A stretch of DNA of 64,000 bases from Actinopolyspora biskrensis (GTDB lineage: Bacteria; Actinomycetota; Actinomycetes; Mycobacteriales; Pseudonocardiaceae): NCBI RefSeq assembly GCF_013408175.1, contig NZ_JACBYW010000004.1, positions 257,583 to 321,582 on the forward strand, written 5' to 3'. Below, in pieces: positions 1 through 64,000 of the stretch. How positions within the stretch are numbered: position 1 is the stretch's first letter; each line of letters opens with the position of its first letter. The translations under genes and the position numbers were made by a program. The notes under the pieces are model-generated. The model was not told where the DNA came from. It did not search any database and saw nothing but the letters and a program-made list of their open reading frames with translations.

Positions 1-64
1 CGCTCTCCGAGGCCTTCTGATTGGCCAGTGCTATACCGGCACGAACTTCTTCCACACCTGCCAT
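1..64 (-). CDS. Hypothetical short actinobacterial protein, N-terminal fragment (truncated by window edge)
   Basis: The minus strand has an ATG at 62-64 preceded by a strong GGAGGGGG ribosome-binding site. It reads MAGVEEVRAGIALANQKASES and then runs off the window. The alternating hydrophobic and polar residues suggest a helix, like the short helical proteins found near secretion or envelope genes in actinobacteria. Only 21 residues are visible, so no family can be assigned. The start and strand are well supported; the function is unknown. Confidence 0.6.
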   Translation of the reverse strand, partial: MAGVEEVRAGIALANQKASES

Positions 65-306
65 CGACTTGTCCCCCTCCGGGTGATCGTGTTCTGATGC
101 CACCGCCGCTGCGGGCGCGTTCACGTGGACACCGATGTCGATCACCAAAGTAGCGTTCCACCGCGGTGTTGCCGATCTCAGGTTGGCACTCGGCGTGTTC
201 GCCCGAAACGCCCGTACGGAGGTCCCTTCCGGCTGATTCGCCCGGAACCCCCGGAACGGCGGAGGAACGGCCGAACCGTCCTCCGCACCGGGCCGGAGGT
301 GCGCCT

Positions 307-828
307 TCAGGGGTCGACGTGATTCCCGGACTGGCTCTCCGGCCGGGAGGGCTGTGCGGGGCTCTGGTGGGGGGCTCCGGTCAACGGTCCCGCCGTGGTC
401 GCGGAGGCCACGTCTCCGGCGGAGTCGGTCCTCCCGGTGGTGCTCCACGCTTCCACGAGCATCCGCTCGCCCCGTGCGACCAGGGAACCGACCAGTGCGG
501 GGTCGTCGATCACGGTCCAGGCGCTCGGCGGTTCGCAGGAGACGCGGGCTCCGGTGAACCCGGGGCCGAGAACGTTCAGCAGCTCCCGCACCGCCCGGGA
601 GAGGGTGGCGGCCTGGTTCCCCGACGCCGGTGCGGAGGTGGTCCGTGCCAGCGTCACGGAACGGCACCCCGGTTCCTCGTCGGAGCAGTCCGCGGACTGC
701 ACGATCCGCCCCGCCGTCCGCCGGATCAGATCGTCGCACGCCCGGCGTGCCGTTTCCTCGTCCTCGGCGCCGACCACGACAGTGGTCAACAGCTCCACAG
801 CGAACTCGTCAGCCGTCACGGCCGTCAT
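307..828 (-). CDS. Hypothetical protein (about 173 aa)
   Basis: An acidic soluble protein with no signal peptide or membrane segment. The first 120 residues look globular (an AVELLTTVVVGAEDEETARRA-type alpha/beta stretch, then two segments with paired cysteines). The last 30 residues are a low-complexity Pro/Ser/Gly tail. I chose the ATG at 828. A GTG eight codons upstream (852) is possible, but it overlaps the PRC-barrel gene further. The start lies inside the 3' end of that gene (stop at 809), so the two are probably translated together. No family recognised. Confidence 0.6.
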   Translation of the reverse strand: MTAVTADEFAVELLTTVVVGAEDEETARRACDDLIRRTAGRIVQSADCSDEEPGCRSVTLARTTSAPASGNQAATLSRAVRELLNVLGPGFTGARVSCEPPSAWTVIDDPALVGSLVARGERMLVEAWSTTGRTDSAGDVASATTAGPLTGAPHQSPAQPSRPESQSGNHVDP

Positions 829-1414
829 TGTCCCGCAGCCGATCGACGGCACGGTCGGGTGCGCCCCCCGGGAGCGGGCCGTGGGCCCCCGGGCGGTGCG
901 GCTCCGGGGAATCTCCGCCGGGGGAGCCCTCGGCCCCTGTGCGAGGGGACTCCGAGGAGCGCTCCGGGGCGGGTACGTGCTCCTGTCCCGGAGCCGTCAT
1001 CGCCTCCGGTGGGCAGCTTCGGTTGCGTGCGTGCGAGTGCCGCGTTCGGGAGTTCGCGGCGGGGGTGCTTCCCGGAACCCCGGGAGGCGGTACTCCCGTG
1101 TCGTCGACGCCGTAGTGCTCGTAGAGTCTGCGCCCGTCCCGGTTCGAGAGGTGGCCGTGCTCGACGTCCACGTTCGGGGCCGTCCTCACCTGCCGCTTCG
1201 AGAAAACGAGCAGCAGGTGACCCCGGCTGAGGACGGCACCGTGCAGTGGGGCGAAGTTCTCACGCATCCCCAGGGGGCCGCTGCGAACCGTCACCCAGTC
1301 GGCCCGGTGGCTGGTGTCGTCGACGTAGACGTCCCCGACCCGTCCGATGCGTTCCCCGTCCTGATCGCGCACCTGGATGCCGAGCAGGTCCTGTGCGTGC
1401 GGCACTTCGCTCAT
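809..1414 (-). CDS. PRC-barrel domain protein
   Basis: About 201 aa. Residues 8-75 (DLLGIQVRDQDGERIGRVGDVYVDD and on) match the PRC-barrel fold, a small beta-barrel found in ribosome-maturation and photosynthetic reaction-centre proteins and in many actinobacterial stress proteins. After it comes a conserved short motif ending in LYEHYGVDD and a disordered Pro/Ser-rich tail of about 70 residues. The ATG at 1414 follows a GGCGGGGG purine stretch. A longer reading from 1507 adds a Gly-rich N-terminus unlike the family. It overlaps the downstream hypothetical gene. The specific role is unknown. Confidence 0.8.
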   Translation of the reverse strand: MSEVPHAQDLLGIQVRDQDGERIGRVGDVYVDDTSHRADWVTVRSGPLGMRENFAPLHGAVLSRGHLLLVFSKRQVRTAPNVDVEHGHLSNRDGRRLYEHYGVDDTGVPPPGVPGSTPAANSRTRHSHARNRSCPPEAMTAPGQEHVPAPERSSESPRTGAEGSPGGDSPEPHRPGAHGPLPGGAPDRAVDRLRDNDGRDG

Positions 1415-1598
1415 GGCCCCCGCCTCGGTCGTGCTCGGGATGACGAGTGTTCCTCCGCCGCCGTCAGTTCCGAGTCCTACGCTGCCCGGTTCGCCGGGTG
1501 AGCGCAAATCCTGCGGATGCGGGGACCGGTGGCACCGGGTCCGCCCCGGCGGAGCGGGCGAAGTCTCCGCCGTCCGGCACGGGCACCGGCCGAGCGGT

Positions 1599-2336
1599 TC
1601 AACGGAACGCCGTCACGTCGATGGCTCCTCCACCGCACACCCGGCCGTGGTTCCAGTCGAGCCGGAACGAATCGGTTTCGTCCGGCGGGGTGACACTGAC
1701 CCCGCTCGGGGCGGGCTCACAGGGGTTGCCCGACGGATCGGTACCGCTCGGAACGACACTCCAGTGCAGCCGTGCCGAAGAGGTCTCGTCCGGAGCCAGT
1801 CTGACGGTGCTGGGGCCAGGAGCGGCGTTCCTGGACACATCGGTGGGCAGCGGGGCGCCGGACTCGTCGAGCAGTTCCAGTCCCGGGTACCCGTAGAGCG
1901 TGCACGTGCTGTCGCCGGTGTTGCGCAGCGTCAGCTCGGCGTAGCGCTGTCCGGCCCCCGGGCTGCCCCGCTTCAGGGCACCGTCCAGCACCCCGGTGTG
2001 ACAACGGCTCGTCGAAGGACGTTGTCCGGCGTTGGTGGAGGTTCTTCCGGTCGATTCTCTCCCTTCCGAGGTCGAGGAAGCGGTGGAGCGCTCCGCCGAG
2101 CTCCGGTCCGTCCGTGCTCCGTCGGCGGAGTCGTCGGTTCGTGTGCGGGACGTCGACGCGCCCGTCGCTCCCGCGGCGGAGTCGCCGGACGTTCCCATCG
2201 CTTCGCCCGCCGATCCGGACAGCTCGTTCGCGGGGTCGGCCTGCTGACCGCACCCGGCGAGCAGAGCACCTGTGAGCAGGGTCGTCGTCGCCGCGAAAAC
2301 GCGGAAACCGAGACCGTTCCGTCGATGGGGAACCAT
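1599..2336 (-). CDS. DUF4232 domain lipoprotein
   Basis: 245 aa. The N-terminus is a lipoprotein signal: basic start, hydrophobic core, and lipobox LLAGC with lipidated Cys29. Residues 30-110 are a Ser/Thr/Gly/Glu-rich disordered linker. Residues 112-245 match DUF4232, with the two-cysteine pattern RCHTG...STCTLYGYPGLELLD and a C-terminal CGGGAIDVT strand. DUF4232 lipoproteins are surface-exposed in actinobacteria and have no agreed function. The ATG has a GGGAGGTG ribosome-binding site. It stands alone, with a long gap upstream. Confidence 0.88.
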   Translation of the reverse strand: MVPHRRNGLGFRVFAATTTLLTGALLAGCGQQADPANELSGSAGEAMGTSGDSAAGATGASTSRTRTDDSADGARTDRSSAERSTASSTSEGRESTGRTSTNAGQRPSTSRCHTGVLDGALKRGSPGAGQRYAELTLRNTGDSTCTLYGYPGLELLDESGAPLPTDVSRNAAPGPSTVRLAPDETSSARLHWSVVPSGTDPSGNPCEPAPSGVSVTPPDETDSFRLDWNHGRVCGGGAIDVTAFR

Positions 2337-3132
2337 TGCGGCACCTCCCGTTGCTACCGGTTTCGTCGATTCACCGTTGATCCGTTTCTCTTCCCGTAGG
2401 ACGTGTCGGTTGCCCAGGGGTTGCTTCCGTAGTACCGAACTGGGCGAGATCGACTCAGCTGCCCGTTGGGTCCGATTCGCCCGGGCGCGGTGCGGCCCCG
2501 TTGTCGTCGCGTGGCGGACAGGGCCCGTTCGGGCGCGGGGTGATCGAGCTTCGCGTGTGCCCGTGAGTTCGTCACGCCGGGTCGCCGAACGGGCTCGCCG
2601 CGTGTTGTTCCCTCTTTCGCGCGAGTGGGCTCACTCACTGCGGACCGTACTCCTCGGCCCCGGGGAATGCCGTGTCCCGCGGTGTTCGTGGAGACGAATT
2701 CGCTGGTGTGCGAGCTGCAGCGCGGGCAGGGGGCACGTTCGGGTGGCCGGGGTCCGAATGAAGCGAATCGGCATCGCACCGCGGACGGGTGTTCTACAGT
2801 CGTGCGCGTGAACGTCCGGGCTGCGTGGAGTCCGGGGGTGTCCCCGAGAGCAGCGCGGCGCACTCCGGGGAAAGTGGGGGAACACCCTGAAGTGCAACGA
2901 TGTGCGGTACGCGAGATTCATGGGGAGCAGGAACAGGCCTGCCCGGTTCCGGGGCGCGTGCGAAGGACTTCCGGTCGGGACTCTCGGCGATTCGGAGTTT
3001 TCGGCGGTGTTGTGGAGGATCGTGGTGGAGACACGGGAAGGCGGGTGTTCCCGTTCCGGGGACGCGAGGAACCGAGTGAGAACGGTGGCTCGTGGTGCTG
3101 GATGATGCGGCTATGAGCGGACGAGATCTGAT
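2337..3132. other. Intergenic region between divergent genes, about 0.8 kb
   Basis: Separates the DUF4232 lipoprotein (leftward) from the DMT transporter (rightward). Open frames here have Arg/Pro/Gly-rich compositions typical of antisense noise in GC-rich DNA and lack ribosome-binding sites. No strong palindrome or RNA gene was seen. It must contain the two divergent promoters. Confidence 0.6.
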
Positions 3133-4053
3133 ATGACCATGTTCGCGGTTGTACTCGCGGCCGTGGCGGCCTTCGGATACGCCTTCGGAGCTCGCCTGCA
3201 GCACGGTGCGGTCCACGACACGATCTCCGGACGAGGCCTGGGGGTGCGCAACCAGCTGCGCCTGGTGCGCAACACCCGGTGGCTGTTGGGGTTGATCTGC
3301 CTGGGCAGCGGCACTGTCCTGCACGCCCTGGCACTGGGGTTCGCTCCGCTCAGCGTGGTACAGCCGCTCGGGGTGCTGGCCCTGCCGATCACCGTGCTGC
3401 TGAACTCGGGCGGAAACGCCGGAGAGTTGGGCAAGCTGCCGCGTTCCACGATCGTGGCGGTCTTGATGAGTGGTGGCGGTGTCGCCGCGTTCGTCTTCCT
3501 GGCGGTGCGGAGCGCGACCCCGACTTCGGTGACTTCGGAGGCGGCCGTGACCGCGGTCCAGCTCGTCACCGTGGCGGTGCTGGTGTTCGGGGTGGTGGCC
3601 CTGCTGAGTCGCCGCTCGGTACGCTGCGTCGCCTACGCCTCCGGGTGCGCCGTGGCGTACGGTCTCGTTTCGCTGCTGCTCCGCGCGGTGTCCCAGCAGG
3701 TGACCTCCGGAAAGCTCGCCGAGGTCCAGCTGTGGTTGCTGCTGGCCATGGTGGTGGCGGTTCTCGTCGGGGGATGGCTGCTGCAGCACGCCTACGCGAG
3801 CGGCCCGCCTGATCTCGCCGTCGCCTGTCTGACCGTTATCGACCCGTTGGTGGCCGTTGGGCTCGGCATCGGCCTGCTGGGGGAGGCCGACGCCGTCGGC
3901 ACGCCGACCGCGGCGGCCGAAGTGGTGTGCGCTGCGATCGCTTGCGCCGGTGTATTCGCGCTTGCGCGCTACCACCCGGACAACCGGAGCGGCGTTGCAC
4001 CTACCGTGACCGAGGACAACGACCGCCGGGTCACGTCGATTGACAGTTCGTAA
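3133..4053 (+). CDS. DMT-superfamily (EamA/NIPA-like) membrane transporter
   Basis: 306 aa with about nine hydrophobic segments, starting at residues 3-19 and 48-66, and a polar tail. The pattern is that of the drug/metabolite transporter superfamily: an internal repeat with APLSVVQPLGVLALPITVLL in the first half and VACLTVIDPLVAVGLGIGLL in the second. Many actinobacterial homologues of this length sit beside glycosyltransferases. Its stop is 12 bp before the next gene, so it probably heads an operon with the GT4, hydrolase and second GT4. The substrate cannot be read from sequence. An ATG two codons in (3139) is also possible. Confidence 0.78.
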   Translation: MTMFAVVLAAVAAFGYAFGARLQHGAVHDTISGRGLGVRNQLRLVRNTRWLLGLICLGSGTVLHALALGFAPLSVVQPLGVLALPITVLLNSGGNAGELGKLPRSTIVAVLMSGGGVAAFVFLAVRSATPTSVTSEAAVTAVQLVTVAVLVFGVVALLSRRSVRCVAYASGCAVAYGLVSLLLRAVSQQVTSGKLAEVQLWLLLAMVVAVLVGGWLLQHAYASGPPDLAVACLTVIDPLVAVGLGIGLLGEADAVGTPTAAAEVVCAAIACAGVFALARYHPDNRSGVAPTVTEDNDRRVTSIDSS

Positions 4054-4065
4054 TGGGAGTAGCAG

Positions 4066-5301
4066 GTGACTTCGCAACCAAGCGGCCGGCCACTGCGGAT
4101 CGTGATCGGTGCCGTCATGTATCCGCCCGACGTCAACGGTGCCGCTAGCTTCGGACACCGGCTCGCGACGGGCCTGGCCGCACGTGGCCACGATGTGCAC
4201 GTGATCTGCCACGCCTCGGACCGGAGGTCGCACACCGCGGTCGAGGACGGCGTTACCGTCCACCGGGTCGGCTCTTACGCCACCCCGGTCCACCCCACGG
4301 CCAGGATGTGCTCTCCGTGGCGTGCCTCCTCCGAGGCGAAGAGGTTGTTGGCCGAGATCCGACCGGATGTGGTGCACGTCCAGTCCCACTTCTTCATCGG
4401 CCGCGGAGTGATCAACGCCGCCCGCAGGATGGACATTCCGCTGGTGGCGACCAATCACTTCATGCCCGAGAACATCTTCGGGTACCTGCGGATTCCCAGG
4501 GGACTGCAGTCCGTCACGGCCAAGGTGCTGTGGAGGAACCTGGTCAGGCACTACAGCAAGGCGGCAACGGTGACCGCGCCGACACCGCGCGCCGTTCGAC
4601 TGCTGCGGGAGAACGGCTTCGAGAAGCGTGCGCTGCCGATCTCCTGCGGGATCGACATCGACCGGTATCGCAGCGCCGCGGCCGAATATCGTGAGCAGCA
4701 CCCGTTCCCCGAGGTCAGGACCGTGCTGTTCGTGGGAAGACTCGACGAGGAAAAGCACGTCGAGGATCTGTTGCGTGCGATGTCCCTGCTGCGCGCGGAC
4801 GTGTCCACCCGCCTGGAGATCGTCGGGGACGGGAGCAGGAAGGAGACCCTCGAGCACCTCGCCGCCGAGCTCGGCATAGCGGACAGGGTGTGCTTCACCG
4901 GCTTCGTGGACGACGAGGAGCTGTTGGCCGCCTACGCGCGTGCCGACGTGTTCTGCATGCCCAGCATCGCGGAGCTGCAGAGCCTGGCGACGATGGAGGC
5001 GATGTCGGCTCGTACGGCTGTGGTGCTGGCCAACGCGATGGCCCTGCCCCACTTGGTTCGACCGGGCCGCAACGGCTGGCTCTACCCTCCGGGGGATGTC
5101 CACGCGTTGGCCAAGGCCGTCGACGAGATCGTCACCGACCGTTCGACCGTCGACGCCATGGGGGCCTTCAGCGAGCAGATCATTTCCGACGCGCACGACA
5201 TCGACGCGGTGCTGGCCAGGTTCGAGTCGGTCTACCGGCATCTGATCGATCCGGGGAGGGCCGACGACCCGGTGGAGATCCACACCGAGATGGCGAGCTG
5301 A
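4066..5301 (+). CDS. GT4 family glycosyltransferase
   Basis: 411 aa, GT-B fold. The N-terminal domain opens with the acceptor-binding pattern MYPPDVNGAASFGHRLATGL, and the C-terminal domain carries the nucleotide-sugar loop VLFVGRLDEEKHVEDLL. The conserved acidic motif PSIAELQSLATMEAM (two Glu seven apart, near residue 305) is the GT4 EX7E signature of the PimB/digalactosyldiacylglycerol-synthase-like branch. It probably moves a hexose from a nucleotide sugar to a lipid or glycan at the inner membrane face. GTG start 12 bp after the transporter. The hydrolase starts 12 bp downstream, so it is part of one operon. Confidence 0.9.
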   Translation: MTSQPSGRPLRIVIGAVMYPPDVNGAASFGHRLATGLAARGHDVHVICHASDRRSHTAVEDGVTVHRVGSYATPVHPTARMCSPWRASSEAKRLLAEIRPDVVHVQSHFFIGRGVINAARRMDIPLVATNHFMPENIFGYLRIPRGLQSVTAKVLWRNLVRHYSKAATVTAPTPRAVRLLRENGFEKRALPISCGIDIDRYRSAAAEYREQHPFPEVRTVLFVGRLDEEKHVEDLLRAMSLLRADVSTRLEIVGDGSRKETLEHLAAELGIADRVCFTGFVDDEELLAAYARADVFCMPSIAELQSLATMEAMSARTAVVLANAMALPHLVRPGRNGWLYPPGDVHALAKAVDEIVTDRSTVDAMGAFSEQIISDAHDIDAVLARFESVYRHLIDPGRADDPVEIHTEMAS

Positions 5302-5312
5302 GGCGATTCGTC

Positions 5313-6281
5313 GTGGGCGAGTCGACGACCGCGGCGAGCGGTTCCGGGGAACTCACCGCCAGGGTGAGCCGTTCGACGTTGTCCGTGCTGGGCAGCGCTC
5401 TGAGATTCTGGCGGTACGCCCCGACCGCCGTTCCGCCGGGGGAAGTCGGGCAGGACCGCCCCGGCGAGGGCGGGAACGGGGACGTGAGTCGCGGGACCGG
5501 CAGCAGGTTGATCATGCTGCACGGGTTGCGCGGTACCCACCACGGACTCGGGCTGATCGTGGGTTCCCTCCCGGAGCGGGAGGTGCTGGTTCCCGACCTT
5601 CCCGGGTTCGGCGAGTCGGAGCCGATGACCGCGGAGAAGCACGATGTGGCCGGGTACGCGAAGGCCGTCGTGGAACTGCTCCGTGAGGTTCGTGCGGACG
5701 GGGAGCGTTTCGATCTGCTCGGGCACTCCTTCGGTTCGGTGGTGGCCGCCGCGGTGGCCGCGCGGGCTCCCGAGCTGGTCCGCGGGCTGGTGCTGGTCAA
5801 CCCGATAGCCACTTCGCCGGTTCACGGGGCTTCCTCCGTGCTTACCCGGATCACCTCCTCTTACTACCGCTTGGGCGAGCTGCTGCCCGCGGGCGCGGGC
5901 AGGGAGCTGCTGTCGAACCGGTGGATCGTGCTCGCCGCGACCCGTGTCATGCTCCGCACTCGCGACTCGCGGGTGCGCCGGTTCGTCTACGACAGCCATC
6001 TGCGGCACTTCAGCCGTTTCCACAGTCCGGCGCTCGTGGCCGAGACCTATCGTGCCTCGATCAGCACAGCGGTCGAGGACCACGCCGAGCGGGTGAAGTC
6101 CCCCACCCTGCTGATCGCCGGGGCGACGGACGAGATCGCCCCGCTCGAAGGGCAGCGGCGGCTGGTTCACGGGCTCGTGGACGGGCGGTTGCGGGTCGTC
6201 GACGGGGTCGGACATCTCGTGCACTACGAGGCGCCCGAACGTGCCGCTCGGGAGATCCGCTCGTTTCTGGACGAGTCGTGA
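5313..6281 (+). CDS. Alpha/beta hydrolase
   Basis: 322 aa. After a 65-residue variable lead comes the core: the oxyanion HG turn (MLHGLRG, 69-75), the nucleophile elbow GHSFG with Ser139, the acid region GATDEIAP and the catalytic His in GVGHLVHYE. The cap carries a long helical insert. The GTG at 5313 is the first start after the upstream GT4 stop. Such hydrolases between GT4 genes may deacylate a glycolipid or act on an activated acyl donor; that role is inferred from position only. Its stop overlaps a GTG of the next gene. Confidence 0.85.
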   Translation: MGESTTAASGSGELTARVSRSTLSVLGSALRFWRYAPTAVPPGEVGQDRPGEGGNGDVSRGTGSRLIMLHGLRGTHHGLGLIVGSLPEREVLVPDLPGFGESEPMTAEKHDVAGYAKAVVELLREVRADGERFDLLGHSFGSVVAAAVAARAPELVRGLVLVNPIATSPVHGASSVLTRITSSYYRLGELLPAGAGRELLSNRWIVLAATRVMLRTRDSRVRRFVYDSHLRHFSRFHSPALVAETYRASISTAVEDHAERVKSPTLLIAGATDEIAPLEGQRRLVHGLVDGRLRVVDGVGHLVHYEAPERAAREIRSFLDES

Positions 6282-6346
6282 ACGCGGCGGGGAGGGGCGC
6301 GCGTTCGCCCGCCGGGGACGACGAGCGCGGTGCGCGGGACGCGGAC

Positions 6347-7453
6347 ATGCGGATATTCGTCGATGCTCGTTGGACACGTACCGACTTCCCGGACGGCATC
6401 AGTCGTTACACGGCGGGACTGGTCGAGGCGTTGCACCGGATCCGTCCGGTGACCGTGCTGATCCACGACCCGGCCCAGCTCGGGTTGCTGCCAGCGGGGG
6501 TACCGCACGAGCTGATCAACAGCCCGTTCTCGCCGCGGGAGCTGTGGGTATCGCGCACCCTGCACCGGCTCGGTGCCGAAGTGGTGTTCAGCCCGATGCA
6601 GGTGATCGGTGGGTTCCGGCGCCGTTACGCGCAGGTCCTCACCCTGCACGACCTGATCTACTACCGGTATCCGAAACCCCCGGAATTCCTCCCGCTGCCG
6701 GTGCGGATCGTGTGGTGGCTGTTCCACCACGCCTGGTGGCCGCAACGCGTGCTGCTCAACCGCGCCGACCTGGTGATCACCGTGAGCGAGACGACCAAGA
6801 GGCTGATCGAGCGGCATCGTCTGACGCGGCGTCCCGTCGCGGTCGTCCCCAACGCTCCGACCGCTTCGTCGCCCGCGGACACCGGAAGTGCCGGCAGCAC
6901 GGCGCGGACGGCCGAACAGGACGGGCAGGGCCGAGCTCCCTCCGCGTTGCTGTACATGGGGTCGTTCATGCCGTACAAGAACGTCACCACGCTCATCTCA
7001 GCGATGGACAGGCTGCCCGGTTACCGGCTCCACCTGTTGAGCCGGATCGACCCGGCCAGGCGACGCTCCCTGCGGGAAGTGGTCCCCAGCGGTGCCGACG
7101 TGGTTTTCTGGAACGGTGTGTCCGAGGAGGATTACGGGGACCTGCTGGGGAACGCGGCGGCTCTCGTGACCGCTTCCAAGGACGAGGGCTTCGGGCTCCC
7201 GCTGATCGAAGCCATGAACGCGGAAACCCCGGTGGTCTGCAGTGACATCCCGATATTCCGCGAAGTGACGGGTGGGCACGCGCAGTTCTTCGCCCCGGAT
7301 TCGGTTTCCGGATTCATCGCGGCCGTGCGCCGCTCGGAGGATCCGGAAACCAGAGCGGAAACGGTCGAGTCCGCGCGCGCCCACGCCGCCGGTTTCACCT
7401 GGGAGGAATCCGCGCGCAAACTCCACGAATCGATTCGTCGGATGATTTCGTGA
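6347..7453 (+). CDS. GT4 family glycosyltransferase (second in operon)
   Basis: About 368 aa, GT-B fold. The start MRIFVDARWTRTDFPDG-ISRY forms the first Rossmann strand and acceptor loop of WbdB/RfaB-like GT4 enzymes. The donor site has YMGSFMPYKNVTTLI and the EX7E motif DEGFGLPLIEAMNA, followed by the usual VVCSDIPIFREV. A GTG at 6278 overlaps the hydrolase stop (GTGA) and would add 23 residues. I prefer 6347 because the fold begins there, but coupling through 6278 is plausible. Probably acts in the same envelope-glycan pathway as the other GT4. Confidence 0.87.
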   Translation: MRIFVDARWTRTDFPDGISRYTAGLVEALHRIRPVTVLIHDPAQLGLLPAGVPHELINSPFSPRELWVSRTLHRLGAEVVFSPMQVIGGFRRRYAQVLTLHDLIYYRYPKPPEFLPLPVRIVWWLFHHAWWPQRVLLNRADLVITVSETTKRLIERHRLTRRPVAVVPNAPTASSPADTGSAGSTARTAEQDGQGRAPSALLYMGSFMPYKNVTTLISAMDRLPGYRLHLLSRIDPARRRSLREVVPSGADVVFWNGVSEEDYGDLLGNAAALVTASKDEGFGLPLIEAMNAETPVVCSDIPIFREVTGGHAQFFAPDSVSGFIAAVRRSEDPETRAETVESARAHAAGFTWEESARKLHESIRRMIS

Positions 7454-7655
7454 CGCGGTTCCGACAGGACTCCGTCGGCTCGGTCGTCATGGGAGTTCGG
7501 GGAACGGAATCGCCCGTTTTCCCGGAAGTGGGGCCCGGACCTCGAACAACGTCCCGGGAACCCCTGTGATCACTCGTCCCGGCGGTGTGGAGTTTCGGTG
7601 CCGCCGCGCCGGACGGGGCCGGGGTCGGATGCGGGCCCCGTGCGAATCCCGCCGG

Positions 7656-8108
7656 TCAGTGCGTCCAGATCTTGAACGCTCTTACCACGAACGGGGAACG
7701 CGGAACGAAACTGCCCTCGGGGTAGGTGCTGAAGTCCCCTCTGGTGCCGCAGTGCGCGTCCTGGTACACGGTGACGGGGCGATTCAACCGGTTGACGAAG
7801 GAATGCGCCTCCAAGCCGTCGCTCAGCGGAACACACTCCTCCATGTTGGTCGTACGCAGGTCGGCGGAATGCGGACTGCCGCCGTACTGGTGTTCGGGCC
7901 AGGCGCAGAAGACGCCGGACTCGCACTGCGCTTCGTCCTGCTCGGGAGCGGGGACGGCCGCCGCCGGAGCCCCCAGCCCCACCGCTGTCAGGGCCAGCAC
8001 CAGCGGTGTGCACCTCGCTCGCGACCGCCGCGGCGTTGTCGGGACCCGCGTGCTCTCCCGTCCGGGGAGTTTCCCGCGGGGAGTGGTCACACGTGAAGCG
8101 AACCTCAT
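7656..8108 (-). CDS. Secreted peptidase inhibitor family I36 protein
   Basis: 150 aa with a long basic N-region, a hydrophobic segment near 35-50 and an AAA-type cleavage site around residue 51. The mature part begins CESGVFCAWPEHQYGG and contains four cysteines. This is the beta/gamma-crystallin-like pattern of family I36 inhibitors, related to the Streptomyces metalloprotease inhibitor SMPI. ATG at 8108 follows AAGGAG. A secreted subtilisin is encoded 10 kb away, but nothing links the two. The 200 bp before it on the left are non-coding, between convergent genes. Confidence 0.82.
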   Translation of the reverse strand: MRFASRVTTPRGKLPGRESTRVPTTPRRSRARCTPLVLALTAVGLGAPAAAVPAPEQDEAQCESGVFCAWPEHQYGGSPHSADLRTTNMEECVPLSDGLEAHSFVNRLNRPVTVYQDAHCGTRGDFSTYPEGSFVPRSPFVVRAFKIWTH

Positions 8109-8346
8109 GAGAAGTGACTCCTTTCCGGTCGTGAATCGATTGCCGGGATTCGTGTCGAAACCTCTTGGTCAACATGGCGAAGGCGGGAGTCGGTTTGCCA
8201 GCGAACCGTCCGGATTCACCCCGGAAGAGTGTTTTTTCGTGCTTTCGGCGTGACGTGGGAAACTTCGGAAATTACACGAAAGAGTGTTCCTGTGACGTTG
8301 TGCGTGCGAGGTGGCGAAAATTCGCGGTGTCCGGTGTCATGGAAGT

Positions 8347-9321
8347 ATGCAGACCACAGTGTTGGGAAAGACGGGTATGGAGGTGTCCCGGATCGCCTTC
8401 GGCACCTGGCAGCTGGGTGGCGAGTGGGGATCCTTCGACGAGGAACAGGCCGTCACCGCGATCCGCCACGCGCGTGAGCTGGGGGTCAATTTCTTCGACA
8501 CGGCACAGGCCTACGGCTTCGGCAAGTCCGAGGAGGTCCTGGGGCGCGCGCTGCGGGACGAGCTGAAGAGGGACCGGGACAGCCTGGTCATCGCGACCAA
8601 GGGCGGTATCAATCCCGGAGGGGAACGCCCGAGGGACGCGCGGCGCGCGAACCTGCGTCAGGGCGTGACCGAGAGCCTGAGCTCCCTCGGCGTGGACCAC
8701 ATCGACCTGTACCAGGTGCACTGGCCGGACGAGCGGACCCCGGCCGAGGAGACCGCGAGCGCGCTGCAGGAGCTCGTGGACGAGGGCAAGATCCGCCACG
8801 TGGGCGTGTCCAACTACGACGCCGCCCAGATGGCGGAGTTCGACCGCACCCGTCCCGTGGAGACGCTCCAACCGCCGTACCACCTGTTTCGACGTGGTAT
8901 CGAACGGGAGGTGCTGCCCTACACGCGTGAGCACGACATCGGCGTGCTCGCCTACAGCCCGTTGGCCAGCGGACTGTTGACGGGCAGGCTCTCCACGGAG
9001 AGCACCTTCGAGTCGAGCGACTGGCGTGCCCACTCCTCGGCCTTCCAGGGCGACACGTTCCGGCGCAATCTGGACATCGTGGAACAGCTCTCCCGGTTCG
9101 CCGCCGAACGTGGGACGAACGTGAGTCAGCTCGCGATCGCCTGGGTGCTCGCCCAGCGGGGCGTGCACGTCGCGATCGTCGGGGCGCGGAGTTCGCGCAA
9201 CATCGAGAACAGCCTGGCCGCCGCCGATCTGGAGCTGACCCCGCAGGACCTGGTCGAGATCGACAGCATTACCTCCTCCGCCGTGTCGATCGAGGGGGCC
9301 AGCCCGGAAGGCGTGGCCTGA
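8347..9321 (+). CDS. Aldo/keto reductase
   Basis: 324 aa TIM-barrel NADPH oxidoreductase. The catalytic tetrad is intact: Asp51 and Tyr56 in DTAQAYGFG, Lys85 in ATKGG, and His125 in YQVHWPD. The C-terminal cofactor-binding segment AIVGARSSRNIENSL is present. The start was set at ATG 8347 because the family begins MxxxxLGxTGMEVS. It diverges from the I36 inhibitor gene, leaving a shared promoter of about 240 bp. Substrate unknown. The gene is followed by a repeat fragment and a large hairpin. Confidence 0.92.
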   Translation: MQTTVLGKTGMEVSRIAFGTWQLGGEWGSFDEEQAVTAIRHARELGVNFFDTAQAYGFGKSEEVLGRALRDELKRDRDSLVIATKGGINPGGERPRDARRANLRQGVTESLSSLGVDHIDLYQVHWPDERTPAEETASALQELVDEGKIRHVGVSNYDAAQMAEFDRTRPVETLQPPYHLFRRGIEREVLPYTREHDIGVLAYSPLASGLLTGRLSTESTFESSDWRAHSSAFQGDTFRRNLDIVEQLSRFAAERGTNVSQLAIAWVLAQRGVHVAIVGARSSRNIENSLAAADLELTPQDLVEIDSITSSAVSIEGASPEGVA

Positions 9322-9340
9322 GACCCCACGGAGGAGGGCT

Positions 9341-9381
9341 CGTGCGGCCTGGTCGGGTGGCCGTCACGTGAGTCGGCGCCT
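9341..9381 (+). repeat. Left-end fragment of the dispersed structured repeat (fragment E)
   Basis: About 40 bp that match the first part of the repeat family described at 39515: a GGTCGGGTGGCC stretch, then CGTCACGTGAGTCGGCGCC. After this the match stops, so the inner hairpin is absent. It lies just after the aldo/keto reductase stop codon and next to a long unrelated hairpin. Same orientation as the 39-kb and 55-kb copies. Confidence 0.75.
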
Positions 9382-9394
9382 CGGGAACTTCCGA

Positions 9395-9454
9395 GCGTTT
9401 CGCGCGAAACCGTCATTCTGGAGTCGTTCCAGAAAGGACGGTTCGCGCGAAGCG
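9395..9454. other. Large nested inverted repeat / hairpin
   Basis: A 60-nt two-tier hairpin. The outer arms are TTCGCGCGAAaCCGTC and GACGGTTCGCGCGAA (one bulged A, with CG extensions at the base). The inner arms TTCTGGA and TCCAGAA close a five-base loop. There is no T-tract, so a simple intrinsic terminator is not certain. It sits between the aldo/keto reductase and the YrhK gene and could end transcription or act as a processing or binding site. Confidence 0.7.
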
Positions 9455-9587
9455 TCCCCTGCGTGGGCCGGGGAGGCGGGGTCGGTCAGCCCTTCTCGTG
9501 CCCGAGCGGTTCGTGAGGCCTCCTTCGGACGCTTCTCCGGCGCGGCTGCTCGACAGAGCTCACCCGGCCGGGTGCGACGATGGAAAG

Positions 9588-9893
9588 ATGAGCGAGTCCT
9601 CCGATCCCTCCGCCTCCACGCCGCTGGTGCTGCGGATCGGACACGAGGAGCTGTCGATCCGCAAGCGCTACGAGGCGCTGAGCATCATCAACGACATTCT
9701 CATCGCGCTGTGGTTCGTGGTGGGCAGTGTCCTGTTCTTCTGGGAATCCACAACCTTCCTCGGAACCTGGTTCTTCCTCGTGGGCAGCATCGAACTCGCG
9801 GTCCGGCCGGCCATCAGGCTGAAGCGGCAGCTGCACCTGCGCAGACTGCACAGCTCCGCCCGGACGAGCGCGGAGTCGGGGCAGGACTTCTAG
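9588..9893 (+). CDS. YrhK-like domain membrane protein
   Basis: 101 aa. The core RKRYEALSIINDILIALWFVVGSVLFFWES then TWFFLVGSIELAVRPAIRLKRQLHL matches the YrhK family: two membrane helices joined by a short turn and a basic end. ATG at 9588 follows GGAAAG. Its TAG stop overlaps the GTG of the PucR gene (taGTG), so the two are translationally coupled and may share a job. Biochemical function is not known for the family. Confidence 0.83.
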   Translation: MSESSDPSASTPLVLRIGHEELSIRKRYEALSIINDILIALWFVVGSVLFFWESTTFLGTWFFLVGSIELAVRPAIRLKRQLHLRRLHSSARTSAESGQDF

Positions 9894-11122
9894 TGTCCGA
9901 CCGTACGAGTGCCGGTGGAGCCCGCTCCGGGGCGGACGGAGGTGCGCCCGAAGCGGCGGCTCGGTTGGCGCGTTCCATGCTCGCCGAGATCGACTCCGTC
10001 ACGGACCGGCTGGTCGACGACATCATCGAGGAGAACCCCGAGTACTACGACTCGCAGCGCGTGGCGGAGTCCGATCTGCGTGACTCCTGCCGCGCGAACC
10101 TCCAGCGGGTGCTGCAACTGCTCGGCCTGCGCGTCCCGCCCGGAGAGGATCCCTACGACGCCGCCCGCAGCACGGGAAGGCTGCGTGCCGAGCAACGGGT
10201 CGCGCTCGATCTGGTGCTGCGTTCGTTCCGGCTCGGCGGTCGCGTGGTGTGGTCCAGCGCCCTCGAAGCCGCGCGAAAGGAACGCGAGTTCGATCAGGAC
10301 ACGTTGCTGGAGGTCGGAACCTCGATCTGGAACGTCGTGGACGCGGTCTCCCTCGCGGTTTCGGATTCCTACCGTGCCGCCGAGCTGGAGATGCTCCGGG
10401 TCGACGAGCAGCGCCGCCAGGTGCTCGTCGACGGGTTGCTGCGCGGAACCGGTGGCGACTCCGACTTCATCGAGTCCGCGCTGCGTGCCCTCGGACTGCC
10501 CACTTCGGGGCCGTACCTGGTGGTCGCGGCCGAGGTCCCCTCGAACGTCGCCGACGTGCCCGCTCCGGAGAGCACCTTGGAGCAGCACGGAATAGGTTCG
10601 GTGTGGCAGGCCCAGGCCGACACGCTCGTGGGGCTGGTTGCCGTGGGTGATCGTCCGGTGGAGGAGATCCCCGGGTTGTTGCGGAGTGTCGTGCACGCGG
10701 GCGTGGGGGTCTCGCCGACGGTCGAGCGGGGCGATGCCGTTCCCCACGCCAGGGAGCTCGCCGTGCTCGCCCTGCGCTCGTTGCCGGGGGGCACGACCGA
10801 AACGGCGTGGTTGGACGGACGGTTGCCCCAGGCCCTGGTGGCGCGCTCCCCGGAGCTGGCCGACCGGTTGGTGGAACGGACTCTGGCGCCGGTCCTGAGC
10901 CTGCCGGAGGCCGAACGGGCGGTGCTGCTCGAAACCCTCGAGACCTGGCTGTCCGCCGACTGCTCGGCCAAAAGGACCGCCGCCCGGCTCTACTGCCACC
11001 GCAACACGGTGTTGAACAGGTTGAGCCGCGTCGAGGCGTTGTTGTGCCGTCCGGTTACCGGAGTGCGGGAGACGGTCTGGCTCAGTCTGGCGCTGCATGC
11101 CCTGGAGCTGCGGAAACGTTAG
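9893..11122 (+). CDS. PucR/CdaR-family transcriptional regulator
   Basis: 409 aa. Residues 20-165 form an all-helical N-terminal sensor domain (MLAEIDSVTDRLVDDIIEE...), the middle is a GGDEF-like alpha/beta region, and the C-terminus is the PucR-type helix-turn-helix CSAKRTAARLYCHRNTVLNRLSRVEALL. Family members control purine, amino-acid or secondary metabolism. The GTG start overlaps the stop of the YrhK gene. The fatty acyl-CoA ligase lies 217 bp downstream and is a possible target because its promoter holds two inverted repeats, but this is inference. Confidence 0.88.
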   Translation: MSDRTSAGGARSGADGGAPEAAARLARSMLAEIDSVTDRLVDDIIEENPEYYDSQRVAESDLRDSCRANLQRVLQLLGLRVPPGEDPYDAARSTGRLRAEQRVALDLVLRSFRLGGRVVWSSALEAARKEREFDQDTLLEVGTSIWNVVDAVSLAVSDSYRAAELEMLRVDEQRRQVLVDGLLRGTGGDSDFIESALRALGLPTSGPYLVVAAEVPSNVADVPAPESTLEQHGIGSVWQAQADTLVGLVAVGDRPVEEIPGLLRSVVHAGVGVSPTVERGDAVPHARELAVLALRSLPGGTTETAWLDGRLPQALVARSPELADRLVERTLAPVLSLPEAERAVLLETLETWLSADCSAKRTAARLYCHRNTVLNRLSRVEALLCRPVTGVRETVWLSLALHALELRKR

Positions 11123-11169
11123 TGGTGTTCGCGGGCGGAGCGCCCAACGCGGTTTTCGGCGATGTCCCG

Positions 11170-11188
11170 GTTGTGTTGGATGCACAAC
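11170..11188. promoter_or_regulatory. Inverted repeat upstream of acyl-CoA ligase (site 1)
   Basis: GTTGTG and CACAAC arms separated by seven bases, an operator-like dyad about 150 bp before the fatty acyl-CoA ligase start. Confidence 0.4.
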
Positions 11189-11241
11189 GCCTCCGCCCCA
11201 TCAGTGGGCCGGCGACATAGTGCCAATACCCCTGAACGGCT

Positions 11242-11260
11242 GATACACAGTAGTGTGTTC
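11242..11260. promoter_or_regulatory. Inverted repeat upstream of acyl-CoA ligase (site 2)
   Basis: ACACA-GTAG-TGTGT with near-symmetric GAT/TTC flanks, 80 bp before the ligase start. The shape and spacing fit a TetR- or PucR-type operator. The binding protein is unknown. Confidence 0.45.
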
Positions 11261-11339
11261 GGCGTCACAGAGTCGAGGTTCGATCTGTGCCGGCCGGGTT
11301 CGAGGTGTTCGTACGGCGGGGAGAGCGAGAGAGCACGAT

Positions 11340-12956
11340 ATGCAGGCATTGATGCAGGACAGCCCGCTGACCATTCCGCAGCTTTTCCACAGGGCGGAGC
11401 GTCAGTTCCACGACAAGAGGATCGTCACGACCACTCTGCGGGGCGAGGTGAGCAACACCTACGGGGAGTGGAGCACCCGGGTGCGGCGGCTCGCCACGGC
11501 CCTGGACGGTCTCGGTGTCCCGCAGGATGCCAAGGTCGCCACCTTCGCGTGGAACACGCAGAGCCACCTGGAGCTGTACTTCGCGGTGCCGTGCACCGGG
11601 CGAGTGCTGCACACCCTCAACATCAGGCTGTTCGCCGAGCAGGTGGCCTACATCGTCGAGCACGCGGGCGACGACGTGATCTTCGTGGACCGCTCGTTGC
11701 TGCCGATGCTGTGGCCGATGGCCGACAGGTTGGCGACGGTGCGCCACTTCGTGGTGATCGACGACGGCGCCGAAGCCGAGATACCGGACGATCCGCGGAT
11801 CCGGCACTACGAGGAGCTGCTGGCCTCCGCGGAGCCGTTCCGCGGCCGGTTCGAGGTCGCCGACGAGAACGCCGCGGCGGCCATGTGCTACACCTCGGGA
11901 ACCACGGGGCACCCCAAGGGAGTGGTCTACTCGCACCGCTCCACCGTGCTGCACTCGCTGGTGAGCCTGACGGTGGACGCCGTCGGCCTGAGCGAGCGGG
12001 ACACGATACTCCCGGTCGTCCCGATGTTCCACGTCAACGCCTGGGGGCTGCCCTACGCCGCCGTGTTCGCAGGCTCCTCGATCGTCTTCCCCGGCCCGGC
12101 CATGAAACCGGAAGCCCTGGTCGAGATGCTGGAACGGCACAGGGTGACCACCACCGCCGGTGTGCCCACCATCTGGATGGGGATGCTGCCGCTGCTCGGC
12201 GAGCACGACCTGTCCAGCCTGCGCGTGGTGGTCGGCGGCGGGGCCGCGATCCCGACCGCCCTCTCCGAGGGGTGGCGTGCGGCGATCGGAATCCCGATCA
12301 CCCAGGCGTGGGGCATGACCGAGACGAGCCCGTTGGCCTCGGTGGCCAGCCCGCGCAGTCACCACGAGGGGCTGGACAGCGAGTCGTTGATCCAGGTGCG
12401 TGCCACGCAGGGACAGGCGGTCCCGCTGGTCGATCTCCGCATCGTGGACATGGACACCGGTGCGGAACAGCCCTGGGACGGAGCCACTCCCGGCGAGTTG
12501 CAGGCGGCAGGCCCGTGGATCGCCTCGGCCTACTACGGGGACGAGGGCTCGGACGCGTTCAGCGCGGACGGTTGGCTGCGCACCGGCGACGTGGCCACGA
12601 TGGACGAGCACGGATTCGTGCGGCTGGTGGACCGGACGAAGGACCTGGTGAAGTCCGGAGGGGAGTGGATCTCCTCCGTCGAGCTGGAGAACGTCATCAT
12701 GGCTCACGAGTGGGTGGCGGAGGCGGCGGTGATCGCCAAGCCCGACCCCAAGTGGACGGAACGCCCCGTGGCCTGCGTGGTCGTGGAGCAGGGCGGGCAG
12801 CTGACCGCCGACGAGGTTTACGATCACCTCAGGGAGCGGGTCGCGAAGTGGTGGCTGCCGGACGAGGTGTGGTTCGTCGACGAGCTCCCCAAGACCAGTA
12901 CGGGCAAGTTCTCCAAGAAGGACCTGAGGGAACGGCTGCTCGGTCAGTCCCAGTAG
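11340..12956 (+). CDS. Long-chain fatty acid--CoA ligase (FadD type)
   Basis: 538 aa ANL-superfamily adenylating enzyme. The P-loop-like motif YTSGTTGHPKG is at 184-194, the A5 region TQAWGMTETSP follows, then the hinge DRTKDLVKSGGEWISS and the A10 lysine motif PKTSTGKFSKKDL near 520. It activates a fatty acid with ATP and transfers it to CoA in the cytoplasm. The start was placed at ATG 11340, matching the family N-terminus MQALMQDSPLTIPQLF. It is transcribed alone; two dyads upstream suggest dedicated regulation. Its stop lies in a duplicated 14-bp repeat. Confidence 0.93.
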   Translation: MQALMQDSPLTIPQLFHRAERQFHDKRIVTTTLRGEVSNTYGEWSTRVRRLATALDGLGVPQDAKVATFAWNTQSHLELYFAVPCTGRVLHTLNIRLFAEQVAYIVEHAGDDVIFVDRSLLPMLWPMADRLATVRHFVVIDDGAEAEIPDDPRIRHYEELLASAEPFRGRFEVADENAAAAMCYTSGTTGHPKGVVYSHRSTVLHSLVSLTVDAVGLSERDTILPVVPMFHVNAWGLPYAAVFAGSSIVFPGPAMKPEALVEMLERHRVTTTAGVPTIWMGMLPLLGEHDLSSLRVVVGGGAAIPTALSEGWRAAIGIPITQAWGMTETSPLASVASPRSHHEGLDSESLIQVRATQGQAVPLVDLRIVDMDTGAEQPWDGATPGELQAAGPWIASAYYGDEGSDAFSADGWLRTGDVATMDEHGFVRLVDRTKDLVKSGGEWISSVELENVIMAHEWVAEAAVIAKPDPKWTERPVACVVVEQGGQLTADEVYDHLRERVAKWWLPDEVWFVDELPKTSTGKFSKKDLRERLLGQSQ

Positions 12957-12977
12957 GACTTCGCCAGTAGGACTTCG
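12950..12977. repeat. 14-bp tandem duplication at the ligase stop codon
   Basis: CCAGTAGGACTTCG occurs twice head to tail. The first copy contains the TAG stop of the acyl-CoA ligase. This looks like a replication-slippage duplication between convergent genes. Confidence 0.75.
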
Positions 12978-13008
12978 CCGTCTCGCTGTGAGCGGCGGTG
13001 CGGGCTCG

Positions 13009-14508
13009 TCACCGGCTCGTCGGCACCACGAGCCGGAAAACGCACCCGTCCCCCGGCGCGGTGTCCAGTTCGATCCTGCCGCTGTGAGCCCCGGCTATGG
13101 CGGCTGCGATCGCCAGGCCCAGCCCGCTGCCGCCCTGTTCGCGGGAGCGGGCCGGGTCGGCCCGGTAGAAACGCTCGAACACCTGGCCCGCCTGCTCGGC
13201 GGACAACCCGGGACCGTTGTCCGCCACTTCCACCACGGCGATGCGCGTCCCCGGGCCGAGTTCCGGTGCGGAGCCCCATCTTCCGGGGCGGTCCACGCCT
13301 CCGCTCTCCGCGCGCGCCGTGGTGCACCCCACCCTGACGTGCACGTCGCTCTCGGAAGGTGTGTGCGCCAGCGCGTTGGAAACCAGGTTGCCCACCACCT
13401 GGCTCAACCGGTGGGAGTCCCCGACGACCGGCGCGGACTCCAGCTCCTCCGCGTCGGCGTGCAGCGAGTCCAGCAGTACTCGGCGCGCGGATTCCCGCGG
13501 GGCGCGGTCGCTGACGACGTCGGCGGCCACCGAGAGCAGCTCCACCGACTCGCGGTCGTAGGTCGGTTCCCTGTCCAGCTTCGCCAGCAGCAGCATGTCC
13601 TCGACGAGCCGACTCATCCGTTCCGCGTTCCGCTCGATCATCCTGTGGGCTTCCTGGCGCTGCCGGGCCGGCAGGGACTCGTGCTTGAGGACGAGCTCCG
13701 CGAAGCCGCGCATGGAGGTGAGCGGGGTGCGCAGTTCGTGCCCGGCGTCCGCGACGAATCGGCGCAGCCGGTTCTCCGATGCCTCCCGTTCCCGCAGCGC
13801 GGTGCGCAACCGTTCGATCATGGTGTTGAGCACCCGGCCGAGCCTGCCGATCTCGGTGTGCGGGTCCGTTTCCCGCAGCCGCAGTTCCAGGTCGCCGTCG
13901 GCTATCGCCGCGGCGGTGTTCTCCATGCGCGTCAACGGCAGCAGCCCGAGCCGCACGACCCAGCGTCCGACCGTGAACAAGCCGATCACGGTCGCCAGCA
14001 GCAGGGCCGCGTTCAGCCAGATGAGCTTGGACATCGCGCCTTCCAGCGTGTCCAGCGGGAGGGCGACGACCGCGGTGGTGTTCCCCGGTGCGTCGCGGTG
14101 CAGCACGCGCCAGCTTCCCGAACCGGAGGTGGCCGGAACGGTAGCGGGGTCTCCGAAGGAGGACGGGAGCCCGGCGGTGGAGTCCGGCAACCGCGGACCG
14201 TCCCCGGAACCGGTTCCGAGTGAGTTCCGCAGCTCGCCGTTCCGGTAGAAGTAGAGCTGGAAATCGGAGGGGAGGTGTTCCGGGGCCCGCTCGGCCGGAG
14301 GTCCTCCGTGCGCCATCTCCGGAGGTGGGGGAACGAAGTCCTCCAGCTGCTGGTCCACCCGGCTCAACAACCACGAACGCAGGACGAGTACCCCGATTAC
14401 CTGCGACAGCAGCACGGCGATCGTGGCGAGCACGGTGGACCCGATGAGTAACCTGCGGCGTAGTGAACGCGCGCGGAGCAGGTCCGTCACGACGCGGTGC
14501 TTGTTCAC
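13009..14508 (-). CDS. Sensor histidine kinase (orphan)
   Basis: 499 aa. Transmembrane helices at about 20-43 and 161-183 flank a 115-residue extracytoplasmic sensor region rich in Pro, Gly and Ser. Then come HAMP (184-237), HisKA with the phospho-acceptor His257 in ADAGHELRTPLTSMRG, and a HATPase_c domain with N, G1 (VVEVADNGPGLS) and G2 (GGSGLGLAIA) boxes. All catalytic boxes are intact. GTG start with AAAGGTG upstream. No response-regulator gene is adjacent, which is unusual for this class. It converges with the acyl-CoA ligase. Confidence 0.93.
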   Translation of the reverse strand: MNKHRVVTDLLRARSLRRRLLIGSTVLATIAVLLSQVIGVLVLRSWLLSRVDQQLEDFVPPPPEMAHGGPPAERAPEHLPSDFQLYFYRNGELRNSLGTGSGDGPRLPDSTAGLPSSFGDPATVPATSGSGSWRVLHRDAPGNTTAVVALPLDTLEGAMSKLIWLNAALLLATVIGLFTVGRWVVRLGLLPLTRMENTAAAIADGDLELRLRETDPHTEIGRLGRVLNTMIERLRTALREREASENRLRRFVADAGHELRTPLTSMRGFAELVLKHESLPARQRQEAHRMIERNAERMSRLVEDMLLLAKLDREPTYDRESVELLSVAADVVSDRAPRESARRVLLDSLHADAEELESAPVVGDSHRLSQVVGNLVSNALAHTPSESDVHVRVGCTTARAESGGVDRPGRWGSAPELGPGTRIAVVEVADNGPGLSAEQAGQVFERFYRADPARSREQGGSGLGLAIAAAIAGAHSGRIELDTAPGDGCVFRLVVPTSR

Positions 14509-14798
14509 GAGACACCTTTTTCCGAACGGTCCTCGGAGGAGGGATCGCGTTTCCCGTGGTGCTCGTGGAGCGGCACCTCGCCCGTTCTCCGGTTCGTCTC
14601 GGTCATCGAAAGTGGCTTTCGCGGGGAGGGCGGCGTGGTCGTCGGTTCCGTGTACCCGGTGGTGCTCCGTCGGGTGTGGAAGTGGCTCACAGTTTATCGG
14701 CGACGCTTCCCGCGCTTCCCGTTCCGGGGCATTCTCGGAAAAATATTCATGATTGTGCCGCTGAGCGTTTCACCTCCGCAGGCGACAGAATCGCTCGA

Positions 14799-15302
14799 GT
14801 GGCTGGTGGATCGAGTGCCGGGATTCTCGTGTTCCGCGAGCGGGGACACGAGGTCGAGGTGTTGCTGGGACACATGGGCGGTCCGTTCTGGCGTGGACGG
14901 GACAGCGGTGCCTGGTCGATTCCCAAGGGAGAGTACGGGGCTGACGAGGCCCCGCGGGACGCCGCGCTCCGCGAGTTTCGCGAGGAACTCGGGATCGAGC
15001 CGCCCGCGGGGGAGCTCGTCCCGTTGGGCGAGGTGCGTCAGTCGGGAGGCAAGCGGGTGCACGCCTGGGCCGTGCCCGGGGATCTCGATCCGGAGGGGAT
15101 CACGCCGGGGACCTTCACCGTGGAGTGGCCGAGAGGCTCCGGGGTTCTCCGCGAGTTCCCGGAGATCGATCGGGTCTCCTGGTTCGGTGTGCCCGCGGCG
15201 GAGGCCAGGATCGTCACCGCCCAGCGGGCTCTGCTGCACCGCTTGGTCGAACTGGTGGAAGGCCGCTCGGGCGGGGGACGGCCGTTTCCCCGCCCGGGCT
15301 GA
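14799..15302 (+). CDS. Nudix hydrolase
   Basis: 167 aa. The Nudix box reads G-E-Y-G-A-D-E-x7-REFREELG, preceded by WSIPKGE, the variant found in actinobacterial Nudix proteins of the YfcD/MutT-like group with a conserved GPFW motif. It cleaves a nucleoside diphosphate linked to another group and needs a divalent metal bound by the Glu residues of the box. The GTG at 14799 fits the fold, starting SSAGILVFR; upstream sequence is not protein-like. It diverges from the histidine kinase across about 290 bp. Confidence 0.9.
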   Translation: MAGGSSAGILVFRERGHEVEVLLGHMGGPFWRGRDSGAWSIPKGEYGADEAPRDAALREFREELGIEPPAGELVPLGEVRQSGGKRVHAWAVPGDLDPEGITPGTFTVEWPRGSGVLREFPEIDRVSWFGVPAAEARIVTAQRALLHRLVELVEGRSGGGRPFPRPG

Positions 15303-15303
15303 G

Positions 15304-15759
15304 TCAGGACCGTGCGGGGCGCAGGGTCCAGCGGACGGTCATCCTCCCCGTGGTGTTTCCCGCGGAGTCGCGGATCGTGCAGTGCACCGGGAACTCCGGC
15401 CGTCCGCCTTCGTCCAGCTCCGCGGTCACCTCCTCGACGTCTCCGCCGAGGACCGCTTCCGTGGTCAGATCGCCGAGAGCGAGCTTTTCGTAGTGGATCT
15501 CCGAGCTGGTGACCAGGGGAACGGCCCGTTCGAGCAGTGGGGTGAACGCGGCGAGGGTCACCGCGCCGGAGGCCGTTTCGGCCAGTCCGAACATCACCGC
15601 GGCGTGCGGGCCGCCCACGTGGTTCCGTTGTTCGGGAGTGTCGCGCAGCGCGCAGACCACTCGCTCGGCTTCGAGTTCGAGGAATTCGATGCCCGCTGTG
15701 CCGACCCACGGCACGGTTTTGGCCATCGTCTCCGCCACCCAGTCGTAATCAGCGGTCAT
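15304..15759 (-). CDS. Hotdog-fold protein (DUF4442/acyl-CoA thioesterase-like)
   Basis: 151 aa. It contains the hotdog helix and turn HVGGPHAAVMFGLAETASGA, where an asparagine/histidine pair precedes the central helix, then five beta-strands ending RMTVRWTLRPA. This matches the DUF4442/PaaI-like thioesterase group. ATG at 15759 was chosen. The frame is open for another 19 codons, but these cover a 12-bp perfect palindrome that looks regulatory. It converges with the Nudix gene, whose stop is one base away. Acyl-CoA substrate unknown. Confidence 0.78.
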   Translation of the reverse strand: MTADYDWVAETMAKTVPWVGTAGIEFLELEAERVVCALRDTPEQRNHVGGPHAAVMFGLAETASGAVTLAAFTPLLERAVPLVTSSEIHYEKLALGDLTTEAVLGGDVEEVTAELDEGGRPEFPVHCTIRDSAGNTTGRMTVRWTLRPARS

Positions 15760-15771
15760 GAGAACGGATGT

Positions 15772-15783
15772 TACTGGCCAGTA
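15772..15783. promoter_or_regulatory. Perfect 12-bp palindrome upstream of the hotdog gene
   Basis: TACTGGCCAGTA lies 13 bp upstream of the hotdog-protein start and 240 bp before the antiporter. It is perfectly self-complementary and operator-like. The binding protein is unknown. Confidence 0.45.
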
Positions 15784-16024
15784 GAACGGTGCGGTAGAGC
15801 CAGTGGGCCGAGTCACTCCGCGCTCTCACGAGCCCGCCGGACCCCTCTCGCCGTGGAGCGCGCCTCCGGGAGATGCCTTTTCGCCCAGATGGCCCGGGGA
15901 CGTCGACCGGCCGAGCCCGCACGAAGCTGCCGATCTTGGTGTACTTGGGCACCACCGACCGCGGTGGTGACCCGCAGCACCCGTGCGCGGCAGCAGCGGC
16001 GTCACACGGGAGACCGGGGGTGCG

Positions 16025-17521
16025 ATGAACCTGAACGAGCTCTACCTGGCGTTGTTCGCGGGCGGTGTCGTTCTCCTGGCGAGCATAGTCGCCACCCGGA
16101 TCGCGTCCCGGGTCGGTCTGCCGAGCCTGCTGCTCTTCCTCGCGGTCGGGGTGATCCTCGGGGAGGACGTGCTGGGGGTGGACCTCGATGATCCACAGCT
16201 GGCGCAGAACCTGGGCACCGCGGCGTTGGCGATCATCCTCGTCGAGGGCGGGCTGACCACCAAGTGGTCCGACGTCTCCAAACTGCTCGCGCCCGCCGGG
16301 GTGCTCGCCACGCTGGGAGTCGGGGTCAGTGTCGGGGTGACCGCGCTGGGAGCGCACTTCTTCCTGGGGCTCGACTGGCAACTGGCCCTGCTGCTCGGAG
16401 CGGTGCTGTCCTCCACCGACGCCGCCGCCGTGTTCTCGGTGTTGCGCGTGCTGCCGATACCGAGGCGCATGGCTGGGCTGCTGGAAGCCGAGTCGGGGTT
16501 CAACGACGCGCCGACCGTGATACTGGTGCTGCTGTTCAGCTCGACACCCCTGCGGATGCAGCCGTGGCACGTGCTCGGTTCGCTGGTGTACCAGCTCGCC
16601 GCAGGCGCGGCCATCGGGCTCCTGCTGGGCGTGATCGGCTCCCTCGTGCTGCCCCGGATAGCGCTGCCTGCTTCGGGGCTCTACCCGCTCGCGATATTCG
16701 GACTGGGGGTGCTGGCCTTCGCCGCGGCCGGTGTGGCCCGGTCCAGTGGGTTCATCGCCGCCTACCTCGCCGGGATGGTGCTGGCGAACACGGGGCTGCC
16801 GCACCGCTCCGCGACGCGTTCCTTCGCCGAAGGGCTGGGGTGGTTGGCCCAGATCGGCCTGTTCGTGCTGCTCGGGCTGCTGGTCACTCCGAGCGAGTTG
16901 CATCGTGAGGTGTTGCCCGCCCTGGTGATCGGGGTGGTGCTGTTGCTGTTGGCACGTCCGCTGGCCGTCGCGGTCTCCCTGGCCGGTTTCCGGTTTCCGT
17001 GGCGGGATCAGGTCTTTCTCTCCTGGGCGGGGCTCCGCGGGGCGGTTCCCATCGTGCTGGCGACGTTTCCCGTGGTGGCCGGGGTGCGGGGCAGCGACCG
17101 GCTCGTGGACATCGTGTTCGTCCTCATCCTGATCCTCACCCTGGCGCAGGGGCCGAGCCTGCGGTTTCTGGCCCGTTCGCTCGGTCTGATCCGTCCGGAG
17201 GCGGCCAGGGAGGTTCAGGTGGAGTCCGCGCCGCTCGACGTGCTCGACGCCGAACTCCTGACGGTCACGATTCCGCGTGGTTCGCGGTTGCACTACGTCA
17301 CCGTGCTCGAGCTGCAGTTGCCGGAACCCAGCGTGCTGGCTCTCGTGATCCGCGAGTACGGGGTCTTCGTTCCCCATCCGGAGAGCCGGGTGGAGGAGGG
17401 GGACCAGCTGTTGATCGTGACCACGACCGCCAAGCGCGAGGTCACCGAGCGAAGGCTGCGGGCGGTGGGGCGCAGGGGCAAGCTGGCCTACTGGTTCGGC
17501 GAGTACGGCGACCTCATTTGA
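16025..17521 (+). CDS. CPA-family potassium (or sodium)/proton antiporter with RCK_C domain
   Basis: 498 aa. Residues 5-395 hold about 12 membrane helices with CPA hallmarks: VEGGLTTKWSD, LLGAVLSSTDAAAVFSVL (Ser/Thr-Asp-Ala core) and ESGFNDAPTVIL with the ion-binding acidic pair, then SWAGLRGAVPIVLA. The C-terminal 405-495 is a TrkA/RCK_C-like regulatory domain (LTVTIPRGSRLHYV... QLLIVTTTAKREV). This resembles NhaP2/CvrA. It exchanges a monovalent cation for protons across the cytoplasmic membrane, relevant to pH and salt tolerance. ATG 16025 follows GGGGGTGCG. Single-gene transcript. Confidence 0.92.
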   Translation: MNLNELYLALFAGGVVLLASIVATRIASRVGLPSLLLFLAVGVILGEDVLGVDLDDPQLAQNLGTAALAIILVEGGLTTKWSDVSKLLAPAGVLATLGVGVSVGVTALGAHFFLGLDWQLALLLGAVLSSTDAAAVFSVLRVLPIPRRMAGLLEAESGFNDAPTVILVLLFSSTPLRMQPWHVLGSLVYQLAAGAAIGLLLGVIGSLVLPRIALPASGLYPLAIFGLGVLAFAAAGVARSSGFIAAYLAGMVLANTGLPHRSATRSFAEGLGWLAQIGLFVLLGLLVTPSELHREVLPALVIGVVLLLLARPLAVAVSLAGFRFPWRDQVFLSWAGLRGAVPIVLATFPVVAGVRGSDRLVDIVFVLILILTLAQGPSLRFLARSLGLIRPEAAREVQVESAPLDVLDAELLTVTIPRGSRLHYVTVLELQLPEPSVLALVIREYGVFVPHPESRVEEGDQLLIVTTTAKREVTERRLRAVGRRGKLAYWFGEYGDLI

Positions 17522-17709
17522 TCACGGTCGGTGTCCGGGCCATTCGGTGGGTGTGCCGCTTTCACTCTTCCGGAAATCCTTTTTGGCACCTTCGGATGAC
17601 ATTGATGGAGTACAAGTTGATCGTGGTGCTAGGTTGAAGACGTTCGTTTCCCGGGTTCGGAAACTGGTTCGGAAATATGTCTGGGGTTTGATACGGAACG
17701 GAGGTTTCC

Positions 17710-17823
17710 ATGGAAAGTTGGTTTCCGAAGAATTCGATGAGTTGTAGCTGGGCAGGTGATTTCGCCTTACTTGACTCGTGTGGTGGATTCGGGGTGTCGC
17801 TGCGGCGCCCGCGTCTCTTATGA
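17710..17823 (+). CDS. Candidate 37-aa small protein in low-GC island
   Basis: ATG preceded by GGAGG six bases upstream. The product starts MESWFPKNSMSC, has a second cysteine at residue 24 in a DSCGGFGVS segment, and ends with a basic RRPRLL. The codon use is much less GC-rich than in neighbouring genes. It could be a small peptide or a chance frame in acquired DNA. No precursor-modifying enzymes are nearby, so calling it a RiPP precursor is not justified. Confidence 0.25.
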   Translation: MESWFPKNSMSCSWAGDFALLDSCGGFGVSLRRPRLL

Positions 17824-18028
17824 GAGTTGTTTGTGTTCTTGTTCCGGTGTGAGATTGTCGCGCGAGGACAGCCCGGAAGTTGAGAGCGGATCGAGCACCT
17901 GAGGCGAATCGTTCGAATTTCTCTCGCGTTTTTCTGTTTGCGTATCATCTTCGCGTTCGAAGCTTCCTTCGCCTCCGGTTCGTCTGACGGACCGACTGCT
18001 GTGTAACTCGGGGCTCGCGCGGAGCCGT

Positions 18029-18054
18029 GCGGCGGGGAGCTCGCTCCCCGCCGC
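18029..18054. terminator. GC-rich perfect hairpin
   Basis: GCGGCGGGGAG and CTCCCCGCCGC arms (11 bp, perfect) with a CTCG loop. No T-tract on either side. It could be a GC-type terminator for a transcript of the low-GC island or an attenuator before the subtilisin gene. Confidence 0.5.
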
Positions 18055-18621
18055 CGGTGCCCCGCTCTCCTTGCGGAATCCTTCCCGTCGTATTGGCGAT
18101 CAGCCGCTTCCCGGTGTCGGGCAGCCGCAGCGGGAGCCCACGGGAGGTTCCGCCGGCCGAGCACCCACGACGACCTGAACGGAGAAGCTCGATCAGTGGG
18201 GTGCTTCGTTCTTCTTCGTGCCGTATTTCCCAGTTGACGGTGTTCTCGGGGAAAGCTGCCAACACTTCGGACCTTGTTCGAGGTGCTCGGGCAGTCACAG
18301 TGGATAGGAAGTCGTTTTCGCAGTTCATCGCCCGTGCTGTTTGGCGGTTTGTCCGTTCGTGCGGGGCTTCGCCCGCCTTCCTGGAACTTCGCGTGGAACT
18401 TCCGTCCGGGAATTCCGTGAACGGACCGGACCGTTCCGTACGGGGGGCACGTACGGTGTCACGGATTGTTCTTCGTTCGTGGTGACCGGATCGTTTGGGC
18501 ACTGTTCATCCGCGTTTTCCGAGGTCATGCGAGTTCTTTTCGCTCGTGCGGCCGAGGGGAGGGATGCGGGTGAAGGACCGTTCCCGCCGCCTTTCCGGCG
18601 GCGTAATCACCAGGAGGAACG

Positions 18622-20127
18622 ATGCGGTACCCGAACAGGGGGCACAGCAGACTCGCGAGTCTGTGTCTCGGTGCCACCGTGGCGACCTCTTTCGGGGTCG
18701 CGGCGGCACTGCCGGCGCAGGCCGCGGAGGAGCAGATCAGAAACGCCGGTGTCGACGCGGCCATCGAGGACAGCTACATCGTCGTGCTCGAGGACGCGGC
18801 AGCGGCGGGCCCGGGTGGTGTGAGCACCGCGGCCACCGATCTGACCCAGCGTTACGGCGGTCAGGTCGACCGCACCTACGACGCCGCCCTACGGGGTTTC
18901 GCGACGTCCATGGACGAATCGGCCGCCAAGCGCCTCGCCGCGGACTCCGGCGTCAAGTACGTCGAGCAGAACCAACGGGTGCACGCTCTCGGCACCCAGC
19001 AGGACCCTCCCTCGTACGGTCTGGACCGGATCGACCAGCGGGACCTCCCGTTGGACGGTTCCTACACCTATCCGAACGAGGGCAGCGGCGTGACCGCGTA
19101 CGTGATCGACACCGGTACCCGGATCAGCCACAACACCTTCGAGGGGAGGGCGAGCAACGGTTACGACTTCGTCGACAACGACTCCGTCGCCAATGACTGC
19201 AACGGGCACGGGACCCATGTGGCCGGCACCATCGGTGGCGCTGAGTACGGGGTTGCCAAGAATGTCGACATCGTCGGTGTGCGCGTGCTGGATTGCCAGG
19301 GCAGCGGCTCGTACGCCGGTGTGATCGACGGAATCGACTGGGTGACGCAGAACGCGGACGGTCCCTCGGTCGCGAACATGAGTCTCGGCGGTCCAACCAG
19401 CGGATCGGTTGACGACGCGGTGCGGAACTCGATCTCCGCCGGGGTGACCTACGGTGTCGCGGCCGGGAACTCGGGAGACGACGCGTGCGGTTACTCGCCG
19501 GCGAGGGTCGACTCGGCGGTGACGGTCGGTGCCACCAACCGCCAGGACGGTGAGGCCAGCTACTCCAACTACGGTGATTGCCTGGACATCTACGCACCCG
19601 GAAGCAACATCACCTCCGCGTGGATCGGCAGCGACAGCGATACCAACACGATCAGTGGCACCTCGATGGCGACTCCGCACGTGGTCGGAGCCGCTGCGCT
19701 GGTACTCGGTGACACCCCGGCGGCCTCGCCCGCCCAGGTGAGCGACACGTTGGTGAACAACGCCAGCTCGGGCAAGATCTCGAACCCCGGTCCGGGATCG
19801 CCGAACAAGCTGCTCCACGTCGGAGGGGACAGCGGGGACAACCCGGAGAACCCGGGAAACAGCTCGCCCAACGCCTCGTTCACCGTGAACTGCTCGAACG
19901 GCTGTGAGTTCGACGCCGGCGGTTCGACCGATGCGGACGGTTCCATAGCGGGCTACGCCTGGGACTTCGGCGATGGTTCCAACGGAAGTGGAAGCACGGT
20001 CAGCCACACCTACTCCGGTGGTCAGTTCACGGCCACCCTCACGGTCACCGACGATGAGGGCGCTACGGACACCGCCTCCCACCAGGTTCAGTGCTACGAC
20101 TTCGGCACGGTGTACTGCTTCGCCTGA
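18622..20127 (+). CDS. Secreted S8 subtilisin-like serine protease with I9 propeptide and PKD domain
   Basis: 501 aa. A signal peptide ends near LPAQA|AEEQ (residue 35). An inhibitor I9 propeptide spans about 45-122 (SYIVVLEDA... KYVEQNQRV), followed by the proteinase K/aqualysin-type peptidase. The triad is complete: Asp163 (VIDTG), His196 (GHGTHVAGT) and Ser348 (SGTSMATPH), with oxyanion Asn283. After a Gly/Asn/Pro linker (403-416) comes a PKD domain (417-490, YAWDFGDGS). The last ten residues hold two cysteines. Strong ribosome-binding site AGGAGG. It is exported, cleaved to remove the propeptide, and degrades proteins outside the cell. Confidence 0.95.
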   Translation: MRYPNRGHSRLASLCLGATVATSFGVAAALPAQAAEEQIRNAGVDAAIEDSYIVVLEDAAAAGPGGVSTAATDLTQRYGGQVDRTYDAALRGFATSMDESAAKRLAADSGVKYVEQNQRVHALGTQQDPPSYGLDRIDQRDLPLDGSYTYPNEGSGVTAYVIDTGTRISHNTFEGRASNGYDFVDNDSVANDCNGHGTHVAGTIGGAEYGVAKNVDIVGVRVLDCQGSGSYAGVIDGIDWVTQNADGPSVANMSLGGPTSGSVDDAVRNSISAGVTYGVAAGNSGDDACGYSPARVDSAVTVGATNRQDGEASYSNYGDCLDIYAPGSNITSAWIGSDSDTNTISGTSMATPHVVGAAALVLGDTPAASPAQVSDTLVNNASSGKISNPGPGSPNKLLHVGGDSGDNPENPGNSSPNASFTVNCSNGCEFDAGGSTDADGSIAGYAWDFGDGSNGSGSTVSHTYSGGQFTATLTVTDDEGATDTASHQVQCYDFGTVYCFA

Positions 20128-20153
20128 CACCGCCGGTGATCGGCACGGATGAG

Positions 20154-20195
20154 CGGGTGAGCGGGGTTCTCGAAGCTGGGAACTCCGCTCACCCG
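20154..20195. terminator. Bidirectional terminator hairpin
   Basis: Sixteen-base arms CGGGTGAGCGGGGTTC and GAACTCCGCTCACCCG pair with one G-U wobble around a ten-base loop. It lies between the convergent subtilisin and LuxR-family genes, 27 bp after the subtilisin stop. There is no T-run, as is common in GC-rich actinobacteria. Confidence 0.75.
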
Positions 20196-20235
20196 TCGTG
20201 GTGCCGGAGTTCGTTCGGCTCGGTTCGTGTGCTGG

Positions 20236-23109
20236 TCACTCCGGTGGAAGGTCCGCACGGTTCGTCAGCCCCAGTTTGCGTATCGCTTTCGCCACGTGCT
20301 GCTCCACGGTCCGCGGGGACAGGAACAGCGCCGAAGCTATTTCCCGGTTCGTACGTCCCCGGGCCACCAGCTTCGCCACTTCCCGCTCCCGCGGGGAGAG
20401 TTCCTTTCCGTAGCCTTTCCTGCCGCGTCTGGAGGAGAGAGGTCTCCCCGTGCAGCGCAACGAATGTCGGCAACGGGCGGCGTCCCCGGTGGCCCCGAGC
20501 CGCTCGAAGGAGTCGACCAGCTCCTCCGGCCCGATCCCGTCGGGGGGCTCCCCGGCACCGTGGAAGACGAGCTTCTCGGCCATCAGGGCAGCGCTGTACG
20601 GCTGCGGCAGGGCAGCGTATCCGGAGTGGGCGACTTTCCACCACTCGACCGCGGAGCCGATGTCGCCCTCGCCTTCGCACACCGCCGCGTGGGCCGCCGC
20701 CACCGCGGGGGCGACGACGGGTGCGGAACGGCCGGTCGTGGCGGAGCGGAACCTGTCGATGGTTTGTCGAGCTTCAGCCGTCCGCCCGATGCGCGTGTAC
20801 ACCTCGGCCGCTACCGGGACGAGTCCGCTCGCCCAGAGCCACACTCCTTTGTGCCGCACGATCGTCAGCGCTTGGTCGACGGCTCGGGCGGCTCCCAGGA
20901 GATCGTGCTGTGCCAACCGCATTCCGGCGCGCGCGGAGCCGGCCGTGATCACCACGGGGGCGAGGGAGTTCTCCGGGGTGTCCAGTCCGGTGGCATGTAG
21001 CGACCGTTCGGCCTCCGCCCAGTCCGCCTGTGCGATCGCGATCAGCGCCAGGAGCAACGATAGCTCCACGACCAGCGGCCGCGAGTTCCGGCAGTCGCGC
21101 AGCAGTTCCACGGCGTTGTTCGTCGAGTCCCGCCACATCCCGGTCGACCAGCACAGGCGGAACTCGATGGTGCGCAGGGTGTTGTCCAGGTGGGGGAGTG
21201 CTTCCTTCCGGGGGGCGAGCCCGCGTGCTCTTCCCAGGTGTTTCTCGACCAGCGTGTATTCCCCGAGCCAGAGGTAGGCATCGGCGATATTGGCGTGCGC
21301 CCGGGCGGTGCGGTGCTGTTCGGTCGCTCCCGGTGGTAGCCGATCGAGGAGGCGTAGCCATTCCTCCACCGGTTTTCCGCCGTGCAGCCGTGTCGGAACG
21401 GTCTCGGCCAGCGCATCGCGGACCCCGCTGTCCTCACCGACTTCCCCGAGCACGTCCTCCGCGCTGCTCAGCCAGTCGAGGCATTCCTCCACACGGGTGG
21501 TTCCGAAGTGGACCGCGGCGAGAGCCGCCATGCCGGCGGCCGCCTGCGCGGGAGCCTCGCGGAGCTCTTCGATCGCGAGTTCGAGCTGGACGCGAGCCGG
21601 TTGGACCGAGCCGGTGTCCAGCAGCATTTTGCCGTGAGCGAGCCGTACCCGTCCTCTTGCCGTTCCGGACAGCCGCGGTTCGTCGAGCAGGCCTTCCAGC
21701 ACCGCCGCGGTCTCGTCCCGCCGGTCCGGGACGTCGAGCGCGGCGAGAGCGTACTTGACCGCCAACCGGTTCAGACGTTCCGCGGAGAGGTGGGAAGTGG
21801 TCAGCAAGCTGCCGAGCAGTTCCACGGCGGTGCTCGTATCGCCCGCGGCGGTGGCGCGGTCGGCGGCGGCCGTGCCGTAGTGCAGCCAGGCCTCGACGTG
21901 TCCGCAGGCGCGAGCGTGGAGGGCCAGCCTGAGCAGTGGTGGTGGGTCGTTTCCGGCGAGCCGGCGCAGGGCCGCGCCGTGCAGCTCCGTCCGTTCCGGG
22001 ACGGTGAGGCTCGCGTAGACGGCTCTGCGGGCCGGGGAGTGCCGGAAGGTGTAAGTCCCCTCGGGAGTTGCGTACAGCACGTTGGCGCGCAGTGCCGCCG
22101 TCAGGTGGTGTTCGGGGGTGGCGACGCCGGCCATCCTGCCGAGCAGTTCCGCTCCGGCGGGACGGTCGAGCACCGAGGCGGCTCTGACCAGGTGTGCCGC
22201 CTCGTGCGGCAGCGAGTCCAATCGTTCGAGCAGCGAATCGCGCAGCAGGACGGGAACGTCGTCCCGGTCGGAGGGGAAGCCGTCGAGGAGGGAACTGGCG
22301 GCCCGTTCGGCACCGTTCCGCCGGTTCCGCAGCGTTTCCTCGACGACGAAGGGGATGCCGGCGGTTCGTTCGTGCAGTTTCCGGGCGGATTCCGGTTCGG
22401 GGGCTTCCGCTCCGAGGAGTTCGGCGGCCAGCGCTCCGACCTGTTCCGGTTCGAGTGGCCGGACCGTCAGCACCGCGCTGCGGGTGTTCGGCGGGTGCCG
22501 GTACGCGGTTCCCAGCGGGGGGTGTCCGTGCAGGTCCTCGCGCCGGTAGGTCAACACGACGGCGAGGTTCGGTGGTGGGGAGCTCACGAGGAAGCGCAGC
22601 AGTTCCCCGGTGTGTTCGTCGGACCAGTGCAGGTCCTCGATCACGAGCACGGCGGATCCGATGCTTCGCAGCAGGGAGTCGAACCCGCGAAACACCAGGT
22701 GCCGCTCCGCAGCCGGGTCCGCGAGCCGTTCGGGCGCCGGTGGCAGCGTGTCGCTCAGTTCGGGAAGCAGTGACCGCAGTGTTCCGGTCACCGGGTCGAG
22801 CCGGGCCGGGACGGTGATGCCCACGAGTGCGCGTAACGCGTCGAGCACCGGCCCGTAGGGGAAGGGCTCCCGTGGGGGGCGGCACGAGCCGACCAGCTTG
22901 ACGTGCCCGTCCAGGACGGGGGATTCGAGAGCTTCGCCGACCAGCCGCGTCTTGCCCACCCCGGCTTCACCTTCCAGCAGCAGCACCGCTGGTGGTGCGC
23001 TCATCGCTTCGGTGAGGACGTGGAGTTCCGCGGTGCGGCCGACGAGTGCGGGCGGAGCCTCGTGGATCGCGTCGGCGGGGTACGGGGGACGGGGTTCGTC
23101 GCTCGGCAT
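20236..23109 (-). CDS. LAL-type LuxR-family regulator (AAA ATPase + TPR-like + LuxR HTH)
   Basis: 957 aa. The Walker A motif GEAGVGKT is at 47-54 and Walker B VLVIEDLHWSDEH lies near 155. Next are a winged/AAA lid region and a long alpha-helical repeat part (about 350-880). The C-terminal LuxR helix-turn-helix reads LSPREREVAKLVARGRTNREIAS. Large ATP-binding LuxR proteins of this type act as pathway-specific activators, often of polyketide or extracellular enzyme genes. ATG start with GAAGGGG upstream. It converges with the secreted protease, but control of that gene is unproven. Confidence 0.93.
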   Translation of the reverse strand: MPSDEPRPPYPADAIHEAPPALVGRTAELHVLTEAMSAPPAVLLLEGEAGVGKTRLVGEALESPVLDGHVKLVGSCRPPREPFPYGPVLDALRALVGITVPARLDPVTGTLRSLLPELSDTLPPAPERLADPAAERHLVFRGFDSLLRSIGSAVLVIEDLHWSDEHTGELLRFLVSSPPPNLAVVLTYRREDLHGHPPLGTAYRHPPNTRSAVLTVRPLEPEQVGALAAELLGAEAPEPESARKLHERTAGIPFVVEETLRNRRNGAERAASSLLDGFPSDRDDVPVLLRDSLLERLDSLPHEAAHLVRAASVLDRPAGAELLGRMAGVATPEHHLTAALRANVLYATPEGTYTFRHSPARRAVYASLTVPERTELHGAALRRLAGNDPPPLLRLALHARACGHVEAWLHYGTAAADRATAAGDTSTAVELLGSLLTTSHLSAERLNRLAVKYALAALDVPDRRDETAAVLEGLLDEPRLSGTARGRVRLAHGKMLLDTGSVQPARVQLELAIEELREAPAQAAAGMAALAAVHFGTTRVEECLDWLSSAEDVLGEVGEDSGVRDALAETVPTRLHGGKPVEEWLRLLDRLPPGATEQHRTARAHANIADAYLWLGEYTLVEKHLGRARGLAPRKEALPHLDNTLRTIEFRLCWSTGMWRDSTNNAVELLRDCRNSRPLVVELSLLLALIAIAQADWAEAERSLHATGLDTPENSLAPVVITAGSARAGMRLAQHDLLGAARAVDQALTIVRHKGVWLWASGLVPVAAEVYTRIGRTAEARQTIDRFRSATTGRSAPVVAPAVAAAHAAVCEGEGDIGSAVEWWKVAHSGYAALPQPYSAALMAEKLVFHGAGEPPDGIGPEELVDSFERLGATGDAARCRHSLRCTGRPLSSRRGRKGYGKELSPREREVAKLVARGRTNREIASALFLSPRTVEQHVAKAIRKLGLTNRADLPPE

Positions 23110-23412
23110 GCGGACCCCTTCCGCGTTCGTGTGGCGCCGGGGCTCGGGTCATCCGAAGTGCGAGAATCGTACGACTCGAACGAGCGGGCGGCGTCGGCTT
23201 CCGGAGTGGTCCCTGTTCCCGTTCTTCCCGGGTTTCGTCCCCACCGGCCGATGTCTTCCGACCGTGTCGACGACTGGCGTGGTGCTTTCGGAGCAGGCAG
23301 CGCCGGAGATTCCTCCGAGCAGTCGGCGCCACCGCGGGAGGTTCCGCTCAGCGACCACCCGCGACGGGGGCGGAGAACCTCGATGAGGTACGTGGAAGGC
23401 GACGGGTTCGTT
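23110..23412. other. Intergenic, 303 bp
   Basis: Upstream of the LuxR-type regulator and downstream of the MBL-rhodanese gene. It should hold the regulator's promoter. No dyad of note and no gene-like frame was seen. Confidence 0.5.
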
Positions 23413-24837
23413 TCAGGAGGGGAGCACTTCCAGCCCGGCGTTCTCGGCCGCGGAGAAGGAGTCGTCTATCAGCACCGTTCGCCTGCCCGCCGATTCCAGC
23501 AGGGAGCTGGCCGCCGCGGCCCGGTAGCCGCTGCCGCAGTGCACCCAGATCGTCCCGGAGGGGAGTTCGCCCGCCCGGTTGGACAGTTCGTAGAGCGGGA
23601 TGTGCACGGCCCCGGCTATGTGGGACTCGTGGAACTCGTTGTTGGTTCGCACGTCGAGGACCACGTCCGCGTCGGGGAACCCGCTGCCGTCCCCGGAACG
23701 GGTGTCCGCGAGGTCGTGGAAGGAGGCCGTGGTGGTGGCGCGTAGCTGTTCGGGGGTGGCGGCGAGCTGCTCGGGGTACCCGTCCGCGGCTGCTGCGAAC
23801 TTGTCGATGCCTATGCGGGCGAGTTCGCGCTGCGCCTCGGCCACGTCCTCGGGAGTCTCGCCCAGCAGGGTGAGCGGAGCACCCCAGTCGATCATCCAGC
23901 CCAGCCAGGTGACCAGCGGTCCGTCCAGGCCCAGGCTGATCGTTCCGAGCAGGTGGGAGCGGGCGTAGGCCTTGCGGGATCGCAGGTCGACCACCCATTC
24001 CCCGCGTTCCAGTCTCCGGGCGAGTTCCTCCGGGGAGGCCGGTGCGGGGCGGCGCAGATCGAGCGGTTCGGGGCCCGCGGCGTTGTGCACCCCCATGTGC
24101 GCGTAGTAGGCGGGGTAGGTGTCCAGCCCGGTGAGGAGCTGGTCGACGAACTCCCGTTCGGAGAGTGTCAGCGCCGGGTTGAAGCGTTTCTCCGCTCCGA
24201 TGGTGCCGGAGTCGCCGGCGGACTGGCTCGCGGAGCAGAAGCTGCCGAAGCCGTGCGTGGGCCAGAGGTGTGCGCCCTCGGGGAGGAGTTCGGCGAGTTT
24301 GCGGGCGGAGGCGTGCTGGTGCCGGGCCAGCGGTTCGCTGTGCTGCTCGCCGAGCAGGTCGGTTCGGCCGGTGGTGCCGAAGAGCAGTGATCCTCCGGTG
24401 AACACGCCGACGGTGCCGAGGTCCCCCTCCAGCAGGTACGACAGGTGGTGGTAGGTGTGCCCCGGGGTGGCCACGGCCCTTATGCGCAGGTGCCGGGAGA
24501 CTTCGAGCAGCTGCCCGTCCTCGATGGGTAGGTGTTCGAAGGGGAGCTCGTCGGCGGCGGCCATCCCGTAGTCGGCCCCGGTGAGCCTGGCCAGTTCCAG
24601 CCCGCCGGAGACGTAGTCGTTGTGCACGTGCGTCTCCAGTACGAGCCCGACTCGCACTTCGAGGCGTCCCGCCACGGCCAGTACCCGGTCCACGTCCCGC
24701 TGGGGATCGACGACCACGGCGGTCCTGCCGTCGGTGGCGAGATAGCTGCGGTCTCCCAGCGAGGAGGTGGCGATCACCTCGACATCCAGCCCGCCGGCCG
24801 TTCCTTCCCGCTGCGCCCCTGTGCCGTTCCCGGTCAT
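23413..24837 (-). CDS. MBL-fold hydrolase with two rhodanese domains (persulfide metabolism), copy 1
   Basis: 474 aa. Residues 15-245 are a metallo-beta-lactamase domain of the ETHE1/persulfide-dioxygenase-like type, with motif THVHNDYVSGG (Tyr where the last His of HxHxDH usually is) and GHTYHHLSY. Two rhodanese domains follow. The first (about 265-355, VVDLRSRKAYARSHL) has no active cysteine; the second (about 370-474) has VHCGSGYRAA with a catalytic Cys. It probably acts on glutathione- or low-molecular-weight-thiol persulfides. A close paralogue is encoded at 61120-62544. No CstR-type operator is seen upstream here. Confidence 0.9.
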   Translation of the reverse strand: MTGNGTGAQREGTAGGLDVEVIATSSLGDRSYLATDGRTAVVVDPQRDVDRVLAVAGRLEVRVGLVLETHVHNDYVSGGLELARLTGADYGMAAADELPFEHLPIEDGQLLEVSRHLRIRAVATPGHTYHHLSYLLEGDLGTVGVFTGGSLLFGTTGRTDLLGEQHSEPLARHQHASARKLAELLPEGAHLWPTHGFGSFCSASQSAGDSGTIGAEKRFNPALTLSEREFVDQLLTGLDTYPAYYAHMGVHNAAGPEPLDLRRPAPASPEELARRLERGEWVVDLRSRKAYARSHLLGTISLGLDGPLVTWLGWMIDWGAPLTLLGETPEDVAEAQRELARIGIDKFAAAADGYPEQLAATPEQLRATTTASFHDLADTRSGDGSGFPDADVVLDVRTNNEFHESHIAGAVHIPLYELSNRAGELPSGTIWVHCGSGYRAAAASSLLESAGRRTVLIDDSFSAAENAGLEVLPS

Positions 24838-24961
24838 CGGCGAACATCCCTTCGACCCGTGGTCGTTCGGTCCGCCCCTCCAGGGGAGCGCATCTCGGAC
24901 GGCTATGCACGCGCGGGCGGTGGGTTCGTCCGCGCGGACGCCTCGCGACCACGAGCTCCCG

Positions 24962-25549
24962 TCAGCCGGTTTCCCGCGCGGGCGTCACCAGTCGCAGGGC
25001 CGCCTCGTGCGCCCGGTGCAGCGGCAGCACGTCGTGGCGCAGCGTGCAGCGCACGACGGCGCCTTCCAGCAGCAGGAACCATTCCTCGGCCACTTCCGCG
25101 GCGTCGGCGCATCCCGCGGTCTCGGCGATGTCCCGCAGCTCCCGCCGGATCCCCTCCTTGTGCTCCTCGATGATCTCCCGTCCCGGGTGCAGCGGCTCGG
25201 TCAGCTCCACGGCGGCGTTGACGAAGCCGCATCCGCGGAACCGGTCGGACACGGTCCACTGCTCGTAGGCGTCGAAGATCCCCGAGAGCCGTTGCGCGGG
25301 AGTTTCGCGGTCCTCCAAGAACCGGGACAGCGTGGTGCGCCAGGCGTGGTCGCGTGCCCGCAGGTGCTCGGTCACCAGCCCGTCCTTGGAACCGAAGTGG
25401 GAGTACAGGGTCACTTTGGTGACCCCGGCCCGCTCGGCGACGGCGTTGACCCCGGTGGCGCGGATTCCGTTCTCGTAGAACAGTCGCGAGGCCGCCTCCA
25501 GGATCCGTTCGCCTGCGGGTGGTCGCTTGTTCGTCGTGCTCTCGTTCAT
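24962..25549 (-). CDS. TetR-family transcriptional regulator
   Basis: 195 aa. The N-terminal helix-turn-helix (about residues 12-58) reads GERILEAASRLFYENG... GVTKVTLYSHFGSKDGLV, followed by a mainly helical ligand domain. An 18-bp near-perfect palindrome sits 28 bp upstream of the start, between this gene and the divergent HAD gene, so it probably controls itself and that gene. ATG 25549 matches the family; a longer reading would run through the operator. The ligand is unknown. Confidence 0.92.
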   Translation of the reverse strand: MNESTTNKRPPAGERILEAASRLFYENGIRATGVNAVAERAGVTKVTLYSHFGSKDGLVTEHLRARDHAWRTTLSRFLEDRETPAQRLSGIFDAYEQWTVSDRFRGCGFVNAAVELTEPLHPGREIIEEHKEGIRRELRDIAETAGCADAAEVAEEWFLLLEGAVVRCTLRHDVLPLHRAHEAALRLVTPARETG

Positions 25550-25576
25550 CGGTGGGTCTTTCCCGTCATTGTGACT

Positions 25577-25594
25577 ATACAAACCGGTATGTAT
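25577..25594. promoter_or_regulatory. TetR-type operator between TetR and HAD genes
   Basis: The 18-bp site has arms ATACAAACC and GGTATGTAT, matching at eight of nine positions when one is reverse-complemented. It lies in the shared promoter of the divergent TetR and HAD genes. Confidence 0.8.
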
Positions 25595-25644
25595 GGTCAT
25601 GGTACCCCTTCAGGGACGAACCGACAGGACAGGGAGAACCCCGG

Positions 25645-26319
25645 ATGAGCACCAGGCCGCACGCCGTCGCCTTCGACGTCATCGAAACCCTGCTGACCAT
25701 AGAACCGCTGCGTGAGCGCCTCGTCGGGATCGGGCAGCCGGAACAGCTGCTGCAACCGTGGTTCATGCGCTTCCAGCGCGACTCGATGGCGCTGAGCCTG
25801 AGCGGCGACTTCGGCGCCTTCCACGACGTGGCACGCCAGGCGCTGCGCACCGACACCGAGCACACCGCGAGCGAGGCCGACATCGACCACGTGCTCGAGG
25901 GATTCGCCGGACTGCCCGCGCACCCCGATGCCGAACCGGCGCTGCGCAGGCTCTCCGAGGCGGGGGTCCGCGTCGGTTGCCTCACCGTCGGGAACCCCGA
26001 CGCGACCGCCCGCTTTCTCGAGGACGCGGGGCTGGCGCGCCACGTCGACCGGGTGGTCACTGCCGAGCAGGCCGGGGTCTGGAAACCCTCGCCGAGCATC
26101 TACCGGGTCGCCGCCCACCGGCTCGGAGTGGCCCCTCGCGACATGGCGCTGGTGGCCGTGCACGCCTGGGACTGCCACGGGGCCAAACGGGCCGGATGCG
26201 GCGCGGGCTGGTGCAGTAGGTTGGAGGGCGAGTACGGCGACGTGTTCACCCCGGCCGACGCCACCGCCGATGATCTCGTAACTCTCGCCGACCGCCTCCT
26301 CGAACTGCCCGAGCGCTGA
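25645..26319 (+). CDS. HAD-superfamily hydrolase (haloacid dehalogenase type II-like)
   Basis: 224 aa. Motif I is AFDVIETLL with nucleophile Asp11. A helical cap follows. Motif II is CLTVGN, motif III Lys is in AGVWKPSPSIY, and motif IV is VAVHAWDCHGAKRAG. The VIETLL after the first Asp and the HAWDCHGAKRAG end are typical of L-2-haloacid dehalogenases, although these sequences are often broad phosphatases. It is divergent from TetR with an operator between them, so TetR probably represses it. ATG 25645 follows GGAGAACC. Confidence 0.88.
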   Translation: MSTRPHAVAFDVIETLLTIEPLRERLVGIGQPEQLLQPWFMRFQRDSMALSLSGDFGAFHDVARQALRTDTEHTASEADIDHVLEGFAGLPAHPDAEPALRRLSEAGVRVGCLTVGNPDATARFLEDAGLARHVDRVVTAEQAGVWKPSPSIYRVAAHRLGVAPRDMALVAVHAWDCHGAKRAGCGAGWCSRLEGEYGDVFTPADATADDLVTLADRLLELPER

Positions 26320-26420
26320 CTCGGAGACGGCCGTCGCGGTGGCGGCTCGGCGGGAGTCGGGGAATTCCCGCGCGTCGGATCCGGTGACCCGAGACTTGCG
26401 GTGTCTGCTGAGGAGGCCCG

Positions 26421-27257
26421 ATGACGCGTGGCGACGTGTCCGCACTGACCGTGTTCCGTGGGCGCGCGGGAGACCACAACGAGCGCGGGATGCGCGGAGC
26501 ACGGTTGCTGGGGGAGGAGCTCGCCCGGCGCACCGGCAGCGGTTCGGTGTCGATCGGGCAGTCGCGGCCTGCTCTGAACGCCTCGTGGGAGACGGAGCTC
26601 GCCGCCGCGCTGCCGGAGCTGCGCCGGCTGGCCCGGCGCTACGAGGAGGTCCTGCGGGCGGGATCGGTTCCGGTGACGGCCATGAACAGGTGTGCCGTGG
26701 GGCTGGCCACGCTGCCGGTGGTCGCACGCCACCGCCCCGACGCCTGCGTGGTCTGGCTGGACGCGCACCCCGACCTCAACACTCCGGGGACTTCGGGCAG
26801 TGGTTACCTCGGTGGGATGGTGCTGGCCGGTGCCACCGGGATGTGGGACTCCGGGCTGGGCGCGGACCTGTCCGCGGACAACATCGTGCTCGGTGGGGCC
26901 AGGGACATCGATCCGGCGGAGCAGCGGATGCTCGACGAGGGGCTGGTGCGGTCGGTTCCCGTCGGCGCTGATCTGCCGGAGAGGCTGCGTTCGGCCGTGG
27001 CCGGGCGCCCGGTCCACTTCCACCTGGACTGCGATGTCCTGGAACCGGGGATCCTGTCCACCGACTACCCGGTTCCGGGCGGTATGACCCTCGAGCAGCT
27101 GCGTGCGGTGTCCGAGGTGCTCGCCGAGCACGAGCTCGTCGGCATCGAGCTGGGGGAGTTCGAGGGCGGACGGTCAGCGGAGGAGAACGCGGCGGCGGGA
27201 GCTCCCGAGCTGGTCGGTGCGGTGGAGCCGCTGCTGCGAGTGCTCGACGGCAGGTGA
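26421..27257 (+). CDS. Arginase/agmatinase-fold protein with an incomplete metal site
   Basis: 278 aa. Signature motifs VVWLDAHPDLNTP (Asp114, His116, Asp118) and HLDCDVLEPG (Asp203, Asp205) define the ureohydrolase fold. The first metal-ligand motif, normally GGDHS, is VTAMNRCAVG here (85-94), so the histidine ligand of the first manganese is missing. Whether the enzyme hydrolyses guanidino compounds is therefore doubtful. ATG lies about 100 bp after the HAD gene on the same strand. A strong hairpin follows the stop codon. Confidence 0.82.
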   Translation: MTRGDVSALTVFRGRAGDHNERGMRGARLLGEELARRTGSGSVSIGQSRPALNASWETELAAALPELRRLARRYEEVLRAGSVPVTAMNRCAVGLATLPVVARHRPDACVVWLDAHPDLNTPGTSGSGYLGGMVLAGATGMWDSGLGADLSADNIVLGGARDIDPAEQRMLDEGLVRSVPVGADLPERLRSAVAGRPVHFHLDCDVLEPGILSTDYPVPGGMTLEQLRAVSEVLAEHELVGIELGEFEGGRSAEENAAAGAPELVGAVEPLLRVLDGR

Positions 27258-27267
27258 ACCCCCGAGA

Positions 27268-27298
27268 CCCTCCCGGTCGCCCCGAGCGACCGGGAGGG
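27268..27298. terminator. Bidirectional terminator hairpin
   Basis: Perfect 12-bp arms CCCTCCCGGTCG and CGACCGGGAGGG with a seven-base loop, between the convergent arginase-fold and alcohol dehydrogenase genes. Confidence 0.85.
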
Positions 27299-27333
27299 CC
27301 GGTATCGCGACGCGGCCTCCGGGCCGCGTGGCC

Positions 27334-28386
27334 TCACGGGCGGACCAGCACCTTGAGCGCCTCGCGTTCGTGCATCGCGCGGTAGCCCTCGGAGATGTCG
27401 TCCAGTTCGAGGGTTCGGTCGAACACCAGGCCGGGCTGGATCCTGCCCTCCAGCACGTCGGGCAACAGCTTCGGGATGTAGTTGCGCGCCGGGGCGACAC
27501 CGCCGCTGATGGTCACGTTCCTGAGGAACGTCTCGGCCGGTTGCGGGATGTTCTCGTAGGTCGGCGCCCCGACCCGTCCGATCGATCCGCCTGCCCGGAC
27601 CGCACCGACGGCCGTGGACAGCGAGTCGGCGGTGCCCACGCACTCCAGCACGCTCGAAGCGCCGTGCCCGCCGGTCAGCTCGCGGATCCGTTCGACCCCC
27701 TCGGCTCCCCTCTCGGGGACCACATCGGTGGCGCCGAAGTGCTCGGCCAGTTCGGTGCGTCGTTGGTGCCTGCCCATGATGATCACCCGGTCCGCTCCGA
27801 GACGAGTGGAGGCGAGCACGCCGGAGAGCCCGACCGCGCCGTCGCCGACCACGACCACTGTGGAGCCGAGTCCGACCGAGGCGGAGACGGCCGCGTGGTG
27901 CCCGGTGCTGAAAACGTCCGACAACGTCAGCAGCGAGGCGCTCAGCGCCTCGTCGGAGCCGCCGGGCAGCTTCACGAGTGTGCCCTCGGCCTGCGGTACC
28001 CGCACGGCCTCGCCCTGGCCGCCGTCCACATCCGCGGAGCCCCAGCCGCCACCGTTGACGCACGAGGTGTGCAACCCCTCGCGGCAGAACTCGCAGTCGT
28101 CGTCCGAGAAGGTGAACGGGGCGACCACCACGTCACCCTGACGCAGCGAGTTCACCTCGGACCCGGTTTCCTCGACCACGCCGAGGAACTCGTGCCCGAT
28201 GCGCTGGGGTTCGGCAGGAACGTCCCCGTCGGGGGTGAGTCCGATCCCGCGGTAGGGCCACAGGTCGCTGCCGCAGATGCAGGCGTGCGTCACCCGCACG
28301 ATCGCGTCGGTGCTCACGCGCAGCGCGGGGTCGGGCACCTGTTCGACGCGAACGTCCTCCGGCCCGTGCAGCAGGGTCGCCTTCAA
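27334..28386 (-). CDS. Zinc-dependent alcohol dehydrogenase family protein
   Basis: 350 aa medium-chain dehydrogenase. Catalytic zinc ligands are in ACICGSD and GHEFLG; the structural zinc lobe has DCEFCREGLHTSC. The NAD(P)-binding Rossmann motif is VVVGDGAVGLSG. The start is a TTG at 28386 with GGAGGAGAAC directly upstream; no ATG or GTG fits. It lies 60 bp after the medium-chain reductase on the same strand, so the two are probably one transcript from the OhrR-controlled promoter. It probably reduces or oxidises an alcohol or aldehyde. Confidence 0.9.
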   Translation of the reverse strand: MKATLLHGPEDVRVEQVPDPALRVSTDAIVRVTHACICGSDLWPYRGIGLTPDGDVPAEPQRIGHEFLGVVEETGSEVNSLRQGDVVVAPFTFSDDDCEFCREGLHTSCVNGGGWGSADVDGGQGEAVRVPQAEGTLVKLPGGSDEALSASLLTLSDVFSTGHHAAVSASVGLGSTVVVVGDGAVGLSGVLASTRLGADRVIIMGRHQRRTELAEHFGATDVVPERGAEGVERIRELTGGHGASSVLECVGTADSLSTAVGAVRAGGSIGRVGAPTYENIPQPAETFLRNVTISGGVAPARNYIPKLLPDVLEGRIQPGLVFDRTLELDDISEGYRAMHEREALKVLVRP

Positions 28387-28445
28387 GTTCTCCTCCGTCC
28401 GTCGTGGCTGGTTCGGGTGCTCGTGGTCCGGCCTCGGAGCGCGGC

Positions 28446-29453
28446 TCAGCGGAGGTCGACCAGCATCTTGCCCGTGTTCTCGCCGCGCATCATTCCGAGG
28501 AAGGCTTCGGGGGCCTTCTCGATACCGTTCAGCACGGTCTCCTCGTAGTGGACTCGCCCGTCGCGCACCCAGGGTCCGACGTGTTCGAGGAACCGCGGGT
28601 ACTGGTCGAAGTGGTCCAGCACGATGAAGCCGCGCGCGGTCAGTCGCTTGGACACCATCTGGAACATGCCGCGCGGTCCCGGCTGCGCCTCGGCTTCGTT
28701 GTACTGCGAGATCGCGCCGCACATGGCGATGCGGCCGAAGTCGTTCATGGTGTGGATCGCGGCTTCCAGGTGGTCTCCGCCGACGTTGTCGAAGTACACG
28801 TCGATTCCCTCGCCCGCGAGCTCGGCGAGCTGTTCCCCGACGGGGCCCTTCTTGTAGTTGAACGCCGCGTCGAAACCGAGGTCCTCGGTGATGTGGCGGA
28901 CCTTCTCGTCGGATCCCGCGCTGCCGATCACCTTGCGGGCTCCGTGCAGTTTGGCCAGTTGTCCGGCGAGGGAGCCGACGGCGCCCGCGGCTCCGGAGAC
29001 GAACACCACGTCGTTCTCGGTCAGCCCGGCCACCTCGAACAGTCCCGCGTAGGCGGTGAGCCCGGGGGCGCCGAGCACGCCGAGGAACGCGTTGGGACCG
29101 GCGAGTTCGGGGTCGGCCCGTCGCGCGGCCGTTCCGTCGAGCAGCGCGTACTCGCGCCACCCCAGGGTGTGTACGACGAGGTCGCCCGCCGCGAATCCTT
29201 CCGCGTTGGAGACGGCGACCTCGCCGATGGCCGCTCCGGTGAGCGGTTCGCCGATTTGGAAGGGGGCCACGTAGGTGTGGCGGTCGTTCATCTGGCCGCG
29301 CATGGCCGGGTCGACGCTCATCACCAGGTTGCGCACCAGCAGTTGGCCCGGCCCCGGCTCCCCGGGGGTGACGGTGGCGATCTCGAAGTTGTCCTCGGTG
29401 GGCCAACCGTTCGGGCGTGCGGCGAGTCGTACTTCTCGTGCTGTGGAGGGCAC
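28446..29453 (-). CDS. NADP-dependent medium-chain reductase (prostaglandin/leukotriene reductase-like)
   Basis: 335 aa. It starts MPSTAREVRLAARPNGWP, has LVMSVDPAMRGQM near residue 45, and carries a glycine-rich NADPH loop VSGAAGAVGSLAGQLAKL. There is no zinc-binding cysteine set, so it belongs to the zinc-independent MDR branch (PTGR/YncB-type) that reduces alpha,beta-unsaturated carbonyls. Start GTG at 29453 follows GGGAGAAG; TTG two codons earlier is an alternative. The promoter holds an OhrR-like box, so induction by oxidants or electrophiles is likely. Confidence 0.9.
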   Translation of the reverse strand: MPSTAREVRLAARPNGWPTEDNFEIATVTPGEPGPGQLLVRNLVMSVDPAMRGQMNDRHTYVAPFQIGEPLTGAAIGEVAVSNAEGFAAGDLVVHTLGWREYALLDGTAARRADPELAGPNAFLGVLGAPGLTAYAGLFEVAGLTENDVVFVSGAAGAVGSLAGQLAKLHGARKVIGSAGSDEKVRHITEDLGFDAAFNYKKGPVGEQLAELAGEGIDVYFDNVGGDHLEAAIHTMNDFGRIAMCGAISQYNEAEAQPGPRGMFQMVSKRLTARGFIVLDHFDQYPRFLEHVGPWVRDGRVHYEETVLNGIEKAPEAFLGMMRGENTGKMLVDLR

Positions 29454-29524
29454 TGGCAACTGCTTCTCCCGGGGTCGTGTCTTGTTCGGGCGTGGTCCGT
29501 GCCGTGGAGCACGGACCAATTTCT

Positions 29525-29540
29525 ATTGTACGCAACTAAA
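29525..29540. promoter_or_regulatory. OhrR-type operator in the divergent reductase promoter (site 1)
   Basis: ATTGTACGCAACTAAA matches the box at 31331 upstream of the OhrR-like gene at 13 of 16 positions. It has TTG...CAA symmetry and is 72 bp before the medium-chain reductase start. Confidence 0.7.
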
Positions 29541-29554
29541 AAGGGTGCGTTTAT

Positions 29555-29570
29555 GTTGTGTGAAATTAAA
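29555..29570. promoter_or_regulatory. Second, weaker OhrR-type box
   Basis: GTTGTGTGAAATTAAA resembles the first box (TTGTGTG, AA and AAA conserved) and is closer to the divergent aldo/keto reductase start. Confidence 0.45.
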
Positions 29571-29660
29571 TACCGTTCCCCGGTGGGCTGCGCCGCGGGC
29601 CTCGGGGCGGCAGGGTGAACGGGGCGAGGAACACGAAGACCCGAGAGGACCAGCGACAGC

Positions 29661-30692
29661 ATGGATTACGTTTCGCTCGGCAGGACCGGAGTCAAGGTCA
29701 GCCCGCTGTGTCTGGGGGCCATGAACTTCGGAGCCTGGGGCAATCCCGACCACGACGATTCGATCCGCATCATCCACCGCGCCCTGGACGCGGGGATCAA
29801 CCTCATCGACACCGCCGATGTGTACTCCCACGGGGAGTCCGAGGAAATCGTCGGCAAGGCCTTGGCGGACGGTCGTCGGGAGGACGTGGTGCTGGCGACC
29901 AAGGCGCACGCCCCCATGGGCGAGGGCGCCAACCGGAGGGGCAACTCACGCCGCTGGATCGTCCGCGAGGTGGAGAACAGCCTGCGCAGGCTCGGTACCG
30001 ACCACATCGATCTGTACCAGATCCACCGCCCCGACCCGGACACCCACGTCGACGAAACCCTGGGGGCGCTCACCGACCTGGTCCGGGACGGCAAGATCCG
30101 CTACGCGGGCTGCTCGACCTTCCCGGCGCACCTGATCGTGGAGTCCCACTGGGTCGCCGAACAGCGGATGCGCGAGCGGTTCGTGACCGAGCAGCCGCCG
30201 TACTCGATCCTGACCAGGGGAATCGAGGCAGATGTGCTGCCGGCCGCCGCGAAGTACGGGATGGGGGTCCTCCCGTGGAGCCCGCTGTCCGGAGGGTGGT
30301 TGTCCGGCAAGTACCGCCGGGGGCGGGAGACCCCGGACACGCACCGGGTCAAATTCTCTCCCGTGGACCGGTTCGACCCGGCCGAACCGGGCAACGCGCG
30401 CAAGCTGGACGCCGTGGAGGAGCTCGTCCAGCTCGCGGGCGAGGCCGGGATAACGCTGGTGGATCTGGCGCTGGCGTTCGTGCTCAGCCACCCCGCGGTC
30501 ACCTCGCCGATCATCGGTCCGCGCACCATGGAACAGCTCGAGTCCCAGCTCGGCGCGGCCGACATCGAACTCGACGCGGCCACGCTGGACCGCATCGACG
30601 AGATCGTTCCACCGGGGACCACGGTGAATCCGGCCGATGCGGGCTGGACTCCTCCGGAGCTGGCCCGCAAGGAGCTGCGCCGCAAGCGCTGA
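29661..30692 (+). CDS. Aldo/keto reductase (OhrR-linked)
   Basis: 343 aa NADPH-dependent TIM-barrel enzyme of the YajO/Tas-like group. The tetrad is intact: Asp50 and Tyr55 in DTADVYSHG, Lys81 in ATKAH, His122 in YQIHRPD. The C-terminal cofactor segment SPIIGPRTMEQLESQL is present. ATG follows GACAGC and is the family start. It diverges from the medium-chain reductase and shares a promoter with two OhrR-like boxes. Together the three oxidoreductases could detoxify carbonyls made under peroxide stress. Confidence 0.92.
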   Translation: MDYVSLGRTGVKVSPLCLGAMNFGAWGNPDHDDSIRIIHRALDAGINLIDTADVYSHGESEEIVGKALADGRREDVVLATKAHAPMGEGANRRGNSRRWIVREVENSLRRLGTDHIDLYQIHRPDPDTHVDETLGALTDLVRDGKIRYAGCSTFPAHLIVESHWVAEQRMRERFVTEQPPYSILTRGIEADVLPAAAKYGMGVLPWSPLSGGWLSGKYRRGRETPDTHRVKFSPVDRFDPAEPGNARKLDAVEELVQLAGEAGITLVDLALAFVLSHPAVTSPIIGPRTMEQLESQLGAADIELDAATLDRIDEIVPPGTTVNPADAGWTPPELARKELRRKR

Positions 30693-30795
30693 CGGGGCTC
30701 CGCCGCGCGGTCCGCGTGGTGGTGCGGGTGGCGGAACCTCCCACCGCGCGGTCCCGCCCGGGGGCGGGCCTTCGGTCGGCGCGGGAAGTGGTCGT

Positions 30796-31311
30796 TCAGT
30801 CCTGCCGCTCGATGCTCTCGGCTGCCGTGTCCAGGGCCGAGGTGACCCTGGACAACTCGTTGTAGAGCTCGGTGAGCCGGCTCTCGTCGAGTCCGGTGGC
30901 GGACAGGATGCGGCGCGGGATGTCCCGGGCCTCTTCGCGCAGCTGTCTGCCCTGGTCGGTCGCGTTCACCAGCACCGAGCGCTCGTCCACCGCGCTGCGT
31001 TCGCGTCGTACGAAGCCCGCCTTCTCCAGGCGTTTGAGCAATGGGGACAGTGTTCCGGAATCCAACCGCAGCAGGTTCCCGAGCTCCTTGACGGTGAGCT
31101 CGCCGTGTTCCCAGACGGTCAGCATGACCAGGTACTGCGGGTAGGTCAGGCCCAGCTGGGAGAGGACCGGGCGGTAGAGCGTGTCGAACGCCCGCGAGGT
31201 GGCGTGCAGCACGAAGCAGAGCTGCCGTTCCAGACGCAGCAGTTCCTCGGACTCCGCTTCCGGCGTCGCGTCGCCTGCGGCTTCCGCTGCTGAATCATTC
31301 GAGTCCCGCAC
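30796..31311 (-). CDS. ohrR: OhrR-type MarR regulator (one-cysteine peroxide sensor)
   Basis: 171 aa. The segment LERQLCFVLHATSRAF holds the single reactive cysteine (Cys32) at the position used by Bacillus OhrR. The winged helix has LDSGTLSPLLKRLEKAGFVRRERSAVDERSV, nearly identical to OhrR. The tyrosines in LYRPVLSQLGLTYPQY, which hold the sulfenate in OhrR, are also present. No other cysteine occurs, which makes it a one-Cys type. The box at 31331 suggests self-repression. No ohr gene is in the window; the nearby targets are reductases. Confidence 0.92.
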   Translation of the reverse strand: MRDSNDSAAEAAGDATPEAESEELLRLERQLCFVLHATSRAFDTLYRPVLSQLGLTYPQYLVMLTVWEHGELTVKELGNLLRLDSGTLSPLLKRLEKAGFVRRERSAVDERSVLVNATDQGRQLREEARDIPRRILSATGLDESRLTELYNELSRVTSALDTAAESIERQD

Positions 31312-31330
31312 ATACGCAGGTTAGCAGCGA

Positions 31331-31346
31331 ATTGTGTGCAACCAAA
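31331..31346. promoter_or_regulatory. OhrR-type operator upstream of the ohrR-like gene
   Basis: ATTGTGTGCAACCAAA, 20 bp upstream of the regulator start, is the close match of the box at 29525. It supports autoregulation and a two-promoter regulon. Confidence 0.75.
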
Positions 31347-31443
31347 CGGTGTCGGTCCTCTCGCCGGTCCGGCGTTCCCCGGGGGAGGGTTCCGCGAGCC
31401 CCGGTGCTGCGTCTGTTCGACCCGTGGCGCGCCGCGGAACTCC

Positions 31444-32025
31444 CTACCGCCCTTCGAGCCCGTCGCGCAGCAGCGCCCAGACCTCCTCGAAGTGCCGGTC
31501 GAGGTTCGGGTCGTCCCACTCCGCCGCGTGCGCGGGGTGGTGGAACCGGGTGGTGGCCGACAGCATCGCCCGCGCCGTCCCGTGGGGATCGTCCACCGCG
31601 AACTCCCCGCGCCGCACGCCGTCGGCGACGATCCGGGCGAGCATGCCCACCAGCGTCTCGAAGTGGGTCGACACGACCTCCCTGCTCTCGGTGGCCAGCC
31701 CGTAGTAGGTCGCGAAGAGCTCGGGGTCGTGGCCGGCCATGTCGCGCTTGGTCGTGCTGAGCAGCCGCAGCCACCGCCGGATCCGCTCCGTGGCGGGCGC
31801 GTCCTCGGTGACCACCGGGTGCAGGGGGACGCAGATCCGTCGCAGCCAGCGCTCGGCCACGGCGTCGCGCAGGGCGGCCTTGTTCGGGAAGTGGCGGTAC
31901 ACGCTGCCGTGGCTGACACCGAGTGAGCGGGCGACGTCCACCACCGTCGTCTTCCCCGGACCGAAGCGGCGGAGGGTGTCCTCCGCCGCCTCGAGGACCC
32001 GTTCCGCCGTCAGCGTCCCGGTCAC
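31444..32025 (-). CDS. TetR-family transcriptional regulator
   Basis: 193 aa. N-terminal helix-turn-helix: RVLEAAEDTLRRFGPGKTTVVDVARSLGVSHGSVYRHF. The C-terminal helical domain belongs to the TetR_C group that starts with RICVPLHPV. Its ATG overlaps the stop of the aldo/keto reductase (ATGA), so the two are co-translated. A palindrome just upstream of that reductase is the likely operator, making this an autoregulated unit. Ligand unknown. Confidence 0.92.
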   Translation of the reverse strand: MTGTLTAERVLEAAEDTLRRFGPGKTTVVDVARSLGVSHGSVYRHFPNKAALRDAVAERWLRRICVPLHPVVTEDAPATERIRRWLRLLSTTKRDMAGHDPELFATYYGLATESREVVSTHFETLVGMLARIVADGVRRGEFAVDDPHGTARAMLSATTRFHHPAHAAEWDDPNLDRHFEEVWALLRDGLEGR

Positions 32026-33029
32026 GAGGTCCCGTCCCGGCCGCCGCGTTCGCTGTCGAGCAGTGCCATCCCGTGCTCGTCGTAGCGCTGCCCCGCCGCG
32101 GACTCGGGAGGGACCGCTCGTTCGATCGCGGCCACGTCCTCCGCCGTGAGCCGCAGGTCCAGTGCGCCGAGGGCCTCGTTGAGCCGTTCCCTGCGTCGTG
32201 CCCCGACGAGCGGGACGATGTCCTCGCCCTTGGCCAGCGCCCAGGCGATGGCGACCTGGGCGACGTCGGCGCCCTTCTCCTCGGCCACGGAGCGGAGCTG
32301 TTCGACGAGCCCGAGGTTGTGGTCCAGGTTCTCGCCCTGGAACCTGGGGAAGCGCGACCTCGGGTCCTCGTGCTGGTTCCTGTCCCAGCGGCCGGACAGC
32401 AGCCCCCTGGAGAGCACCCCGTAGGCGGTGATCCCGATCCCGAGCTCCCGGCAGGCGGGCAGGATCTCGGCCTCGATGCCGCGGGAGAGCAGGGAGTACT
32501 CGATCTGCAGGTCCACGATCGGGTGCACCGCCGCCGCGCGGCGGATCGTGTCCGCGCTCACCTCGGACAGGCCGATGTGCCGGACGTGTCCGGCCTCGAC
32601 CATCTCGGAGATCGCGCCGACGGTCTCCTCGATGGGAACCCGCGGGTCGAGGCGGGCGGGCCGGTAGATGTCGACGTGGTCGGTGCCCAGGCGTTGCAGG
32701 GTCTGGGCCAGCGAGTTCTTGACCCCGGCAGGACTCCCGTCGAACCCGACGAGGTCCCCGTGCGGGTCACGCATCGCTCCGAACTTGACGCTGAGGCGCA
32801 GCCGGTCCCTGTCGTGCCGCCGCAGGGCTTCGCGGAGCAGGAGCTCGTTGTGGCCGCTGCCGTAGAAGTCGCCCGTGTCCAGCAGGTCCATGCCCGCCTC
32901 GATCGCGGCGTCGATGGTGGCGTGGCTCTCCGCGGTGTCGGCGGGGCCGTAGAAGTCGGACATGCCCATCAGGCCGAGCCCGAGCGGGTGCACGGAGGGG
33001 CCGGTGGCTCCGAGAGCGCGTTGAGTCAT
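32022..33029 (-). CDS. Aldo/keto reductase lacking the catalytic histidine
   Basis: 335 aa. TIM-barrel with Asp51 and Tyr56 in [12 protein letters not shown] and Lys82 in SVKFG. The usual YxxHR segment is [10 protein letters not shown] (120-129), so the tetrad histidine is replaced. This variant occurs in a recognised actinobacterial subgroup that otherwise keeps the cofactor site ([15 protein letters not shown]). It may have weaker or altered carbonyl reduction. ATG at 33029. It overlaps the TetR gene by four bases and is preceded by a perfect dyad. Confidence 0.88.
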
Positions 33030-33051
33030 GCCACCACCATCGGCGGACAAA

Positions 33052-33063
33052 TGACAGTTGTCA
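33052..33063. promoter_or_regulatory. TetR-type operator, perfect dyad
   Basis: TGACA-GT-TGTCA lies 22 bp upstream of the aldo/keto reductase that is co-translated with TetR. It is AT-richer than its surroundings, as expected for a promoter/operator. Confidence 0.65.
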
Positions 33064-33108
33064 AATTCTGTTATCAGTGGGCGAACTCCGTTGCCGCTGC
33101 TCGAGCCC

Positions 33109-33180
33109 CGCCGTTGCTCGAGGTGCCCTCCAACGCTCCCAAGACGCCGACTCACGCGATGGCCACCCGGCCACGCACGC
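33109..33180 (-). repeat. Degenerate left-half copy of the dispersed structured repeat (copy D)
   Basis: Read on the minus strand, it starts GCGTGCGTGGCCGGGTGG, continues through CGTGAGTCGGCG, and includes GGAGGGCACCTCGAG, the left arm of the middle stem. The right arm and tail are missing. It lies between the MOSC gene and the TetR-linked aldo/keto reductase. Confidence 0.75.
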
Positions 33181-33214
33181 GAGGTCCCGCCACGAGTCGC
33201 AGGAGTTCCTCGGC

Positions 33215-34045
33215 TCAGAGCTCGGAAACACCCCACTCGGCGACTCCGAACTCGTCCCCCACGGAGAGCTCGCCCGCGCGCAGCACCGCGAACTTGCTGC
33301 CGAAGGCCACCCCGCTGCCCGCCGTGCGCCGGTACTCGGCGAGCACGCGCAACGGCTCGGGCCCGTCCTTGCGGCCGCTGGTCTGCTCGACGGTGGTGAC
33401 CGCGCAGCGCTTGGCGAGCTTGGCGTAGCCCAGCTCCACGTCCCCGGAGGCGCTCCTGCGCACCAGGTCCTCGGTGTGCGGCTCCCGCCAGCCCGCCACC
33501 ACGATGTTCGGGCGGAAGCGGTCCATCGGCAGCGCGGGAAGCCCACGGTCGATCAACCGCTCGTTCATGCCCCGCAGGGACTCCTCGGAAACGACCAGGA
33601 CCGGGCAGCTGTCCGCGTAACCGGAGGTGCCCTCGGTGCGCCCGTCGGTCACCCGGTCGTGTTCCGGGGGGACGCGCACGAGCCTGCACCGGGTGCCGAG
33701 CACCGCGGAGAACCACTCGGCGGCCGCGTCCCCCTGGTCGATGCCCAGGTAGCCCGTCCCGTGCAGCTCCACCTCGGAGCGCTCCGTCGCCGTGTCGTCC
33801 ACCTCGATCGTCACCGGCTCGGCATCGGGGGCGTGCAACGTCAGCCGCGTGCCGTCCGGGTCGATCTCGGGGCGGACGACGGCCATGCGGGGGTTCTTGC
33901 GCTGGCTGCGGAAGCCGCCCCGCTCGTCGACGACCATGAAGCCGCGGTCGTGCCGCAGTCCGGCGGGGGTCAGCTCGGCGCTGTCGACCGCGATGCCCGC
34001 GCAGCCCTTGACCGGGTAGTAGACGAGTTCGGTGATCTCGGCCAT
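33215..34045 (-). CDS. MOSC domain protein (mARC/YiiM-like)
   Basis: 276 aa. The N-terminal beta-barrel MOSC_N (1-105; LVYYPVKGCAGIAVDSA, RHDRGFMVV) is followed by the MOSC domain with MDRFRPNIVVAG and AKRCAVTTVEQTSG, where the cysteine normally binds the molybdenum cofactor. It could reduce N-hydroxylated compounds like mARC or carry out sulfur transfer. The redox partner is not encoded nearby. ATG 34045. Confidence 0.9.
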   Translation of the reverse strand: MAEITELVYYPVKGCAGIAVDSAELTPAGLRHDRGFMVVDERGGFRSQRKNPRMAVVRPEIDPDGTRLTLHAPDAEPVTIEVDDTATERSEVELHGTGYLGIDQGDAAAEWFSAVLGTRCRLVRVPPEHDRVTDGRTEGTSGYADSCPVLVVSEESLRGMNERLIDRGLPALPMDRFRPNIVVAGWREPHTEDLVRRSASGDVELGYAKLAKRCAVTTVEQTSGRKDGPEPLRVLAEYRRTAGSGVAFGSKFAVLRAGELSVGDEFGVAEWGVSEL

Positions 34046-34087
34046 GCGGCGAGCCTAAGGGGTGCCCGCGCCGGAGCACGACCTGAT

Positions 34088-34810
34088 TCAGCCGAACCGC
34101 CGCGTTCCGCCCGCGGTGCCGCCGCCCAGCGTCCGCGCCGCGACGTCCGGTCGCCGCCCGGCTTCCGGTGGAGTGCGCAGCGTTATCCCGGCGTCGGTCA
34201 GCATGCTCAGGTCCAGGCTCCACTCGATCCGCGACCTGCGGGACCAGAGCTCGAAGGCCGCCGCCACGTGCTCCTCGGCTGCGGCCTCGCTCATGCCGGT
34301 GACCGCGCACAGCTGCCGCCTGGCCTCTTCTTCGACCCCGCGCACCTGGGCGAGCCCGAAGTGGGTGACGGTGTGGCAGCCGTCGCACAGGCAGATCAGC
34401 CTGCGCAGCGCCTGGACGCGCTCGGCCTCGTCGTAGTGCCACCGCTCGTGCGCCTCCAACCGGCGCCGGGACTTCGCGTCCTGGGCGGCCCCGCAGATCT
34501 CGCACCGCCACCCGGCACGCCTGGTGATCATCCGGCGCAACCGCTCCCAGTCCCGCGGGGCCGTGCACGAGCGCACGTTCGTGAACCAGCAGGTGGTGGG
34601 CACGAGATCGACGAACAGCCCGGCACCGAACGTTCGGTCCTCGCCGGGCAGCAGCTCGGGGACCTCCGGCAGAGCGGTCCAGGGACGCAGGGCCTCCATG
34701 CCCTCGCGCGGGGCGTACCAGCGCTTCTCGGCGGGGTCCCAGCGCGCTCCCGCCGCCTTCGCCGCGTCCTTCTCGGCGAAGGGGACGTCGAGCCAGATCC
34801 GCTCGACCAA
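34088..34810 (-). CDS. DUF5710 + HNH-like zinc-binding protein
   Basis: 240 aa. Residues 1-45 (IWLDVPFAEKDAAKAAGARWDPAEKRWY) are the DUF5710 domain seen at the start of primase- and topoisomerase-like proteins. Residues 105-160 contain CEIC... HERWHYD... CLCDGCHTVTH, an HNH-endonuclease-like treble-clef finger. The C-terminal 60 residues are helical. The start is a TTG at 34810, two bases after the exonuclease stop, so translation is coupled. Together with the exonuclease this suggests a role in nucleic-acid processing, but no cleavage activity has been shown for this arrangement. Confidence 0.75.
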   Translation of the reverse strand: MVERIWLDVPFAEKDAAKAAGARWDPAEKRWYAPREGMEALRPWTALPEVPELLPGEDRTFGAGLFVDLVPTTCWFTNVRSCTAPRDWERLRRMITRRAGWRCEICGAAQDAKSRRRLEAHERWHYDEAERVQALRRLICLCDGCHTVTHFGLAQVRGVEEEARRQLCAVTGMSEAAAEEHVAAAFELWSRRSRIEWSLDLSMLTDAGITLRTPPEAGRRPDVAARTLGGGTAGGTRRFG

Positions 34811-34812
34811 GG

Positions 34813-35595
34813 TCAGACCCCGGCACCCGTGGTCGGAAGCGCGGGCTGCCGCAGCGGCCAGCCCTCGGCCTCGAGCCGCACCTGGGCCGCCCGGGTCCGC
34901 AGCCGCTCGGCCTCGGCCTCGTCGTCGGTTTTGCTCGCCTGCTTCTCGAGATATCCCGCGAAACCGCGCGTCTGGGACCGGTACCACTCGACCTGCTGCT
35001 CGTGCAGTGCGCGCGGTTCGACGTCGCCGATCTGCTCGGGATAGCTCTTGGCCAGCCGCCACGCCAGCCGCGCCGCCGCGATGGCGTCCCCAGCGGAGGT
35101 GTGCGCTTCCCCGGCCTTGACCCGGTGGTGCTCGCACAGGGCGGCCAGCGTGCGCTTGCCCTTGCGGTAGCGGTCCACGTGGCGGTCCATGCAGAGCGGA
35201 TCGACCACAGGCCCACCGAGCGGCAGCGAGCTGCCCAGGTGCCTGCGCGACTCCGCGTCCAGCAGGGACAGGTCGAAGCTGGCGTTGAACGCGATCAGCG
35301 GTGTCGTCGGCGACCACTGCGCGGCCAGCGCCTCGGTCATCTCGGCGACCACGGTCCCGACGGGTCTGCCGTGCGTGCGGGCGTGCTCGGTGTCGATTCC
35401 GTGAACCTCGGTGGACTCCGCCGGGATCTCGATTCCCGGGTCCGCCAGCCAGCTCGTGCACTCGGCCGGGTGCCCCGGAGTCACGGAAACCAACGTCGCG
35501 GTCACGATGCGATCCGTTTCGGTGTCGGTTCCCGTCGTTTCCAGGTCGAGGGCAAGCAGCGGACCGTCGGCCCACGACGTCGCGGAATCGTTCAT
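34813..35595 (-). CDS. DEDDh 3'-5' exonuclease (DnaQ-like)
   Basis: 260 aa. ExoI motif ALDLETTGTDT (Asp, Glu), ExoII FNASFDLSLL (Asp) and ExoIII HTSAGDAIAA (His, Asp) are all present. This gives the full DEDDh set of DnaQ-like exonucleases that remove nucleotides from DNA or RNA 3' ends. The C-terminal 80 residues form a basic helical extension found in a Streptomyces-type subgroup. ATG 35595. It is co-transcribed with the DUF5710-HNH gene. Confidence 0.9.
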   Translation of the reverse strand: MNDSATSWADGPLLALDLETTGTDTETDRIVTATLVSVTPGHPAECTSWLADPGIEIPAESTEVHGIDTEHARTHGRPVGTVVAEMTEALAAQWSPTTPLIAFNASFDLSLLDAESRRHLGSSLPLGGPVVDPLCMDRHVDRYRKGKRTLAALCEHHRVKAGEAHTSAGDAIAAARLAWRLAKSYPEQIGDVEPRALHEQQVEWYRSQTRGFAGYLEKQASKTDDEAEAERLRTRAAQVRLEAEGWPLRQPALPTTGAGV

Positions 35596-35754
35596 GAATC
35601 CGAAGGTATCCGACGGTGCCGACTCCGAACAGCCGCCACCCTGGTGGTGTCCCCCGCGGGCACAGCGCGAAGGAGCGCCGCGCACGGACGATGCCGTGCG
35701 CGGCGCTTGTCGGAGCGGCCCCGCCGCGGGGTGCTCGTTGATCTCCTCCGCTGG

Positions 35755-36420
35755 TCAGGCCTCCAGGAAGTCGACCACCTCGCCGAGCGTCGAGGTGTCG
35801 CTGAGGAAACCGATGTGCGTGGTGCAGGTGGTGCGGTTGTTGTCCGCGCCCGTGACGCGGGTGTTGGTGTAGGGAATGATCACTCCGTCGCAGGCCGAGT
35901 ACCAGGTGGCGTACTCGGAGTCGCCGGGAGTCCGGTCACCGGAGTTGAGCTGTTCCTCGAAGTCCGATCCCGGGGTCATCTCCTGGCAGGAGGCGTTGTA
36001 CAGGCACGTGCTCGCGGAGGTGGTCCCCCGGTTGGCTCCGGCCAGCGAGGCCCAGTGACCCACGTCGGTGTGGCCGCCGAGCTCCTTCATGTACCAGCGG
36101 CTGACGAGCCCGCCCATGGAGTGATTGACGATGTCCACTTTGTCCGCCCCGGTCTCGGCGAGGACGTTGTCGACGTATCCGGCCAGTTCGGCCGCGCTTC
36201 GCTCGTTCGACTGACTCCAGTCGTACTCGAAGGAGTGCAGCTGGGAGTCCGAGTACCCGCTCAGTCTGAACTGGGCCTCGGCCGCGGTCCAGTTGGAGGC
36301 GCTGCCCGAGTACCCGTGCACGAACACGACGGGGTTCGGTTCCGCCGCGTTGGCCACGGCGGGAAAGCCGAACGCCGCCAGGGCGACGCTCGCGAGCAAC
36401 AAGCCGAGTTTCCTGCGCAT
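35755..36420 (-). CDS. Secreted triacylglycerol lipase/esterase
   Basis: 221 aa. A signal peptide ends at about ANA|AEP (residue 25). The mature enzyme is a small alpha/beta hydrolase like Bacillus LipA: VVFVHGYSGS oxyanion turn, nucleophile Ser101 in NHSMGG, an aspartate in SACDGVI and His in THIGFL. Four cysteines suggest disulfides after export. ATG has CAGGAGGA upstream. It diverges from the second LAL-type regulator across a region with two strong palindromes. Confidence 0.92.
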   Translation of the reverse strand: MRRKLGLLLASVALAAFGFPAVANAAEPNPVVFVHGYSGSASNWTAAEAQFRLSGYSDSQLHSFEYDWSQSNERSAAELAGYVDNVLAETGADKVDIVNHSMGGLVSRWYMKELGGHTDVGHWASLAGANRGTTSASTCLYNASCQEMTPGSDFEEQLNSGDRTPGDSEYATWYSACDGVIIPYTNTRVTGADNNRTTCTTHIGFLSDTSTLGEVVDFLEA

Positions 36421-36480
36421 GAAGTCCTCCTGGTGGGTTTTCGACAGGACGCGCCGAGTCTCCGACCGAGGAGGAGGCGG

Positions 36481-36506
36481 ACACATCGGTGAAATCACCG
36501 GTGTGT
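36481..36506. promoter_or_regulatory. 26-bp palindrome in the lipase/LuxR divergent region
   Basis: Arms ACACATCGGTGA and TCACCGGTGTGT match at 11 of 12 positions with a two-base centre. It lies 61 bp upstream of the lipase start, which fits an operator for a dimeric regulator. Confidence 0.6.
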
Positions 36507-36509
36507 GTT

Positions 36510-36529
36510 CTCCGGAAATTTTTCCGGAG
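36510..36529. promoter_or_regulatory. 20-bp palindrome adjacent to the previous one
   Basis: Perfect nine-base arms CTCCGGAAA and TTTCCGGAG around TT, three bases from the first dyad. It could be a second operator or a hairpin that insulates the divergent genes. Confidence 0.55.
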
Positions 36530-36758
36530 TACATCCGCGGTTGGTTCGAGCGAGCCACCCCGGGGCCGTCCTCTCCGGACCCTGCGCCCCTTCGGCGCGT
36601 CGGCGTCGAAACGCACCACCCGAGCCACCGGCACCGCCGCGGGAGGCCCCGCTCGTCGAGCAGCTACGAGGACCGAGCCGGAAAAACTCCAACGGGAAGA
36701 GTGCTTGATGCTCCGGTTGTACCTTTCCGGAATCGTGACCACCGGAGACACTGTTGCC

Positions 36759-39491
36759 ATGTCGGACGGGAACACCGGTCGGGCCGGACGGTCGACCCGG
36801 TTGCACGGCCGTGAGGACACAGTGGACGAGCTGCGGGAGCGGAGCGCCCGCGCCGCGGAAGGCAACGGCGCGGTCGTGGTGCTGACGGGACCGCGCGGAA
36901 GCGGGAAAACGACCCTGCTCGAGCGGGTGGCTCGTGATACCGGCTTCGCCGCCGTCGACCTGTGCGGAGTCCGCGCCGAGCGCGATCTCCCGCTGTCCGG
37001 GCTGGCTCGGCTGGCCACTTCGGACGACGCCGGTCCGGAAGCGGTGTGCTCGCCCGAACACGACGAGATCGCGTGCTGCACCGCGTTGCTCCGGGAGCTG
37101 ACCACCCGCTGTCGCCGCGGTCCCGTGCTCCTCCGCGTGGACGACGCCGGGTTGGTGGACCCCGCCTCGCTGCGGGTGCTGGGGCTGCTCGGACGCAGGC
37201 TCCACCGGTTGCCGCTGCTGCTCGTGTTCGCGGTGGAAACCGATCCGCTGGGGCGGGAGCCCGCGACGGAGCCGCTGGAGGGTTTCGACCGGATAGCCCT
37301 CGGACCGCTGGACGAGTGGGCCGGGGCGCGGCTGCTGCGCGAACGCGCGAGATGCTCGCCCGCTCCCGAGGCGGTCGAGGACGCGCTCGCTCGTTGCGGC
37401 GGGCTTCCGCTGGCCCTCTCGGAGGTCGCCGAGTCCCTCACCGCGGAACGGGCGGCCGGGCTCGCTCCTCCGCGACTTCCGCCGGACGGCAGGCTGCTCA
37501 CCGAAGCGGGAAACGAGCTGCGCGGGCTCGCGCCTTCGGCACGCAGGTTGGCGCTGCTGCTGGTGGTCGGGGAACGGTTGAGCCTGGAAACCGTGCACCG
37601 CGCGGCCCCCGAGGACTCGGCCGCCCCGGGAGCGTGGCGCGAACTCCTCGGTGCGGGGCTGGTGCACGTCTCCGAGCGGACGGTGCGCTTCTCCTGCGAG
37701 CTCGTGCGCGTCGGGCTGCTGGACCGGGTCTGTCCCGCGGAGTCACGGGAGGCGCACCTCCGGCTGGCCGAGGTCTTCGAACGCGACGGGGACCGGGCGA
37801 GGGCCGTCCGGCACCGCTGCGCGGCGGGGGAGGACCTCGGCGGTCGGCTCCCCGCGGAACTGGCCGAGGCCGCCGAAACGGCGAGCGGGGTCCGTGACCA
37901 CTCCGCTGCCTCCGAGCTGCACGAGCTGGCCGCGGCCCACTGCGCCGAGGGCGACGACAGGGCGGAGCGGCTGCTCGCGGCGGGGCGCGAGGCGTGGGCG
38001 GACGGGGATACGCGACGGGCCCGCGCCCTGTCCCGCCGTGCCGGTCCGCTGGTTCGCGAGGTGCGGACCCGTGCGGCGAACGAGCTGCTGCGCGGTGGGC
38101 TCGAGCTCTGCGACGGCGACCCGGACACGGCGCGGAGAAGCCTCACCACCGCGGCCGAGGCCCTGCTCGGCACCGACAGGAAAGCGGCGTTCCGGGCGCT
38201 GATGCTGGCCGGGGAGGCCAGCTGCGTCACCGGTGACTACCGGGGCTACTACGCGCTGGCCGAGCGGGCCGAGCAGTTGAGGTCCCGGGAGGAGACCGCC
38301 GAAGTCACGCTGATGCTCGAACACTTCGAGGGCATGTCGGCGACCTTCCGGGGCAGGCACGCGGCAGCCGTGCCCCCGCTGCGGCGGGTGGTGCGGCTGG
38401 CCGGCTCCGCGGTCGATCCCATGTCGGTCATCTGGGGCAGCCAGGCCGCGTTCACGCTCGGCCTGCTGGAGACCTCCCGCGAACTCGCCCGGCGGGCGCG
38501 CGGCCTCGCGCACCGGAACGGGGACACCGCTCAGGAACCGTGGGCCTGCGTCTACGGCTGTCTTTCCGCGCTGGCGCTGGACCGGTATGCCGAAGCCGAC
38601 GCCGCGGCTCTGGAGGGGCTGCGGCTGGCCAGGGCGTTCGGGCAGCGGAACCGGGCGGTCGACCACCTGGTCCTGTTGGCGCTGGTGGCCGCGCTGCGCG
38701 GAGATCTAGAAACGGTGCGGGTCCGCCTGGACCGGGCTTGCGCCGAGGAGATGTCCGGCAGGGGGCTCGGACGGCCGGACGCCTTCGTCAGCTGGGGAGC
38801 GGCCTGCGCCGAGCTCGCCCACGGCAGGCCGGCCGAGGCGACCAGACAGCTGCGGCTGATGAGTTCGGGAGCCGGTGGTTTCAACCCGGCGGTGGGGGTG
38901 CTCGCCGCTCCGCACTTCGTGGAGGCCGCCGTCTCCTGCGGGGAGTTCGAGAGCGCGGGGCGGTTGCTGACGGCTTTCGACCGCTGGGTGTCGTCCACCG
39001 AGAGCCCGGCGCGGCTGGCGCTGTCCCACCGGTGCCACGCGCTGCTCGCCCGGCGGACCTCCGAGGCGGAGGAGCGGTTCCGGACCGCTGTGGAGCTGCA
39101 CCGGGGCAGCGGGAGCTCACTGGAGCTGGCCAAGACCGAGCTGCTGTACGCCGGCCGGCTGCGCAGGGCGCGCAGACCCACCGACGCCAGGGAGCTGCTC
39201 GGCGAGGCCCACACCATCTTCCTCCGATACGGAGCCGAGAGGTGGGCGGACAGGGCGCGGGCCGAGCTCAGAGCCGCCGGACACACCGTCCCGGGAGGCG
39301 ACGGGGCCGCCGTCCCGGAGTTGACGGGACAGCAGTCCCGCATATCGGCCCTGGTGGCGGAGGGGGCGACCAACCGTGAGATAGCGGAGCGGCTCTGCAT
39401 CAGCGAACGCACCGTCGAACACCACCTGCGCAACGTTTTCGTCAAGCTCGGTGTGCGCTCCCGGGTAGAGCTGACCAGGATGCTGGGCTGA
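36759..39491 (+). CDS. LAL-type LuxR-family regulator (second)
   Basis: About 910 aa. AAA domain with Walker A GPRGSGKTT near residue 45 and Walker B-like LLRVDDAGL; a long helical repeat region; and a C-terminal LuxR HTH LVAEGATNREIAERLCISERTVEHHLRNV. I set the start at ATG 36759, about 15 residues before LHGRE. An ATG at 36708 with a purine-rich upstream stretch would add 17 residues. It shares no close operon partner. The divergent secreted lipase is a natural candidate target. Confidence 0.9.
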   Translation: MSDGNTGRAGRSTRLHGREDTVDELRERSARAAEGNGAVVVLTGPRGSGKTTLLERVARDTGFAAVDLCGVRAERDLPLSGLARLATSDDAGPEAVCSPEHDEIACCTALLRELTTRCRRGPVLLRVDDAGLVDPASLRVLGLLGRRLHRLPLLLVFAVETDPLGREPATEPLEGFDRIALGPLDEWAGARLLRERARCSPAPEAVEDALARCGGLPLALSEVAESLTAERAAGLAPPRLPPDGRLLTEAGNELRGLAPSARRLALLLVVGERLSLETVHRAAPEDSAAPGAWRELLGAGLVHVSERTVRFSCELVRVGLLDRVCPAESREAHLRLAEVFERDGDRARAVRHRCAAGEDLGGRLPAELAEAAETASGVRDHSAASELHELAAAHCAEGDDRAERLLAAGREAWADGDTRRARALSRRAGPLVREVRTRAANELLRGGLELCDGDPDTARRSLTTAAEALLGTDRKAAFRALMLAGEASCVTGDYRGYYALAERAEQLRSREETAEVTLMLEHFEGMSATFRGRHAAAVPPLRRVVRLAGSAVDPMSVIWGSQAAFTLGLLETSRELARRARGLAHRNGDTAQEPWACVYGCLSALALDRYAEADAAALEGLRLARAFGQRNRAVDHLVLLALVAALRGDLETVRVRLDRACAEEMSGRGLGRPDAFVSWGAACAELAHGRPAEATRQLRLMSSGAGGFNPAVGVLAAPHFVEAAVSCGEFESAGRLLTAFDRWVSSTESPARLALSHRCHALLARRTSEAEERFRTAVELHRGSGSSLELAKTELLYAGRLRRARRPTDARELLGEAHTIFLRYGAERWADRARAELRAAGHTVPGGDGAAVPELTGQQSRISALVAEGATNREIAERLCISERTVEHHLRNVFVKLGVRSRVELTRMLG

Positions 39492-39514
39492 CGTTTTATA
39501 ACCCATAGCAGCAC

Positions 39515-39702
39515 TTCGCGTGGTTGGCCGGGTAGCCGTCACGTGAGTCGGGGCCTTGCTGCGTCGGAGGGCACCTCGAGTAGCGGCCTACGCCACGTGC
39601 CCTCCCCGCCTCGCGATGCATCCGACTCACGCACCGGGGTCCCCGCGCTGCGTAGGCTCCAAGCGCTCGGGGCAGACGAAGCCTTTTGCTAGAGGTTCTT
39701 GG
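39515..39702 (+). repeat. Dispersed structured repeat, copy A
   Basis: Fills most of the 330-bp gap between the LuxR and FNT genes. Outer stem GTGAGTCGG (39543-39551) pairs with CCGACTCAC (39622-39630). Middle stem GGAGGGCAC (39566-39574) pairs with GTGCCCTCC (39597-39605). The apical GTAG-CGGC-CTAC is conserved in all full copies. The tail ends near GAAGCCTTTTGC. Frames through it are not conserved between copies, so it is non-coding. Confidence 0.85.
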
Positions 39703-39821
39703 AGAGTGCGTGGAGCGGGGCCGTCCCCGGTGCGGGCCGGTTCGTCGGGCGTGGTTCCGCGATCGCCCGCACAATGAGTCCGCGCGTTTGCCGAGTCGAG
39801 CGACGACGGTGCGGAAGGCCG

Positions 39822-40667
39822 ATGGCTACCGGAGATCAGGACGACGACCAGCTGCGGACCGACAGCAAGGGCAGGCACCCTCCGCTGCGCGAGGACGAGG
39901 TGGAGCGGGCGTTCGACGCGATCGTGGCCCGTGGTCGTCCGAGACTCTTCCGGACCTTGCCCGAGCTGCTGGCCAGCGGAGTCATAGCCGGGGTGGAGAT
40001 ATCGCTGGGAGTGCTCGCCTTCCTGGCCGTCGAGGAGGCCACCGGCAGCGAGCTGCTGGCCGGGTTGGCCTTCGGGGTGGGCTTCATAGCTCTGCTGCTG
40101 GGCAACAGCGAGCTGTTCACCGAGGGGTTCCTGGTTCCGATCGCCGTGGTGCTCGCGAAGGAGGCGGGCTGGTGGCGGCTGCTGCGGTTCTGGGGGATCA
40201 CGCTGGCGGGGAACCTGTTCGGGGGTTGGCTGAGCATGTGGATGGTGGTGGTCGCCTTCCCGGGGCTGGGGTCCGCGGTCGTGGCGACCGGGCGCACCTT
40301 CGCCGAGTCCGGTTTCACCCTGCGCACTTTCCTGCTCGCCGTGCTGGCCGGAAGTGCCATGACCCTGCTGACCAGGATGCGCATCGGCACCTCCGACGAC
40401 GTGGCACGCGTGATCGCCTCGCTGACCACGGCTCTGCTGGTGGCGGGGTTGAGCATGTACCACTCGGTGCTGGACACCCTGTTCCTGTTCGGAGGCATCC
40501 ACGCGGGCGCGGGCTACGGCTACGGGACGTGGGTGGCGTTCTTCGGCTGGACCGTGCTGGGCAACGCCGTGGGGGGCATAGGGCTTACGAGTTTCCTGCG
40601 CCTGGTGCGCAGCCACGAGCGGCTCTACGAGTGGCGGCGCACCGCCCCGGCGAGCAACCGCCCCTGA
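39822..40667 (+). CDS. Formate/nitrite transporter (FNT) family channel
   Basis: 281 aa. A cytoplasmic N-terminal 45 residues precede six membrane helices. The FNT fingerprint is LLLGNSELFTEGFLVPIAVVL, with a second half-helix motif LSMYHSVLDTLFLFGGIHAG. It resembles the YfdC branch of the pentameric FNT channels that move small monovalent anions such as formate, nitrite or hydrosulfide. The substrate is not predictable. ATG 39822 is the first start after a poorly protein-like stretch. A GC-rich hairpin follows the gene. Confidence 0.9.
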   Translation: MATGDQDDDQLRTDSKGRHPPLREDEVERAFDAIVARGRPRLFRTLPELLASGVIAGVEISLGVLAFLAVEEATGSELLAGLAFGVGFIALLLGNSELFTEGFLVPIAVVLAKEAGWWRLLRFWGITLAGNLFGGWLSMWMVVVAFPGLGSAVVATGRTFAESGFTLRTFLLAVLAGSAMTLLTRMRIGTSDDVARVIASLTTALLVAGLSMYHSVLDTLFLFGGIHAGAGYGYGTWVAFFGWTVLGNAVGGIGLTSFLRLVRSHERLYEWRRTAPASNRP

Positions 40668-40744
40668 GCACGCTTCGGCGCAGGCAGCGGGACCCGGGCA
40701 CCGCCCCGGGGATCCGGGCAGCTCCCCTCCCGGAGGTGGGCGGA

Positions 40745-40759
40745 GCCCGGCCGCCGGGC
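40745..40759. terminator. Short GC-rich hairpin between convergent genes
   Basis: GCCCGGC and GCCGGGC arms with a single-base centre, 78 bp after the FNT stop and 9 bp after the stop of the opposing membrane-protein gene. A plausible bidirectional terminator, though short. Confidence 0.4.
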
Positions 40760-40767
40760 CGACCGCG

Positions 40768-41886
40768 TTACTCCTCGCGCTGCTCGGCCTGTTGCTGGCT
40801 CTCCCTGCGCTGGGCCTCCCGGTACCCGTAGGCGGCACGGCGCACCGTGGCGTCGTCCTCCAGTCCGGAGCCCAGGGCGCCCGCGGCCACGCCCATCGAA
40901 GCGGCTCCCCAGGCCAGCCCCAGGTAGTCGCCGAACGAGGTGGTGCCGCCGAGCTTGCTGCTCAGCAGCTGGGGGTCGATCAGCATCAGCGCCAGGGCCA
41001 GGTTCACCAGGAACAGCGTGACGTACATCAGCCCGACCCCGATCGTGACGGTCGTCGCGGTCGAGGCGTTGTAGAGCACGCGCTGCTCCCGGTCGTGCGA
41101 GTGGTGCGGTTTCTCCCACAGGTGGTGGGTGAGGATCAGCCACGCGACCATCAGCGCGATCACACCGGCGACGACGACTCCGCGGCGCGCCGGTCCCACC
41201 AGGTCGCCGATCTGCCAGACCGTGCTCGAGGTGAGCCCGAACACCGAGGTGGCCAGGGAAGCGGCCACCGCCCCGGACATGCCCAGCACGAGACGCCACG
41301 GCGTGTTGCTGCGCACCATCCCGGAAAGCAGCCGCAGGCGCCCGCGCCACTTCGTGGCCCGGTAGCGCACGGAGACGGCCTTGCCCTCCGGCTTCTCCCT
41401 GCGGATGGGGGCGAGCAGCTCGGTCAGCTCGCTGTGCAGGCCACGCCTTCTCCTCCGGGGCCGCTCGTCGGCGGGTTCCGTTCCGCTCGACTCCTCGGTG
41501 GCCCTGAGGATCTCGTCGACGGCCTGCAATATCATCTGACGCGCCCGGCGGCGCGGCTGGAGCCCACCGAGCGCGGGCAGCGACACGAGTCCGACGCGGG
41601 GGTGTTCCTCACCGATGTTGGCCAGCACCGGCCGACTGCTGGTGCGCAGCGGCAGGTCGGTGACTCCGATCGCGTAGTCCCAGCGCTGTGCCGCGCGTTG
41701 GTTCTCGATGGCGTCGAGGATGTCCTTGCCCTTGCTGCGCCCCGCCACCACCGGATCGCACACCACCTCGACGACCCACTCGGACCCGCCGATGTGCGCT
41801 TCGAGCTGTTCGGGCAGCTGCTGTGCCAGCGCCCTGGCCACGTGATCGGGGGAGTCCGGATCACTGATCAGGCCCAAACGCGGCAT
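40768..41886 (-). CDS. Conserved membrane protein, function unknown
   Basis: 372 aa. The N-terminal 125 residues are soluble alpha/beta (PRLGLISDPDSPDHVARALAQ... VVEVVCDPVVAG). A charged RRRRR segment follows (~145). Four hydrophobic segments lie between about 200 and 335 (LVLGMSGAVAASLATS, GVVVAGVIALMVAWLIL, TIGVGLMYVTLFLVNLALALML, LGLAWGAASMGVAAGALG). The tail is Gln/Glu/Arg-rich. Similar proteins occur widely in actinobacteria without an assigned role. It is followed by two small genes on the same strand. Confidence 0.75.
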   Translation of the reverse strand: MPRLGLISDPDSPDHVARALAQQLPEQLEAHIGGSEWVVEVVCDPVVAGRSKGKDILDAIENQRAAQRWDYAIGVTDLPLRTSSRPVLANIGEEHPRVGLVSLPALGGLQPRRRARQMILQAVDEILRATEESSGTEPADERPRRRRRGLHSELTELLAPIRREKPEGKAVSVRYRATKWRGRLRLLSGMVRSNTPWRLVLGMSGAVAASLATSVFGLTSSTVWQIGDLVGPARRGVVVAGVIALMVAWLILTHHLWEKPHHSHDREQRVLYNASTATTVTIGVGLMYVTLFLVNLALALMLIDPQLLSSKLGGTTSFGDYLGLAWGAASMGVAAGALGSGLEDDATVRRAAYGYREAQRRESQQQAEQREE

Positions 41887-41997
41887 TGACCTCGCTCCCT
41901 GGGAGAAGTTCGCTGGTCGGGTCGGCGGGGTGCTCGCCCGGCGGAGCCCCGGTTCGTGGAACCGGGAGCTCTCCGCGTGTGGACCCGCTCGTGGGCG

Positions 41998-42333
41998 TCA
42001 CCGGTGTTCGATGCCGTATCCGGAACGGCTCGAGGTGCCGTGCATGGTGGGGCGGTCGGAGCTGCGCGGCGCCTTCGGGGTGACGTCGGAGCCGGACCTG
42101 CTGTGCTCCGGCTCGTCCGAGGGTTTGCCCTCACCGCCCTCGGTGGGCGTCGCGCCCTGTTCGAGTTCCTCCAACCGCGCGTTGAGCAGTTCGATCACCT
42201 GCGGCCGGTTCGCGTGGGCGCGCTCGTGCTCGACCAGGGTGTTGAGCTGTTCCTCGTCCAGCGAGCGGATCCGGTGCTGCATCGTCGTCAGCGGAAGTTC
42301 GTCGAACTCGGGGATGGGGAGTTGTTCCGTCAC
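41998..42333 (-). CDS. Small helical hypothetical protein
   Basis: 111 aa. The first 60 residues (LPIPEFDELPLTTMQHRIRSL... LNTLVEHERAHANRPQVIELL) form a conserved helical module seen in short actinobacterial proteins. The rest is a Ser/Gly/Pro-rich disordered tail. GTG at 42333 follows AAGGAG with good spacing. An in-frame reading upstream is not protein-like. Function unknown. Confidence 0.65.
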   Translation of the reverse strand: MTEQLPIPEFDELPLTTMQHRIRSLDEEQLNTLVEHERAHANRPQVIELLNARLEELEQGATPTEGGEGKPSDEPEHSRSGSDVTPKAPRSSDRPTMHGTSSRSGYGIEHR

Positions 42334-42371
42334 GGCGGACTCCTTCGTTCCGAGAGGATTCCTGGGGGACT

Positions 42372-42590
42372 TCAGGCGGACACGACCGGGGCGACCCAGC
42401 CGTCGTCGGTGGTGGTCCAGTCGGCGCTGCGGTTCCAACCCGCCGCGAGCAGCTCGTCGTCGGCGTGCAGCGGTTCGGACACGGTCTTGGGCAGCTCCAG
42501 CTCGACGATCTCGGCACCGCGGTCGTCACGCACGATCACCGAGGGGCTGGCCACCTCGTCTCCCAGCCTGAAGTGAGCGGTGTTGGCCAT
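42372..42590 (-). CDS. Small hypothetical protein (72 aa)
   Basis: Starts MANTAHFRLGDEVASPSVIV with GGAGGACC upstream and has several beta-like strands. It ends SADWTTTDDGWVAPVV. There is no recognised domain. It lies just upstream of the 111-aa gene on the same strand and is probably co-transcribed with it. Confidence 0.6.
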   Translation of the reverse strand: MANTAHFRLGDEVASPSVIVRDDRGAEIVELELPKTVSEPLHADDELLAAGWNRSADWTTTDDGWVAPVVSA

Positions 42591-42809
42591 TCCGGGTCCT
42601 CCAACAGGTCGTTCGTCCGGGCTCGCCTCCACTCGCGGTCGCCCGCCTTCGTCTCGGGTACCCGGTTCCCGCTCTGTTTAAGCGTCGTCGGCACGTGCTC
42701 CGCGACCACGGGTGCCCCGGCCCGTGGTGGTGCCGCGGGGCCGCCCGGCGGCTACGCAAAGCGAGTGACGGGAGTTGCCCACGGGTACCCCGAAGATCAG
42801 CATGAGGGG

Positions 42810-44777
42810 GTGGACAGTGATCACGTGGTTCCGGCCACGAGCGTCCCGAGCGGCACCGCGGGGGCGGGGCGCGGTGGTGACAGGCGCGCTTCGGCTCGGT
42901 GGACCGTCCTGTCCAGGCTGGTTTCCGCGCTGGTGCGCGAGGGGCGGCTCGATCCGGCCGAGGCGGCCCGCCGCGGGGTGTTCCTCCACACCCGGACCGT
43001 CACCGGAACGGGCAGACGGGAGCTTCGCGCGCCCGTTTCCGCTTCCCCGTGGACGACCGGGGCGCGGGGCGTCCCGCACGATCCGGTGGAGTTTCTCGAC
43101 GTGCTCCGGCGGGCCGGACTGGTGGAGGACGATCCGGAGGCCTGGCTGGGCTTGCGTGCCGATGTGGCCGACAGCGTCTCCGGGCTCGCGCGTGCCCGGC
43201 GTGCGTACGAGACGCGCGCCGGGAGGGTGCGAGCCGTGTCCGGGGGGCGCTCGGCCGTGCGGGCGCACCCCTTCTCCGCGCTGGTGCGCGCGTTGCGCGT
43301 CGACGAGGGGGCGGACGACCCGCTGCTGACCGCTTTCGAGCAGTGGGTGGTGGACGGTCACCCCATGCAGCCGGTAGCCAAGATCAAAACCGGGATGTCG
43401 CCGGGTGAGGCGCGGCGCTACGCCCCGGAGTTCGGGGCCGAGTTCGACCTGCGGCTGGTCGCGGTGCCCCGGCGGCTGGTGTCCGGGGCCGACTCGGCGG
43501 GCGGGAGCGATCCGGTGGAAGCGGTCCGCCGGGAGCTGCGTCGGACCCTGCCGGGAACGGCCGAGTCCGCGGAGTCCGAAATGGCGCGCAGGGGGCTCGT
43601 TCCCGGCGAGCACGCGTTGATCCCCGTGCATCCGCACCAGCTGCGGCACGCGCTGCCACGGCTGCACGGTGCCGCGCTCAGCAGCGGAGCCGTCACGGTG
43701 CTGTCCCGTTCCGTTCCGGCGCGTCCGCTGATGTCGACGCGCACGCTCGACGTGCGCGAGCGCGGCGAACGCGCCGGGCTGCACGTCAAGACCGCGCTCG
43801 AGGTGCGGCTGACCGGGGCGGTACGGGGAGTTTCCGGGGAGGCGGTGCACAACGGCCCGCGACTTTCGGGGCTGCTGGACGAACTGGCCGCCGCGGATCC
43901 CGCTCTCGCACCGCCCGACCGGCGGGGCGGTTCGGGTTTCGCCGTCTGCCGGGAGCTGGTCGGGATACGCCACGATCCGACGCTGCTCGGGGAGCGGGCC
44001 GCGGAGTCCCCGGAGCTGTCCAGGGCCAGGAACCGTTCCCTGGGGGCGATCCTGCGCGAGGACCCCGCGGAGTCGACGAGCGCGGGGGAGGTCGCCTTGC
44101 CGGTGGCCGCCCTGCTGGCCCGTTCCCCGCTGACCGGACACACCCTGATCCACGATGTGCTGACCGAACGGCACTCCGCGGGCGGAGCGGGGAGCGGCAG
44201 CGCCCCCTCCCGCGTCGAAGCGGCCCGCCGCTGGCTGGGAGCGCATCTGGATCTGGGGATCTCCCCGCTGCTCACCCTGCTGGTGCGGTACGGGATCGCG
44301 CTGGAGCCGCATCCGCAGAACACCGTGCTGGTCCTGCGCGCCGGAGTGCCGAGGTCGCTGCTCGTGCGCGATCTGGGCGGGGCCCGCGTGCTGCGGGAGC
44401 GGCTGGGACGTTCGGGCCGCCGTCCGCGGCTGCTGGAGGGGTCGGCGCTGTGGTGCGACGGTCCGGAAGCGCTGCGGAACAAGCTGTTCTTTCCGCTTTT
44501 CGTCAACCACCTGGGTGAACTCGTGACCGCGCTGGCCGCGGCGGCGGGGTGCCCGGAGCGGGTGTTGTGGCGGGTGGTCTCCGACCGGGTGCGGAGCTGT
44601 TTCGCGGGGCTGATCGAGGAGGCCGGGTCCCCCGCGGAGGCCGCCGACGCTCGCGAGGACGCCGGGGCGCTGCTGAACGAACCGTGGCCGTTGAAGACCA
44701 TGCTGACGATGCGGTTGTCCGGGCTGGTGACCGAACAGCGCTACGTTCCGGCTCCCAACCCGCTGGCCCTGCCTTGA
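42810..44777 (+). CDS. IucA/IucC-family siderophore synthetase, copy 1
   Basis: About 655 aa. NRPS-independent siderophore synthetase fold: IPVHPHQLRHALPRL, RPLMSTRTLDV, HVKTALEVRLTG, LEPHPQNTVLVLRAG and KTMLTMRLSG. The ATP-site motif normally GHPxHPxxKxRxG reads GHPMQPVAKIKTG, so one conserved His is Gln. These enzymes join a carboxylate (often citrate or its half) to an amine or alcohol using ATP. Starts are uncertain (GTG at 42765, 42810 or 42825). The next synthetase overlaps its stop, forming a two-gene unit. No IdeR/DmdR-type iron box was seen upstream. Confidence 0.87.
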   Translation: MDSDHVVPATSVPSGTAGAGRGGDRRASARWTVLSRLVSALVREGRLDPAEAARRGVFLHTRTVTGTGRRELRAPVSASPWTTGARGVPHDPVEFLDVLRRAGLVEDDPEAWLGLRADVADSVSGLARARRAYETRAGRVRAVSGGRSAVRAHPFSALVRALRVDEGADDPLLTAFEQWVVDGHPMQPVAKIKTGMSPGEARRYAPEFGAEFDLRLVAVPRRLVSGADSAGGSDPVEAVRRELRRTLPGTAESAESEMARRGLVPGEHALIPVHPHQLRHALPRLHGAALSSGAVTVLSRSVPARPLMSTRTLDVRERGERAGLHVKTALEVRLTGAVRGVSGEAVHNGPRLSGLLDELAAADPALAPPDRRGGSGFAVCRELVGIRHDPTLLGERAAESPELSRARNRSLGAILREDPAESTSAGEVALPVAALLARSPLTGHTLIHDVLTERHSAGGAGSGSAPSRVEAARRWLGAHLDLGISPLLTLLVRYGIALEPHPQNTVLVLRAGVPRSLLVRDLGGARVLRERLGRSGRRPRLLEGSALWCDGPEALRNKLFFPLFVNHLGELVTALAAAAGCPERVLWRVVSDRVRSCFAGLIEEAGSPAEAADAREDAGALLNEPWPLKTMLTMRLSGLVTEQRYVPAPNPLALP

Positions 44778-46804
44778 GCGGCTCCTTCGCGGTGTGCGCG
44801 GGCAGCGGCACGCTGAACTCCCGCGAGGCCGCCGTGCTGGCGGAGTTGCGCCGGCGGGACGCGGAGCTGTCGCGGCGCTGGTCGCAGGCCCTGCCGGAGG
44901 CCCGCGCGGAGACCGCGCGCGGTTTCCTCGGGGCGCTGCTGCGGGAGGACGCCCCGGGGGTGCGGGGACACGCCACCGCTTTCCGGTGGCCTCCGCGACC
45001 GGACGGCGCGCACGGCTTCCCGGCCGCGCTGCTGGAGAGGTTCGCGGATGGCGCCGGAACCCTGGTGGTCGTGCGGGCCCCCGGTTGCCGCGCCGTGGCG
45101 GCACTGCGGGAGGAGGAAGCGGGATTCGGGCTCGGCCGGGTGTCCACTCCGGTGCTGGTGGAGCGGGACGGCGGCGTTCTCGCGCTGGAACGCGCCGAAC
45201 GGTTGATCGACGTGTTGCGGGACAACGATCCGAGCGCGCACTGGGAGCGGATGCGGGAGGAGCTCGTGGATTCCGCGTGCAACCTGGCGCTGTCCGGGGT
45301 GCTGGTGGAACGGGCGCGGAAGCGCTTGCTCCCCTCCGGGGCGCGACCGGACGGGATGAACCCGTTGAGCGCGCTGGCCGCGGGGCGCCCGGGCCGCGAC
45401 GTCGCCCTGGAGCTGGACACGCTGACCGGAGAGGGGCACAGCACCCACCCCTGCGGCAAGGTGCGCCTCGGCTTCTCCGCCGCGGATTCCCTCGCCTACG
45501 CACCGGAAAGCGGTGCGTACGTCGAGATCGGACTGGTCGCCGTCAGCCGGAGCCTCGTGCGCTCGACCGAGGACGCGGGGCGACGTTCGGTCGGCGACCT
45601 GCTCGGGGCCCACTTCCCCCGGTTGCTCGCGTGCGCGGTGCGGGAACTGCGTGAGCTGGGCAGGGACCCGGACGACTACGCCCTCGTGCCGGTCCATCCG
45701 TGGCAGCGGCGCAACGTGCTCGCGCGCGAGTACGCCGGGGAGCTGCGTTCGGGGGAACTGGTCCCGCTCCGAGGTGCTCGGCTGCCCTGCAGGCCCACCC
45801 TGTCGATACGCACCCTGGTCACGGCCTTCCCCGGTAGGCGCGGACGACGGCTGACGATCAAGACCTCGCTGGACGTGCTGCTGACCTCCACCCGGCGCAC
45901 GATCTCGCCCGAGACCACGCGGGACGCTCCGGGCACGAGCGCGCTGCTGCGGGAGCTGCTGGACCGCGATCCGGTGTCGGCGGGCAAGGTGGGGACGGTG
46001 TCCGACCTGGCGGGCATCGCGTTCGCCCCTCCGGAGGGAGGTGCGAGTGGTTCGGCCCGTCTGCGCGGGCTCTCCGCCCTGCTGCGGGAGGACCCGGCCG
46101 ACCAGTTGAACGACGCGGGCGAGCATCTGGTTCCCGCTTCGGCGCTGCGGGCGCCGTCACCGGTTTCCGACGGGACCCTGCTGGCCGATCTGGTGGACGA
46201 GCTGGCCGCGCGCACGGCCACGAGCGGGGTCGCGGCCGGTGAGCGCTTCCTGCGGAGCTACAGCGAACTGCTGTTCTCGGCGACCCTGCCGCTGCTCTCG
46301 CGTCACGGCATGGCGCTGGAGGCGCACATGCAGAACACCCTCCTGGTCGTCCGCGGCGGCGAACCCGTCCGGTTGCTGCTGCGGGACTTCGCCGGGATGC
46401 GGGTGCACCGCGGTCGGATGCGCGCGGCCGGGTGGAACAGCGCGGCACGCCACGCGCGGGCGACGGTGGTGGAGCACGTGGAGCAGCTGCACGCCAAGCT
46501 GGCCCACTCCGTGCTGCAGGTCAACCTGGCTGAGGTGGTCCGCTCGCTGGGCGAGTTCCCCGGGGCCGCCCAGCGGGGGGCGTGGGATGTCGTGCGTTCG
46601 GTGCTCGTCGAAACGGCCGAGCGGGTCGCCGCAACCGGCGGCGGCGAGGAAGCGCGTTCCGACCTCGCCGCCTTGCTCGCGCCGACGCTCCCGCAGAAGG
46701 CCCTGGCCACCATGCGGCTGCGTTCCGCGACGGAGGACGTCCACCGCCCGCAGCCCAACCCGCTGCACCGGTCCGGGGCCGTGTCCGGCCGGACCGGGAC
46801 GTGA
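44774..46804 (+). CDS. IucA/IucC-family siderophore synthetase, copy 2
   Basis: 676 aa from a TTG overlapping the upstream stop (TTGA); GTG 44792 is an alternative. The nucleotide motif GHSTHPCGKVRLGFS is intact, as are VPVHPWQRRNV, PTLSIRTLV, IKTSLDVLLTS, LEAHMQNTLLVVRGG and KALATMRL. With copy 1 it would carry out two condensations of a citrate- or diamine-based siderophore. No hydroxylase, acyltransferase, exporter or receptor gene is nearby, so substrates come from elsewhere or the locus is a minimal type. Confidence 0.9.
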   Translation: MSGSFAVCAGSGTLNSREAAVLAELRRRDAELSRRWSQALPEARAETARGFLGALLREDAPGVRGHATAFRWPPRPDGAHGFPAALLERFADGAGTLVVVRAPGCRAVAALREEEAGFGLGRVSTPVLVERDGGVLALERAERLIDVLRDNDPSAHWERMREELVDSACNLALSGVLVERARKRLLPSGARPDGMNPLSALAAGRPGRDVALELDTLTGEGHSTHPCGKVRLGFSAADSLAYAPESGAYVEIGLVAVSRSLVRSTEDAGRRSVGDLLGAHFPRLLACAVRELRELGRDPDDYALVPVHPWQRRNVLAREYAGELRSGELVPLRGARLPCRPTLSIRTLVTAFPGRRGRRLTIKTSLDVLLTSTRRTISPETTRDAPGTSALLRELLDRDPVSAGKVGTVSDLAGIAFAPPEGGASGSARLRGLSALLREDPADQLNDAGEHLVPASALRAPSPVSDGTLLADLVDELAARTATSGVAAGERFLRSYSELLFSATLPLLSRHGMALEAHMQNTLLVVRGGEPVRLLLRDFAGMRVHRGRMRAAGWNSAARHARATVVEHVEQLHAKLAHSVLQVNLAEVVRSLGEFPGAAQRGAWDVVRSVLVETAERVAATGGGEEARSDLAALLAPTLPQKALATMRLRSATEDVHRPQPNPLHRSGAVSGRTGT

Positions 46805-46882
46805 CGGTTCGTCGTCGCGTCCCCGGCCGCGGGGAGCACCGCGTTTCGCCGGGGGACCACGGCGCGGAGGGGCTGCGTTCGT

Positions 46883-48427
46883 TCAGTCCACGGGTTCGAT
46901 CGTGAGGTGTGCGGGTTCCGTCCACGGGGAGTCGATGTTCCACGCCGGATCGGGCCCGGGGCCCATCACCCTGTGCAGGACGTAGTCCACCTCGCGCGGC
47001 TCGGTGGGGGTGAAGTTCCGGTAGTTGGCCCGCAGCACGGAGGAGGTAACCGGGCCTGCTTCGTCGATCCGCTTCCGGATCTCGGGCGCGAGATAGCCCC
47101 GGTCGGCCAGTCCGTCCACCACGGCGCACTCGCAGAAGTAGGCGAGGGTGCCGATTTCGCCGGGACTGCGCACCGTGCCTTCCCCGACGATGTCACCGAC
47201 CATCTCGCCTATCCGCGCGTAGTCGGAGGGCTTGGCCCAGTTCGTCGTGATGGAGGCGTGCTTCCAGGGGGTCCCGGTGTCGAGCACGACGCGCGCCTGG
47301 TTGACGACGACACCCGCACCGAGGGCGACCACCATCGTCGTGGCCAGCAGCGGAAGCGCGCTCCGCTTCACAGCGACCGTGGTGGCCACCGCTCCGACGG
47401 CCGCGGCCCCGAACACGGACAGTCCGATCATGCTCGGCACGTAGTACCAGTGGTAGGGCGGTACGCCGAGCAGGGTGTAGACGTAGAAGTGCGCGGCTCC
47501 GCCGAGCCCCAGCAGTGCCCACGGGTGGATGTCGCGCGCTCCCGCGCGGCGCAGCGAACGGGTGATCAGCCACACGGGAAGCGCCACGGCACCGAGGACG
47601 GCCGCGCTGAGGGCTGCCGCCGTCGCCGCCGGGTATGCCGTGTAGTACAGCTGCAGGCCGTTGCCGAAGTCCCAGTCCCCCCAGTGCTCCTGGAGCTGCT
47701 TGATCACGAGCGTGTCCGGTACGGCCGATCCGAAGGCCCACCAGCTGAAGGCGAACCACGGCAGCGCGGCAGCGCAGCCGGGAATCAGCCACCGCCACCA
47801 CTTGCGCCACAGGCTCGGTCGGCCGATGAGCAGCGCGAGGACGAATACCCCCAGGTCCAGTCTCGTGAGAGCCAGCAGCCCCGCGGCCGTCCCGAAGAGC
47901 ACGCGGTTGTGGCTCGTGGCGCCGAGCAGCAGCAGGCCGAGCAACGCGGAGGCCAGCGTCATCTCCAGGCCCGCCGAGGAGAGCAGGAACGGGTTGAGCA
48001 GCACGAGCAGGGTGCCCAATAAGCCCGTGAACCACGGTAATCCGCTGTGCCGGGCGGTCCGGTGCAGGGAGTGGGCCAGGGTCGCGTTCGCCAGCACGAA
48101 CACGACGCCGAGCGCGAGGACCGGCTGGCGCAGCAGGAAGGTGAAGGCCGCCAGTACCAGCACGTTCAGCGGGGAGGTGGCGGTGTTGGCGAACTCCTGC
48201 TCGATCATCCCCCAGTGCCCGTGGAAAGCGAGGTTCCGGGCGTAGTCGATGGTGATGTAGGCGTCGTCGGTCAGTCCTCCACGGATCAGGAGGAACAGCG
48301 CGGCGGCCAGTGCGCCCACACCTCCCGTGGTGAACAGTGCTCTTCGATCACGTGCTCTGTTCTCGTACGGGTTTCCCTCCCCGGAGTGTTCTTGCTGCGT
48401 TTCGTGCGCTGTTTCGGCGATCGCCAC
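46883..48427 (-). CDS. GT-C type membrane glycosyltransferase (probable)
   Basis: 514 aa with about 10-11 membrane helices. The first extracytoplasmic loop carries DDAYITIDYARNLAFHG, the acidic-pair motif of GT-C enzymes such as arabinofuranosyl- and mannosyltransferases that use polyprenyl-phosphate sugars. The C-terminal 130 residues form a soluble extracellular domain (YFCECAVVDGL). It probably adds a sugar to an envelope glycan on the outer face. It converges with the siderophore genes. Confidence 0.75.
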   Translation of the reverse strand: MAIAETAHETQQEHSGEGNPYENRARDRRALFTTGGVGALAAALFLLIRGGLTDDAYITIDYARNLAFHGHWGMIEQEFANTATSPLNVLVLAAFTFLLRQPVLALGVVFVLANATLAHSLHRTARHSGLPWFTGLLGTLLVLLNPFLLSSAGLEMTLASALLGLLLLGATSHNRVLFGTAAGLLALTRLDLGVFVLALLIGRPSLWRKWWRWLIPGCAAALPWFAFSWWAFGSAVPDTLVIKQLQEHWGDWDFGNGLQLYYTAYPAATAAALSAAVLGAVALPVWLITRSLRRAGARDIHPWALLGLGGAAHFYVYTLLGVPPYHWYYVPSMIGLSVFGAAAVGAVATTVAVKRSALPLLATTMVVALGAGVVVNQARVVLDTGTPWKHASITTNWAKPSDYARIGEMVGDIVGEGTVRSPGEIGTLAYFCECAVVDGLADRGYLAPEIRKRIDEAGPVTSSVLRANYRNFTPTEPREVDYVLHRVMGPGPDPAWNIDSPWTEPAHLTIEPVD

Positions 48428-48948
48428 CGCTACTCCTCTCGTCGACGAAACAGAGTGAGGCGCTCGGGATGGATGCCGTCATAGGTTCGCAGCTGTTCAC
48501 TCGAGTGTGGTCGGCGGTGTGTGTTTTGGAGTCTTTCGTGTCAAGGACCATAGCGTGTGGCGCACGAATCCGCTCGATCGTTCGACAGTTCAGTATGTCG
48601 TGTATCACTCTCGGTGATCACCACTGCGGAACGTCCCCACTCGGGCCCAGGGAGCGCGGACAGGGCTGTCATCCGCTCGTCCGGTCCGGTCACCGGTCAA
48701 GCGGCGCGGCCGTCTTCCACCACCCGAGCAGGCCGATCCGCGGACTCTTCTGGAACTTCCGGCGAAAGGCTGCTTCCGACGCGAGCGCTTCAGCCCGCGC
48801 AGGACGAGAAGCTCCGGTGCGTGAGTCGGATGCATCGCAAGGCGGCAGGGCACCGTGGCGTAGGCCGCTACTCGAGGTGCCCTCCGACGCAGCAAGGCGC
48901 CGACTCACGTGACGGCTACCCGACCGGCGCGCGAAGTTCGGTCATGAG
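48428..48948. other. 520-bp gap holding a repeat copy
   Basis: Lies between two leftward genes. The right half is repeat copy B. The left 260 bp carries the GT-C gene promoter. No gene-like frame was seen. Confidence 0.6.
48690..48935 (-). repeat. Dispersed structured repeat, copy B
   Basis: Antiparallel copy, about 250 bp. On the plus strand the outer stem is GTGAGTCGG (48821-48829) with CCGACTCAC (48900-48908), and the middle stem GGGCACC (48848-48854) with GGTGCCC (48876-48882). The tail extends beyond copy A to a CTGCTCGGGTGG and GGCCGCGCCGC stretch shared with copy C. Confidence 0.85.
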
Positions 48949-49608
48949 CTATTGCTCGTTCGGGCGCAGTCCTCGGTGCAGCCGCTCGAAGGCCTCGTCC
49001 ATGTACTCGTGCAGGCTCGAGTCCGATTCGGACTCCTGCCACGCCTGCACCGAGACGCGCAGCGCGGTGATCGCGGTGGCGCCGACCAGGCGGACGTAGG
49101 GGTCCTCGCAGGAGGTGCCCGTTTTCCTGGCCAGGCCTTCCACCAGGGAGGACTCCATGGCTCGGAACGCGGTGACCACGCGTTCGATCAGTTCGGGGTT
49201 CTCGCGCAGGATCACCGCCTGGTCGCGCCAGGTGGAGCCGCTCATGGCCGTGTTCATGGCTTCTCCGAGCACGGCCTGTGCCGTCCGCAGGGGCTCTTCG
49301 GCGTCGGGGCGGGCCAGTACGCGTTCCGGTGTGTTCGTGATCGTTTCCTGGTCCCAGGGGACGAGCACTTCCTCCTTCGAGGTGAAGTAGTTGAAGAACG
49401 TCCTGGGGGAGACTTCGGCGTGGGCGCAGATGTCCTCGACCGTGACCGCGTTCGGACCGCGTTCGCGGAAGAGGCTGACCGCCGCTCGTTGCAGTGCCTG
49501 GTGCGTCGCGCGTTTCTTGCGTTCGCGCAGTCCGCCGGTGCCCACATCCGCGCCGGTGGATGCCGTGCTTCCGGTTGTTCGCGGCGCTGTGTGCGCTGGT
49601 CTGGCCAT
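48949..49608 (-). CDS. TetR-family transcriptional regulator
   Basis: 219 aa. HTH in LRERKKRATHQALQRAAVSLF... VSPRTFFNYFTSKEEVL, then a MftR-like C-terminal domain. ATG 49608 has good spacing from a purine run. It diverges from the membrane protein with a CarboxypepD_reg domain, leaving a 258-bp promoter region with a candidate -35/-10 set, so it is a likely regulator of that gene. Confidence 0.9.
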   Translation of the reverse strand: MARPAHTAPRTTGSTASTGADVGTGGLRERKKRATHQALQRAAVSLFRERGPNAVTVEDICAHAEVSPRTFFNYFTSKEEVLVPWDQETITNTPERVLARPDAEEPLRTAQAVLGEAMNTAMSGSTWRDQAVILRENPELIERVVTAFRAMESSLVEGLARKTGTSCEDPYVRLVGATAITALRVSVQAWQESESDSSLHEYMDEAFERLHRGLRPNEQ

Positions 49609-49728
49609 CGTGTGGCTCTCCCTCGCTGCGGCTGTGGCCACTGGGCGGCTGAGCTGGGGGTTCATCGTAGTCGCGGCGTCCGATGACGGACAAACCGGTC
49701 ACTCGCCGATGTGTGCATTGTTGCATTT

Positions 49729-49758
49729 TTGCAGTGCCTGCACGAAAAGTGCTACGAT
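49729..49758 (+). promoter_or_regulatory. Candidate promoter for the membrane/CarboxypepD_reg gene
   Basis: TTGCAG (49729-49734) and TACGAT (49753-49758), 18 bp apart, about 110 bp before the gene start. Repeated TGCA elements around it could bind the divergent TetR protein. Confidence 0.45.
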
Positions 49759-49866
49759 CGTTCCCGTCATTCGACGCGCTGTCGCGCAGGCGGTCGCCGG
49801 GGGTCCGCGGCCCGCTGTCCGTGGTTGATCGCGAATCGGTTCCCGAACTCGTGGTGAGGAGTGTTG

Positions 49867-51240
49867 GTGTCCGAAGAGCAGCCGAAGCAGTTGGCTCGAA
49901 AGCTCGTCTCGACGCTGTGGTTCCCGATGTTCTTCATCGTCGGGTTCATGGTGTGCTACCTGTTGCCGTTCCACGCTCCTCAGCCGCGCGACATGTCCGT
50001 GGCTGTGGTCGGTGAGCAGAGCGCCGAACGGCTCGAGACCGCGCTGAACAGGTCCGTGCCCGACGGCTTCGACGTGACGGCGGTTCCGGACGAGCAGGCC
50101 GCGAGGCAGTCGGTCAACGACAGGGAGGCGACCGCCGCGTACGACCCGGCCAACGGCGAGCTGTTCTACGGCTCGGCCAACGGCAAGGCGAGCATGCAGA
50201 TGCTGCGGCAGGTCTTCACCCCGGTCGCGCAGCAGTCCGGTCAGCAGCTGACCACCACCGATCTCGTGCCCACCGCTCCCGGCGACGTCATGGGCACCGG
50301 CCTGTTCTACTGCCTGATGGCGATAAACATCCCGCCCTACATAGCGGTGATGATGTTGCTGCGGGCGGAGCTGACCACCAGGCAGAAGCTGGGCTCGCTG
50401 GTCGGTGTCGGCGTCCTGGGGACGTTGATCGTCTACGGGACCGCCCTGTCGCTGGACGTCATCCACAACGATCCGCTCCTCCTGCTGGTCGGTTTCCTGC
50501 TCACCCAGGCCATAGCCTGGACCACGTTCGGCCTGGTCCCGTTCGTCAAGCAGTTCATACCCGGTGTGGCCATGGGGCTGTTCGTCCTGCTGAGCCTCCC
50601 TTCCAGTGGCGGGGCGATCCCGAAGGAACTGGTCCCCGGCTTCTTCCAGTCGTTGCACCTGGTCATGCCGCTCGGGCAGGCCGTGCACGCGATGCGCGGG
50701 ATCCTCTACTTCGACGGAACCGGGGCGCTCGGAGCCACGCTCGGGCTGTCCGCCTGGGTGCTGCTGGGCGTGGCGTTGGTGGTGCTCAACCAGGTGCTCG
50801 TGCGGCGCCGGTCCCGAACCGGCTCGGCCGGGGAGTCCGCCGCGGACACCGGAGGCGGGTACGAGCACGTGGACGACAGCGACGTCACCGTCGACCCGGC
50901 GCTGGAGGCCCCGGAGCCGGTGCACCGCCGGACGCTGGCCGGTTCGGTCACCGACGGGTCCGGGGCCGCCGTGCCGGGGGCGAGCGTGACCGTCACGGAC
51001 GGGCGTGGAGTGCAGCTGGCGAGGATGCTGACCTCCCCCGACGGCGGTTACAAGGTGCAGGAGTTGCCGGAGGAGCCGGTCACGGTGGTTGCCTCGGCTT
51101 CGGGGATGCAGCCCGCCGTCGATCGACTGGCGGCCCGCGTCGGCCGGGTGGAGCGCTGTGACTTCCTGCTCGACCCCGAGGCGGGGAGCCGCAGCGTGCG
51201 CCCGAGCCGCGTGGACGCGGCGATGGCCGGTCGGGGCTGA
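49867..51240 (+). CDS. ABC-2-permease-like membrane protein with a C-terminal carboxypeptidase-regulatory-like domain
   Basis: 457 aa. The first helix (about 13-35) and a 110-residue extracytoplasmic domain (AVVGEQSAERLETAL...) resemble YhgE/Pip-like and ABC-2 permeases. Five more helices lie at about 140-325. Then a linker and a beta-sandwich (355-440: AGSVTDGSGAAVPGASVTVTDG... LPEEPVTVVASASG) of the carboxypeptidase regulatory-like type. GTG 49867 follows GAGGAG; GTG 49861 and TTG 49864 are too close to it. A TetR gene is divergent. Possible role: export, with the added domain binding a partner. Confidence 0.72.
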   Translation: MSEEQPKQLARKLVSTLWFPMFFIVGFMVCYLLPFHAPQPRDMSVAVVGEQSAERLETALNRSVPDGFDVTAVPDEQAARQSVNDREATAAYDPANGELFYGSANGKASMQMLRQVFTPVAQQSGQQLTTTDLVPTAPGDVMGTGLFYCLMAINIPPYIAVMMLLRAELTTRQKLGSLVGVGVLGTLIVYGTALSLDVIHNDPLLLLVGFLLTQAIAWTTFGLVPFVKQFIPGVAMGLFVLLSLPSSGGAIPKELVPGFFQSLHLVMPLGQAVHAMRGILYFDGTGALGATLGLSAWVLLGVALVVLNQVLVRRRSRTGSAGESAADTGGGYEHVDDSDVTVDPALEAPEPVHRRTLAGSVTDGSGAAVPGASVTVTDGRGVQLARMLTSPDGGYKVQELPEEPVTVVASASGMQPAVDRLAARVGRVERCDFLLDPEAGSRSVRPSRVDAAMAGRG

Positions 51241-51251
51241 GTCCCGCACCG

Positions 51252-51294
51252 GGATCCGGGGCGGATCGGCCCGCCGGTCGCCCGTCCCGGATCC
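51252..51294. terminator. Terminator hairpin
   Basis: Arms GGATCCGGGGCGG and CCGTCCCGGATCC pair with one mismatch, 12 bp after the stop of the membrane-protein gene and before the TetR promoter of the next cassette. Confidence 0.65.
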
Positions 51295-51333
51295 GCCGTG
51301 GAGGTGTCCGCGCGCACACCCGGATCGCATTGA

Positions 51334-51351
51334 TGAGTGAGTGCTCACTCA
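51334..51351. promoter_or_regulatory. TetR operator of the DrrAB-glycosyltransferase cassette
   Basis: Perfect eight-base arms TGAGTGAG and CTCACTCA around TG. The site overlaps the predicted promoter (TATGCT follows) 14 bp before the TetR start, so TetR probably represses the whole cassette. Confidence 0.8.
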
Positions 51352-51364
51352 GTATGCTGTCCGT

Positions 51365-52000
51365 GTGAGCACGAACCGGCCTCGGCGCAGGGCGCCCGCG
51401 ATGAGCTCGGAACAGCGGCGGGACGAGATCGTCCGGGCCACGCTGCCGCTGCTGGTCGAACAGGGGCCCAACATCACGACCCGCTCGATCGCACAGGCGG
51501 CCGGAGTGGCGGAAGGAACGATCTTCCGGGTCTTCGCGGACAAGAACGAGCTGCTGCAAGCCTGCGTGTCCGAGGCTTTCCGCACCGACGAGGCGTGTGG
51601 GCGGATCAGGGGAATCCCGCCGGAGCAGGACTTGGCCGATCGGCTGAGCCGGGCTTCCTCGATCGTGTTGGACTACTTCCACCGCCTGGGCGGGCTCGTC
51701 CACAATCTCTCCGATTCGGAGTACGACGTGCATCGGCACCGGAAAGCCGAACAGCACCACTCCGAGGGCGGGCCGCAGTTCGTCCGGGACCTGATCGACG
51801 CCTGCGCGGAACTGGTGGCCCGGGACGAGCACAGGTTCCGCATGCCGCCCGGCGATGTCGCCCGGATGTTGCTCGGGCTGTTGATGAGCACGCGATTCGA
51901 AACGACCACCCCGGAAGGCGAGCAGTCCGCGATCGAGTCACGCATCGACGTGCTGCTCAACGGGGTACTGGCCGAACCGGGCCAGCACGAACACCGCTGA
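51365..52000 (+). CDS. TetR-family regulator of the drug-export cassette
   Basis: 211 aa. HTH: RRDEIVRATLPLLVEQGPNITTRSIAQAAGVAEGTIFRVFADKNELL. The first gene of a four-gene run TetR-ATPase-permease-glycosyltransferase, with an 18-bp palindrome at its promoter. A drug ligand lifting repression is the usual mode in such cassettes. GTG 51365 chosen; ATG 51401 is an alternative. The ATPase begins 12 bp after its stop. Confidence 0.93.
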   Translation: MSTNRPRRRAPAMSSEQRRDEIVRATLPLLVEQGPNITTRSIAQAAGVAEGTIFRVFADKNELLQACVSEAFRTDEACGRIRGIPPEQDLADRLSRASSIVLDYFHRLGGLVHNLSDSEYDVHRHRKAEQHHSEGGPQFVRDLIDACAELVARDEHRFRMPPGDVARMLLGLLMSTRFETTTPEGEQSAIESRIDVLLNGVLAEPGQHEHR

Positions 52001-52011
52001 AGAAGGACGTT

Positions 52012-52956
52012 ATGACAAGACCACCCATCGAGGTCGAGCACGTCAGCAAGGAGTTCGGCAAGTTCAGGGCACTGGACGACGTGAGTCTGCAGGTGCCGCG
52101 GGGATCGGTGCTGGGGCTGCTGGGGCACAACGGCGCGGGCAAGACCACGCTGGTCAACATCCTGAGCACCCTGTCACCGCCGACGAGGGGGACGGCGCGC
52201 GTGGCGGGCCACGACGTGGTCCGGGAGAGCAGGAGCGTCTGTTCCCGCATCGGCCTGACCGGACAGTTCGCCGCGGTCGACGAACAACTGTCCGGAATGG
52301 ACAACCTGGTGCTCGTGGCCAGGCTGCTGGGGGCGGGCAAACGCGCGGCCAAGAACCGCGCCGAGGAACTGCTCGAACTGTTCGAACTGACCGAGGCGGC
52401 CAAGCGGCCCGCGCGCAACTACTCCGGCGGTATGCGGCGCAGGCTGGACCTGGCCGCCAGTCTCGTCGGGCACCCGGACGTGATCTTCCTGGACGAGCCG
52501 ACCACGGGGCTGGACCCGTCCAGCCGCATGGGGTTGTGGCGGATCGTGGAGAACCTGGTCGGCGACGGGACCACGGTGCTGCTGACCACGCAGTACCTCG
52601 ACGAGGCCGACAGGCTCGCCGATTCCATCACCGTGCTGTCCAGCGGGCAGGTCGTCGCCTCGGGAACGGCCGAGGAGCTCAAGGCCGAGGTGGGGCAGCG
52701 GACCGCCACCGCGACGCTGGCCGACCCCGCCGACGCGGAGCGGGCCGTGAACGCGCTGAGCGCGAGCGGGATGAGCCCGGTGCACGACGCGGAACGGCAC
52801 GTGATCACCACGCCCGTGGCCGCCTCGCACGAGCTCGCCGTGGTCGTACGCGCGCTGGACGAGGCCGGCATCGAGGTGAGCGGGCTCGGACTGGGCGAAC
52901 CGACTCTGGACGACGTCTACCTGACCCTGGCCAACTCCGCGCACCAGGCGGCGTGA
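52012..52956 (+). CDS. Daunorubicin-resistance-type ABC transporter ATP-binding protein (DrrA-like)
   Basis: 314 aa. Walker A GHNGAGKTT near 40, signature YSGGMRRRLDLAASL, Walker B VIFLDEPTTGLDP, and the H-loop (here TTQYLDEADRLAD, with Gln in the usual place). The C-terminal 80 residues are the DUF4162 domain with LGEPTLDDVYL, typical of DrrA. It powers drug efflux together with the next permease. ATG follows AGAAGGA. Confidence 0.95.
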   Translation: MTRPPIEVEHVSKEFGKFRALDDVSLQVPRGSVLGLLGHNGAGKTTLVNILSTLSPPTRGTARVAGHDVVRESRSVCSRIGLTGQFAAVDEQLSGMDNLVLVARLLGAGKRAAKNRAEELLELFELTEAAKRPARNYSGGMRRRLDLAASLVGHPDVIFLDEPTTGLDPSSRMGLWRIVENLVGDGTTVLLTTQYLDEADRLADSITVLSSGQVVASGTAEELKAEVGQRTATATLADPADAERAVNALSASGMSPVHDAERHVITTPVAASHELAVVVRALDEAGIEVSGLGLGEPTLDDVYLTLANSAHQAA

Positions 52957-52975
52957 CACGACGATCGGAAGGCAC

Positions 52976-53818
52976 ATGACCACTACACTGACCGCCCCTC
53001 GGGACAGAGCCGGGGGAACGGAGCACGAGCGCCGCCACTGGCACGGCGCGAACGTCTGGACCCAGATCACGGTCCTCACCGGCAGGTCCCTGCGTGCGGT
53101 GCTCCGCGATCCGCGGATAGTCGTATTCAGCCTGTTACAGCCGTTGATCATGCTGACGTTGTTCAGCCAGGTCTTCGGCAAGGCGCTGATGGGCAGCATC
53201 GCCTCCCAGACGGACAGCTACATCAACTACCTGATGCCCGCGATCCTGGTGACCACGGGGATCGGGGCCTCCCTGCAGTCCGGCGTCGGGCTGATCACCG
53301 ATATGAAGAACGGTGTGCTGGGCAGGTTCCGGGCGCTGCCCATCCGGCTCGGCACGGTGCTGGTGGCGCGCAGCCTGGCCGACCTGTTCCGCACCGCCGT
53401 GCAGCTCGTGGTCCTGCTGCTGGCGGCGACCGTGCTGTTCGGTTTCGCGCCGGAGGGCGGGCTCGCGGGCACGGTCAGCGCGTGGCTGCTCGCGCTGCTC
53501 GTCAGCTGGTCGTTGACCTGGGTCTTCCTCGCCATCGCCTCCTGGGTGCGCAAGGAGGAGGTGATGCAGAGCGTGGGCTTCCTGGCGATGTTCCCGCTGA
53601 TGTTCGCCTCCAGCGCGTTCGTCCCGCTGGACGCGTTGCCCGGCTGGCTGCGGATCGTGGCCCGGGTCAACCCGCTCACCTACGCCGTCGACGCCTCCCG
53701 CGACCTCTGCCTGGCACTGCCCGTGGGAAGCGGGGTCTGGTCCGCCCTGGGAACCAGTGTGCTGCTGCTCGTGATCGGCGCCGTGTTCGCGGTCAGAGGA
53801 TTTCGCCGTCCCCTGTGA
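52976..53818 (+). CDS. ABC-2 transporter permease (DrrB-like)
   Basis: 280 aa, six membrane helices. A cytoplasmic N-terminus is followed by QITVLTGRSLRAVLRDPRI, the conserved entry helix of DrrB. The segment NYLMPAILVTTGIGASLQSGVGLITDMKNGVLGRFRALPI is characteristic of the family, as is FPLMFASSAFVPLDALPGWLR. It forms the export channel for the DrrA ATPase, 19 bp upstream. A GTG overlaps its stop. Confidence 0.95.
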   Translation: MTTTLTAPRDRAGGTEHERRHWHGANVWTQITVLTGRSLRAVLRDPRIVVFSLLQPLIMLTLFSQVFGKALMGSIASQTDSYINYLMPAILVTTGIGASLQSGVGLITDMKNGVLGRFRALPIRLGTVLVARSLADLFRTAVQLVVLLLAATVLFGFAPEGGLAGTVSAWLLALLVSWSLTWVFLAIASWVRKEEVMQSVGFLAMFPLMFASSAFVPLDALPGWLRIVARVNPLTYAVDASRDLCLALPVGSGVWSALGTSVLLLVIGAVFAVRGFRRPL

Positions 53819-53841
53819 ACGCAGGGAAATCGATCGGGAAG

Positions 53842-55050
53842 ATGATGCGCAAACATTTCGTTTTCGTGAGCATGCCCGCGTACGGGCACGTCAATCCGTC
53901 GCTCGCGCTCGTCGAGGAACTCGTTCGACGGGGCCACCGGGTCAGCTACGCCACCGGCTCGGACATGGTTCCCGCCGTGCGAGCCGCCGGTGCCGAACCC
54001 GTTCCGGTGCCGATGGAGCAACCCTCCGCGCCCCCGGGGGACGGGGCGCTGACCCCGGAGGCGATGGCCCCGATGATGGAGAAGTTCCTGGAGGGGACGC
54101 GGGAGACGTTGCCGAGGTTGTCGGAGCACTTCGCCGACGAGCACGTCGACGCGGTCTGCGCGGACTCCGCCACCCCGGCGGGACGTGTGTTCGCGAAGAA
54201 GCTCGGAGTCCCGAACGTGGCCCTGGTGCCGACCCACGCCGGCAACGAGGAGTTCTCGATGCGGGCGGAGTTCATGAAGCGGGCGCCGCAGGACTTCGAC
54301 CAGAACCATCCGGTGCTGCGGGACTTCGCCGAACGGATGAGCGAACTCGCCGCGCAGCACGGTGTCGAGCTCGGGGTCGAGTCGATGATGGCCGAGCCAG
54401 GGGGCGCGTTGAACCTCGTGTTCATTCCGCGGGAGTTCCAGTTCCACGCGGACAGCTTCGACGACCGGTTCGCCTTCCTCGGGCCGTTGCTGGGCGGCCG
54501 GGCCGAACGTGAGCAGTGGAAGCCCCGGCGGACGGACCGGCCGCTGCTGTTCGTCTCGCTGGGGACCATCTTCCACGGTCATCTGGAGTTCTACCGGACC
54601 TGCATCGAGGCGTTCGCCGACACCGGTTGGCAGGTGGCGATGTCCATCGGCGACCGGGTGAGCCCGGAAGAGCTGGGGGAGGTCCCCGAGAACTTCGAGG
54701 TGCGCCCTCGCTTCCCCCAGACGGCCGTGCTGCGGCACGCCGCCGTGTTCCTCTCGCACGCGGGGATGAACTCCACGATGGAGGCCCTCTCCTACGGGGT
54801 TCCGCTCGTCACGGCTCCCCGGATGGTGGAGCAGGAGATGAACGCCGAGCGGGTTCGCGACCTGAACTTCGGCGGGAAACTCGAGGAGGCCGAGCTGACC
54901 GACTCGGCGCGACTGCGTGAGCGGGTCGAAGAGGTGGCCGCGAACGAGGAGATCACCAAGGCCGTGGGCGAGATGTGCGAGACCATCCGCGGGTACGGCG
55001 GGGCCGTCGCGGGTGCGGACGCGATCGAGGCGTACCTCGAGAACTCGTGA
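53842..55050 (+). CDS. MGT-family macrolide-type glycosyltransferase (GT1)
   Basis: 402 aa. The GT1 N-terminal motif MPAYGHVNPSLALVEELVRRGH is at 9-30, and the donor motif reads FLSHAGMNSTMEALSYGVPLVTAPRMVEQEMNAERV. Similar enzymes (OleD/OleI, Mgt) transfer glucose from UDP-glucose to macrolides and inactivate them. Position after DrrAB suggests resistance or self-protection: inactivation by glycosylation plus export. ATG at 53842 or 53845; a GTG at 53815 overlaps the permease stop. Confidence 0.9.
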   Translation: MMRKHFVFVSMPAYGHVNPSLALVEELVRRGHRVSYATGSDMVPAVRAAGAEPVPVPMEQPSAPPGDGALTPEAMAPMMEKFLEGTRETLPRLSEHFADEHVDAVCADSATPAGRVFAKKLGVPNVALVPTHAGNEEFSMRAEFMKRAPQDFDQNHPVLRDFAERMSELAAQHGVELGVESMMAEPGGALNLVFIPREFQFHADSFDDRFAFLGPLLGGRAEREQWKPRRTDRPLLFVSLGTIFHGHLEFYRTCIEAFADTGWQVAMSIGDRVSPEELGEVPENFEVRPRFPQTAVLRHAAVFLSHAGMNSTMEALSYGVPLVTAPRMVEQEMNAERVRDLNFGGKLEEAELTDSARLRERVEEVAANEEITKAVGEMCETIRGYGGAVAGADAIEAYLENS

Positions 55051-55428
55051 CGGAGCTTTGCGTGCGTGGTCGGCTAGCCGTCACGTGAGTCGGCGCCCTG
55101 CTGCGTCGGGCCGCTCTTGAGTAGCGGCCTACGCGGCGAGCGGCCCGGCCTGGCAATGCATCCGACTCACGCGCCGGAGCTCCTCGTCCTGCTCGGGCTG
55201 AAGCACCCGCGTCGGGCGGAGCCTTCTGCCGGGAGTTCCCGGCGGGAGTTCGACGGCTCGGTTCGCTCGGGTGGTTGCGTAGGCTCGGAGCCCTGGGTTG
55301 AACGGAAGCCTTGCGCCGGAAGTTCCTGACCTCGCGGCAGTTCCGACTGCTCGGGTGGGGGAAAGCGGCCGCGCCGCCTGACCGGACGGGAGGGCGCCGG
55401 GCCCGGAGCGGCCCGGCGCCGAGCGGTC
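55051..55428. other. Gap filled by a repeat copy
   Basis: The 378 bp between the glycosyltransferase and ABM genes are almost entirely repeat copy C. No additional gene was seen. Confidence 0.6.
55056..55388 (+). repeat. Dispersed structured repeat, copy C (longest)
   Basis: About 330 bp. Outer stem GTGAGTCGG (55085-55093) and CCGACTCAC (55162-55170). Middle stem here is GGGCCGCTC (55108-55116) with GAGCGGCCC (55138-55146), different bases from copies A and B but still fully paired. The tail contains a partial internal duplication (GAGCCTTCTGCCGGGAGTTCC and AAGCCTTGCGCCGGAAGTTCC) and ends in the CTGCTCGGGTGG/GGCCGCGCCGC block shared with copy B. Confidence 0.85.
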
Positions 55429-55761
55429 TCAGCTCTCCGAGTCCACGGCCATCTCACCGAGCCGGGACCAGTCGTCCTGCTGCACCGGAGTGTTGATCAC
55501 CCGCGGCGTTTCCGCCAGGTGGGGCGGGAGGGTCCGCTGGGCGGTCTTGAAGTGCTCGGACTGCACGTGTGCGGCTCCGGCGTCCTCGTCGCGGAAGGCC
55601 TCGAGCAGAACGTACTCGTTCGGGTCCTCGAGGCTGCGCGACCAGTCGAACCACAAGCAGCCCTCTTCCGCACGCGTCGCCTCGGTGAAATCGCGTGCGA
55701 TCTCGGGCCACCGGTCCGCGTGTTCGGGAAGAACGCGGAACTTGACGGCGATGAAGATCAT
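55429..55761 (-). CDS. Antibiotic biosynthesis monooxygenase (ABM/YgiN-like) domain protein
   Basis: 110 aa, one ferredoxin-like ABM domain: IFIAVKFRVLPEHADRWPEIARDF... EEGCLWFDWSRSLEDPNEYVLLEAFRDEDAGAAHVQSEHF. Such dimeric proteins act as small quinone- or polyketide-modifying monooxygenases or as general stress proteins. The His in QSEHF is typical. ATG with GGGGAGTTTCG upstream. It is a single-gene unit; the neighbouring glycosyltransferase cassette is separated by the repeat. Confidence 0.88.
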   Translation of the reverse strand: MIFIAVKFRVLPEHADRWPEIARDFTEATRAEEGCLWFDWSRSLEDPNEYVLLEAFRDEDAGAAHVQSEHFKTAQRTLPPHLAETPRVINTPVQQDDWSRLGEMAVDSES

Positions 55762-56302
55762 CGAAACTCCCCTGTGGTTGTTCGGTCCGGACTCTTCGGC
55801 CGGATTCCTGTTCGGAGACCGGTGGTGGGCGGTGAACCGGTGCCGGAGCCGTGCTCCGGGGCGCGTCGTGGCGTCGCCGGGGCGGTCTTCCCGCCTGGTG
55901 GGTGGTCCCGCCGCGCGGCTGCCCGGGGCGACTCGTCCGGGGCGGGTTCGACGACCGGCCGGGAAACGGTCTCCGCAACAGGCTAGGAGATCGATCCACG
56001 GCCACGTTTCGACGGGGAGGCAACATGTGATCCGTGCCGATCCGACTTACCGCCGCCCCGCACCGGTGGCCCGCACCGCCCGCGTCCGCCTCCCGGAGCC
56101 GGCGCGACCGCGCACACGCGCGCCGGGGGAGTGAGCACATTCGTCCGCCGGCTCGGATTCGCGTGCGGCCGCCGTTGCCGCGACCATAGGGACAGCGCAC
56201 GACCTGTGCGACTCGCCGTGCGCCCCGGGAGGCCGGTGGTGGCCGAGCGGCCTCGAACGGGGGGGGGACGGCCGGAAACCGGCGCGATGGGCGGATGGTG
56301 AC
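55762..56302. other. 540-bp divergent intergenic region with a G9 tract
   Basis: Between the ABM gene (leftward) and the SDR gene (rightward). It contains nine consecutive G at 56259-56267, close to the SDR start. No frame has protein-like composition and no clear dyad was found. Confidence 0.55.
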
Positions 56303-57820
56303 ATGCTGTGTCTGGTGGCGGGTGCCAGCGGTTACATCGGGGGCAGGTTGGTGCCACGACTGCTGCGAGCCGGGCACCGGGTGCGCTGCGTCGCACGCGA
56401 TCCCGGAAAGCTGCGTGACGTCCCCTGGCGCGACGCGGTCGAAGTCGTCGAGGGCGACGTGCTCGACCGGGACTCCATGGCCGCCGCGTGCCGCGATGTG
56501 GACGTGCTGTACTACCTGGTGCACTCGATGTCGGAAACCGGCTTCGCGGCCAAGGACCGCCGCGCGGCGCTGTGCACCTCGCAGGCCGCTCGCGAGTCCG
56601 GCGTCGGCCGGATCGTCTACCTCGGCGGCATACACCCGGACGACGGTGACCTGTCCGAGCACCTGGGCTCCCGGGCCGAGGTCGCGGAGATCTTCCTGCG
56701 CAGCGGGGTGCCGACGGTGACACTGCAGGCCGCGGTGATCATCGGTTCGGGCTCGGCGAGCTTCGAGATGCTGCGGTACCTGACCGAGCGCCTGCCGATC
56801 ATGATCACTCCCAGGTGGGTGCGCAACCGGGTACAGCCCATCGCCGTGCGCGACGTGCTGCACTACCTCGTCGCCGTGGCGCGGCTCCCGGCCGGGATCA
56901 ACCGCGCCTTCGACATCGGTGGGCCGGGTGTGCTCACGTACGCGGAGATGATGCGGCGCTACGCCGCCGTCGCGGGGCTGCCCCGCCGCGTCATGTTCCC
57001 GGTCGGGGTGTTGTCCCCGAGGCTGAGCTCGTACTGGATCAACATCGTCACCCCGGTGCCGAAGAGCATCGGCGGTCCCCTCATCGAGTCGCTGGTTCAC
57101 GAGGCGGTCCGCGGCGAGCACGACATCGACGATCACGTCGCGAAACCGGAAGGCGGGCTCATCGGCTACGACCGCGCGGTCGAGCTGGCCCTCCACAGGA
57201 TTCGACACGCCCAGGTCGAGACCCGCTGGTCGGACGCCTCACCCGCCGAGGCGCCCGCCGAGCCGCTGCCCTCGGACCCGGACTGGGCGGGCGGTAGCGC
57301 CTATGCGGACACGCGGGTGTGGCACAGCGATGTTCCGGCCTCCAGCGTGTGGCGCGTGGTCGAGAGCATCGGTGGCGGGAACGGCTGGTACTCGCTCCCG
57401 CTCGCGTGGGCCACGCGCGGTTGGGCCGACCGGCTGATCGGTGGGGTCGGACTGCGCCGCGGCCGGCGCGACCCGGTTCGCCTGCGAACCGGTGAGGCCC
57501 TGGACTGGTGGCGCGTCGAGGAGATCGACGAGGGGAGGCTGCTGCGCCTGCGCGCGGAGATGAAGCTCCCCGGTCAGGCGTGGCTGGAGCTCGGGGTCAC
57601 CCCGACGGAGTCCGGCGGGGCGCTCTACCGGCAACGGGCCGTCTTCGTGCCGCGCGGTTTGGCCGGGCACGTCTACTGGTGGTCGATCGCCCCGTTCCAC
57701 TCCTTGGTCTTCGGCGGGATGGGGCGCAACGTTGTGCGCACCGCCGCCGGAGTGCGCCCTACCGCTGGAGGAGTTCCCGGCGGGAGCTCCACGGCACCGC
57801 GGCGTCCGCCGACACGCTGA
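56303..57820 (+). CDS. SDR-type NAD(P)-binding protein fused to DUF2867
   Basis: 505 aa. Residues 1-300 are an atypical short-chain dehydrogenase: VAGASGYIGGRLV Rossmann glycines, YYLVHSMSE, VGRIVYLGGI. Residues 325-490 are DUF2867 (a START-like fold; RVWHSDVPASSVWRVVESIGGGNGWY). The fusion is common in actinobacteria; substrates are unknown. The last 30 residues are Pro/Gly/Arg-rich. ATG at 56303. The G9 tract upstream could vary in length between cells. Confidence 0.88.
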   Translation: MLCLVAGASGYIGGRLVPRLLRAGHRVRCVARDPGKLRDVPWRDAVEVVEGDVLDRDSMAAACRDVDVLYYLVHSMSETGFAAKDRRAALCTSQAARESGVGRIVYLGGIHPDDGDLSEHLGSRAEVAEIFLRSGVPTVTLQAAVIIGSGSASFEMLRYLTERLPIMITPRWVRNRVQPIAVRDVLHYLVAVARLPAGINRAFDIGGPGVLTYAEMMRRYAAVAGLPRRVMFPVGVLSPRLSSYWINIVTPVPKSIGGPLIESLVHEAVRGEHDIDDHVAKPEGGLIGYDRAVELALHRIRHAQVETRWSDASPAEAPAEPLPSDPDWAGGSAYADTRVWHSDVPASSVWRVVESIGGGNGWYSLPLAWATRGWADRLIGGVGLRRGRRDPVRLRTGEALDWWRVEEIDEGRLLRLRAEMKLPGQAWLELGVTPTESGGALYRQRAVFVPRGLAGHVYWWSIAPFHSLVFGGMGRNVVRTAAGVRPTAGGVPGGSSTAPRRPPTR

Positions 57821-58243
57821 TCGCGCGTGAAGGCGGGGAGAGGGCGCGTCCGGAGGATCAGCGGGGTCCCGCCCGGGCGGGAGTCCTGCTCGACGGCGAC
57901 GCGCGGGAACGGTGTCGCCGGTGCTGCCGCCCATCGGCCGCGGAAGGCGGCCGCTCCGTCGGGCCGCGCTACCCGGACCCCGTCGTCGATCACGCGCACG
58001 AGTGCCAGGAGGACTCGACCCGCTACGGGGAGATCAGAGAATCGTGATCGACGCCGAGAGCGGGCGGTGAGGTTTCCGCCGAGGCGGCAGCTGGTGACCG
58101 TGGCCCCCGGGGACGATCACCGCCCGGCAAACCGTCGACGCCGGCGTGGAGCGGAGCTCCCACCACGCGGGCGAGCCGCTCGGCGACCCGGCCGGGTCGC
58201 CGAGCGGTCCGGCACGAGACGTTTCGGTGCCTGGCGCGGAGCG
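57821..58243. other. 423-bp convergent gap with a strong hairpin
   Basis: Between the SDR-DUF2867 and NlpC/P60 genes, which face each other. It contains a CCCGCCCGGGCGGG palindrome near 57890 and a very strong dyad at 58176-58207. No gene-like frame was seen. Confidence 0.55.
58176..58207. terminator. Perfect 32-bp palindrome (terminator)
   Basis: Sixteen-base perfect arms starting CCGCTCGGCGACCCGG with no spacer, 36 bp beyond the NlpC/P60 stop. As RNA it would form a hairpin limited only by the minimal loop. Probably the terminator for the convergent genes. Confidence 0.75.
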
Positions 58244-59278
58244 TCAGCCGACCATGCGGCGAACCGAGTGGACGTCACCGATGTCCCGGTAGTTCTCCAC
58301 TTTGACGTCCTGCCCCTCGGTCGGAGCGTGTACGACCTTGCCGTTGCCGATGTACAGCCCGTTGTGGCTGGCCGAGGAGTAGTAGAAGACCACGTCACCC
58401 GGACGGAGCTGGGAGGTGGAAACGGACCTCCCCTCGTCGATCTGGGTCCTGGTGGAAGCGGGCAGGGAGATACCGGCCTGTTCGTAGGACCACTGCACCA
58501 GACCGGAGCAGTCGAACCGGTTCGGCCCCTTGGCGCCCCACACGTAGGGAGATCCCTGCTTGCCCAGCGCGGCGTTCACGGCCGTGGTGGCCGCGCCCGT
58601 GCCCCCGATGGAGCCGACGTCCTCGGAGCCACCGCCCGCGAAGTCCTCCTTCTCCTGCTGGGAGAGGTTCTCGTACTGTCTTTTGACCTCGGCGATCCGC
58701 TCGTCCATGGCCGCTTTGCGCTCGGCGATCTCGTTCTCGAGACGGGCGGCCTCGGTTTCGGCCTTCGCGGCGGCGTCACGTGCCTCCCGTGCGCGTCGCT
58801 CGGCTTTCTCGGCCTTCTCGGTGGCCCGGGCCACCGTGTCGACCGTCGTGTCGTAATCCCCGGCAAGCTTCCGCAGAACCGAGACCCTGTCGAGGTACTC
58901 GTCGGGATTCTCACTGGTCAACAGCGCGGACAACTCGCTCCGGTCCGCTCCGCGGTAGGAGGCCGCCGTCAGCGCGTCGACCTCCTCGCGCAATGCGCCT
59001 TCCTCGGAGCGTGCCTCGGAGGCACGTCCGGAGGCCTTCTTCGCCGCGGCTTCCGCTCGGGCGAGCTCGGCCTCGCGGGCCTTGTGCCGGTCCTCGGCCG
59101 ATTTGTAGTCCTCGGTGAGCACTTCGGCCTCGCGGGTGAGCTCGCGGAGCTGTTGAGCCGCTTCGGAGGAGGTGTCCGGATCGGGGGCCGCGCTCGCGGG
59201 AGCTCCACCGGCTCCGAGCAGGACGGCGACCACCGTCGCCGTGACGGCGTGCGAACGCCTGGACCGGAAGGGGGGCAT
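58244..59278 (-). CDS. NlpC/P60 peptidoglycan endopeptidase (RipA-like)
   Basis: 344 aa. A signal peptide ends near ASA|APDPD (residue 30). Residues 35-210 are a long coiled coil (EAEVLTEDYKSAEDRHKAREAEL...). A Gly/Ser linker precedes NlpC/P60 (235-344) with Cys257 in FDCSGLVQWSY, His305 in SSASHNGLYIG and the third residue near His317. It cleaves the D-Glu to diaminopimelate bond in cell-wall peptides, probably at division. The coiled coil may dock it to a membrane or regulator. ATG start; 157 bp of promoter upstream. Confidence 0.94.
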   Translation of the reverse strand: MPPFRSRRSHAVTATVVAVLLGAGGAPASAAPDPDTSSEAAQQLRELTREAEVLTEDYKSAEDRHKAREAELARAEAAAKKASGRASEARSEEGALREEVDALTAASYRGADRSELSALLTSENPDEYLDRVSVLRKLAGDYDTTVDTVARATEKAEKAERRAREARDAAAKAETEAARLENEIAERKAAMDERIAEVKRQYENLSQQEKEDFAGGGSEDVGSIGGTGAATTAVNAALGKQGSPYVWGAKGPNRFDCSGLVQWSYEQAGISLPASTRTQIDEGRSVSTSQLRPGDVVFYYSSASHNGLYIGNGKVVHAPTEGQDVKVENYRDIGDVHSVRRMVG

Positions 59279-59435
59279 TCGGGGCTCCTGATGCTTCGCT
59301 CGTCGTCGGGGGACTCACACGGCACCGTATAAGGAAGCGTATGAGATTCACGTACCACCGGCCGCGGTGCGGTGGTCGCCGACCTTCGCTCACCGTGCGG
59401 ACCGACGACCGGTGATCGCGTCCGGGAGGCGGTGT

Positions 59436-60218
59436 TCACCCACCGAGCGCTGTGGGGGCGAACACGGCCGCGAGCGCCACCCCGGCGGCCACGGTCAGCA
59501 CTACGCGGGCGAACCACTCGCGCACGAGCCGCGCGGGTAGTCGCGCGGTGAGAGTACCCGCCAGCACCGAAACCACCAGTGCCGTTCCGGCGAAGGCGCC
59601 GAGCAGTCCGTAGTCGAGCTGCACCGCCCCCGCGTGCGCGATCAGCCCCACCGTCGAGTTGGCGGCGACCACCACGAGCGAGGTCGCCACGGCGGCTTGG
59701 GGACCGACCCCGAGCAGTGTCGTCAGCGCGGGGACCACGACGAATCCGCCTCCGACCCCGAAGAGTCCGGTCAGCACCCCGACCAGGGCCCCGGCGCCGA
59801 TCGACTTCGGCAGGCAGCTGCGCCAGTCGATCCCGCCCTCGACGGTTCGACACGCCCCGCCCCGCTCTTCGCCGCTGCGCAGCATCCGCAGGGCCACGAC
59901 GGCCATGAGCGCCGCGAACGCGAGCAGCAGCCATCGCTGGGGGATCAGCTGTCCCAGGGCGGTGCCGCCGAAAGCCGCCGGTGCGCCCGCCACGGCGAAC
60001 ACCGCTGCGATCGGCCACCGCACTCGGACGCGTCGGGCGCGGGGCAGCAGGCCACCCAGCGACGAGACCGCCACCACGGCGAGCGAGGTGGGGATCGCGA
60101 TCCGCAGCGGCAGTCCTGCGCCGTAGACGAGCGCCGGGACGGCCAGCACGGCCCCTCCGGCTCCGAGCGAACCGAGCGCCAAGCCGATGACCACCCCGAA
60201 GACGGCTGCCAGGATCAT
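59436..60218 (-). CDS. TauE/SafE-family sulfite exporter
   Basis: 260 aa with about eight membrane helices. The two TauE half-repeats begin GVVIGLALGSLGAGGAVLAVPALVY and GVLTGLFGVGGGFVVVPALTTLLG. The family exports sulfite or related organosulfur anions. ATG follows AAGGAGAAG. It is the last gene of the leftward CstR-MBL-rhodanese-TauE set, so it probably exports the sulfite made from persulfide oxidation. Confidence 0.92.
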   Translation of the reverse strand: MILAAVFGVVIGLALGSLGAGGAVLAVPALVYGAGLPLRIAIPTSLAVVAVSSLGGLLPRARRVRVRWPIAAVFAVAGAPAAFGGTALGQLIPQRWLLLAFAALMAVVALRMLRSGEERGGACRTVEGGIDWRSCLPKSIGAGALVGVLTGLFGVGGGFVVVPALTTLLGVGPQAAVATSLVVVAANSTVGLIAHAGAVQLDYGLLGAFAGTALVVSVLAGTLTARLPARLVREWFARVVLTVAAGVALAAVFAPTALGG

Positions 60219-60405
60219 CACTTCTCCTTCGGGGAGCGCACCGGTCGGACACCGCGGGCGCGCTCGGGTGGCGGAATCCTCCGGGCCTTCCCCGCCCGAG
60301 GAGGAAGTCCGCTCCCGGGGCACGCGGCGGGTTCCGCTCGAGCGACTTCGCGAACCGTTCCGAACCGGGCGGTGCGGGGACGAGCGACCGTCCGGAGTGC
60401 TCCGT

Positions 60406-60981
60406 TCAGCTGCCGGAACTCCTCGGGGGATGCCGGTCGGTCAGGGTGCCGAGCAGTTCGGGGGCCTCGTTCCGGGGTGTGCGGTTGTGCGGCAGCAGTT
60501 CGAGCAGTCGGGCCATGGCGCAGGTGTTGCTGACGGCGGCGAAGGTCAGCCCGGCGCCGACGAAGCCGGCGAGCCACTTCAGCGGGCGGAAGACGGCGCT
60601 GCCCACCACGCCGAGCAGCACCAGTGAGCCCGCCACCAGCCGGACCTGCCTTTCCATGGACCAGGTGCCGGAACCGTGCTCGACGGGAGCGCCGTGTCCC
60701 TGCCAACCGCCCAGACCGCCGCGCAGCACTCGGGCCTGGGTGAGTCCGGCCGACTCCAGCAGTTCGCGCGCTTGTTCGGCTCGGTTGCCGGAGGCGCACA
60801 CGAGCACCACCGGGTCCTCGTGGGCGGCGGCCAGTTCGGAGCTGTGCTCGCGCAACAGGTCCAGCGGCACGTTGTGTGATCCGGGGATGTGTTCGGTGGT
60901 GAACTCGCCCGGGGTGCGCACGTCGATGAGGCGAGTGCGCGGGTTCGTCCCGGTCAGCTCACGAACCGCTGGTGTGTCCAT
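60406..60981 (-). CDS. Rhodanese-DUF2892 membrane protein
   Basis: 191 aa. Residues 1-95 are a rhodanese domain with the active loop VLVCASGNRAEQARELL (Cys in CASGNRA). Residues 110-160 are two hydrophobic segments of DUF2892 (VRLVAGSLVLLGVVGSAV, FVGAGLTFAAVSNTCAMARLL). This fusion occurs in sulfide/persulfide operons where it moves sulfane sulfur at the membrane. ATG with GGAGAAGAGAAG upstream. Confidence 0.92.
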   Translation of the reverse strand: MDTPAVRELTGTNPRTRLIDVRTPGEFTTEHIPGSHNVPLDLLREHSSELAAAHEDPVVLVCASGNRAEQARELLESAGLTQARVLRGGLGGWQGHGAPVEHGSGTWSMERQVRLVAGSLVLLGVVGSAVFRPLKWLAGFVGAGLTFAAVSNTCAMARLLELLPHNRTPRNEAPELLGTLTDRHPPRSSGS

Positions 60982-61119
60982 CGTGGTCTTCTCTTCTCCG
61001 GGCACCGGTACCGCCTTTCGTCTCCGTCGCCGGGTGGGGTGTGCCATCCGGTCCTTCTGCCACGTCGTGACGGTTCTGGGCACGACGCCTCGTTCCCAGT
61101 CTCCGGCGGAACCGGGGCC

Positions 61120-62544
61120 TCACGAGGAGGTCAGCGTGATTCCCGCCGCTTCCGCGTTGTCGAACACGTCGTCGATCAGCACCGGGGTGCGCCCGGACCG
61201 CTCCAGCAGCGCTGCGGCGGCCGCGGCGCGGTAACCGCTCCCGCAGTGCACCCACACGACCCCCTCCGGTAGCTGTTCGGTGCGCTCACCGAGCTCGTAC
61301 AGCGGGATGTGGGTGGCTCCCTCGACGTGGGAGGCGTGCCACTCGTTGTTCGTGCGCACGTCGAGCACGGTCTCCGCGCGGGGAAGTCGTTCGTGCTCTC
61401 CGGCGCGTGCCACGGCCAAGTCCACGAAGGTGGCCGTCCTGGTGCTGCGCAGCCTGTCCGCGTCCTCGGCCAGCTCCTCGGGTCGACCGGTGGCGGAGGC
61501 GGCGAAGCGGTCGATCCCGATGCGGGCCAGTTCCCGCTGGGCTTCGGTGATTCGCTCGGGCTCCTCGGCGAGCAGGGTGATCGGCGCTCCCCAGTCGATC
61601 ATCCAGCCGAGCCAGGTGGCCATCGGACCGTCCAGTCCCAGGCTGACCGTGCCTGCCAGGTGGGAGTCCACGTAGGCCTTGCGGGTACGCAGGTCGACGA
61701 CCCACTCGCCCGCGTCCAGGCGCCGGGCGAGCTCCGCGGGAGTGGCGCGCGCGGGGGTGCGCAGGTCGATCGGTTCGGGACCCTGGGCGTTGCGCACTCC
61801 CATGTGGGCGTAGTAGGCCGGGTAGGCGCCGAGCCCGGACAGCGTCTTCTCGACGAACTCGTCCCGCGCGAGGGTCAGGGCCGGGTTGGTCTCCTGCTGC
61901 TCGCCGATGGTGGCGGAGTCGCCGGAAGCCTGCGTGGCCGAGCAGAAGCTCCCGAAGCCGTGGGTGGGCCAGATGCGCGCTCCGTCCGGCAGCGACTCGG
62001 CGAGCCTGCGCGCCGACGCGTGCTGGTGCTCGGCCAGCCGGTGGGTGTGCTCCTCTCCGACCAGGTCGGTGCGCCCGGTGGTGCCGAACAGCAGCGAGCC
62101 CCCGGTGAACGCTCCCACGGCGCCGCGTTCGCCCTCCAGCACGTAGGAGAGGTGGTGGTAGGTGTGTCCGGGCGTGAACACCGCGCGCACCCGCATTCCG
62201 GGGGAGAGCTCGACGGTTTCGCCGTCGTGCAGCGGACGGCGTTCGAAGGCGACCTCGTCAGCGGCGGCGATGCCGTACTCCGCTCCGGTCAGCCGGGCCA
62301 GCTCGAGTCCGCCCGAGACGTAGTCGTTGTGCACGTGCGTTTCCAGTACGAGAGTGATTCGTACGTTCAGTCGCCCTGCCGCGGCCAGGAAGCGGTCCAC
62401 GTCCCGCTGGGGGTCGACCACCACGGCGACCGTTCCGTCGGTGGCGAGGTAGCTGCGATCTCCCAGCGAGGAAGTGGCGATGACTTGCGTGGTCAGGCCG
62501 CCGGGAAGTTCCGTCGTGTCGTTCTCCTGCGTGATCCCGCTCAT
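61120..62544 (-). CDS. MBL-fold hydrolase with two rhodanese domains, copy 2 (operon version)
   Basis: 474 aa, the same length and domain order as the protein at 23413, with long identical blocks (VIATSSLGDRSYLATDG, THVHNDYVSGGLELARL). The first rhodanese lacks the cysteine; the second has VHCGSGYRAA. Probably a persulfide dioxygenase or thiol-persulfide hydrolase. It sits between the CstR gene and the rhodanese gene and has a TACCCC/GGGGTA operator in its promoter, so persulfide should induce it. Confidence 0.92.
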   Translation of the reverse strand: MSGITQENDTTELPGGLTTQVIATSSLGDRSYLATDGTVAVVVDPQRDVDRFLAAAGRLNVRITLVLETHVHNDYVSGGLELARLTGAEYGIAAADEVAFERRPLHDGETVELSPGMRVRAVFTPGHTYHHLSYVLEGERGAVGAFTGGSLLFGTTGRTDLVGEEHTHRLAEHQHASARRLAESLPDGARIWPTHGFGSFCSATQASGDSATIGEQQETNPALTLARDEFVEKTLSGLGAYPAYYAHMGVRNAQGPEPIDLRTPARATPAELARRLDAGEWVVDLRTRKAYVDSHLAGTVSLGLDGPMATWLGWMIDWGAPITLLAEEPERITEAQRELARIGIDRFAASATGRPEELAEDADRLRSTRTATFVDLAVARAGEHERLPRAETVLDVRTNNEWHASHVEGATHIPLYELGERTEQLPEGVVWVHCGSGYRAAAAAALLERSGRTPVLIDDVFDNAEAAGITLTSS

Positions 62545-62591
62545 GCCCGCTCCTGGAGTCGGAGAGTGTTCGTCCCGAAAGGAACGATTAT

Positions 62592-62605
62592 TACCCCGGG
62601 GGGTA
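62592..62605. promoter_or_regulatory. CstR/CsoR-type operator upstream of the MBL-rhodanese gene
   Basis: TACCCC-GG-GGGGTA, the GC-rich dyad typical of CsoR/CstR binding sites, 48 bp upstream of the MBL-rhodanese start. It matches the perfect dyad before the regulator gene. Confidence 0.8.
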
Positions 62606-62649
62606 TAAGAGTGCTTTGAGAGTGCGGAGCGCCGCTGTGGGGTCGGCGC

Positions 62650-63009
<360 letters not shown>

Positions 63010-63044
63010 TCACCGGGGTGGGCCGCTCGTCGAGCGGAGATCGT

Positions 63045-63503
63045 TCACCGGTCGATCTCGGTGGACACGAGCGGTTCGCCGTCGCCGCACTCGACGGTGA
63101 TCTCCACTTCCGTGTCCTCGGACTCGAAGGTGAGCTCGGCCTCCTCGGCGGGACCGTCCTGCACGTCCTGGGCCTGGAACCCCTGCGCCGGGCTCCAGGA
63201 CAGCAGCGCGGCACGCCCGCCCGAGCAGCTGACGACCACCGTTCCTCCTGGGGTGTGTCGCAGGTCGCGCTGCCCGGAAGCGGGGGGACTGCTCTCCTCG
63301 GTGCCCTCGTCGTTCACGTTCGGCGCGGGGCGGGCCAGCTCGCGTCGCACCTCGTCCTGCCCGGTCATCGGAGGTCCCCCGTCGAGGATGCCGCGCCCGA
63401 GCGCGGACACGGCCGCGAGCCCCACCGCGACCGCCACCGCGGCGGCGGCCAGCCATCCCAGCACCGCGAGTGCCGTTCGGGTCCTTCCGGTGGGGGCTGC
63501 CAT
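63045..63503 (-). CDS. Single-pass membrane protein with an extracytoplasmic domain
   Basis: 152 aa. A basic start is followed by one hydrophobic segment (about 10-32, LAVLGWLAAAAVAVAVGLAAVSAL), then a disordered stretch and a beta-rich end with two cysteines (VVVSCSGGRA and ITVECGDG). It resembles small actinobacterial secreted proteins linked to two-component genes. ATG 63503 was chosen. It diverges from the response regulator by 54 bp. Function unknown. Confidence 0.7.
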   Translation of the reverse strand: MAAPTGRTRTALAVLGWLAAAAVAVAVGLAAVSALGRGILDGGPPMTGQDEVRRELARPAPNVNDEGTEESSPPASGQRDLRHTPGGTVVVSCSGGRAALLSWSPAQGFQAQDVQDGPAEEAELTFESEDTEVEITVECGDGEPLVSTEIDR

Positions 63504-63557
63504 GCCCTCCACTATGCCAATCCGCGCGGCTCGCCGGGCGCCGGTTACCGTGCGACT

Positions 63558-64000
63558 GTGGCGCAGGTGCTGCTTGTCGAGGACGACTCGGCTCTTCGCA
63601 CGTCGTTGAGCAGGGGTTTGAGTGAGCGCGGACACGCGGTCACCTCCGCGGGGACCGCGATGGACGGGTTGAACCTGATCGTCTCGCGCAAGCCCGATCT
63701 CGTGGTGCTGGACATCGGGCTTCCCGACCTGGACGGGCGGGAGATGCTGCGGATGCTGCGCGCGGCGAGCCGGGTCCCCGTGATCGTGGGCACCGCGCGC
63801 GGCGGAGAGGACGAGATCGTGACCGTGCTGGACGCGGGCGCGGACGACTACGTGGTCAAACCGTTCAGCGCGGGCCAGCTGGACGCCCGGATCAGGGCGG
63901 TGCTGCGCCGGGGCGTTGGGGAGCAGCCGCGTCCGGAGGTTCTCGTGGTGGGAGGCCTGCGCCTCGACCCGGCGGCCCGTTCGGCCGCTTTGGATGGTTC
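63558..64000 (+). CDS. OmpR-family response regulator (N-terminal part, truncated by window end)
   Basis: 147 visible residues. The receiver domain has the acidic pocket VEDD (8-10), phospho-acceptor Asp52 in VVLDIGLPDLDG, the Thr/Ser region VIVGTARG and Lys101 in VVKPFSAGQL. The effector domain begins LVVGGLRLDPAARSA. GTG start. The HTH lies beyond the window. Its kinase may follow outside; the orphan kinase at 13009 is 50 kb away and not an obvious partner. Confidence 0.93.
   Translation, partial: MAQVLLVEDDSALRTSLSRGLSERGHAVTSAGTAMDGLNLIVSRKPDLVVLDIGLPDLDGREMLRMLRAASRVPVIVGTARGGEDEIVTVLDAGADDYVVKPFSAGQLDARIRAVLRRGVGEQPRPEVLVVGGLRLDPAARSAALDG

Follow-up and report, generated by a model that had tools for sequence, protein, structure and literature searches.

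The repeat at positions 39515..39702 of the window, as we call the whole 64-kb stretch of DNA that was analysed, was read in the initial annotation as either a structured RNA or a cruciform-forming mobile element, and the question is which of these it is and which strand of it folds. The analyses gave partial support to that reading, as the structure shows covariation and copies differ in presence between sister species, while movement by a transposase is a step that we infer. The explanation that fits best, at a probability of about 0.62, is a family of non-autonomous mobile elements whose conserved part is a strand-specific hairpin. L and G numbers are our handles for loci and genomes.

Copies in the window and in related genomes

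The three copies described from the window, here called A, B and C, and the two fragments were all located. The outer stem GTGAGTCGG/CCGACTCAC and the tip GTAG-CGGC-CTAC were confirmed in A, B and C. Copy A spans 39515..39702 on the plus strand, including left and right flanks that are common to other host-genome copies, and its hairpin core lies at 39525..39639. The arms of its outer stem are at 39542..39551 and 39622..39631, those of the middle stem at 39567..39574 and 39597..39604, and the tip is at 39580..39591, the point at which breaks and chimera junctions of other copies concentrate. The upstream ORF (36489..39491, plus strand), whose C-terminus looks like that of a LuxR-type regulator when read by eye, has a TGA stop that ends 33 nt before the core. 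Copy B is on the minus strand (core 48812..48926; with flanks 48690..48935, limits taken from the initial annotation) and follows a TAG stop by 22 nt. Copy C is on the plus strand (core 55067..55179; with flanks 55056..55388) and carries the end module of the right flank twice (55221-55239 and 55308-55326). Here the TGA stop of the gene, 16 nt before the core, sits in the left flank of the element, which is the source of the last codons. Both fragments are left halves: that at 9341..9381 (plus strand) is broken early in the left arm and is followed by the palindrome TTTCGCGCGAAA, and that at 33109..33180 lies on the minus strand and terminates at the hairpin tip.

The middle stem is indeed GGGCAC/GTGCCC in copies A and B and GGGCCGCTC/GAGCGGCCC in copy C, but this change is not an independent compensation inside the window, because the difference separates two subtypes, T1 (A and B) and T2 (C). 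On the strand of the gene, the folds of cores A, B and C beat all 200 shuffles (z -4.6, -3.75 and -4.3, respectively). The lack of a conserved open frame was also borne out, as all six frames are interrupted by stops, each of them in 11-47 of 55 host-genome copies.

The search of the whole host genome (4.95 Mb, 15 contigs) showed that the repeat is real and far more numerous than had been stated. There were 107 covariance-model matches at E<=0.01, of which 76, some of them partial, had E<1e-6, and the repeat is therefore not a product of chance. Partial copies are included in the larger number too, and a handful of the lowest-scoring matches represent a listed copy a second time, on its other strand. 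The left-half pattern (<=3 mismatches) occurred at 83 places and the right-half pattern at 51, with 0 and 1 for the reversed-pattern controls. Its small size, lack of coding capacity and abundance (76 matches at E<1e-6) are traits that the repeat has in common with MITEs.

The first covariance model described the gene strand, and a later one the other strand, after the reverse strand had proved more stable. With the reverse-strand model at E<=1e-5, matches were obtained in 63 of 390 genomes of the family (18 of 46 genera) and 34 of 394 genomes of the class, the host genome included, in a search with strict filters and at most 9 candidates scored per genome. Related hairpins extend beyond the Pseudonocardiales. 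The pattern TGCRTCCGACTCACGCNCCGG was detected in at least 96 stretches of named genomes; among the 80 matches listed, all are from A. righensis, A. mzabensis, A. alba or A. xinjiangensis, which makes the host Actinopolyspora-like. The sister species A. alba and A. righensis differ in the presence or absence of copies; in the comparison of L038 with L073, a copy is present in one species and missing from a close relative. The comparison of copy A with plasmids gave zero matches, and an exact 18-mer of the Streptomyces-type motif described below gave 0 matches in viral contigs.

The intergenic zones with copies are mosaics of several repeat families. In Actinopolyspora, these zones also hold two recurrent short palindromes, TTTCGCGCGAAA and CGATTTCGCGAGAAATCG (window 9397-9410; L032, L034, L057 and L070). 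A second repeat family, GGCGGAACCTC .. CGGGTAGCGACCTACAC .. GAGAACCCGC, was observed at 18105-18154 of the window (minus strand) and in many loci (e.g., L149, L070 1133-1229, L282-L284); it has a tip of the same kind, forms chimeras with the first family and has similar sequences in other genera. In the 5.26-Mb contig G072:C2, the stretch from 1.7 to 3.7 Mb makes up 38% of the length but holds only 8 of the 81 left-half matches, so that one part of the chromosome is avoided.

Fold, covariation and the folding strand

The conserved part is one imperfect hairpin of ~105 nt. In other genera of the family, the letters of the outer stem are wholly different and the pairing is kept (CCTCATTTGG/CCAAATGAGG, GTCTCAGGCGG/CCGCCTGA.. 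and GTCCCAGTTCG/CGAACTGGGAC). The covariance model and the test of covarying pairs revealed a conserved structure with strong covariation, as had been proposed, and on each of five measures the result was reached in 0 of 500 shuffles. Across 37 distinct reverse-strand rows, 93.4% of the cells were paired (81.6% in shuffles), 19 pairs (13.7) and 130 cells (43.0) were changed on both sides, further pair types numbered 45 (34.0) and the covariation score was 0.378 (0.168). When the partner was slid by 1-3 columns, pairing fell to 33-46%, although this control leans towards the structure, which was written by hand from folds of these very sequences. The rows were hand-picked, 37 out of 45 (L007, L086, L144, L151, L153, L177, L184 and L193 were left out), and consist of 18 from the host genome, 4 from three further species of Actinopolyspora, 1 from G117 and 14 from four genomes of other genera (10 G035, 2 G013, 1 G005 and 1 G069). 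Two pairs do not form consistently, as 24 of the 37 rows lack pair 6-104 and 11 lack pair 25-86. The strong evidence of covariation comes from the comparison between genera and not from within the window.

The left and right sides of the middle stem go together in the aligned rows, and both T1 and T2 were found in the host genome and in genus g36; they are two old subtypes. The rule is not absolute, since L020 is a hybrid with a T2 left and a T1 right side. As supposed, no match to a named RNA family was obtained: the Rfam search at gathering scores gave 0 matches in the window, and 16 loci (3 + 13) scanned at a lax E-value matched only microRNA and lncRNA models, far below the cut-off.

The reading as a structured element stands with its conserved covarying fold, and the better-folding strand has to be corrected to the antisense of the neighbouring gene in most cases. 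For the full core, copies A (-63.2 vs. -59.0 kcal/mol) and B (-62.0 vs. -56.5) fold better on the reverse strand, and copy C is a tie (-64.7 on both strands). The strand test was run on 55 of the 70 copies of the host genome, 72 of the 99 from named genomes and 19 of the 22 others. In all 19 of the last group, from G035, G069, G005, G013 and G117, the reverse strand folds better (mean -65.5 vs. -50.7 kcal/mol). The same holds for 42 of the 55 host-genome and 51 of the 72 named copies; without any ties, the strand of the gene is better in the other 13 and 21, and the preference is not universal. The consensus of the 37 aligned rows gave -43.7 for the reverse strand and -29.7 for the other.

The reverse strand folds better because an A.C on one strand is a G.U on the other. 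On the reverse strand, G.U outnumbers A.C by 43:3 in other genera and by 73:26 in Actinopolyspora, and for G117 the ratio is 1:0. Taken one position at a time, 13 pairs favour G.U and 6 the opposite, the extreme being pair 25-86, with A.C in 11 rows. Another 19 loci (16 outside Actinopolyspora and G013) likewise fold better in the orientation in which the model had detected them, with an advantage of just 0.7 kcal/mol in L281. The folded strand is somewhat more likely to be RNA than ssDNA, because wobble pairs are freely used and the inner segments are fixed; the breaks at the tip argue that a DNA hairpin forms or is joined there.

Gene ends, broken copies and elements with inverted-repeat ends

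The position relative to stop codons was analysed for the 70 strongest host-genome matches, with ORFs of >=100 codons and coding-like GC3. In 49 of the 70 copies, a stop in the same orientation precedes the core by 11-54 nt, as against 2 on the mirrored right side. The interval of 22-29 nt alone holds 31 stops (mirrored side, 0), and 5 copies have the stop at 16 nt, where the element itself provides the last codons and the stop. Within 75 nt upstream of the core, an ORF of the same strand ends in 51 of the 70 copies (mirrored side, 7), with TGA in 34, TAG in 14 and TAA in 3 of these 51.

Certain gene ends are occupied in more than one species. An ORF with the C-terminus ..AKCA[G/D]QGVLGGAYALV.. 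(as read) is followed by a copy in the host genome, A. alba and G117, and an ORF ending in ..CIGGGMGIATIVERT has a copy in G005 and G035, which represent two genera. The comparison of four orthologous sites showed cores that can be aligned between flanks that cannot; the same gene end is occupied in species whose flanking genes are ~80-84% identical, and the flanks of the core are no longer alignable. Some of these sites are old. Copies at the same gene end in different species could reflect retention at the level of the host.

Broken copies are common, so that changes breaking the stems, which would speak against a maintained structure, do occur. Outside the 65 strongest model matches of the host genome there are 30 left-half and 3 right-half places (of 83 and 51 in total), and chimeras were found as well. 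Pattern pairing gave solitary left and right halves in ratios of 31:11 in G072 and 13:10 in G097, so the bias varies between genomes. These counts are upper bounds, as the second arm is complete, though degenerate, at a few of the places, and the 16 right-only places among the named loci were not counted because those loci had been chosen with the right-half pattern. The half copies ending <=3 nt from the tip number 17 of 30 in the host genome and 11 of 31 in G072; after dropping 6 that are probably shared, 24 of 55 break at the tip, where ~5 would be expected if breaks were uniform. This count used five consensus strings, and earlier strings and penalties gave 13 of 30 for the host genome. 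In L034, L047, L241 and L243, the junction of chimeras with the second repeat family likewise lies, by eye, at the tip or close to it.

The far right flank is kept, by eye, in the half copies L172, L200, L210, L226 and L242, and the arm was therefore lost after insertion, by a later deletion. Near-identical sequence continues past the break in two species in L219/L238, L207/L248, L218/L234 and others, and the loss of the arm in such paired half elements is probably old and inherited. Because half copies persist, about six of them probably common to two species, the hosts appear to have no need for both arms there. Broken copies weigh against a host function of each copy more than against a function of the element. 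The clustering at the tip is an indication that hairpins of this kind arise in vivo and that cutting or exchange takes place at that point. SbcCD/Mre11 is described as attacking hairpins (PMC8053094), and one-armed copies may have arisen by an attack of this type on the hairpin loop, followed by end joining.

In the class, 10 of the 33 other genomes with matches were opened at one locus each. All 10 have a long hairpin with the inner motif TGCATCGCAAGGCGGA .. ACAACGCNGCGAGG, scored at <=3 mismatches per side, and unrelated stems. The folded strand of the Streptomyces type carries TGCATCGCAAGGCGGA ... GACAACGCNGCGAGGTGCC, and close variants of these inner segments are present in Actinopolyspora. 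Within the family, the motif was also found in L279, L288 and L289, and the inner segments of L280-L287 are more divergent by eye. In Streptomyces and other Actinomycetes, the motif is often inside elements of ~165 bp with inverted-repeat ends (TIRs). The TIR score was >=12 at 11 of 18 motif places (17 loci) and below that at 7, compared with 1 of 144 shifted controls. Without the plasmid loci L293-L296, which are not independent, as they were fetched by similarity to the TIR element of L273 (L296 has no motif match), it was 8 of 14.

The ends are of several types: CTAGTGCTGTGGCCGG (L273 and L293), CTAGGGTGTGTCTCCCAAGTC (L274 and L276), CTAGGCCCTGTCCGGGCGA (L275), AGGGCCTGTCTCCGGACTCGT (L271), TAGGGCCTGTCTGACACAT (L272), CCTAGGGGGTGTCGTTTGGATC (L295) and CTGGTGTCCTGAGTCGTAAGT (L288). 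GCCTGTC is common to some, and at least five look unrelated apart from CTAG. The L273 element matched 115 places in 53 plasmid records, 49 of the records being from Streptomyces, and many of the matches extend over only about half of the query. The TIR type CTAGTGCTGTGRCCGG of Streptomyces has ends that are shared with IS630-annotated elements lacking the hairpin. Six TIR places were opened: L298 and L301 are hairpin elements, while CTAGTGCTGTGGCCGG bounds the motif-free IS630-annotated elements L297, L300 and L302 (one end detected), and L299 has an annotated IS5-family transposase alongside, with one TIR detected. In L297, both TIRs flank a gene annotated as an IS630-family transposase, and the hairpin motif is absent. 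The sharing of ends with IS630 concerns one TIR type, in Streptomyces only. L300 (2001-3907) and L302 (2001-3640) are IS630-annotated transposons of Streptomyces plasmids with a passenger gene, for a methyltransferase and an Imm51 immunity protein, respectively.

CTAG stands at both ends in several relatives, and as it is palindromic, a part of the TIR and a target duplication look the same. The ends of TIR elements carry CTAG, which includes the stop TAG (L293 2504-2507; L297 1990-2030). CTAG is rare in high-GC coding DNA, and the CTAG ends are a possible reason why TIR elements land at gene ends. The idea that insertion at CTAG/TAG accounts for the placement after stop codons in general was rejected: it holds for the Streptomyces copy L293, in which the gene ends at 2507 within the CTAG at 2504-2507, but the host-genome copies mostly follow TGA.

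In the host genome, a TIR score of >=10 was reached in 2 of 50 copies, and the remaining 48 scored 5-8, like the controls. TIRs that were apparent by eye in G013 and G035 failed the ungapped test (scores 5-10, 14 copies), and a clean empty site with a target duplication was not found among the Actinopolyspora loci compared. The search of 12 genomes for the IS630-type domain DDE_3 gave 3 matches in the host genome and 10 in G292; the domain is present in 9 of the 12 and absent from G035, G013 and G097, all of which carry copies.

Mobility, rival explanations and known repeats

The findings can be brought together as follows. The hairpin packaged between TIRs is probably moved in trans by an IS630-type transposase, as the shared ends of one TIR type suggest. 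The Actinopolyspora form would have multiplied without TIRs, and most of its copies stand immediately behind a stop codon with the same orientation, a location in which little harm is done. The folded strand may be read by a protein, or by the tertiary fold of the RNA itself, which would leave the stems free to vary as long as they pair and the inner segments near-fixed. The fold would be maintained because the copies that still fold are those that spread, and dead copies would decay, often with the loss of one arm following a cut at the tip. Selection on the element is favoured because many broken copies are kept in the genomes, while between genera the fold persists by compensatory change. 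More tentatively, one structured RNA or ssDNA family may be a cassette that has repeatedly been packaged between the ends of different transposons across Actinomycetes, with the hairpin cargo as the selfish unit and a hitherto unknown partner that reads the folded strand.

The main rival, although an improbable one, is an RNA element at the 3' end that serves the host, in which the hairpin would terminate or shield the preceding gene's mRNA, as a terminator or exonuclease barrier, and be retained gene by gene. The stops at 11-54 nt (49 of 70) and 22-29 nt (31 of 70), with 2 and 0 on the mirrored side, would agree with such a role, as would sites common to species and even genera (L013/L085/L194; L185/L186) and the stable fold of the gene's strand. 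However, it is usually the other strand that folds better, 30 of the 83 left-half places persist without a strong full match, the subtype differs between T1 and T2 at one orthologous site (L013 vs. L085) and the orientation to the nearest stop varies in three Streptomyces loci (L293 and L298 vs. L301). A somewhat less probable reading is that of an ssDNA hairpin serving as a folded recombination site, similar to attC, for a tyrosine recombinase or the like. Integron attC sites fold on the bottom strand and lie just after stop codons, which resembles the strand-specific fold and fixed orientation found here, and breaks and exchanges concentrate at the tip. However, attC is not known to be cut at the tip, where breaks cluster in this family, and it has no long conserved inner segments of this kind; moreover, consistent attC core boxes were not seen by eye, nor were gene arrays in the loci read.

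Two further modes of movement have little to recommend them. Copies are intergenic, palindromic and in mosaics with other repeat families, and Y1_Tnp is present in 7 of 10 genomes, as would be expected of a REP/BIME-type repeat moved by a Y1 (RAYT) transposase; this reading is weakened, to the point of being very unlikely, by the lack of a Y1_Tnp match in G035, G013 and G038, all rich in copies, and by the single hairpin of ~105 nt in place of paired short REPs with a GTAG foot. Least probable of all is a retro-element spread by target-primed reverse transcription, with a precise left end and a lost right end. The solitary halves of the host genome (30:3) and G072 (31:11) would fit, but the ratio is just 13:10 in G097. 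Retrotransposition was rejected, as PF00078 (RVT_1) had no match in 10 of 10 genomes and several half copies retain the distal right flank.

The mobile hairpin family that we prefer resembles several known repeats in part. REP/BIME sequences associated with RAYT are likewise located 3' to genes, palindromic and arranged in mosaic arrays, and the differences are the inconsistent presence of a Y1 transposase and the single long hairpin. The mycobacterial MIRU, which reportedly insert at overlaps of stop and start codons and are direct repeats with small ORFs, are also actinobacterial repeats at stop codons with a fixed orientation, but the present repeat is a hairpin without a conserved ORF. With attC it has in common an imperfect hairpin after a stop codon, the conservation of structure over stem sequence and the better folding of one strand; it differs in the large conserved inner segments and in that neither arrays nor core boxes were seen.

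RUP of Streptococcus pneumoniae is a 107-bp intergenic repeat with 108 copies, which was proposed on indirect evidence to move by IS630-Spn1 at TA-containing targets, and it is stated to have no other signature of structure or function (PMC2229807). The Streptomyces relatives, of ~165 bp with CTAG ends and one TIR type shared with IS630-annotated elements, are similar to it, whereas the covarying hairpin here occurs in elements with several unrelated TIRs and, in Actinopolyspora, without TIRs. Correia/NEMIS, ERIC and CIR are small interspersed repeats whose transcripts form long stem-loops, but they belong to other hosts, and comparable covariation is not reported for them in the same passages (PMC2229807). 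Intergenic stem-loops of high stability are described as lying preferentially <=50 bp after stop codons in the genomes studied (PMC1590033); in contrast to these, the copies here are members of one homologous family and have a fixed orientation, and folding is usually better on the antisense strand.

A description of this repeat was not found in the open literature, to which the search was limited. The family looks like a mobile structured element that is apparently undescribed. Bacterial MITEs are usually defined by their ends, and the middle is arbitrary. Here, the middle is conserved and the ends differ: the stems covary between the genera of one family, and an inner motif is class-wide. 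This suggests a hitherto undescribed folded RNA or ssDNA that has its own partner. The finding also accounts for dozens of gene-end hairpins that one would otherwise take for terminators, and a covariance model is ready for use with this new family.
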